A stretch of DNA of 32,035 nt from Acidimicrobiia bacterium (GTDB taxonomy: Bacteria > Actinomycetota > Acidimicrobiia > Acidimicrobiales > Poriferisodalaceae). Numbering within the stretch: the stretch's first letter is position 1; every line of letters starts with the position of its first letter. Positions 1 to 32,035 of the stretch are shown piece by piece. The stretch is taken from contig JAJDZE010000035.1 of NCBI GenBank assembly GCA_022824805.1, positions 1 through 32,035 of the forward strand, given 5' to 3'. Under the pieces are notes generated by a model. The model was not told the DNA's origin. It saw only the letters and a program-made list of their open reading frames with translations, and ran no database searches. Both the position numbers and the translations under genes were made by a program.

Positions 1-20
1 CGACGGGCCGAGGGTGGTGA

Positions 21-236
21 CGGGACAGAGGGCTCTCGTTCTTCACGCAAGCCGGCAGCAGCAACACCGCGCACGCAGCGCGCTGGACGCAGGTGCACAA
101 CGCGCTGACCGGCGGGTCCGATGCCATCACCCTCGCAGAGATCAAAGCGATCCACGACCGCCGCGAAAGCCGAGGCTTGTCCACCGACCAATGGAAACCG
201 ATCATCACAGCCCTGGAATGCCTCCAAGCTGACTGA
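21..236 (+). other. Possible C-terminal remnant of an unrecognised protein
   Basis: The third forward frame is open from after a TGA at 18-20 to a TGA at 234-236. It reads like real protein, with segments such as RWTQVHNALTGG, ITLAEIKAIHDRRESRG and STDQWKPIITALE. There is no ATG; the first GTG is at 93. The in-frame stop at 18-20 means that any longer upstream gene has been interrupted, or that only a short protein from GTG 93 is made. I do not recognise the family. A frame shifted by one (14-232) is also open but has an Arg/His/Pro-rich composition typical of a shadow. Confidence 0.25.
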
Positions 237-279
237 CCGCGGCTGAACCAACCAACCCAGCCACCCGACACCACGCAAC

Positions 280-316
280 CGCAGGGGCCTGCCCACAACA
301 GGGCAGAGCCCCTGCG
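280..316. terminator. Strong hairpin, terminator-like
   Basis: Bases 280-294 pair with 301-316 to give 15 base pairs, nearly all G-C, with a single bulged A at 307 and a six-base loop (ACAACA). No U-tract follows on either side, so if it ends transcription it is of the U-less type often proposed for high-GC actinobacteria. It lies after the remnant ending at 236 and before the oxoprolinase gene. Confidence 0.5.
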
Positions 317-334
317 TTCGCGCGGGTACTCAAC

Positions 335-368
335 CCGGATCCACCGGTGGGCCGGATCCACCGGTGGG
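335..368. repeat. 17-bp perfect tandem duplication
   Basis: CCGGATCCACCGGTGGG occurs at 335-351 and again, abutting and identical, at 352-368. Each copy contains two palindromic hexamers (GGATCC and ACCGGT). It sits 36 to 69 bases before the oxoprolinase start codon, so it could be an operator with two sites or a simple replication-slippage duplication. Confidence 0.7.
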
Positions 369-391
369 TCCGTCAAAATCGGGGGTCTATC

Positions 392-397
392 TAGGCT
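392..397 (+). promoter_or_regulatory. Putative -10 box (TAGGCT) of the oxoprolinase gene
   Basis: TAGGCT fits TANNNT and ends six bases before the ATG at 404. No Shine-Dalgarno sequence is present. The spacing would place the transcript start at or next to the A of ATG, giving a leaderless mRNA. The -35 region is not recognisable. Confidence 0.45.
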
Positions 398-403
398 CAC
401 GGC

Positions 404-4438
<4,035 letters not shown>

Positions 4439-4485
4439 GCCTCGATGAGCTGTGACATGAACTGCCAAGCGAGACAGGGTGAGTG

Positions 4486-5700
4486 ATGAATGAACAGGTG
4501 TTGACGCCCGAGCGAGCCGAGCTTGTGGCCAAGATGGCCGAGCTGGGGCCTGCGTTTGCCGAGCGTGCGCCCGCCTACGACCGCGATGCCAGCTTCCCGC
4601 ATGAGAACTGGGCCGATCTGGCCGATGCGGGGTTCCTGGGCTTGTGCGTGCCCAAAGAGGCCGGCGGGCTGGGTGCCGATTTCGTGGGCTACGCGCTCGT
4701 GGCCGAGGAGATGGGTCGGCATTGCGCGACGACGGCGTTGACGTTCAACATGCACACGGCCACCGCGCTGCTGTCGGGGCCGATCGCCGAGGCATTGCTG
4801 GCCGGCGAGCGCGGACGCGAGCTGGATCCCGACGGAGCCATGGCCGCACACCTTGCCGAGACCCGCCCGCACCTGTGGGAAGGCATGACGCACGGCACCG
4901 TCATCCATTCCCAGCCGTTCTCCGAGGGCCAGGCGCCGGGTGCCCGATCGGGCTTCAGCACCATGGCGGTGCCCACCGAGGGCGGCTACCGCGTGACGGG
5001 CCGCAAGATCTTCGCCTCGCTGAGCGGCGCTGCTCACATACACAACGTGCTGGCGGTGGTGGAAGGCGATCCCCACCTCCGCCTGCTCGGCGTGCCGGCC
5101 GATGGCGACGGCACGCAGATCGTCGGCGACTGGGACCCGATCGGCATGCGCGGCACCGACTCCCGCACGCTGGTGATGGACGACGTGTTCGTGCCGGCCC
5201 GCAATGAGGTGCTGCCGCCGGGCATGTTCAACGCGATGGTGGCCCGCTTCCCGCAGTTCTACATGACCTTGACGTTCAGCTATCTGGGGCTGATGCGGGC
5301 AATCCTCGACGCCACCCGCGCCTACTTGCGGGGCGAGTCGGGGGTGAAGGCGTCACGCGATCACCCGATCAAGCAGACCGGCTGGGCGCAGCTGCAGCTC
5401 ATCTACGACCGGGCGCAATCGCTGACCTACCGAGTGCTCAGCGAGCTGCGGGCCGATCCCAGCCCAGAAGAGCTGCGGCGGGCGCAGGTGGCCACAGTGA
5501 CCACCATGGAGAGCGCTCCGGAGATGGCATCGCTGGCGCTGCGGACCTGTGGCGGGAGGTCGCTGCTGCGGCCCGGCCGCCTCGAGCAGCACTACCGCGA
5601 TGCCCGCTGCGGGGCCACGATGCTGCCGTGGAGTTCCGAGGAGCTGCTGGTGCGCCTCGGCCGCAACGGCCTCTACGACGAAGTGACCGACGACGGCTAG
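4486..5700 (+). CDS. Acyl-CoA dehydrogenase family protein
   Basis: The roughly 404-residue product has the three-part acyl-CoA dehydrogenase fold. It has an N-terminal helical domain (ADAGFLGLCVPKEAGGLGAD), a middle beta domain (FSTMAVPTEGGYRVTGRKIFASLSG, then GTDSRTLVMDDVFVPA), and a C-terminal helical domain ending YRDARCGATMLPWSSEELLVRLG. It would use FAD to oxidise an acyl-CoA or related thioester to the 2,3-enoyl form, passing electrons to ETF. The substrate cannot be read from the sequence. I chose ATG 4486, preceded by AGGG six bases upstream; a GTG immediately before it at 4483 is an alternative. Placement after the oxoprolinase suggests one transcript, but no shared pathway is evident. 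Confidence 0.88.
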   Translation: MNEQVLTPERAELVAKMAELGPAFAERAPAYDRDASFPHENWADLADAGFLGLCVPKEAGGLGADFVGYALVAEEMGRHCATTALTFNMHTATALLSGPIAEALLAGERGRELDPDGAMAAHLAETRPHLWEGMTHGTVIHSQPFSEGQAPGARSGFSTMAVPTEGGYRVTGRKIFASLSGAAHIHNVLAVVEGDPHLRLLGVPADGDGTQIVGDWDPIGMRGTDSRTLVMDDVFVPARNEVLPPGMFNAMVARFPQFYMTLTFSYLGLMRAILDATRAYLRGESGVKASRDHPIKQTGWAQLQLIYDRAQSLTYRVLSELRADPSPEELRRAQVATVTTMESAPEMASLALRTCGGRSLLRPGRLEQHYRDARCGATMLPWSSEELLVRLGRNGLYDEVTDDG

Positions 5701-5753
5701 CGCTCTGCGACGTCATGTGGGGATCTTCATGCGAACGTAACGTTGCGAGCGGA

Positions 5754-5775
5754 ACGCCGCGGGCGCCTGCGGCGT
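5754..5775 (+). terminator. Small hairpin between the dehydrogenase and propeller genes
   Basis: ACGCCGC at 5754-5760 pairs with GCGGCGT at 5769-5775 across an eight-base loop. It has no U-tract. It lies 53 bases after the dehydrogenase stop and just before the next start, so it could be a weak terminator or a leader structure. Confidence 0.3.
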
Positions 5776-5786
5776 CGTGAGAGTTG

Positions 5787-8171
5787 ATGACTGAGATGCC
5801 CGAGCACACCAAGTCCACGGCCGCCAAGGCGTGGCGATTGTTCGCGGTGCTGGCTGCTGTGGGCTTGTTCGCTGCGGCCTGCGCAAGCGACGCCGATGAC
5901 AGCGCCACCGGCGGGCTGCCGCCGGACGCCACCCAACCTGCCGCCGCCGCGGCCGCCGCCGGCGATTCCAGCGCTGCCGATGACGCGCCGGGCGAGCCGG
6001 GAGGGTCCGATGAGTCGGACGGGTTCCAGTCCGGCATGGCCGGCGATGACACCGGAGAGGAGGCTGCCGCCGAAGGCACGTCCTCGGCCGGGGCTGATCC
6101 CGGCGAAGGCGATCCGCCGGCAGACGACTCCGGCTCGGACGGCAGTTCGGCTGAAGACGGGTCCGCCAGTGCGAGCGCGGAGGCGCCCTCGGACGCCGTT
6201 GCGGCCGCAGCGCTGCGTCAGTTCGACGAATGCGGCGCAGTGCTCGACTACATCCACACGAACGCGGCTGCGGCTGTTGGCCCGTGGGGCTTGGGCGGCG
6301 AGTTCGGCTTCGGCGGTGACGCACTGGCGGAGAGTGCTGTCGCCGTCGAAGACGCGGCAGCAGCCGACTTCGCTTCACCGCAGCCAGGCGTCGACTACAG
6401 CACCTCCAACGTGCAGGAAGCCGGAATCGACGAGCCTCACGTGCTCAAGACTGACGGGCGGCGCATGGTCGTGGCGAGCGAGAACCAGGTGCACGTGGTG
6501 GATGTGACCGGACCGGCGCCGACCCTGATCGCTTCTGTCCGGCTCGACGATCACTGGGTCTCGAACCTGCTGCTGCACGGCGACCGTGTGCTCGTGTTCG
6601 CGTCGCAATGGGACATCATCGTGCCGTTCGTCGATCCGGCCGACGAGGCCGCCGACTCCGAGCCGGCGCCGAGCTGGGGACCGACGACCGAGATCGTCGA
6701 GATCGATCTGAGCGGCACGACCCCACGGGTCGCCAGACGGCTCGACATCGAAGGCAACTACGTCGGCGCACGCCTGACCGATGGCGTCGTGCGGGTGGTC
6801 ACCACCTCACACCCGCGTGCGCTTCACTGGGCCGTCCCCGAGGCGGCCGACCTCGGCGCGCAGGAGCGCTCGACCGGGGCAAACCGAGATCTCATCGCCG
6901 GCACCACGGTCGATGACTGGCTGCCGCGCTTCGCGTTGAGCGATGCCTCCGGCACGGCCGTCACGGGCGGGCGCCTCGTCGACTGCGACCGGGTCTGGGC
7001 GCCCCCGCACTACGCAGGCCCGGGCACGCTCAGCGTCACCACCATCGACATTGCTGACGACGGGCTGGCCGGGGCGATGGACACCACGACGATCATGTCT
7101 GACGGCAGCACGGTGTACGCCTCGCACGATCACCTCTACGTGACCACGACGCGCTGGCACGACTGGCGCATCGAGCCGGCAGGTCCCGGCGACGGAACGC
7201 CCGTCGAGACCGAGATCCACGTGTTCGGCATCACCGGTCGAGCGACGAGCGCCTACGTCGGCTCGGCGTCGGTGACGGGCACGGTGCTGAACCAGTACTC
7301 GATGTCTGAGCACGAGGGCCACCTGCGCATCGCGACCACCACCGCCGAGCCGTGGTGGACCTGGCGCGAAGAGGTCGCCCCCGAATCGGAGAGCCTCGTG
7401 ACGGTGCTTGCGGTCGGCGCTGACGGCCTCGCAGAGGTCGGCCGCGTCGACGGGCTCGGTGTGGGCGAGCGCATCTACGCGGTGCGCTATCTCGGCGACA
7501 TCGCTGCCGTCGTGACGTTCCGCCAGATCGATCCGCTGTACCTGCTCGACCTGTCCGACCCGACCGCGCCCGCGGTGCGCGGCGAGCTGAAGATCACCGG
7601 CTACTCGGCGTATCTCCATCCGCTCGGCGACGGCCTGCTGCTCGGCGTCGGCCAGGAGGCCACCGACGAGGGCTTCACCGTGGGCACCCAGGTGTCGCTG
7701 TTCGACATCGCCGATCTGGATCGGCCCCAGCGCATTGCCCAGTGGACCGCCCCGGGCGGACACAGCCAAGTCGAGTTCAACGCGCTCGCCTTCCTGCACT
7801 GGGCGCCCCGCGACCTCGCCGTGCTGCCGTTGACTCAGCATCCGGTCGACGACAGCGGCAGCGAGCTGCCTTTCCTCGGCGCCGTAGCGCTCGGCACAGC
7901 TGACAGGCAGCTCACAGAACGCGCACGCTTCAGCCACGCAGATCAGGCGCAGCGCCAGTGCCACGAGTCGCGCCAGATCACCGTCCGTCCCGACGGCACC
8001 GAGGAGCCCGGTCCGTGGGAGCGCCACTGCTGGTTCGACACCGACTGGCAGGCGCAGGTGACCGCCAGTGCCGTAGTCGGCGACCGTCTGTACCTCGCAT
8101 CGCACAAGGCGCTCGAATCGGTCTGGCTCGACTCGCTGGAACGAGCCTCGCTGCTCACTTGGACCCGCTGA
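5787..8171 (+). CDS. Secreted lipoprotein with C-terminal beta-propeller domain
   Basis: From ATG 5787 the product is 794 residues. The N-terminus is a lipoprotein signal (AWRLFAVLAAVGLFAAAC, lipidated Cys32), followed by about 100 residues of Asp/Ser/Gly/Ala/Pro-rich linker. The folded part starts near FDECGAVLDYIH and carries YSTSNVQEAGIDEPHVLKTDGRRMVV, the hallmark of the secreted proteins with a C-terminal beta-propeller distantly related to WD-40 (Beta_propel family, COG4880). Later repeats show blades such as VHVVDVTGPAPTLIASVRL. The protein probably sits on the outer face of the membrane; the family has no established biochemical role. TTG 5784 and ATG 5796 are alternative starts. The gene converges on the minus-strand lipoprotein gene with a 30-base gap. 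Confidence 0.85.
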   Translation: MTEMPEHTKSTAAKAWRLFAVLAAVGLFAAACASDADDSATGGLPPDATQPAAAAAAAGDSSAADDAPGEPGGSDESDGFQSGMAGDDTGEEAAAEGTSSAGADPGEGDPPADDSGSDGSSAEDGSASASAEAPSDAVAAAALRQFDECGAVLDYIHTNAAAAVGPWGLGGEFGFGGDALAESAVAVEDAAAADFASPQPGVDYSTSNVQEAGIDEPHVLKTDGRRMVVASENQVHVVDVTGPAPTLIASVRLDDHWVSNLLLHGDRVLVFASQWDIIVPFVDPADEAADSEPAPSWGPTTEIVEIDLSGTTPRVARRLDIEGNYVGARLTDGVVRVVTTSHPRALHWAVPEAADLGAQERSTGANRDLIAGTTVDDWLPRFALSDASGTAVTGGRLVDCDRVWAPPHYAGPGTLSVTTIDIADDGLAGAMDTTTIMSDGSTVYASHDHLYVTTTRWHDWRIEPAGPGDGTPVETEIHVFGITGRATSAYVGSASVTGTVLNQYSMSEHEGHLRIATTTAEPWWTWREEVAPESESLVTVLAVGADGLAEVGRVDGLGVGERIYAVRYLGDIAAVVTFRQIDPLYLLDLSDPTAPAVRGELKITGYSAYLHPLGDGLLLGVGQEATDEGFTVGTQVSLFDIADLDRPQRIAQWTAPGGHSQVEFNALAFLHWAPRDLAVLPLTQHPVDDSGSELPFLGAVALGTADRQLTERARFSHADQAQRQCHESRQITVRPDGTEEPGPWERHCWFDTDWQAQVTASAVVGDRLYLASHKALESVWLDSLERASLLTWTR

Positions 8172-8201
8172 TCGACGGACACCGAATTGCTCACGGTTGG
8201 G

Positions 8202-9506
8202 TCATCGGTGCCGTTCGTCGGGGTCGATCCGCTGGAACACGATGTCAAAGGGAACGTCGATGCGAGTCCGAACTTCCTCCGCAATCTTGGCGAAGAGTTG
8301 GTCCTCGGGCGGCCAACGGTTGTCATCGTAGGTATTCGGGTCGCCGGTGAGCATGACGGACCCGACGTCGTGCGGGATTCGGTAAGTGTCAATTGCGATT
8401 TCCAGCGTGTTGGTCCGGTGGTTGATCCATGTCCACGCGACAGCCTCTGACAGTTCGATCGCTCGGACAGCACCGTTGAGTGTGTCGCGCGGAAGATATA
8501 TGCCCTTACCGTCGGCGAAATGCTGCTGCGCAGATTGGAGCTGAGCGTAGGTTACTGATGCGCCCGTGCGAATCTCGATGTCAGGATGTGCCGCGGCGAG
8601 TGCTTGTGCCTGATTGCTCGGTGGATCATGACCGGTGAGCCACAGCCACGCCACAAATGACTCACCGAGCCGCGTGTACGGATCCGCCCGGTCGATACCC
8701 CAGCCAGCCGCACGATTCGATTCTGTCTCACGTAGTTCTACCAGCAATTTTTCCATTTCCGGAATGCGTTCCAGTCGACGGTTTGCTTCGGCTGGCAGGA
8801 CACGATGGGTGGACGAATAGATTGCGGTTGTGCATGCTCGTGTGAAACGATCACTCAGATTGCCGCAAGCTTCAAGGCCCGAACCGCGCAAAATACGATG
8901 ATTTCCGCACGCTACACTTCGAACGAGTAGCCATCTGGCATCGTCGACTGTGACCTCTTTCCCAAGCGAGAATGGGCCAGCAGTATGTAGTTGACGACGA
9001 AACCAGAGTTGCTTGTTCGTTTCGTCATATAGAACGAGGTCATTCGGTAATGACAGCACCCAACGCAGCGTGTCCGGGTCGTCCTCCGGAAAGCCCGGGC
9101 GCTGATGCATTCTGGGCAACACATCGAGATACAGGCACTTGCCTTCGGCATGTAGGGTACCGATAGCTTGGCTCAGAATATCATTCGCGTCCTCACGAAC
9201 TGCACGCGAGTACATTTCATGGAAATCGGCCCGCGGTAACGACCGCGGGCCTTCGACCCGTGGATACCACGAGGATTCAACAACACTAGAATTCGTGGGA
9301 GCAGAAGTTTGGTCGTCCGTCAAGGAGGCCGTTGCCGATTGCGTCAGAGTGGCAGCGGTCAGTGCCGAGCCATCGCGATCGATGAGGGTACCGGCGATGG
9401 GTTCACTTGACGTCGTTGATTCAGTATTGCTTCTTTCTGTGGATTGGTAACAGCTCGTACAAGCCATCAGTAGCAACAAAAGACCTGTGAGCACGGCGCG
9501 CCACAT
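8202..9506 (-). CDS. Lipoprotein with a domain repeating the adjacent protease propeptide
   Basis: The product is 434 residues. It starts with a lipoprotein signal (VLTGLLLLLMAC, Cys16), then a Ser/Thr-rich tether and a domain at about 95-235 that I do not recognise (LYLDVLPRMHQRPGF, FTRACTTAIYSS). Residues about 240-434 align by eye with residues about 85-273 of the protease encoded just upstream. Shared blocks are RRLERIPEM/RRLERIPAL, AAGWGID/LAGWGID, AWLWLTGHDPP/AWVWLTGTQPP, ALAAAHPDIEIRTGASVTYAQLQSAQQHF/ALAAAHSDVQIRTGAQVTFAALAAAQDQF, NTLEIAIDT/NALEIGIDT and IDVPFDIV/IAVPYNVI. No serine protease domain follows. The gene lies 53 bases downstream of the protease gene on the same strand and is less GC-rich than its surroundings. 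By inference it could be a membrane-tethered chaperone or inhibitor of the protease; its function is unproven. Confidence 0.75.
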   Translation of the reverse strand: MWRAVLTGLLLLLMACTSCYQSTERSNTESTTSSEPIAGTLIDRDGSALTAATLTQSATASLTDDQTSAPTNSSVVESSWYPRVEGPRSLPRADFHEMYSRAVREDANDILSQAIGTLHAEGKCLYLDVLPRMHQRPGFPEDDPDTLRWVLSLPNDLVLYDETNKQLWFRRQLHTAGPFSLGKEVTVDDARWLLVRSVACGNHRILRGSGLEACGNLSDRFTRACTTAIYSSTHRVLPAEANRRLERIPEMEKLLVELRETESNRAAGWGIDRADPYTRLGESFVAWLWLTGHDPPSNQAQALAAAHPDIEIRTGASVTYAQLQSAQQHFADGKGIYLPRDTLNGAVRAIELSEAVAWTWINHRTNTLEIAIDTYRIPHDVGSVMLTGDPNTYDDNRWPPEDQLFAKIAEEVRTRIDVPFDIVFQRIDPDERHR

Positions 9507-9559
9507 ATCAGAACCAATTCGCGCCCAATGCTGACCGTGTCGCGAGCAGCACGCGGTGA

Positions 9560-11035
9560 CTATGGCACATCCTCAGGCCAGTTGGTCACGACTTCAACCC
9601 CAAGAACATTCTGTACTCGTCGGATCGAACTGAAGACAATAAATGAATTAGCCTTGTTGCACGGATTGTTTTCTGGTCCGGCCTTATGAATACCATAAGC
9701 GGCATTGTAGCTGTAGACTGGGCCGCCGCTATCGCCTCTGCATGACCGGAGATTGGATCCCGATGCGCGAACAAACACCGCTTGGCACGTACCTCCGTAT
9801 CCATCACATCCATCGCCGCCGCTGGGCTGGAATCTGATGTTGTCTACAGTGCCGCAGCTGACACCGGAATTGGTGCCCGCGCGGCACACATGATCGCCAA
9901 GCATGAGCAGCCGCCCTGGACCGATGCTTCGGATTGCGCAGGTTCGAGGGTTTTCGGGATGACTGCTGCAGACGATGTCGTTGGTGGCGGTATGAGCTTG
10001 GCTCCTCGGAATGAGATAGATGGCTGCGTCATTGCTGGCGTTGTATGCGCGCGCTCCGAACTCAAGCGTCACGCCTTGTGTCGTCCATGTGGTGTGACGG
10101 CAGTGGCCAGCGGTGATGATCCCATACCTGCCGCTGTTGCGGTGATAGGCGGTGAATCCGGAAGTGCAGACAGCTGATCCGTTTGTCATCCGGTGGCCGC
10201 CTTCGAAGTCGACTTGGTCCTCGATTGCATCCGCTTCAATGACGTTGTAGGGGACGGCGATATGTGGGGCGAGTAGGGCGGCGATGGTGGTCAGTCTGTC
10301 GGCGCCGCTTGGGGCGACACCGGTGTTGCCAGTCGGCCCGAACGGCCCACGGTCTTCCGGAGCGTCGAGAGCACCCGATGGTGGGGCTGGGGCGCTGCTG
10401 GTGTCGATGCCGATTTCGAGCGCGTTTGCTCTCAGGTCCACGGCGGTGTGTGTGATCAGATCGCTGACGTCGATCTGGGCACTGTCTGCCGCACCGGTAT
10501 TGCCGACTGGCCCGACGCCCTCACCGATGCCGAACTGGTCTTGGGCTGCGGCGAGCGCTGCGAACGTGACCTGTGCACCGGTGCGGATCTGTACATCGCT
10601 ATGTGCAGCGGCGAGTGCTGCGGCGGCGCTGCCGGGCGGCTGTGTGCCGGTGAGCCATACCCAAGCGATCATTGGACCGTGATGGTCGATGCCCCAACCG
10701 GCAAGCCGATCCGCTTCGAGAGTGTGGAGAGCGCCGATGATGTCCTGCAATGCCGGGATGCGTTCGAGTCGTCGCTGCGCCTCGATGAGAGTGACCGAGT
10801 AGTCCGATGCGTAGGAGGCCACGATTGGGTGTGCTGCGGGCTCGTTGTCAGCTGAACTCTGGGCGAGAGCGTTCGCTGGCAGCAGGGCACCGAGTGCGCA
10901 GGCTACGAGAAGCGAGATGAGTGCTTGTCGCCGTCTGCGGTGCCGTGGATCGCCTCGTGTCTGTCGGTGTGGGTGGTGTTGCATGGGCTGTCTCTTTTCG
11001 AGCCGACGGCGGGCTCGGGCGAGACGGCTCGCCAC
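9560..11035 (-). CDS. Secreted trypsin-like (S1, streptogrisin/alpha-lytic type) serine protease with propeptide
   Basis: The product is 491 residues. A long Arg/His-rich n-region precedes a hydrophobic signal segment (ALISLLVACALGALLPANALA, residues 38-58), followed by a propeptide of about 220 residues and the protease domain from about residue 280. The catalytic triad is visible as His311 (IITAGHC), Asp336 (NASNDAAIY) and Ser436 (CRGDSGGP). The short His-Asp spacing and the Cys290/Cys312 pair fit streptogrisin or alpha-lytic enzymes, which need their propeptide to fold. The propeptide holds two PxGNTG inserts (residues 176-181 and 234-239). I chose GTG 11035 because AGAGGA lies six bases upstream on the minus strand; ATG 10984 would give a more usual signal peptide length. 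The propeptide-like lipoprotein gene is next downstream, probably in the same transcript. Confidence 0.88.
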   Translation of the reverse strand: MASRLARARRRLEKRQPMQHHPHRQTRGDPRHRRRRQALISLLVACALGALLPANALAQSSADNEPAAHPIVASYASDYSVTLIEAQRRLERIPALQDIIGALHTLEADRLAGWGIDHHGPMIAWVWLTGTQPPGSAAAALAAAHSDVQIRTGAQVTFAALAAAQDQFGIGEGVGPVGNTGAADSAQIDVSDLITHTAVDLRANALEIGIDTSSAPAPPSGALDAPEDRGPFGPTGNTGVAPSGADRLTTIAALLAPHIAVPYNVIEADAIEDQVDFEGGHRMTNGSAVCTSGFTAYHRNSGRYGIITAGHCRHTTWTTQGVTLEFGARAYNASNDAAIYLIPRSQAHTATNDIVCSSHPENPRTCAIRSIGPGRLLMLGDHVCRAGTNSGVSCGTVDNIRFQPSGGDGCDGYGGTCQAVFVRASGSNLRSCRGDSGGPVYSYNAAYGIHKAGPENNPCNKANSFIVFSSIRRVQNVLGVEVVTNWPEDVP

Positions 11036-11267
11036 GAGCCTTCCTCTGAGGTGACCTTACGAGACGTTAAGTAGGCACTGTGACAGCGGTGAGGATCCGT
11101 CGCGACAGGCCAAGATGCGTGGCCTGCGCGTTGCTCTTCGACGAGGGCGCGGGGTTCGACGGCCGGAGAGCACCTGTGCCAAGGCTGAAGTGATGAGCGC
11201 CACGAGGGTCGTGGCCGGCCTGCGGTGTGTCGAAGCAAATGCGTGCGCGATTCCCGGGCGTATCGGC

Positions 11268-11273
11268 CATAGT
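11268..11273 (+). promoter_or_regulatory. Putative -10 box (CATAGT) of the PAC2 gene
   Basis: CATAGT ends six bases before the GTG at 11280, the same spacing as TAGGGT boxes elsewhere in this window. The match to TANNNT is imperfect. The surrounding 11036-11279 interval, between divergent genes, contains no other gene that I can support. Confidence 0.3.
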
Positions 11274-11279
11274 GATGCC

Positions 11280-12206
11280 GTGACCGGAGCCGAAGATCCA
11301 TCAGAGCAACCGATCGTCGTGTGGGACGGCGCGCCGAACCTGCACAACCCGCTGCTGCTGGTGGCGTTCGAGGGCTGGTTCGACGCCGGCGAATGCGCCA
11401 CGGGCGCGCTCACGTGGATCCGTGAGCGAAGCGAGGCACGGCGGGTCTGCCATATCGACCCCGAGGAGTTCTTCGACTTCCAGGAGAGCCGCCCGCACAT
11501 CGAGATCACCCCCGACGGGGAGCGCCGCATCCGCTGGCCGGAGATCGAGTGCCATGTCGTGCCGGCTGCCCCGCCGCACGACCTCGTGCTGCTGTCGGGC
11601 ATCGAGCCGCGGATGCGTTGGCGCACGTTCTGCGAGGGGGTGGCAGAGATCGCCCGTGGACTCGGTTGCCAGATGGTGGTGACGCTCGGGGCCATGGTCG
11701 CGGGCGTGGCGCACTCGCGGACCGCCTCGGTGAAAGGCAGCGCCGCCAACGGCGAACTGGCCGCTCGCCTCGGCCTCGACAGCCCCACCTACCAGGGCCC
11801 CACCGGCATCATCGGCACGTTGCACGACGTGCTGGATCGGGCCGCGTTTCCTGTGGTGTCGTTGCGCGTGGGGGTGCCCCACTACGTCGCAGGCCCGCCC
11901 AATCCCAAGGGCACGCGGGCGCTGCTGGCCCACTTCGAGACCGTCACCGGCGTGAGGACCGGGTACCGCGAACTCGACAGCAGCGTGCAGACCTGGGAGC
12001 AGCGGGTTAATGAGGCGGTGGCGCGAGACCCCGAGATCGTGGCCTACATCCGCCAGCTCGAAGCCGAAGCCGATCGCACCGCCGAGGAGAACCTGCCGAG
12101 CGGCGACGACATTGCGCTGGAATTCCAGAAGTTCCTGGCTGAGCAGCGCGAACCGCCCCCCGACGGGACGGCGCTTGACGAAACAGCGCCCGACAATCAA
12201 GACTGA
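11280..12206 (+). CDS. PAC2 family protein (proteasome assembly chaperone-like)
   Basis: The product is 308 residues from GTG 11280. It has the PAC2 signature: IVVWDGAPNLHNPLLLVAFEGWFDAGECATGAL near the N-terminus, then HDLVLLSGIEPRMRWRTFC, VTLGAMVAGVAHSRTASVKGSA, GPTGIIGTLHDVLD and GVPHYVAGPPNPKGTRALL. The acidic C-terminal tail (EAEADRTAEENLPSGDDIALEFQKFL) is typical of the actinobacterial members. In archaea and eukaryotes relatives assist proteasome assembly; the bacterial role is not settled. The frame is open upstream to 11115, with ATG 11193 as a second candidate start. I prefer 11280 because family similarity begins only a few residues after it and a -10-like box precedes it. Confidence 0.85.
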   Translation: MTGAEDPSEQPIVVWDGAPNLHNPLLLVAFEGWFDAGECATGALTWIRERSEARRVCHIDPEEFFDFQESRPHIEITPDGERRIRWPEIECHVVPAAPPHDLVLLSGIEPRMRWRTFCEGVAEIARGLGCQMVVTLGAMVAGVAHSRTASVKGSAANGELAARLGLDSPTYQGPTGIIGTLHDVLDRAAFPVVSLRVGVPHYVAGPPNPKGTRALLAHFETVTGVRTGYRELDSSVQTWEQRVNEAVARDPEIVAYIRQLEAEADRTAEENLPSGDDIALEFQKFLAEQREPPPDGTALDETAPDNQD

Positions 12207-12280
12207 AGGCCGCGGCCAGCGTGGCCATGATGCACGCCGCCCGGGGCCGCCGCGACCCCCACGCATCGATCCTCGTGAGT

Positions 12281-12317
12281 ATATATGAACTATGCCGAAC
12301 ACGGGGTATTCATATAT
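12281..12317. promoter_or_regulatory. Inverted repeat upstream of vapBC, candidate operator
   Basis: ATATATGAA at 12281-12289 and its exact reverse complement TTCATATAT at 12309-12317 are separated by 19 bases. The block is strikingly AT-rich for this genome. It ends 20 bases before the TATATT box of vapB. Inverted repeats at this position are where VapB-VapC complexes of known systems bind to repress their own operon. Confidence 0.55.
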
Positions 12318-12337
12318 TTGATCACCAGCAAACGAGA

Positions 12338-12343
12338 TATATT
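12338..12343 (+). promoter_or_regulatory. Putative -10 box (TATATT) of vapBC
   Basis: TATATT is nearly the consensus -10 hexamer and ends seven bases before the vapB ATG at 12351. No Shine-Dalgarno sequence is present, so the transcript is likely leaderless. TTGATC at 12318 would leave only a 14-base spacer, so the -35 box is uncertain. Confidence 0.5.
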
Positions 12344-12350
12344 CGCCGCC

Positions 12351-12572
12351 ATGACCAAACGACTTGTCGACATCGACGACGACGCGCTGCAACAGGCCCG
12401 GACTGCGCTCGGCGACGTCACCATCAAGGAAGCCGTGAACACTGGTCTGCGCGAGATCTGCGACCGCCACAAGCGTCGGCGCCTGTTCCGAAGCATTCAA
12501 GAATTGGCACGTGCCGATCTCGGTGACGCCGACGTGATGCACGGCGCGTGGCTGCAAGCCGCCGAGCGGTGA
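12351..12572 (+). CDS. vapB: VapB-type antitoxin
   Basis: The product is 73 residues. MTKRLVDIDDDALQQARTAL followed by VTIKEAVNTGLREICDR is the ribbon-helix-helix pattern of the VapB / DUF2191 antitoxins: a short strand that contacts DNA, then two helices. The C-terminal part (RRRLFRSIQELARADLGDADVMHGAW) would wrap the toxin. Its stop codon overlaps the start of the PIN-domain gene in the arrangement GTGA, the usual antitoxin-first, translationally coupled order. I chose ATG 12351 because it starts the family homology and follows a TATATT box. It probably represses its own promoter through the inverted repeat at 12281-12317. Confidence 0.85.
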   Translation: MTKRLVDIDDDALQQARTALGDVTIKEAVNTGLREICDRHKRRRLFRSIQELARADLGDADVMHGAWLQAAER

Positions 12573-12991
12573 GCGCCGCATCGCAGCCCCTGTACCTAGC
12601 AGACAAGAGCGCGCTTGCCCGCAGCCATCTCGAAGCGGTCGCGCAGGTGCTCGGGCCGCTGTTCGATGCCGCACAGGTCGTCACCTGTCCGATCATCGAC
12701 TTGGAACTGCTGTTCAGCGCCCGCAACGAAGCCGAGCATCGCTCTCTGCGTGCTGAGCTTGGCGTGCTGCGGTCGTTTCCGATCAACGAACAGATCACCG
12801 ATCGCGCGGTCGAGGTGCAGGGACTGCTGGCAGCCACTGGCCAACACCGGGTGCCGATCGCCGATCTGTTGATCTCGGCAGTCGCGGAGTCGAACGACCT
12901 GATGGTGCTGCACTACGACCGCGACTTCGACACGATCGCTGCGGTCACCGGCCAGCCTGTCGAATGGGTCGTGACCCGCGGCTCGCTATGA
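12569..12991 (+). CDS. vapC: VapC-type toxin, PIN-domain ribonuclease
   Basis: The product is 140 residues from GTG 12569. It has the PIN-domain acidic residues: Asp12 (YLADKSAL), Glu46 (IIDLELLFSAR), Asp99 (VPIADLLISAVA) and Asp117/Asp119 (HYDRDFDTIA). These hold Mg2+ for cleavage of RNA, in known VapCs usually tRNA or the 23S rRNA sarcin-ricin loop. The target here cannot be predicted. The first motif reads ADKSAL instead of the commoner LDTSAL. The gene appears complete. Its 3' end recurs as a fragment after aroC (14124-14216). Confidence 0.88.
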   Translation: MSAASQPLYLADKSALARSHLEAVAQVLGPLFDAAQVVTCPIIDLELLFSARNEAEHRSLRAELGVLRSFPINEQITDRAVEVQGLLAATGQHRVPIADLLISAVAESNDLMVLHYDRDFDTIAAVTGQPVEWVVTRGSL

Positions 12992-13008
12992 ATCAGAGCG
13001 CGCCGTCG

Positions 13009-13014
13009 TAGGGT
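13009..13014 (+). promoter_or_regulatory. Putative -10 box (TAGGGT) of aroC
   Basis: TAGGGT ends six bases before the aroC ATG at 13021, and no Shine-Dalgarno sequence lies between. It lies in the 29-base gap after vapC, so aroC probably has its own leaderless promoter. Confidence 0.5.
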
Positions 13015-13020
13015 TCTCAT

Positions 13021-14118
13021 ATGGGCGGCAGCACGTTCGGGGAGCGCTTCGCGATCACCACGTTCGGTGAATCTCATGGCGGCGCGTTGGGGGTGATCAT
13101 CGACGGCTGCCCCGCGCGCATCGAGTTGAGCGAAGCCGATGTGCAGGTCGACCTCGACCGGCGCCGTCCCGGCCAGAGCCGCATTGTCACCCAGCGCCAG
13201 GAGGCTGACCGGGTGACGATCCATTCGGGTGTTTTCGAGGGCCTCACGCTGGGCACGCCGATCGGCATGACCGTGGCCAATACCGACGCCCGTCCCGGCG
13301 CGTATTCCGAGATGGCCACCACGTACCGGCCGAGCCACGCCGACTACACCACCGAGGCCAAGTACGGCATCCGCAACTGGCAAGGAGGCGGCCGTGCATC
13401 GGCCCGCGAGACCGTCGGCCGGGTTGCCGCGGGTGCCGTGGCTCGGAAGGTCCTGGCGATGGCCGGGGTGGAAGTGCTGGGCTGGGTCAGCTCGGTGCGC
13501 GACATCACTGCCGATGTCGGTCCTGCGGAGGTGACCCGCGACGACGTGGAAACCGGTCCGACGCGCTGCCCCGATCCCGACGCCGCCGCTCGCATCATCG
13601 ATGCCATCGACGCTGCCCGCCATGACGGCAACTCGCTGGGCGGGGTGGTGGCCTGCGTGGCGCGCGGCGTGCCGCCGGGCTTGGGCGAACCGGTTTTCGA
13701 CAAGCTCGACGCCGAGCTGGCGGGTGCGGTGATGTCGCTGCCGGCGGCCAAGGGCATGGAGATCGGCAGCGGCTTCGCCGGAACGCTGATGAGCGGTCGC
13801 ACCCACAACGACGAGTTCGCGCCCGGTCCCGACGGCCGACCCGTCACGGTGACCAATCGCAGCGGCGGCATCCAGGGCGGCATCAGCAACGGTGCCGACA
13901 TCGTGCTGCGTGTGGCCTTCAAGCCCACCGCGACGATTGCGAGTGAGCAGAAGACCGTCACGAACTCGGGGAAGGCCACCGTGCTCGCTGCCCGCGGCCG
14001 CCACGATCCGTGCGTGCTGCCCCGAGCGGTGCCGATGGTCGAGGCGATGGTCTGCTTGGTGCTGGCCGACCATCTCCTGCGCCAGCAGACCACCCAGCTC
14101 GCCCCGCCCCAGGGCTGA
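13021..14118 (+). CDS. aroC: Chorismate synthase
   Basis: The product is 365 residues, normal for the family. It makes chorismate from 5-enolpyruvylshikimate 3-phosphate with reduced FMN, the last step of the shikimate pathway, in the cytosol. Visible signatures are [18 protein letters not shown] with the conserved His19, [22 protein letters not shown] (residues 122-143) and [25 protein letters not shown]. The gene stands apart from other aromatic biosynthesis genes. It is bracketed by a complete vapC upstream and a vapC 3' relic immediately downstream, so it lies in a rearranged spot. The start at ATG 13021 is supported by the family N-terminus and the TAGGGT box. Confidence 0.96.
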
Positions 14119-14123
14119 CCGGC

Positions 14124-14216
14124 TTGGCGGTGCTGCACTACGACCGCGACTTCGACCCGGCCGCCGCAGCGGCGGGTCGTCCTGCCGAGCGGGTCGCACC
14201 CGGCGGATCGCTGTGA
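14124..14216 (+). pseudogene. vapC 3'-end relic
   Basis: Directly after the aroC stop, an open stretch encodes LAVLHYDRDFDPAAAAAGRPAERVAPGGSL and a stop. It aligns end to end with the VapC C-terminus LMVLHYDRDFDTIAAVTGQPVEWVVTRGSL and stop. At the DNA level, 14129-14156 is identical to 12904-12931 over 28 bases. The rest of the toxin, including three of the catalytic acidic residues, is missing, so no functional toxin can be made. The relic's TGA overlaps the GTG of the next gene. Confidence 0.8.
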
Positions 14217-14953
14217 GCGTGACCCAAGCGCTGCTGGTGGCCGGTGCGGGCGTGGTGGCGGGCGTGGTGAATGCCATGGCCGGCGGCGGCTCGCTGCTCA
14301 CGGTCAGCCTGCTCACGGTGGTCGGCGACCTCGGCGGGCTGGTCGCCAACGGCACCAACCGCATCGGCGTCGTCACGCAGAACCTGGCCTCGGTCGCCGG
14401 CTACCGATCCGAAGGTGTGTCGGGCTTGCGCCGCTCGGTGCCCGTGCTGCTGCCGGCACTCGTCGGCTCGGTAATCGGCGCCTACGCGGTCTCCAGCCTG
14501 CTCAGCGATACGGCCTTCGAGCGGGTCTTCGGCATTCTCATGGTGCCGCTGCTGCTCCTGAGCCTGTGGCCGCCGAAGGCCCGTGGCGACGAGATCGTCT
14601 GGCCGAAGGCGCTGACCGTGGTGGTGTTCTTCCTGATCGGCGCCTACGGCGGTGCCTTTCAAGCAGGTGTGGGGCTGGTGCTGGTGCTGGCGCTGTCGCA
14701 CGCCGGGCTCGACTTGGTGAACGCCAACGCGGTCAAGGTGGTGGTGATCGCTGTGCTGACTGTGGTGGCGGTGCCGGTGTTCATCCTGAACGATCAGGTC
14801 CACTGGGGATTCGCGGTCATCGTGGCCGCGGGCTTCGCTTTGGGGGGTTGGCTGGGTGCCCGCTGGGCGGTGCGCGGCGGCGAGCGGCTGATCCGACCCG
14901 TGCTGGCCGTCGCTGTCCTCGGCCTCGCTGGCCGCATGATCGGCCTGTACTGA
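14213..14953 (+). CDS. TSUP (TauE/SafE) family membrane permease
   Basis: The product is 246 residues, almost entirely hydrophobic, with about eight membrane segments. The family's N-terminal motif GVVAGVVNAMAGGGSLLTVSLL and the half-repeat motif LIGAYGGAFQAGVGLVLVLAL are both present. TNRIGVVTQNLASVAGYR follows the first motif as usual. Members export or import sulfite, sulfonates or related organic anions through the cytoplasmic membrane; the substrate here is unknown. I chose GTG 14213, which overlaps the stop of the vapC relic; GTG 14219 is equally possible. The following aminotransferase has its own box, so co-transcription is not implied. Confidence 0.87.
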   Translation: MSVTQALLVAGAGVVAGVVNAMAGGGSLLTVSLLTVVGDLGGLVANGTNRIGVVTQNLASVAGYRSEGVSGLRRSVPVLLPALVGSVIGAYAVSSLLSDTAFERVFGILMVPLLLLSLWPPKARGDEIVWPKALTVVVFFLIGAYGGAFQAGVGLVLVLALSHAGLDLVNANAVKVVVIAVLTVVAVPVFILNDQVHWGFAVIVAAGFALGGWLGARWAVRGGERLIRPVLAVAVLGLAGRMIGLY

Positions 14954-14973
14954 GAACCCGACGGCGGGGCGCG

Positions 14974-14979
14974 TAGGGT
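14974..14979 (+). promoter_or_regulatory. Putative -10 box (TAGGGT) of the aminotransferase gene
   Basis: TAGGGT ends six bases before GTG 14986, the same hexamer and spacing as at aroC, and no Shine-Dalgarno sequence is visible. Confidence 0.5.
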
Positions 14980-14985
14980 CACGCC

Positions 14986-16140
14986 GTGATATTCGAACTG
15001 GACGCCGAACGGGTGAGGAACCGCCCGGGCATCAAGTGGGGACGCGAAGGCCCCGACGTGCTGGCGGCATGGGTCGCCGACATGGACGTGGAGCTGCCCG
15101 CAGTCGTGCTCGACGCCGTGCGCGAGCGCATCGACTCGGGCGGCTTGGGCTACGACTTCTACGACCAGCCGATCCCCGTGCTGCGCGTGTTCGCCAAGCG
15201 CATGGGCGAGGCGTTCGGCTGGCAGGTCGACCCGCTCGACGTGGTACGGGTGCACGACGTGATCCAGGGCTTGGAGCTGGCGATCACCTACTGCACCGAA
15301 CCCGGCGACGGCGTCATCTTCCAGACGCCCGCCTACCCGCCGTTCTTCTCCAGCGTCACCGGGCATGGCCGCCGGGTGGTGCCCAACCCGCTCGTCCGCT
15401 ACGACGACGGCTGGCGGCTCGACCTCGACCACTTCGAATCGGTGGCGTCGGCGCCCGATGTGACCGCGGTGATCCTGTGCCAGCCGCACAACCCGTGCGG
15501 CATGGTGCTCGACGCCGAGGGCATCGCCGCGGTGATCGACATTGCCGAGCGTCACGATCTGGTGGTGATCTCTGATGAGATCCATTGCGACCTGGTATAT
15601 GCGCCCCGGCGGCACATCCCGGTGGCGTCGGTCAGCGAGCTGGCCGCCGAGCGGACCGTCACCGTCACCGCTGCCACCAAGTCGTTCAACATGGCAGGGC
15701 TGCGGATGGCGTTCCTGCATTCGGCGTCGTCGCGCTACGGCCCGATCGTCAAGAAGATTCCCAAGCGGCTGATCGGCGGCATCGGCATCCTCGGGCAGGT
15801 CGCCACCATCGCCGGCTGGACCGAAGCGCAGGACTGGCTCGACGAGCTGTTGGCCGGCCTCGACAGCAACCGTCACCTGCTGGCGGAGCTGCTGGCGGAG
15901 CGGCTGCCCGAGGTGCGCTACCGGCCGCCCGATGCCACCTACCTGGCGTGGCTGGACTGCCGCGAGCTGGGCCTGGGCGACGACCCAGCCTCGGTGTTCT
16001 TGGGGCGGGGTCGCGTGTACCTGAACTCCGGCCTCGACTTCGGTCCCGAAGGCGCGGGCCATGTGCGGCTCAACTTCGCCACATCGCCGGCCATGCTCGA
16101 CGAGGCCACCGCCCGCATGGCCAAAGCCATCGGCCGCTAG
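14986..16140 (+). CDS. PLP-dependent aminotransferase, PatB/MalY type (putative C-S beta-lyase)
   Basis: The product is 384 residues with the fold-type I aminotransferase layout. Residues include Asn169 (QPHNPCG), Asp197 (VISDEIHCDLVY) and the PLP-binding Lys232 (TAATKSFNMAGLR). WVADMDVELPAVVLDAVRERI and GYDFYDQPIP near the N-terminus are typical of the PatB/MalY branch, which cleaves cystathionine or cysteine conjugates to pyruvate, ammonia and a thiol. Ordinary aminotransferase activity cannot be excluded. The start is GTG 14986, placed by the family N-terminus and the upstream TAGGGT box. Its stop lies four bases from the convergent SURF1 gene, so the two share no room for a classical terminator. 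Confidence 0.88.
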   Translation: MIFELDAERVRNRPGIKWGREGPDVLAAWVADMDVELPAVVLDAVRERIDSGGLGYDFYDQPIPVLRVFAKRMGEAFGWQVDPLDVVRVHDVIQGLELAITYCTEPGDGVIFQTPAYPPFFSSVTGHGRRVVPNPLVRYDDGWRLDLDHFESVASAPDVTAVILCQPHNPCGMVLDAEGIAAVIDIAERHDLVVISDEIHCDLVYAPRRHIPVASVSELAAERTVTVTAATKSFNMAGLRMAFLHSASSRYGPIVKKIPKRLIGGIGILGQVATIAGWTEAQDWLDELLAGLDSNRHLLAELLAERLPEVRYRPPDATYLAWLDCRELGLGDDPASVFLGRGRVYLNSGLDFGPEGAGHVRLNFATSPAMLDEATARMAKAIGR

Positions 16141-16144
16141 CCAC

Positions 16145-17053
16145 TCAGTCGTCGGCGATCTGCTCGGATTCGCCTCTGCGGGCTTGGTGGCGCAGTACGA
16201 GCGTGTAGCCCACGATGGCGGCGGCGGCGAAGCTGAACCACTGGATCGTGTAGCCGAGGTGGGGGCCGGCGTCGAACTCCGGCGGTCGCAGCGGCCGGAG
16301 CAAGGCTGTCAGGTCGGTGCTCGAGCCGGCTGTTCCTGAGCCGTCTCCGCCGAGACGGATCGGCGTTGCGTCTGCACGTGTGGCAGCGATGAGCTCGACG
16401 TAGACCGGCACGAGATCAAGCGTCGTCTGCTGGTCGATGCGCGGAACGTCGGTGCGGGCCAGCGAGTCGAGCTGTCCGACGGCGGGGTCGGCCGGCCCGA
16501 GCAGGCCGCGCTGCTGGCTCAGGCGGATGCGACCGGTGAGGCGGCGTGCATCGCTGAGTCCGCCGAGGAAGGCGTTGGCGCCTGCTGAGATGGCGTCCTC
16601 GCAGACGCCGCCAGCCGGCAGCCAGCCGACAACTACGAGGATGCCCGTCGTAGCCGAGCCGGTGCCTGAACCGCTGCTCGTGGCGTCGCCGTCGCCATCT
16701 GCGGCGGGCATCGTTGTCTCTGGCTCGACGGGCACAGCGATGTGGCAACCCGGAACGCCGTCGAGGCTGCGGTTGCGGATCTGCACGGCCTCGTTCCAGT
16801 CGAACCGCTCGACCGTCAAGTTCACCGTCCGGTACTCCAGCCGTTCTGCGTACCCGGCTGTCGACATGGCTTCAAGGAAACGATCGACATCGAGGGCTGG
16901 CGTGTCCTGCCGCTCGACAATCGCCGCATTGCGGTCGCGTACCTCGTTGTGGCGGCTGAGCTGCCAGAAGCCTGCGATCAGGAACACCACCAGCAGGCCG
17001 CCGGCCAGCGCATGCCCAGTCACCCAGCGCGGCGTCAACGCGAAGCGGTACAC
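16145..17053 (-). CDS. SURF1 family protein (cytochrome oxidase biogenesis)
   Basis: The product is 302 residues with the SURF1 pattern. A membrane segment near the N-terminus (GGLLVVFLIAGFWQLSRHNE) is followed by an extracytoplasmic domain with YRTVNLTVERFDWNEAVQIR and GILVVVGWLP, and a second membrane segment at the end (GYTIQWFSFAAAAIVGYTLVLRHQ). Family members assist assembly of haem-copper cytochrome c oxidase, probably through haem a insertion. A Gly/Ser/Asp-rich stretch (around residues 112-134) interrupts the domain just before GILVVVGWLP and looks like a lineage-specific insertion. The start is GTG 17053; no clear Shine-Dalgarno sequence is present. It is divergent from the HipA-like kinase gene. 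Confidence 0.85.
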   Translation of the reverse strand: MYRFALTPRWVTGHALAGGLLVVFLIAGFWQLSRHNEVRDRNAAIVERQDTPALDVDRFLEAMSTAGYAERLEYRTVNLTVERFDWNEAVQIRNRSLDGVPGCHIAVPVEPETTMPAADGDGDATSSGSGTGSATTGILVVVGWLPAGGVCEDAISAGANAFLGGLSDARRLTGRIRLSQQRGLLGPADPAVGQLDSLARTDVPRIDQQTTLDLVPVYVELIAATRADATPIRLGGDGSGTAGSSTDLTALLRPLRPPEFDAGPHLGYTIQWFSFAAAAIVGYTLVLRHQARRGESEQIADD

Positions 17054-17093
17054 CTCAGCAGCCTGGTGTCGGCGGGTCGCTCATCGTGCGACC

Positions 17094-18077
17094 ATGACGG
17101 GAGTCGCGCACGCGCCGAAACTAGCGACGCGCGCATCGGGGGTCGTGGTCACTGTGTCAGCGGAGGTGAATTCCTACCCCGAGATCGATGTGACCGGATG
17201 GCTTTCCGCCAGTGAGGAACCACTCGGCACCAAACCGAAGCGCTGGCTCGCGCACCCCGAGACCGGTGATCGGTGGCTGCTGAAGTACGTCACCTACAGC
17301 ACAGGTGCCGATGGGTTCCGCTATCAGAAGGGCGACGACTGGGCGGAGCGCGTCGCCAGCGGCGTCGCAGCCGCGCTCAACGTCCCGGCTGCCCATGTCG
17401 AGTTGGCGGTGGACCGTTCGCCGACGAGGCAGCTCGGCATCATCAGCAAGTCTGTGCTGTCCTCGGCCCCCGATGGTGCCGAACCCGTCGAGGAGCTCGT
17501 GCCGGGCAACGAGTTCTTGGCTCAGCCAGCCCGACCGGGTGCTCGGAGCGGTTACACGATTGACGCTGTGCATGCGGCGCTCGCGGACGTAGAGGCACCC
17601 ATCGGCTCGCCCCCGGAATTCGACGCCTGGGATGCCTTCGCTGGCTATCTCGTGCTGGACGGTCTGCTTGGCAACACCGACCGGCACGAGGAGAACTGGG
17701 CTGTCATGGTGACTCCGGTACGGCGGCGGCTGTCCCCGACCTTCGATCACGCATCGTCGCTGGGCTTTCTGCTCTCCGACACGGAGCGGAGCAAGCGCTT
17801 GGCGACGCGCGATCGCGGCTATACGCCTGAGGCCTATACACGAGGCGCTCGGACGCCGTTCGCCGACAGGCCTCACCCCATTGACGTTGCGTTGGCTGCC
17901 CTCGACCGGTGTGCCATGAGCGTTCGAGATCATTGGCTGAGCGCATGCAGTGATGCCGACACCCTTGTCGGGCCCATCTGGAGGATCCCTGACGAGCGCA
18001 TTTCGGAAGCATCTCGTGACTTCGCAGAACGCCTGCTGCGAGCGAATAGCGCGCGCTTGTTCGGACAACTCGGATAG
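17094..18077 (+). CDS. HipA-like kinase domain protein
   Basis: From ATG 17094 the product is 327 residues. The C-terminal half has the HipA-type catalytic core. A catalytic loop GNTDRHEENWAVMV holds Asp196 and Asn201, and a metal-binding PTFDHASSLGF holds Asp218. Lys64 in RWLLKYVTY is the likely ATP-contacting lysine. The length and layout resemble single-domain HipA relatives such as CtkA or HipT rather than full HipA of about 440 residues: the beta-rich N-subdomain 1 is absent. A HIRAN protein with a HipA N-terminus-like segment follows after 34 bases. GTG 17154 or 17166 (before NSYPEIDVTGW) may be the real start, since residues 1-24 look non-conserved. No HipB-like DNA-binding gene is adjacent. 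Substrate and role are unknown. Confidence 0.8.
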   Translation: MTGVAHAPKLATRASGVVVTVSAEVNSYPEIDVTGWLSASEEPLGTKPKRWLAHPETGDRWLLKYVTYSTGADGFRYQKGDDWAERVASGVAAALNVPAAHVELAVDRSPTRQLGIISKSVLSSAPDGAEPVEELVPGNEFLAQPARPGARSGYTIDAVHAALADVEAPIGSPPEFDAWDAFAGYLVLDGLLGNTDRHEENWAVMVTPVRRRLSPTFDHASSLGFLLSDTERSKRLATRDRGYTPEAYTRGARTPFADRPHPIDVALAALDRCAMSVRDHWLSACSDADTLVGPIWRIPDERISEASRDFAERLLRANSARLFGQLG

Positions 18078-18098
18078 CATCCTGTCACACCCCCTGCC

Positions 18099-18104
18099 TA
18101 CGGT
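18099..18104 (+). promoter_or_regulatory. Putative -10 box (TACGGT) of the HIRAN gene
   Basis: TACGGT fits TANNNT and ends seven bases before ATG 18112. GAGGG between the box and the ATG could act as a ribosome site instead, so the gene may be read both from here and as part of the kinase transcript. Confidence 0.35.
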
Positions 18105-18111
18105 GAGGGCC

Positions 18112-18855
18112 ATGGCTGAAGACCGGGACCGCCGCCTGTACGCCGCTTGGCGCAATCCCGACGGACTGATCCGCCCCGTCGGCGTTCTCTCACTGCGCGA
18201 GTCCGATGAGCAGCAGCGCTACCACTTCGTGTACCTGAAGGCGGCCGAGGATTTCGAGGGCTTCGACGGGCTTCCCGGGCTGCGCGACCTACATCGGGCC
18301 TACGAAAGCGAGCAGCTGTTCCCCGTCTTTCGCAACCGGCTCATGCCGCGGCGCCGACCCGATTATGCAGACTTCGTGCAGCGGCTCAAGCTCGACGTAG
18401 AGACTGACCCGTTCGAGGTGCTCATTCGCAGCGAGGGCAAGAAGGCAACAGATCGCGTCGAGGTGTTCGCGCACCCCGAGCGCACGCCCGATGGCGAGCT
18501 CACGACGCTATTTTTCTTGCGTGGGGTGCGCCACCTTTCGGGTGCATTGGCGTCTGTTGGCGAAGTGCAGGCCGGTGATGTGCTGGAACTCGAGGACGAC
18601 CCGGCGAACGCTGTCAACGCGCAGGCCATCCTCATCAGCACGCGAACAGGCCGCCGGATCGGCTGGGTGCCCGATTGCCTCGTTGCCACGCTTCACGAAC
18701 TGCGCGAACTCGATGCCACCCTCGAAGTGACCGCTGAACACGTCAACCCCGAGAGCGCGCCGAACCACATGCGCGTGCTGTGCCGGCTGCGGGCGCCATG
18801 GCCGCAGGGATATGAGCCATTGACCGGGCCGGACTACCAGCCCATCGCTGCCTGA
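18112..18855 (+). CDS. HIRAN-domain protein with HipA N-terminus-like region
   Basis: The product is 247 residues in two parts. Residues about 133-210 are a HIRAN domain: FFLRGVRHLSGALASVGEVQ, then GDVLELEDDPANAVNAQAILIST and GRRIGWVPDCLVATL, the conserved N-x-x-A-I and GxVP pattern. HIRAN domains of HLTF and related proteins bind DNA ends. Residues about 20-120 (PVGVLSLRESDEQQRYHFVYLK, ESEQLFPVFRNRLMPRRRPDY) resemble the N-subdomain 1 of HipA (a VG-L strand, a Y-F-Y strand and an F--NRL-P motif). That is the piece missing from the preceding kinase, so by inference the two proteins may form one split HipA-like unit, as HipS and HipT do in HipBST. ATG 18112 is placed by the MAEDRDRRLYAAWRNPDG N-terminus. 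Confidence 0.78.
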   Translation: MAEDRDRRLYAAWRNPDGLIRPVGVLSLRESDEQQRYHFVYLKAAEDFEGFDGLPGLRDLHRAYESEQLFPVFRNRLMPRRRPDYADFVQRLKLDVETDPFEVLIRSEGKKATDRVEVFAHPERTPDGELTTLFFLRGVRHLSGALASVGEVQAGDVLELEDDPANAVNAQAILISTRTGRRIGWVPDCLVATLHELRELDATLEVTAEHVNPESAPNHMRVLCRLRAPWPQGYEPLTGPDYQPIAA

Positions 18856-18891
18856 ACGCCGCGATGCAGGCGCTCGGCCTCGCGAGCGACG

Positions 18892-21021
18892 CTACCGGCG
18901 AGGATTGCGCACCTCGACGTGGGCGATGTCGCCGGCGGGCTCGAAGCCCAGCACTTGGCCGAGGAAGGACAGCTCGGCTTCGAGTGCCGCCACGATGTTT
19001 GGGCCGCGCCGGAAGCCGTGTCCCTCGCCCTCGAACAGCAGATAGGCGTGCGGCACTCCCGCATCTGCCAGGGCGGCCACTACCTGTTCGGATTGGCTCT
19101 GGGGCACCACCCGGTCCTCGGTGCCTTGCAGCACGAGCATCGGAGTCCGCAGCCGGTCGGTCCGCCAGATGGGGGATCGCTCCCGGTACAGGTCGGCCTG
19201 CTCGGGCCAGGCGCCGATGAGCCCGTCGAGGTAGCGGGCCTCGAACTTGTGGGTGTCGCGAGCGAGCGCCTCCAGATCGGCCACCCCGTAGCGGGAGATG
19301 CCGGCGGCGAACACGTCGCTGCCGGTGAGCGCGCACAGCGTGGTGTAGCCGCCTGCCGAGCCGCCCTTGATGACCAGGCGCTGGGAATCCACCGCACCCG
19401 CGGCGGCCAAGTGGAGTGCCGCGGCGATGCAGTCCTGCGTGTCGACGACGCCCCACTGGCCCCGCAGCAGGTTGCGGAAGGCGGTGCCGTAGCCGGTGCT
19501 GCCGCCATAGTTCACGTCCACTACGGCAATGCCGCGGGTGGTCCAGTACTGGATGCCCAGGTCGACCGAGCTGCGGGCCGAGCCGGTGGGCCCGCCGTGG
19601 CTGAGCACCATGAGCGGCGGCAGCTCGCCCGGTGAGCCCGGCTCGGCTGTCTCGGCGGGCGCTGAATCCGCCGAGCCCCTCGCGTCGCCGCCGGTTGCTG
19701 TGTGCATGGTCGCGTTGGTCGGCGGGAAGAAGAACGCGTGCGCTCGACGGCCGCCGTCGCTCTCGAAGGTGAACGGCTGCGCCACCGAGACGTCGTCGCC
19801 GTCGAGGACGGACGGCTCGGTGGCACTGAGCTGGCGGTGGCCGCCGTCGGGCGCAATCTCCACCACTGCAGCCCGACGGGTCCAACCGGCGGCCACGGTG
19901 ACGACCGATCCGCCGCCCGTGACCGCAAGCCGACCGAAGTCGGTGAACCCGCTCGGAGTCTCTTCCAGCCGTCCGTCGCGGATGGTCCCGAGGTGGCCGA
20001 CACCGCCTGAGGTCCATGTGCACCACAGCGTCCCGTCGACGCTCCAGCCGTAGTTCGCCTGCGCGAAGACCCATGCCGGCACGCCGAACTCACGGCCGTG
20101 CTCCCCGCCGGCCGCTGCGTCGCCCAGCACCGGTTCGGCAGCACCCGTCTCGGTATCGACGCGGTGGATCGACCACCAGCCGTCGACATCGGTGACGACG
20201 TGCAGATCGCCGTCCGGGCGCCAAGCCGGCTGGCTCAGGGCGGGGCCGTCGCACAGCACCCGGTCGGTGCCCGGCACCGGCTCGCCGTCGTCCAGGTCGA
20301 CCAGATGCAGGCGCGTGTGATCCCACGGCATGTTGGGGTGGTCCCAGCTGAGATACGCCAGCAGGGATCCGTCTGGCGCGGGACGGGGCGACGAGTAGAA
20401 GTCAGCACCGGTGGCCAGCACGCTGACCGTTCCGTCCAGTCGAATCGCGACCAGCTCGTTGCGCGGCTCGCCTCCCGTTTCGTCGTGGGATTCGCGCACC
20501 CACACGCTGATCGGATCGACGGCCGCGCCACCGGAGTTTCCGTGCGGGGCGGGTACCAGAGCGGGGTCGGCGTACCGCAGCCCCCGCGGGATGCCTGGTT
20601 CCGGGGTCACCGCGCGAGGCGCGTCTTCTCCGGTCGCGTCGAACAGCCGCACCCGGTGGTCGCTCATGCAGTTGGCCAGCACGAAGTGACTGCCGTCGGC
20701 AGCTTCGAACGGCAGCCAGGCGCCGCCGCCGTATTCGTGGACGGAGGTGCGGATGTCTGCCTCCGAGGTGTGGGGAACGTCGGCGGGCACTGCACCGAGC
20801 TCGTCGAGACGCACCCGCACCACGGAACCTCGACCATGGTCGAGGGGTCGTTCTTCCACCCAGTAGGCCCATGCGCCGACGACGCGCGGCTCGCTCCGTC
20901 GCACAGCACCCGCGGCGACGTCGGTCGCCCGCAGCGGCGACGGCCACGCACCATGCGGAATTTTCCCGGAACCATCGGGGTGTCGGACCGATTCGTCTTG
21001 ACAGGGCGATGATGAACTCAT
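18892..21021 (-). CDS. S9 family (prolyl oligopeptidase-type) serine peptidase
   Basis: The product is 709 residues. The N-terminal portion (about 40-420) consists of beta-propeller-like repeats (SSPRPAPDGSLLAYLSWDHPNMPWD, SQPAWRPDGDLHVVTD). The C-terminal alpha/beta-hydrolase domain carries the triad Ser555 (IKGGSAGGYTT), Asp636 (LQGTEDRVVPQSQ) and His668 (FEGEGHGFRR). LSHGGPTGSARSSVDLGIQYWTTRGIAVVDVNYGGSTGYG precedes the nucleophile, as usual for acylaminoacyl/dipeptidyl peptidases of S9. There is no signal peptide, so it is probably cytosolic and degrades short peptides. ATG 21021 follows AAGGA with a four-base spacer on the minus strand. An Ala/Gly-rich stretch near residues 441-466 lies between the two domains. 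Confidence 0.9.
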   Translation of the reverse strand: MSSSSPCQDESVRHPDGSGKIPHGAWPSPLRATDVAAGAVRRSEPRVVGAWAYWVEERPLDHGRGSVVRVRLDELGAVPADVPHTSEADIRTSVHEYGGGAWLPFEAADGSHFVLANCMSDHRVRLFDATGEDAPRAVTPEPGIPRGLRYADPALVPAPHGNSGGAAVDPISVWVRESHDETGGEPRNELVAIRLDGTVSVLATGADFYSSPRPAPDGSLLAYLSWDHPNMPWDHTRLHLVDLDDGEPVPGTDRVLCDGPALSQPAWRPDGDLHVVTDVDGWWSIHRVDTETGAAEPVLGDAAAGGEHGREFGVPAWVFAQANYGWSVDGTLWCTWTSGGVGHLGTIRDGRLEETPSGFTDFGRLAVTGGGSVVTVAAGWTRRAAVVEIAPDGGHRQLSATEPSVLDGDDVSVAQPFTFESDGGRRAHAFFFPPTNATMHTATGGDARGSADSAPAETAEPGSPGELPPLMVLSHGGPTGSARSSVDLGIQYWTTRGIAVVDVNYGGSTGYGTAFRNLLRGQWGVVDTQDCIAAALHLAAAGAVDSQRLVIKGGSAGGYTTLCALTGSDVFAAGISRYGVADLEALARDTHKFEARYLDGLIGAWPEQADLYRERSPIWRTDRLRTPMLVLQGTEDRVVPQSQSEQVVAALADAGVPHAYLLFEGEGHGFRRGPNIVAALEAELSFLGQVLGFEPAGDIAHVEVRNPRR

Positions 21022-21127
21022 AGTTTCCTTGTTGGTTCAGACAAACTGCCGTGGTCACTCACAGTGGGTATGTTCCGCGGCAGTGCGAGCGTGCGCTCCG
21101 GGTTTTCCACCGACCCGTGACGCGCAA

Positions 21128-21165
21128 GTGGACCGGGGGAGCGCCCACCAACTCCCTCGGTCCAC
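21128..21165 (-). terminator. Terminator-like hairpin after xseB
   Basis: Bases 21128-21141 pair with 21152-21165 over 14 base pairs (one G-U) with a ten-base loop. It begins 22 bases after the xseB stop on the minus strand and separates xseAB from the S9 peptidase gene. No U-tract follows. Confidence 0.55.
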
Positions 21166-21186
21166 ACATGCCCGTACGGCCATTCC

Positions 21187-21462
21187 TCAGGAATCTTCCT
21201 CGACCGTGGTCGCCGGATCGTGCTGGGCGAGGATGGACGTCAGCGACAGCTCAGTGGCACGCAGGCGCCCTTCGCAGTGCGCGATCAGCAGCGAGGCTCG
21301 TTCAACCTGCGAGGCCAGCGTGTCGATGTCGACATCGTCGCTCTCGAGGCTCGCCAAGATGGTTTCGAGTTCGGCCATCGACTCGGCGTAGCCGCCGAAG
21401 GGGGCATCATCCGGTTCCGCGCCAGCGCGAGCGCCAGTGCGATGGTCGGCATCCTCAGCCAT
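21187..21462 (-). CDS. xseB: Exodeoxyribonuclease VII small subunit
   Basis: The product is 91 residues. FGGYAESMAELETILASLESDDVDIDTLASQVERASLLIAHCEGRL is the characteristic helical hairpin of XseB. Several copies of XseB bind each XseA to form exonuclease VII, which degrades single-stranded DNA from both ends. Its ATG overlaps the xseA stop (TGATG), indicating translational coupling, and AAGGAC inside the end of xseA serves as ribosome site. The first 20 residues are a charged, non-conserved extension. Confidence 0.93.
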   Translation of the reverse strand: MAEDADHRTGARAGAEPDDAPFGGYAESMAELETILASLESDDVDIDTLASQVERASLLIAHCEGRLRATELSLTSILAQHDPATTVEEDS

Positions 21463-22946
21463 CAGTGGTCCTTCCTGTCGTCGGATCGATTGCCGGCCGG
21501 TTCGTCGGCCCGCTCGTCTGCTGGGACATCGGCTGCACCGCTGTCGTGCACGATGCTGGCGAACACTGCGTGCTGGGTCTCGGTGGAGATCGTGTCGCCG
21601 GTGGCAGGCATCTCGCGCACGATGCTGCCGTCGGCTGCGCGCGTGATCGAGAAACCCCGGGCCAAGGTTCGCTCGGGCGCAACTGCCGACACCAGTGCCG
21701 ACGCAGAACGCAGTTGGGCCTTCGCGGCGCCGAGGCGTCGCGCCGAGGCTCGTTCCAACCGGGGCCGCAGGGCACGGAGCGACACCGTGCCGCGCTGCAC
21801 ATGGGTAGGACTGCGCTGCAGCGACCGGCGCGCGCCGGCGAGTTTTCCGGCGGCGGTGCGGCAGTGACGCTGCGTGTGGTGGCCCAGCCGCAGTCGGGCC
21901 TCGCCGAGCCACGCGCGCGGGCGCGCGAGCCGGCGCTCGGTCAGCAGGCCCAGCACACTTCGTGCCGTCGCCAGACGCGCCGCTGCGGCTGCAGCTCGGG
22001 TGCGGCCGAGCCGGTCCACCTCGCGCCGGGTTCGAGCCAGGCGTTCGTCGAAGGCGGCGACGTGGGCAACCAGCGCGGCGCCGCACGCGGTCGGCGTCTT
22101 GGCAGCCGTGTGCGCCACCTGGTCGGCCACCGAGGTGTCGATCTCGTGACCGATCCCGCAGAACACTGGCAGCGGGCACAGCGCTATGGCCTTCGCCACG
22201 CTTGCGAGGTCGAACGCCAGCAGATCGGTGCGGTCGCCCCCGCCGCGTACCACGGCGATCACATCGACCTCGGCCTGCCCGAGCGTGCGCAGCGCCGCCA
22301 CCAGATCGGCCTCGGCCGTGACGCCCTGCACTCTGGCATCGCACAGCAGCACTTCGAACGCGTACCCGCTCGTCGCCAGCTCATGGACGAAGTCGGCGTG
22401 GGCCGCGCTGCCGTCGGCCGTGACGAGCCCGACGCGCAGCGGCACCAGCGGCAGCGGCGCGCCGGCGTTGCGCCGCAGCAGCCCCGATTCGGCCAGCTCG
22501 GCAAGGATCCGCTCGCGGTCGGCTGCGAGCACGCCCAGGGTGAAGTGCGGGTCGACGCCGCTCATGATGAGCTGCACCTGCCCGCTGCCGGCGTAGTACT
22601 CCACTTCGGCGCGGATGCGCACCTCGATGCCGTCGTCGAGCGTCAGACCGCCTGCTGCGGCGAGGTCGCGGTTCACCAGGCGCTGGCGTCCCTTGAACAG
22701 CGCCACCCGCATGCGAGCGCCCCGGCGATCGTTGCCCGAGCCCGGCTCGATGAGGTTGAAGTAGATGTGGCCGCTCGCCGCCACCGAGTAGCCGATGATC
22801 TCGCCGCGCACCCAGACCTCGCCGGGAAAGGCCCGCTGGATCGTCTCGCCGACGGCGGCCGTCAGATCCGAGACCGACCACGTGCCGTCGGGCTGGCCTG
22901 CCGGGTCCCCGACCGCGGCCCTGATGCGGCTGACAGCGCTGCTCAC
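21462..22946 (-). CDS. xseA: Exodeoxyribonuclease VII large subunit
   Basis: From GTG 22946 the product is 494 residues. It has an N-terminal OB-fold (WSVSDLTAAVGETIQRAFPGEVWVRGEIIGY, then SGHIYFNLIEP), the catalytic domain (LPLVPLRVGLVTADGSAAHADFVHEL, VIAVVRGGGDRTDLLAFD, LPVFCGIGHEIDTSVADQVAHTAAKTPTACG) and a long Arg/Ala-rich coiled-coil region that binds XseB. It ends with the small domain LARGFSITRAADGSIVRE. The enzyme removes single-stranded DNA in repair and recombination. The frame is open up to a TTG at 23012, but the family homology begins after 22946. The C-terminal tail is acidic and longer than usual. Confidence 0.93.
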   Translation of the reverse strand: MSSAVSRIRAAVGDPAGQPDGTWSVSDLTAAVGETIQRAFPGEVWVRGEIIGYSVAASGHIYFNLIEPGSGNDRRGARMRVALFKGRQRLVNRDLAAAGGLTLDDGIEVRIRAEVEYYAGSGQVQLIMSGVDPHFTLGVLAADRERILAELAESGLLRRNAGAPLPLVPLRVGLVTADGSAAHADFVHELATSGYAFEVLLCDARVQGVTAEADLVAALRTLGQAEVDVIAVVRGGGDRTDLLAFDLASVAKAIALCPLPVFCGIGHEIDTSVADQVAHTAAKTPTACGAALVAHVAAFDERLARTRREVDRLGRTRAAAAAARLATARSVLGLLTERRLARPRAWLGEARLRLGHHTQRHCRTAAGKLAGARRSLQRSPTHVQRGTVSLRALRPRLERASARRLGAAKAQLRSASALVSAVAPERTLARGFSITRAADGSIVREMPATGDTISTETQHAVFASIVHDSGAADVPADERADEPAGNRSDDRKDH

Positions 22947-23040
22947 GGCTGTGAGGCTGTCACGAATTCGCCCGCGTCGCGACCAAATTATTCCACGCCA
23001 GCCGTGCGGCAAGCCAGGCGGTCAGCCGTGCAGGCGTCGA

Positions 23041-23046
23041 TAGGGT
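23041..23046 (+). promoter_or_regulatory. Putative -10 box (TAGGGT) of tRNA-Ser(CGA)
   Basis: TAGGGT ends seven bases before the mature 5' end of the tRNA at 23054, where a -10 box must lie if transcription begins at or near the tRNA. It is the same hexamer seen six bases before the aroC and aminotransferase start codons, which supports reading those as -10 boxes too. Confidence 0.55.
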
Positions 23047-23053
23047 GCGCTGC

Positions 23054-23143
23054 GGAAGGTTGCCAGAGCGGACGAATGGGGCGGTCTCGAAAACCGTTGT
23101 GGCCTTCGGGTCACCGTGGGTTCGAATCCCACACCTTCCGCCA
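23054..23143 (+). tRNA. tRNA-Ser (anticodon CGA)
   Basis: This is a 90-base class II tRNA. The acceptor stem is GGAAGGT paired with ACCTTCC, with discriminator G and an encoded CCA at 23141-23143. The anticodon loop CTCGAAA places CGA at 23088-23090, reading UCG. A long variable arm (GTGGCCTTCGGGTCAC) and the T-arm GTGGGTTCGAATCCCAC follow, typical of serine tRNA. Confidence 0.95.
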
Positions 23144-23188
23144 CACTCCTACCGCTTTCGGGCGTAGCGCGTCCGCGCTGCGAGCGGC

Positions 23189-23635
23189 TCAACGGTGAGC
23201 GCTGAAGAACTCGCTGAGCAGCGCGCCGCACTCGGCCTCGCGCACACCGCCGACCACCTCGCAGTTGTGGTTGAAGCGCGGATCGACCAGCAGGTTGTAG
23301 TGGGTTCCCGCCGCACCCGCTTTGGGGTCGTAGGCCCCGAACACCACCCGCGCCACCCGGGCCGACAGCGCAGCCCCCGCGCACATCGGGCACGGTTCGA
23401 GCGTGACGGCCAGCGTTGCGCCGCTCAGCCGCCAGTCGCCGATCGCCGCAGCGGCATCGCGCAGTGCCAGCACCTCGGCGTGGGCAGTGGGGTCGTTGGT
23501 GGTCTCGCGCTCGTTGTGCCGTGCGGCCAGCACCTGGCCGTCGACGATCACCACAGCGCCGACCGGCACCTCGCCAACCGCCGCAGCCTGCCGCGCCTGT
23601 TCCAGTGCCAACTCGATGGCTGCTTCGTCTGTCAT
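23189..23635 (-). CDS. tadA: tRNA-specific adenosine deaminase
   Basis: The product is 148 residues. It has the cytidine-deaminase-fold zinc site: His52-Ala-Glu54 (PTAHAEVLAL) and Pro81-Cys82-x-x-Cys85 (LEPCPMCAGAAL). It converts adenosine to inosine at position 34 of tRNA-Arg(ACG), and is essential in most bacteria. FGAYDPKAGAAGTHYNLLVDPRFNH is the tRNA-contacting region seen in TadA. I chose ATG 23635 from the family N-terminus; the frame continues upstream only through the tRNA gene. It lies 19 bases downstream of tRNA-Ser(GGA) on the same strand and may share its transcript. Confidence 0.94.
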   Translation of the reverse strand: MTDEAAIELALEQARQAAAVGEVPVGAVVIVDGQVLAARHNERETTNDPTAHAEVLALRDAAAAIGDWRLSGATLAVTLEPCPMCAGAALSARVARVVFGAYDPKAGAAGTHYNLLVDPRFNHNCEVVGGVREAECGALLSEFFSAHR

Positions 23636-23654
23636 AGCCGCCTTGCCTGACACG

Positions 23655-23743
23655 CGGAGAGTGTGGGATTCGAACCCACGGAGGCCGATGAAAGCCTCAC
23701 ACGCTTTCCAAGCGAGCCCATTCGTCCACTCTGGCAACTCTCC
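23655..23743 (-). tRNA. tRNA-Ser (anticodon GGA)
   Basis: On the minus strand the acceptor GGAGAGT (23743-23737) pairs with ACTCTCC (23662-23656), with discriminator G at 23655. The CCA end is not encoded. The anticodon loop TTGGAAA places GGA at 23709-23707, reading UCC and UCU. It has a long variable arm and the same T-arm, GTGGGTTCGAATCCCAC, as the other serine tRNA. One U-U mismatch sits in the anticodon stem. Confidence 0.95.
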
Positions 23744-23779
23744 GTATTGATGCAGCGATCAAACGACGATCCCTATGAA

Positions 23780-23926
23780 GCAGGCGTGTCGCCGTCTGGC
23801 GAGGCGGCCAGGCGATCTGCGGCACACAACGAGGTCCGCTGAGAGCTGCTGCCTCCCGGCCCTGACTCGGTTCACGGGTCGCCGTTGCACAGGACCCGGC
23901 CGCCACGTCAGACGGCGACACGCCCC
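23780..23926 (-). ncRNA. ffs: Signal recognition particle RNA (4.5S-type)
   Basis: The minus strand forms one long hairpin. Bases 23924-23909 (GGCGTGTCGCCGTCTG) pair perfectly with 23798-23783, and further in GGCGGCC pairs with GGCCGCC. At the tip lies the conserved SRP domain IV: GUCAGG, then GCC-GGGA-GGC with a GNRA tetraloop, then AGCAGC (around 23866-23844). This matches the canonical GUCAGG...GGAA...AGCAGC loop where Ffh binds. The RNA partners Ffh in targeting membrane and secreted proteins. The position beside a serine tRNA, tadA and dnaX mirrors the scr locus of Bacillus. Ends are uncertain by about five bases. Confidence 0.88.
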
Positions 23927-23928
23927 GA

Positions 23929-23934
23929 ACGATA
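23929..23934 (-). promoter_or_regulatory. Putative -10 box (TATCGT) of the SRP RNA
   Basis: On the minus strand TATCGT ends four to five bases before the first G of the SRP RNA stem. GTGACC at 23959-23954 is a possible -35 box with a 19-base spacer. Downstream on the same strand are tRNA-Ser(GGA) and tadA. Confidence 0.4.
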
Positions 23935-23993
23935 ACCGCAGCACCGCCCGATCGGTCACCGTCGGGGCGGGCGCAGCAACTGGCTGGAGTCCT

Positions 23994-23999
23994 TAGGAT
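23994..23999 (+). promoter_or_regulatory. Putative -10 box (TAGGAT) of dnaX
   Basis: TAGGAT ends nine bases before ATG 24009. No Shine-Dalgarno sequence is evident, so dnaX transcripts are probably leaderless or nearly so. The box lies in the divergent gap shared with the SRP RNA promoter. Confidence 0.45.
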
Positions 24000-24008
24000 C
24001 GCCGCGAG

Positions 24009-25856
24009 ATGCAGCACCAGTCGCTTTACCGGAGGTTCCGGCCTCAGCGGTTTGCGGAGGTGGTCGGACAGCCGCACCTGGTTCGGGCCTTGCGCAACGC
24101 CGTACGCGAGGATCGTGTCGGGCACGCGTACTTGCTGAGCGGTCCCCGCGGCACCGGCAAGACCTCCACGGCCCGCATCCTGGCCAAGGCGCTCAACTGC
24201 GAGGCGCTCACCGACGACGGGGAGCCGTGCGATGCCTGCACGAGCTGCACCGCCGTCGCAGCGGGCACCTCGTTGGACCTCATCGAGCTCGACGCGGCGT
24301 CCAACAACTCGGTGAACCACATCCGCGACATGACCGAGAAGGCGGCCCTGGTCAGCTCCGGGCGTCGCAAGGTGTACCTGCTCGACGAGGTGCACATGCT
24401 CTCGGTGGCGGCGTCCAACGCGTTGCTCAAGACCCTCGAGGAACCGCCGTCGCACGTGGTGTTCATTTTGGCCACCACCGATCCGAACAAGGTGCTGCCC
24501 ACCATCCGCAGCCGCACCCAGCAGTACGAGCTGTCGCTGGTGGGCGCGGAGGAGATGGCGCCGCACGTGCGAGCCATTGCCGAAGCGGCCGGGGCGCCGG
24601 TCGACGATGCGGTTGTCGACTATGTGACCGAACGCGGCGCCGGGTCGGTACGCGACGCGCTCTCGGCGCTCGACACGGTGCTGGCGGCCGGCGGCATTCC
24701 CGACGACCGCACCGATGTGAACGCGCTGGTGCAGGCGTTGGCACGCGCCGACTTGGCCGCGACGCTGATCGCTGTGGCTCAGGCCACCGCGGCGGGTGTC
24801 GACGCCCGAGATCTGGCCGAGCGCACCGCACGCCGCCTGCGTGACATGTTCCTGGTGGGTGCCGGTGTGGAGCCCGTCGAATTGCCGCAGGCCGACATCT
24901 CCTCGGCGCGAGAGCTGAGCGACGTGATGGGTCGCCGCAGAAACGTGCGAGCGCTCGAGGCGCTCGGCGGCGCCTTGGCGCAGATGCCCCAATCGGCCGA
25001 CCGTCGCCTGACGCTGGAAGCCGCCCTGGTGGGCCTGCTCGCCGATGAAGCGCTGGGCGCAGGCGCGCCTGACGCAGCGCCGCCCGCTGTTGAACCAGCC
25101 CGTGGCCAAGCCGCGGCTTCAGCGCCCCCCGCCGCCGGCCCCGCTGCCGCCCGAGCGGCGATGGCCGCAACCACCGCGCCTCCCTCGCTGGACGCCTCGC
25201 CCGCTGCCCCGCACCCGCCCGCACCCCCCGCTCCCCCAGCACAGCCTGCACCTCCATCGGCACCAGCACTGCCGCCGCAGGCGACCGCTGAACCGCAGCC
25301 GCCCCCTCCAGCCGAGCCCGCTTCGACGTCTGGCTCTGCGATGACGGCCCCCGAGCTCCAGCGCCTGTGGGAATCCCAGGTTGTCGAGAAGCTGCGCCCC
25401 GTGGCGAAGGGCATCTTCCGTGACGCCGTCGTACTGGCGCACGAACGCAACGTGGTGACCATCCGGCTGAGCGAAGGCGTCCCGGTCGCTCAGGCCCGGC
25501 GTCGGACCAACGAGGTGCAGCCGATCCTGTCGGCACTGCTCGATCAAGAGGCTCGCCTCGAGGTGAGCGACGCAGCAGGCGAACCCAGCCCGGTGCCGAA
25601 GGCGGGCGGCGAAGCGCCGATCTCACCGCCGGGACCTGCCGAGAGCGTCGCGCCCGCTGCATCACCGGCCGACCCGCCGTCTGCGAACGCTCCCACCGGA
25701 GGCACCTCACCCCAGTCTGAGACCGTCGACCCAGCTGCGTCAGCGCGCGCGCAGGGCACCGCTTCGTCGGACGTGTCGCAGGAGGACAAGGTGCAGCGGA
25801 TCGTGGATCACTTCCCCGGCTCGGTCGTGGTCCGCGACGATGAGGCCACAACCTGA
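24009..25856 (+). CDS. dnaX: DNA polymerase III subunit gamma/tau
   Basis: The product is 615 residues. It is the ATPase core of the clamp loader that places the sliding clamp on DNA. The N-terminus QSLYRRFRPQRFAEVVGQ is diagnostic. Walker A is GPRGTGKT (residues 45-52), the zinc module uses Cys64, Cys74, Cys77 and Cys80, and Walker B is LLDEVHML (124-131). SRTQQYELSLV marks the sensor region and RNVRALEALGGALAQMP the collar domain. Residues about 350-445 are a Pro/Ala linker, followed by a folded domain (LQRLWESQVVEKLRPVAKGIFRDA) that may serve the tau-like contact, and a disordered acidic tail. I saw no slippery heptamer for a gamma frameshift product, but I did not scan exhaustively. recR follows after 93 bases. 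Confidence 0.96.
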   Translation: MQHQSLYRRFRPQRFAEVVGQPHLVRALRNAVREDRVGHAYLLSGPRGTGKTSTARILAKALNCEALTDDGEPCDACTSCTAVAAGTSLDLIELDAASNNSVNHIRDMTEKAALVSSGRRKVYLLDEVHMLSVAASNALLKTLEEPPSHVVFILATTDPNKVLPTIRSRTQQYELSLVGAEEMAPHVRAIAEAAGAPVDDAVVDYVTERGAGSVRDALSALDTVLAAGGIPDDRTDVNALVQALARADLAATLIAVAQATAAGVDARDLAERTARRLRDMFLVGAGVEPVELPQADISSARELSDVMGRRRNVRALEALGGALAQMPQSADRRLTLEAALVGLLADEALGAGAPDAAPPAVEPARGQAAASAPPAAGPAAARAAMAATTAPPSLDASPAAPHPPAPPAPPAQPAPPSAPALPPQATAEPQPPPPAEPASTSGSAMTAPELQRLWESQVVEKLRPVAKGIFRDAVVLAHERNVVTIRLSEGVPVAQARRRTNEVQPILSALLDQEARLEVSDAAGEPSPVPKAGGEAPISPPGPAESVAPAASPADPPSANAPTGGTSPQSETVDPAASARAQGTASSDVSQEDKVQRIVDHFPGSVVVRDDEATT

Positions 25857-25949
25857 CAGCCTTGGCAGGTGAGCCGGACGACACACATGCCATAGCTGGC
25901 GCACCCAGCCGTCCGGCGCCTGGGTCGACCACCAGCAACTGGGACAGAC

Positions 25950-26546
25950 GTGTACGACGACGCCGTCGAAGACCTGATCGACGAACTCAGCCGCCTGCCC
26001 GGCATCGGCCCCAAAGGCGCCCAGCGCATCACGTTCTGGCTGCTGAAGCGACCTGCCGCAGACGCTCACCGCCTTGCCGCAGCCATCACCGCCGCCAAGG
26101 ACCGGGTGGGCTTCTGCAGCCAGTGCTGGAACCTCAGCGAGACCGACCCGTGCCCCATGTGTGCCGACCCGGCCCGTGCCATCGGGATGATCTGCGTGGT
26201 GGAGGAGCCGCGGGACGTGGTGGCGATGGAGAAGGCGGGCTTCCGGGGCCGCTACCACGTGCTCGGCGGCGCCCTCAACCCGCTCGAAGGCGTCGGGCCC
26301 GAGCAGCTGCGCATCCGCGAGCTGCTCGTCCGCCTCGACAGCGAGTCGGTCACCGAGCTGATCGTGTGCACCAATCCCAACATCGAGGGCGACACGACCG
26401 CCATGTATCTCGCTCGCCAGCTCGAGCCGCTCGGCGTGCAGGTGACCCGGCTCGCCAGCGGCCTGCCCGTCGGCGGCGACCTCGAATACGCCGACGAGCT
26501 CACGCTGGAGCGAGCCCTCCGCAACCGCCGCACCCTCAATCCGTAA
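25950..26546 (+). CDS. recR: Recombination mediator protein RecR
   Basis: The product is 198 residues, the normal RecR length. It has a helix-hairpin-helix ([24 protein letters not shown], residues 9-32), a zinc finger (Cys56, Cys59, Cys68, Cys71) and a Toprim domain ([34 protein letters not shown]). With RecO it loads RecA onto single-stranded DNA at gaps. The start is GTG 25950, giving the family N-terminus [18 protein letters not shown]. It follows dnaX, as in most bacteria, but the small ybaB/ebfC gene usually found between the two is absent here. Confidence 0.95.
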
Positions 26547-26623
26547 ATCGCTGGACGGGCGAGCTGTACCTGTCTACGGTCCGGCGGACACTTCCCCAGC
26601 GGCCTGCACTCCCAAGGAGTGCC

Positions 26624-27010
26624 ATGGCTGCCTTCGACCCCGACCATCGAACCTCACGCGACTTGCCTGTCGCAGTGTTCAGACCCTCACCCGACCAGCG
26701 AGTGCTCGTGACCGGCAAGTGCCACGCACAGGCGCTGTGCCTGAGTTCCTGTGCCGGCCCGGACGGCATTGCTGCGGTGTTCGTCGACCCGTGCGGCGCG
26801 CTGCTGGCGATTGCCACCGCGCCGGCGGCGGTAGTAGGAGCGATGCTGGTCGATCCGGCCCCATTTGCCAGGCTGACTGAGCTGCTCGGCGCGAGCCGCG
26901 TGTATCTCGAAGCACCCGCTGCCGATGCGCGAGCGGTCGGCGATGCCGTCGCAGCTGCGATGTGGCCGATGTCTGTGGCGACCGAAGTGCTGCCTCGGCC
27001 TGCCGCATAG
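26624..27010 (+). CDS. Hypothetical protein, 128 residues
   Basis: I do not recognise this protein. It starts at ATG 26624 behind a good ribosome site (AAGGAGT, 26614-26620), one of the clearest in the window. The sequence (VAVFRPSPDQRVLVTGKCHAQALCLSSCAG, then GIAAVFVDPCGALLAIATAPAAVVGAMLVDPAPFARLTELLGASRVYLEAP) suggests a small alternating alpha/beta domain with no signal peptide or clear membrane segment. Three to four cysteines lie in the first half (GKCHAQALCLSSC, DPCG). It lies 77 bases after recR on the same strand and converges with the thiolase gene 45 bases away. Confidence 0.6.
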   Translation: MAAFDPDHRTSRDLPVAVFRPSPDQRVLVTGKCHAQALCLSSCAGPDGIAAVFVDPCGALLAIATAPAAVVGAMLVDPAPFARLTELLGASRVYLEAPAADARAVGDAVAAAMWPMSVATEVLPRPAA

Positions 27011-27055
27011 CTCGCGCAAGCACGATTCCTTACACGATCACCATGCCCGGCTGGC

Positions 27056-28252
27056 CTACGCGACGCGCAGGACGACGGCGTCGCCTTGGCCGCCGCCCCC
27101 GCACAGTGCTGCGGCACCCAGTCCGCCGCCCCGGCGGCGCAGCTCGCTGGCGAGGGTGAGCGCCAGACGGGCACCCGACATGCCGATGGGATGGCCGAGC
27201 GCCACCGCACCGCCGTTCGGGTTCACGATCTCCGGCGACACGCCCAGATCCTCCGTCGACGCCACGGCCACCGCAGCGAAGGCCTCGTTGATCTCGAACA
27301 GCGACAGGTCGGGCACGTCGAGCTCGGTGCGATCGAGCGCACGGCGGATCGCATTCGCCGGCTGGTGCAGCAGGCACGTGTCGGGCCCCGCCACCATGCC
27401 GTACGACACCACTTCGGCCAGCGGCTCGATGCCGCGCTCGGCAGCCGCCTTGGGCGACATGACCACCAGCGCGCAGCCCCCGTCGGAGATCTGCGATGCA
27501 TTGCCGGCGGTGACCGCACCGTCGGAAGCGAACGCCGGCCGCAGGCCCGACAGGCTCTCGGCCGTCGTCCCGGGCCGGATGCCTTCGTCGTCGAGCACTG
27601 TGAGCGGATCGCCGCGGCGCTGCGGGATGCTGACGGCCACGATCTCGTCATCGAAGCGACCGTCCTTCTGCGCGGCCGCCGCGCGTTCGTGCGACTGGGC
27701 CGAGTACTCGTCCATCGCGCTGCGCGAGATGCCCGCGCTGGCCGCGTCGCGCTCGGTGCCGTCGCCCATGTGACCGTCGTCGAAGGCGCACCACAGGCCG
27801 TCGTGGATCATGGCGTCGAGCACCGTGCTCGAGCCCATGCGCATGCCGTTGCGGCCGTCGGGCAGCAGGTACGGCGCGTTGGTCATCGATTCCATGCCGC
27901 CTGCGACGACCACGTCCGCGTCGCCAGCTGCGATCATCCGGTCAGCCATGTAGACCGCGTTCAGGCCCGACAGGCACACCTTGTTGATGGTGATGGCCGG
28001 CACGTCCATGGAGATGCCGGCGTGCGTCGCGGCCTGGCGGGCGGTGATCTGGCCTTGACCGGCCTGCAGCACCTGTCCCATCACCACGTAGTCGACATCG
28101 CCGGCGGCGACACCGGATCGCTCCAGCGCACCGGTGATAGCGATGCCGCCGAGCTGTGCGCCGGTCAGCCCGGCCAGCCCGCCGTTGAACTTGCCGATCG
28201 GCGTGCGTGCGCCTCCGACGATGACCGAACCAGCCCTTGCACCACGAGCCAT
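27056..28252 (-). CDS. Acetyl-CoA C-acetyltransferase (thiolase)
   Basis: The product is 398 residues, typical of biosynthetic thiolases. Catalytic residues are Cys93 (INKVCLSGLNAVYMADRMI), His354 (GGAVALGHPIGMSGARL) and Cys384 (ALCGGGGQGDAVV). GGMESMTNAPYLLP is the family motif. It condenses two acetyl-CoA to acetoacetyl-CoA, or cleaves the product. The divergent neighbours encode crotonyl-CoA carboxylase/reductase and an epimerase, so condensation at the entry of the ethylmalonyl-CoA pathway is the likely job. I chose ATG 28252, preceded on the minus strand by GAGGGGG; upstream in-frame sequence to 28570 is only a shadow of the reductase gene. Confidence 0.93.
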   Translation of the reverse strand: MARGARAGSVIVGGARTPIGKFNGGLAGLTGAQLGGIAITGALERSGVAAGDVDYVVMGQVLQAGQGQITARQAATHAGISMDVPAITINKVCLSGLNAVYMADRMIAAGDADVVVAGGMESMTNAPYLLPDGRNGMRMGSSTVLDAMIHDGLWCAFDDGHMGDGTERDAASAGISRSAMDEYSAQSHERAAAAQKDGRFDDEIVAVSIPQRRGDPLTVLDDEGIRPGTTAESLSGLRPAFASDGAVTAGNASQISDGGCALVVMSPKAAAERGIEPLAEVVSYGMVAGPDTCLLHQPANAIRRALDRTELDVPDLSLFEINEAFAAVAVASTEDLGVSPEIVNPNGGAVALGHPIGMSGARLALTLASELRRRGGGLGAAALCGGGGQGDAVVLRVA

Positions 28253-28316
28253 TGCAACCCCCTCGTCTGCACCGACGCCCCGGCCCACGGGCTGGGCGAC
28301 CGATCTGTGCACGGCG

Positions 28317-28322
28317 AGTGTA
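28317..28322 (-). promoter_or_regulatory. Candidate -10 box (TACACT) of the thiolase gene
   Basis: On the minus strand TACACT fits TANNNT and lies about 64 bases before the thiolase ATG. This would leave a leader with its own ribosome site (GAGGGGG), unlike the leaderless neighbours. No -35 box is evident. Confidence 0.25.
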
Positions 28323-28398
28323 CGAAACGGCCTGCGAGGCTGCCTGAGCGGCGGCTGCGGCGTGCAAGACAGTGGAACTTGCAGCTCGCCCGCACCGT

Positions 28399-28404
28399 TA
28401 GCGT
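28399..28404 (+). promoter_or_regulatory. Putative -10 box (TAGCGT) of ccr
   Basis: TAGCGT ends eight bases before GTG 28413, without a Shine-Dalgarno sequence. It lies in the 160-base divergent gap shared with the thiolase gene, so one regulator could control both. Confidence 0.45.
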
Positions 28405-28412
28405 TCGGCCCC

Positions 28413-29774
28413 GTGAAGCAGTTCGCTGATGCCATCGATGCCGGCGCGTCCGGTCCCGAACTTGAGGCCATGCCGATCCCGGAGAGCTTCAGGGCGGCAT
28501 ACGTATTGCGCGACGAGCAGACGATGTTCGAAGGCCGTGCCTCGGCCGACAAGGATCCCCGCGAGGCCACTCACATCGGCGAGGTCGCCACGCCCGAGCT
28601 CGCGCCCGACGAGGTGTACATGGCGGTGATGGCCAGTGCCATCAACTTCAACACCGTGTGGACCTCGATCTTCGAGCCCCTGCCGACGTTCGGCTTCCTG
28701 GACCGGCTGGGTCGGGAGAGCCGCTGGGGCGCCCGCCACGCGCTCGACTACCACGTGCTCGGCTCTGATGCGTCGGGCGTCGTGCTGCAGTGCGGATCGG
28801 CGGTGCGCAATTGGCGCCCCGGCGACCGTGTGGTCGTTCACTGCAACTATGTCGACGATCAGGATCCCGCCGCCCACGAAGACTCGATGAAGGCCTCCAA
28901 CCAGCGGATCTGGGGCTTCGAGAGCAACTTCGGCGGCCTCGCGGACCTCACCATCGTCAAGGCCAACCAGCTCATGCCCAAGCCGGCCCATCTGTCGTGG
29001 GAGGAAGCGGCAGTGAATGCGCTGTGCGCCGCCACCTCGTACCGGATGCTGGTGGGCGACAACGCCGCCCGCATGAAGCAGGGCGACTCTGTGCTCATCT
29101 GGGGCGCCACCGGCGGGCTGGGCGGCTACGCCTGCCAGCTCGTGCTCAACGGCGGCGGCCTGCCCATTGGCGTGGTCAGCTCGCCCGACAAAGCAGAGCT
29201 GCTCGGACAGCTCGGCGTTGAGCACGTCATCGATCGCAGCGCCGAGGGCTATCGCTTCTGGAGCGACGACCACACCCAGGACGAAGGCGAGTGGCGCCGC
29301 TTCGGCAAGAAGGTGCGCAGCCTGATCGGCGACGACCCCGACATCGTGTTCGAGCATCCGGGCCGGTCCACCATGGGCGCGTCGGTGTTCGTCACCAAGC
29401 GCGGCGGCAAGATCGTGACCTGCGCTGCCACCAGCGGCTACATGATCGAGTACGACAACCGGCACCTGTGGATGCGCCTGAAGCAGATCCTGTCGAGCCA
29501 TTTCGCCAACTACGCCGAAGCGTGGGCGATGAACCGCCTGATCGATCAGGGGCGCATCCAGCCGATCCTGTCGAAGACGTTCACGCTCGACGAGACGGGC
29601 TTGGCCGCCTGGCAGGTCCACCACAATCTGCACGAGGGCAAGCTCGGCGTGCTGTGCCTGGCCTCCGAACCGGGGCAGGGCATCACCGATCTCGACAAGC
29701 GTGAGCGGATCGGCGAAGACCGCATCACGCTGTTCGCCCGCCATGCAGCCTCGCTGGAAGCCGCCAGCGCCTGA
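28413..29774 (+). CDS. ccr: Crotonyl-CoA carboxylase/reductase
   Basis: The product is 453 residues. It is an NADPH-dependent medium-chain dehydrogenase/reductase that adds CO2 to crotonyl-CoA to make ethylmalonyl-CoA, the key step of the ethylmalonyl-CoA pathway and a source of extender units. Diagnostic blocks are MASAINFNTVWTSIFEP, NQRIWGFESNFGGLADLTIV, NQLMPKPAHLSWEEAAVNAL, DSVLIWGATGGLGGYACQL, DRSAEGYRFW and DIVFEHPGRSTMGASVFV. Residues known to hold CO2 in the Kitasatospora enzyme (Asn81, Phe170, Glu171, His365) appear to correspond to Asn80, Phe169, Glu170 and probably His363 (SSHFANY), so carboxylation rather than mere reduction is expected. The frame is open upstream to 28134, inside the divergent thiolase gene; GTG 28413 fits the family N-terminus. 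The epimerase gene follows after 71 bases. Confidence 0.95.
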   Translation: MKQFADAIDAGASGPELEAMPIPESFRAAYVLRDEQTMFEGRASADKDPREATHIGEVATPELAPDEVYMAVMASAINFNTVWTSIFEPLPTFGFLDRLGRESRWGARHALDYHVLGSDASGVVLQCGSAVRNWRPGDRVVVHCNYVDDQDPAAHEDSMKASNQRIWGFESNFGGLADLTIVKANQLMPKPAHLSWEEAAVNALCAATSYRMLVGDNAARMKQGDSVLIWGATGGLGGYACQLVLNGGGLPIGVVSSPDKAELLGQLGVEHVIDRSAEGYRFWSDDHTQDEGEWRRFGKKVRSLIGDDPDIVFEHPGRSTMGASVFVTKRGGKIVTCAATSGYMIEYDNRHLWMRLKQILSSHFANYAEAWAMNRLIDQGRIQPILSKTFTLDETGLAAWQVHHNLHEGKLGVLCLASEPGQGITDLDKRERIGEDRITLFARHAASLEAASA

Positions 29775-29845
29775 GGCTGCCTGCATTCGAACTGCCGACA
29801 CTGAGCCGCCGACACTGAGCCGCCAAGAAATGGGGAGCAAGCCCG

Positions 29846-30247
29846 ATGATCCTGACCGAGATCGACCATGTCGCCATTGCCGTGAACGACCTCGACGCCG
29901 CCGTCGCGTACTACAGCGAGGCGTTCGGGGCTGAGGTGGCTCACCGGGAAGTCGTCGAGAGCGACGGCGTGGAAGAGGCGCTGATCAAGGTGGCCGACAG
30001 CTACATCCAGCTCACCGCCGCCACGAGACCTGATTCGCCGATCGCCAAGTTCCTCGAGCGCCGCGGCGAAGGCCTGCACCACGTCGGCTACCGGGTGGAC
30101 AACTGCGCTTCGGCGCTCGAGGCGATGATCGACGCGGGCGCAGTGCCCATCGACACCGCACCCCGGCCGGGCTCGCGTGGCACCACCGTCGCGTTCGTCC
30201 ACCCGAAGGGCAACCTCGGCACACTGGTCGAACTCGTCGAGGAGTGA
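29846..30247 (+). CDS. mce: Methylmalonyl-CoA / ethylmalonyl-CoA epimerase
   Basis: The product is 133 residues of the vicinal-oxygen-chelate fold, made of two paired beta-alpha-beta modules. MILTEIDHVAIAVNDLDAAVAYYSEAFG opens the first, GEGLHHVGYRVDN the second, and VFVHP-like AFVHPKGNLGTLVELVEE closes it. Likely metal ligands are His8, Gln55, His78 or His79, and Glu129. It interconverts the (S) and (R) forms of methylmalonyl-CoA and ethylmalonyl-CoA. Directly downstream of ccr, it would convert the reductase product for the ethylmalonyl-CoA mutase branch. GGGGAG lies nine bases before the ATG. Confidence 0.93.
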   Translation: MILTEIDHVAIAVNDLDAAVAYYSEAFGAEVAHREVVESDGVEEALIKVADSYIQLTAATRPDSPIAKFLERRGEGLHHVGYRVDNCASALEAMIDAGAVPIDTAPRPGSRGTTVAFVHPKGNLGTLVELVEE

Positions 30248-30416
30248 GCGCGAAGACGAGCGTGTGCGCAACGGCGCAGACGTCATCGCAGCGACAGCGG
30301 CCGGATCCTGTCGCTTCCTCAGCGGGCGAGCCAATCCGCGCGGCCTCTAAGCTCCTCAGGTACAGCATGTCGGCGGGCGGTATTGAGCTCGTTTCCGACA
30401 CTCATGGGAGGGTTAC

Positions 30417-31529
30417 ATGAAGTCGTTCACCAAGCGATTCGCGGTGCTGCTCGCAGTGATGGCGCTGTTCGGCACAGCATGCGGCAGCGACGACGATCCG
30501 GCGCCCACCACGGCCGCAGCGGCACCGGCCACGACCGCCGGCGACGACATGTCGGCAATGGAGACCGAAGAGCCCGACAGCGACATGGGCGACATGGACG
30601 ATGCCGGGCCGCTCAAGATCGGGCTGATCACCGATGTCGGCAAGGTGGATGACAAGAGCTTCAACCAGTCGGCATGGGAGGGCGCGCAGCAGGCTGCAGC
30701 GTCTCTCGGCGGCGAAGCCAACTACATCGAGACCGAAGAAGCCAAGGACTACGAGAACAACATCGAGCTGTTCATCGAGGACGGCGTGGATGTGATCATC
30801 ACGGTCGGATTCGCGCTCGGCGACGCCACGATTGCTGCAGCGCAGGCCCATCCCGACATCGACTTCATCGGCGTCGACCAATTCCAGGCCGAGCCGCTGC
30901 CGAACCTGACGGGGCTGATCTTCCCTGAGGACAAGTCAGGCTTCTTGGCCGGCGCCCTCGCCGGCCTGATGACGGAGACCAACATTGTCGGTGCGGTGCT
31001 CGGCACCGACCTGGTGCCGCCGGTGGTGGCCTTCAAGGAAGGCTGGGAGAACGGCGCCCGCTACACCAACCCGCAGGTGGAGACGATCTCCACGTACCAC
31101 CCAGGCGGCCTTGACATAGCGTTCGGCGACCCCGACTGGGGTGCGGCCACCGCCCGCCAGGCGCTCGACCAGGGTGCGGACATCATCTTCGGCGCGGGCG
31201 GCGCCACCGGCAACGGCGCCCTCATCGAGATCGCCTCACAGGAAGGGGCCTACTGCGTCGGCGTCGACACCGACCAGTGGAACACGGTGCCCGAGGCGCG
31301 GGCGTGCCTCATCACCAGCGCCATGAAGCTGATCACGCCTGGCGTGGCTGAGCTGATCGAGGCCTCGGCTGCGGGTGCTTTCCCCGGCGGCAACCACCTC
31401 GGCGATGTCGGCCTGGCGCCATTCCACGACCACGACAGCGCGGTGAGCGGCGACTACAAGGCCAGCCTCGATGCCATTAAGGCAGCACTCGACGCAGGTC
31501 AGATTTCCACCGGGTACTCCCCGGGTTGA
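30417..31529 (+). CDS. BMP family substrate-binding lipoprotein (ABC importer)
   Basis: The product is 370 residues. A lipoprotein signal (RFAVLLAVMALFGTAC, Cys22) is followed by an Asp/Glu/Met-rich tether (DDMSAMETEEPDSDMGDMDD) and the basic-membrane-protein fold. IGLITDVGKVDDKSFNQSAWEGAQQAA is the family hallmark, with VIITVGFALGDATIAAAQAHPDIDFIGVD and FPEDKSGFLAGALAGLMT further on. Characterised members such as PnrA bind purine nucleosides outside the membrane and deliver them to an ABC permease, which is encoded next. ATG 30417 follows a strong ribosome site (GGGAGG), so this gene has a leader, unlike several neighbours. The 169 bases upstream hold no other gene. Confidence 0.9.
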   Translation: MKSFTKRFAVLLAVMALFGTACGSDDDPAPTTAAAAPATTAGDDMSAMETEEPDSDMGDMDDAGPLKIGLITDVGKVDDKSFNQSAWEGAQQAAASLGGEANYIETEEAKDYENNIELFIEDGVDVIITVGFALGDATIAAAQAHPDIDFIGVDQFQAEPLPNLTGLIFPEDKSGFLAGALAGLMTETNIVGAVLGTDLVPPVVAFKEGWENGARYTNPQVETISTYHPGGLDIAFGDPDWGAATARQALDQGADIIFGAGGATGNGALIEIASQEGAYCVGVDTDQWNTVPEARACLITSAMKLITPGVAELIEASAAGAFPGGNHLGDVGLAPFHDHDSAVSGDYKASLDAIKAALDAGQISTGYSPG

Positions 31530-31585
31530 CCGGCTGACGGCGGACGGATCGCCGCAGCGGTTGAGCCACCTGCTGTGGGCTGGGG

Positions 31586-32035
31586 GTGCGTCACCGCATC
31601 GTGGGTTCGTCCGCGGGCTCACCGGTTGCGGCGGAGCCTGAGCTGGCACCCCGAGCCACAGGCAACGAGCCGGTGTCGGTGAGGCCACATCGGCCGGCGA
31701 GCCGGGCTGTGCTGCGTGCCGCTGCGGTGCCGCTGGCGTCGGTCGGGCTCGGACTGGCGCTCGGTGCTGCGCTCATCGCGGTGCAGGGCCACTCGGTGCC
31801 CAGCGCGTACAGCGCGCTGGTGCTCGGCGGGGCGGGCGACGCCGATGCGCTGCTGCGCACCCTGCAGAAGGCGACGCCGCTCGTCTTCGGCGGTCTGGCG
31901 GTCGCGTTCGCCTTCAAGGCGGGTCTGTTCAACATCGGCGGGCAGGGCCAGCTGCTGGTCGGCGCAGCGTTCGCAGCCGGCGTCGGCTTCGGGCTCGAGG
32001 GCCTGCCGCTGGTGGTGCATCTGCCGCTGGCGCTG
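31586..32035 (+). CDS. BMP-associated ABC transporter permease, N-terminal part
   Basis: The frame is open from GTG 31586 to the end of the window (150 codons, no stop). After a non-conserved N-terminal extension of about 35 residues there is a membrane segment (AVPLASVGLGLALGAALIAVQG) and then the family hallmark TPLVFGGLAVAFAFKAGLFNIGGQGQLLVGAAFAAGVG of the BPD_transp_2 permeases that work with BMP proteins. These form the membrane channel for nucleosides or similar solutes. GTG 31601 is an alternative start. The usual ATP-binding gene does not lie between the lipoprotein and this permease, so it must be beyond the window or elsewhere. Confidence 0.85.
   Translation, partial: MRHRIVGSSAGSPVAAEPELAPRATGNEPVSVRPHRPASRAVLRAAAVPLASVGLGLALGAALIAVQGHSVPSAYSALVLGGAGDADALLRTLQKATPLVFGGLAVAFAFKAGLFNIGGQGQLLVGAAFAAGVGFGLEGLPLVVHLPLAL

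What the first reader, a model, noticed from the sequence alone, without database searches (positions are those of the whole stretch)
8202..11035. Protease with an adjacent lipoprotein that repeats its propeptide but lacks the protease
The lipoprotein (8202-9506) shares an ordered series of blocks with the propeptide of the secreted S1 protease (9560-11035): RRLERIP, GWGID, AW-WLTG--PP, ALAAAH-D--IRTGA-VT, N-LEI-IDT, and I-VP--. Alpha-lytic-type proteases fold only with their propeptide, which also inhibits them. A free, membrane-anchored copy of that domain, next to the protease and on the same strand, suggests a trans-acting foldase, surface docking partner or self-protection inhibitor. I know of no described pair of this form. 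The lipoprotein also has an extra unrecognised domain (residues about 95-235).
Basis: partly seen in the sequence, partly recalled or inferred. Interest (0 to 1): 0.78.

Follow-up and report, generated by a model that had tools for sequence, protein, structure and literature searches.

The report
Swappable protease with its guard lipoprotein
In this uncultured actinobacterium a secreted protein-cutting enzyme is encoded next to a membrane-tethered partner that carries a spare copy of the enzyme's own folding-and-inhibiting segment, and comparison with relatives suggests that the partner most likely protects cells from the enzyme, the two being exchanged together like a toxin and its antidote.

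Summary
The lipoprotein's C-terminal half (residues 227-429) is homologous to the adjacent S1 protease's propeptide (37% identity, E 1e-31), and the best three PDB matches of its model are the alpha-lytic Pro-region structures. (1) The constant partner is the 'extra' domain: all 24 intact proteases of this family in my census are directly followed by a lipoprotein with that domain or a META-like one; the propeptide copy is an add-on gained at least twice (AU p=1e-4). (2) Sixteen loci keep an intact lipoprotein without an intact protease; none shows the reverse. (3) Between two related genomes the mature protease and the lipoprotein's N-terminal half are replaced together, while the propeptide, most of the copy and most flanks stay above 85% identity; a second locus repeats this. 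This fits a toxin-immunity style cassette with the lipoprotein as cognate protective inhibitor. Trans-foldase is less likely: the protease keeps its complete propeptide. Activity is untested. Propeptide-like inhibitors beside proteases are known (SpeB-Spi, SUB1-ProM); I found no S1, lipid-anchored, exchangeable version in print.

The parts
9560..11035 (-). Secreted S1 (alpha-lytic type) protease precursor, 491 aa from the GTG; probable true start ATG at 10984
   Evidence: ORF; Pfam Trypsin 34.5 bits; model matches NAPase 2oua E 1e-15, TFPA and alpha-lytic protease; H311, D336 (presumed catalytic) and S436 invariant in 19 rows; start inferred from homologues
10220..10822 (-). Propeptide (Pro) domain of the protease, residues 72-272
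   Evidence: alignment and profile; dS against G020 only 0.23
9560..10213 (-). Mature protease domain: part of the exchanged segment (65-74% DNA identity to G020, against 90-96% in the propeptide, 82% in its last step)
8202..9506 (-). Lipoprotein, 434 aa: signal/lipobox, linker, extra domain, propeptide copy
8841..9248 (-). 'Extra' domain (residues 87-222), beta-rich, weakly OB-like; constant partner domain of this protease family and part of the exchanged segment
   Evidence: profile A6; no Pfam or NCBIfam family; weak OB-fold matches; 42-66% DNA identity to G020 from the intergenic stretch through the extra domain
8220..8828 (-). Propeptide copy (residues 227-429), alpha-lytic Pro-region fold, no protease attached
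   Evidence: dN/dS 0.12-0.25 wherever dS is finite among window, G020 and G015:C24
9507..9559 (.). 53-bp gap between protease stop and lipoprotein start; in 15 measured pairs the distance runs from -17 to 53 (operon-like)

Best explanation
The two genes form a protease-guard pair. The protease is secreted as a zymogen whose own N-terminal Pro domain folds it (inferred from the alpha-lytic fold). The downstream lipoprotein is anchored outside the cytoplasmic membrane and binds the mature protease, protecting the producer and its kin from it. Its N-terminal 'extra' domain is the specificity part, exchanged together with the mature protease domain. The C-terminal propeptide copy is a second, general inhibitory module: a free Pro domain whose C-terminus ends about where the cleavage junction would be, so that it could occupy the active-site cleft as a cleaved Pro region does. 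Shown: homology and fold of the copy, the conserved gene pairing, the joint replacement of mature domain and lipoprotein N-half, retention of lipoproteins without protease, purifying selection. Inferred: binding, inhibition, protection, and that the protease harms competing cells.
For: Homology and fold. 24 of 24 intact family proteases in the census are directly followed by a lipoprotein (15 measured distances from -17 to 53 bp). Extra domain in 7 of 395 genomes of the class, 5 of them among the 9 of 395 with the Pro domain (expected 0.16, P 3e-8). Sixteen loci with intact lipoprotein but broken or absent protease, none the other way, including a deletion of nearly the whole protease in the window's own genome with both tandem lipoproteins left. 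Cassette replacement at two loci (pS 0.74-0.78 in the mature domain against 0.10-0.20 in the propeptide) and conflict of Pro and mature trees (AU p 0.0115 and 0.036). At least two independent gains of the copy. The window cassette is accessory: none of 8 other genomes of the genus looked at has it at this site. Precedent for gene order and logic: toxin then immunity, joint replacement at the 3' end, strings of immunity genes (PMC3482391 passages); the alpha-lytic prodomain is described as folding aid and inhibitor (PMC2605481 passages).
Against: No activity or binding was tested. The copy lies mostly on the conserved side of the replaced segment at the window locus, so it does not track the mature domain. 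Most lipoproteins of the family have no copy, so it is not essential. An obligate partner (tether or chaperone) also explains 24 of 24. Some losses may be errors of metagenome assemblies (L055, L058, L077). A strict lipobox pattern was found in 20 of 23 tested lipoprotein loci beside intact proteases but only in 8 of 15 tested loci without; the other seven have a cysteine after a hydrophobic stretch by eye, so anchoring, or full function, of some orphans is less sure. Two of four orthologous comparisons show no replacement. Among eight more distant S1 proteases of the class, only four have a small lipoprotein directly downstream. No toxicity of these proteases to any cell is known.
Confidence: 0.6

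Rival explanations
1. Surface docking: the lipoprotein holds the mature protease on the producer's surface, the propeptide copy being a tight binding handle, so that the enzyme's products stay with the producer.
For: Lipid anchor, tight pairing in 24 of 24, the prodomain is described as an inhibitor of its mature enzyme and so binds it (PMC2605481 passages). Joint replacement of mature domain and lipoprotein N-half also fits a binding pair.
Against: A tether is useless without its protease, yet 16 loci keep an intact lipoprotein without an intact protease, and three of these genomes (G280, G225, G426) showed no intact protease of the family. A Pro domain would also be expected to block the enzyme that it holds.
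Confidence: 0.17
2. Trans-acting foldase or maturation factor, like the membrane-anchored foldase LipH of a secreted lipase.
For: The copy has the Pro-region fold; an anchored steric chaperone for an exported enzyme has precedent in LipA-LipH (PMC13381987 abstract).
Against: The intact partner proteases have their own complete Pro domain, under purifying selection where computed; 8 of 12 loci of the genus lack the copy; orphan lipoproteins persist.
Confidence: 0.1
3. The copy is a by-product: a tandem duplication of the cassette followed by deletion fused a lipoprotein to the next protease's propeptide, and it has no role beyond keeping homology for recombination at the cassette's downstream end.
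For: The copy marks the downstream border of the replaced segment in window against G020; fusion by deletion is an easy route; lipoproteins without copy are found beside other intact proteases.
Against: dN/dS 0.12-0.25 where dS is finite, two or more independent gains, predicted fold kept, and open frames in all five g1 copies. At the second replaced locus there is no copy, so it is not needed for exchange.
Confidence: 0.13

Closest known systems
SpeB-Spi (Streptococcus pyogenes) and the staphopain-staphostatin pairs
   Same: Protease gene next to, and co-transcribed with, a gene for its inhibitor; Spi is a propeptide analogue (PMC2873492 passages)
   Different: SpeB is a cysteine protease of family C10, not S1; in the passages seen Spi is not described as fused to another domain or as a lipoprotein
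Bacteroides fragilis Bfp/Bfi
   Same: Protease-inhibitor pairs, co-transcribed for bfp1 and bfp4; Bfi1B and Bfi4 have predicted lipoprotein signals; protection of the cell proposed (PMC2873492 passages)
   Different: Bfi proteins resemble staphostatins and showed no significant identity to propeptides
SUB1-ProM (Plasmodium)
   Same: Stand-alone propeptide-like protein from a locus adjacent to subtilisin-like genes, shown to be a potent inhibitor (PMC6993865 abstract)
   Different: Subtilase propeptide, eukaryote; no lipid anchor or second domain mentioned in the abstract
Protealysin-emfourin (Serratia)
   Same: Protease and inhibitor in one operon, proposed as antibacterial effector and immunity (PMC9505478 passages)
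   Different: Metalloprotease; emfourin is not described as a propeptide copy in the passages seen
Polymorphic toxin systems
   Same: Constant 5' part, variable 3' toxin domain, immunity gene directly downstream and replaced with it, sometimes several immunity genes in a row (PMC3482391 passages)
   Different: Here the constant part is a Pro domain behind a signal peptide, and the variable part is an S1 protease; 'trypsin' does not occur in the held text (300,000 of 357,715 characters) of that survey
LipA-LipH lipase foldase
   Same: Membrane-anchored steric chaperone for an exported enzyme (PMC13381987 abstract)
   Different: Here the enzyme has its own complete propeptide

Membership tests
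Alpha-lytic protease Pro region | Pro-region fold | tested here: met
   Ranks 1-3 of 350,542 PDB chains are 4pro, 3pro, 2pro
Alpha-lytic protease Pro region | Pfam PF02983 above its curated cut-off | tested here: not met
   3 of 22 Pro domains match at E up to 5, best E 0.024; L060 copy 14.2 bits against a cut-off of 23.4; the window lipoprotein has no match up to E 1
S1 protease, alpha-lytic type | Chymotrypsin fold with His-Asp-Ser | tested here: met
   (the Asp is assigned by alignment)
Bacterial lipoprotein | Signal peptide with lipobox cysteine | tested here: met
   LMAC at residues 13-16 in the window, a pattern only; several homologues have irregular boxes
Propeptide-analogue inhibitor beside its protease (Spi type) | Adjacent gene encoding a propeptide homologue without protease | tested here: met
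Propeptide-analogue inhibitor beside its protease (Spi type) | Inhibits the cognate mature protease | not testable with these tools
   needs an assay
Polymorphic toxin-immunity system | Variable C-terminal domain and downstream partner replaced together behind a constant N-terminal part | tested here: met
   two of four orthologous comparisons with a protease on both sides
Polymorphic toxin-immunity system | Orphan partner genes without the effector | tested here: met
   16 loci with, 0 the other way; deletion in own genome
Polymorphic toxin-immunity system | Effector harms other cells and partner protects | not testable with these tools
   needs an assay
Lipase-foldase type chaperone | Client lacks an own folding propeptide and depends on the partner | tested here: not met
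   the window protease has a complete Pro domain; dependence itself was not testable

The most novel reading that the evidence does not exclude
A polymorphic effector-immunity system built on secreted S1 proteases: a constant propeptide carries exchangeable mature proteases, each with its own matched lipoprotein that guards the cell, and the propeptide itself has been recruited at least twice, independently, into the guard lipoprotein as a second, universal inhibitory module. Orphan guards in genomes without the protease would then be defences against neighbours' proteases.
Probability: 0.45. Interest if true: 0.85.

Novelty: new variant of a known kind. Interest (0 to 1): 0.7.

Why it matters
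Alpha-lytic protease is a textbook case of a propeptide that folds and inhibits its own enzyme. Here evolution repeatedly reused that propeptide in a separate surface protein, beside a dedicated partner domain that matched no family in Pfam or NCBIfam. If the guard role holds, secreted serine proteases would join the list of exchangeable antagonistic effectors in uncultured actinobacteria, and the partner domain would be a new inhibitor family against S1 proteases. Both modules are small, and the swapped alleles give ready-made cognate and non-cognate pairs for testing specificity.

Tried and rejected
Rejected: chance similarity (E 1e-31); decayed gene fragment (open frame, and dN/dS below 0.3 wherever it could be computed in the copy); concerted evolution of copy and neighbouring propeptide (the five g1 copies form one clade, 100/99, apart from their neighbours); fast evolution instead of replacement (synonymous sites saturated in the mature and extra domains but not in the propeptide or most of the lipoprotein copy).

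Led nowhere: PDB sequence searches with single proteins or the Pro profile (no Pro-region match; weak protease hits only); Pfam and NCBIfam for the extra domain; phylum-wide search with the Pro profile (3 of 396 genomes, one of them the window's own and two weak and partial), not followed up. One dN/dS row (L027 against own C164 mature domain) was out of frame and is discarded. Not computed: any model of the protease-lipoprotein complex, since only single unchanged chains could be folded. Eight more distant S1 proteases of the class (L159-L166, from G225, G207, G379, G406, G264 and G045) were left out of the census because their propeptide does not match the family profile, or in L161 only weakly (E 3e-6); 4 of the 8 (L160, L161, L163, L166) have a small lipoprotein overlapping the protease's end, 3 have none in view, and L159 is unclear. 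Also left out: L156 (G302, one weak extra-domain match).
Full report
What was checked. BLASTP of one against the other gives 37% identity over 206 columns, 113 bits, E 1e-31; a search of the window's whole genome with the lipoprotein returns the adjacent propeptide at E 6.6e-32, and four further places: a second lipoprotein with both domains on contig C68 (E 3.7e-51), two further proteases on C164 and C105, and a weak match on C82. The protease is an S1 enzyme: Pfam Trypsin 34.5 bits, predicted fold nearest to NAPase, TFPA and alpha-lytic protease, His, presumed Asp, and Ser columns invariant in 19 rows.

Fold of the shared domain. AlphaFold2 on a 24-row alignment gave the lipoprotein a mean pLDDT of 72.8 and pTM 0.55, with 84-98 in 15 of the 20 ten-residue blocks from residue 231 to 430 and 62-77 in the other five. 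Foldseek against 350,542 PDB chains ranked the three alpha-lytic Pro-region structures first, second and third (4pro_D E 3e-5, 3pro_D 1.1e-4, 2pro_A 6.9e-4). Sequence profiles alone do not reach Pfam's cut-off for PF02983: 3 of 22 Pro domains match weakly, best E 0.024. For the extra domain the further matches in that list were weak and include OB-fold proteins (RNA polymerase C17-C25, NlpE, mycobacterial SSB, named as OB folds from recall), so 'OB-like' is a lead, not a result. It has no match in Pfam or NCBIfam.

The constant partner is the extra domain. In the family of the window's genome, 6 of 39 genomes have a match to the lipoprotein, all in one genus (6 of 11). Reading the neighbourhoods, 12 of 12 protease loci found by then in that genus (one, L032, with a damaged propeptide) are followed immediately, on the same strand, by a lipoprotein with the extra domain; a protease remnant in G016 later added a 13th. 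In 4 of 12 (window, G020:C42, G015:C24, G015:C32) it also carries the propeptide copy; in 8 of 12 it does not. One locus (G021) has two such lipoproteins in tandem. Across the class, 9 of 395 genomes have the Pro domain and 7 of 395 the extra domain, with 5 in common against 0.16 expected (P 3e-8). Three of the other four Pro-domain genomes (G408, G339, G360) have a lipoprotein of another type in the same place (L057, L058, L059), related to one another (36-50% identity) and META-like: Pfam META below cut-off for two of the three and no META match for L059. The fourth, G225, has an orphan lipoprotein with META (38.6 bits), a partial extra domain and the copy (L060). A pattern scan of named genomes gave 23 loci, all metagenome-assembled records titled Acidimicrobiia and relatives, Actinomycetota, Candidatus Aldehydirespirator or just 'bacterium'; that many come from marine sponges is my recollection of such isolate names, not a result.

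The copy was gained more than once. A tree of 33 Pro domains places the five copies of the window's genus in one clade (100/99) beside the window-group proteases (98/91), and the copy of L057 among the META-type proteases (100/97). Forcing all 8 copies into one clade is rejected (p-AU 1.1e-4), as is joining the genus copies with L057 alone (3.4e-5); joining them with the L056 copy is not rejected (p 0.18). So at least two gains; long branches leave the others open. The copies end close to where the propeptide would meet the mature enzyme, except L056, which runs 26 residues further.

Replacement of a cassette. Window and G020 share this locus. In 100-bp steps, flanking genes are mostly 84-98% identical (six steps of the beta-propeller gene fall to 68-79%), the protease signal and propeptide 90-96% (82% in the step at the junction), the mature domain 65-74%, the intergenic stretch with the lipoprotein's signal, linker and extra domain 42-66%, the first step of the copy 68%, then 86-95% to its end, and 91-92% in the next two steps. 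Synonymous divergence is 0.23 in the propeptide, 0.16 in the C-terminal and 0.69 in the N-terminal part of the copy, but saturated in the mature and extra domains. Pro and mature trees disagree: Pro rejects G020 with G015:C24 (p 0.0115), mature rejects window with G020 (p 0.036) (both modest). A second site repeats it without any copy: G020:C48 against G019:C1 has propeptide 94-99%, falling to 75% in its last step, mature 49-70%, lipoprotein 35-60%, upstream genes 88-100% and the downstream gene 76-97%. Two further orthologous comparisons show no such replacement (L030 against L032; L027 against own C164/C181, where propeptide and lipoprotein are close and the mature domains 87% identical). 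So 2 of 4. In a fifth comparison, where one side has lost the protease (G021 against own C82), the lipoproteins are more diverged (dS 0.8) than the downstream gene (0.25). The exchanged part joins the mature enzyme with the lipoprotein's N-terminal half, not with the bulk of the copy.

Asymmetry of loss. I looked at 46 loci with three profiles. Intact proteases (Pro and mature domain in one frame with His and Ser): 24 loci, 16 from the genome searches and 8 from named genomes only. All 24 have a lipoprotein directly downstream (in L035, L069 and L071 it is cut by a contig end; in L026 the protease's signal is cut; L057 and L059 carry the META-like type). Intact lipoprotein frame without intact protease: 16 loci, 10 with a visible broken protease (L032, L055, L056, L058, L061, L074, L077, L104, L107, L153) and 6 with none seen (L033, L060, L105, L151, L152, L155). 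Intact protease without lipoprotein: none. If losses were even-handed this has a chance of 1.5e-5; leaving out L055, L058 and L077, where a single stop or split could be an assembly error, leaves 13. Set aside: L154 and L158 (contig ends), L081 (start of the Pro domain missing). Both damaged, or no lipoprotein seen: L082, L084, L167. These add up to 46. The loci come from searches started both from the Pro or mature domain and from the extra domain, but the named-genome loci were found by the Pro domain alone. Against this reading: a strict lipobox pattern is present in 20 of 23 tested loci beside intact proteases and in 8 of 15 tested loci without; the other seven have a cysteine after a hydrophobic stretch by eye. 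In the window's own genome, C82 holds relatives of the two tandem lipoproteins of G021, with the protease deleted except for about its first 32 codons; C68 and C179 are further lipoproteins without protease. Three genomes keep such lipoproteins with no intact protease of this family found: G280, G225, G426 (G225 has only distant S1 enzymes); they are metagenome assemblies of 95-97% completeness.

Selection and setting. dN/dS in the copy is 0.12-0.25 wherever dS is not saturated among window, G020 and G015:C24; the orphan tandem lipoproteins give 0.18 and 0.31 against G021, though part of that divergence may predate the loss. The cassette has 55-58% G+C over the lipoprotein and mature protease and 65% over the propeptide, where the flanks have 64-72%. 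The site is accessory: of 11 genomes of the genus, 10 have the close PAC2 neighbour, and none of the 8 fetched besides window and G020 shows the cassette there.

How it most likely works. A secreted alpha-lytic-type protease folds on its own Pro domain. The lipoprotein stands on the outside of the membrane and binds the mature enzyme, protecting the producer; the extra domain is matched to the particular mature domain, and the copy, where present, adds a general Pro-type inhibitor. Homology, gene pairing, joint replacement and asymmetric loss are shown; binding, inhibition and protection are inferred. A toxin-immunity arrangement predicts the order seen and joint replacement at the 3' end, with strings of immunity genes (PMC3482391, passages seen). 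Docking and foldase remain possible, the latter less so because the protease keeps its complete propeptide.

What is known. Propeptide-like inhibitors next to proteases exist: Spi beside SpeB; predicted lipoprotein inhibitors beside Bacteroides proteases (PMC2873492, passages); SUB1-ProM of Plasmodium (PMC6993865, abstract); a protease-inhibitor operon proposed as effector and immunity, protealysin-emfourin (PMC9505478, passages); the membrane-anchored foldase LipH (PMC13381987, abstract). The alpha-lytic prodomain is described as folding aid and inhibitor (PMC2605481, passages; PMC2829044, passages, on folding and junction cleavage). The listings of my searches showed no S1 or alpha-lytic propeptide as a separate lipoprotein, within an open-access library only. 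I therefore file this as a new variant of a known kind.

Noticed in passing
window 12285-12991: A VapB-like antitoxin (Pfam E 8e-6) and PIN-domain toxin (3e-9) pair lies between PAC2 and aroC and is absent from the same place in G020.
   Followed up: partly
L160 3456-3956, L161 4010-4738, L163 3211-3630, L166 3984-4412: Four of eight more distant S1 proteases of the class, with other propeptides, are also directly followed (overlap of 1 to 23 nt) by small lipoproteins; the pairing may be wider than this family.
   Followed up: partly
L060 456-1925: One orphan lipoprotein joins a META domain, a partial extra domain and the propeptide copy, linking the two lipoprotein types.
   Followed up: partly
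L153 5020-6711: A 563-aa lipoprotein with two extra domains and roughly 200 further residues of unknown kind, following a C-terminal remnant of the protease.
   Followed up: no
window 10319-10348 and 10493-10513: The protease propeptide has glycine-rich loops (GPFGPTGNTG, GPVGNTG) that are low-confidence in the model and missing in the five g1 lipoprotein copies.
   Followed up: no
L189 (G547) and L190 (G552): Two weak, partial Pro-domain matches elsewhere in the phylum (E 1e-9 and 4e-7).
   Followed up: no
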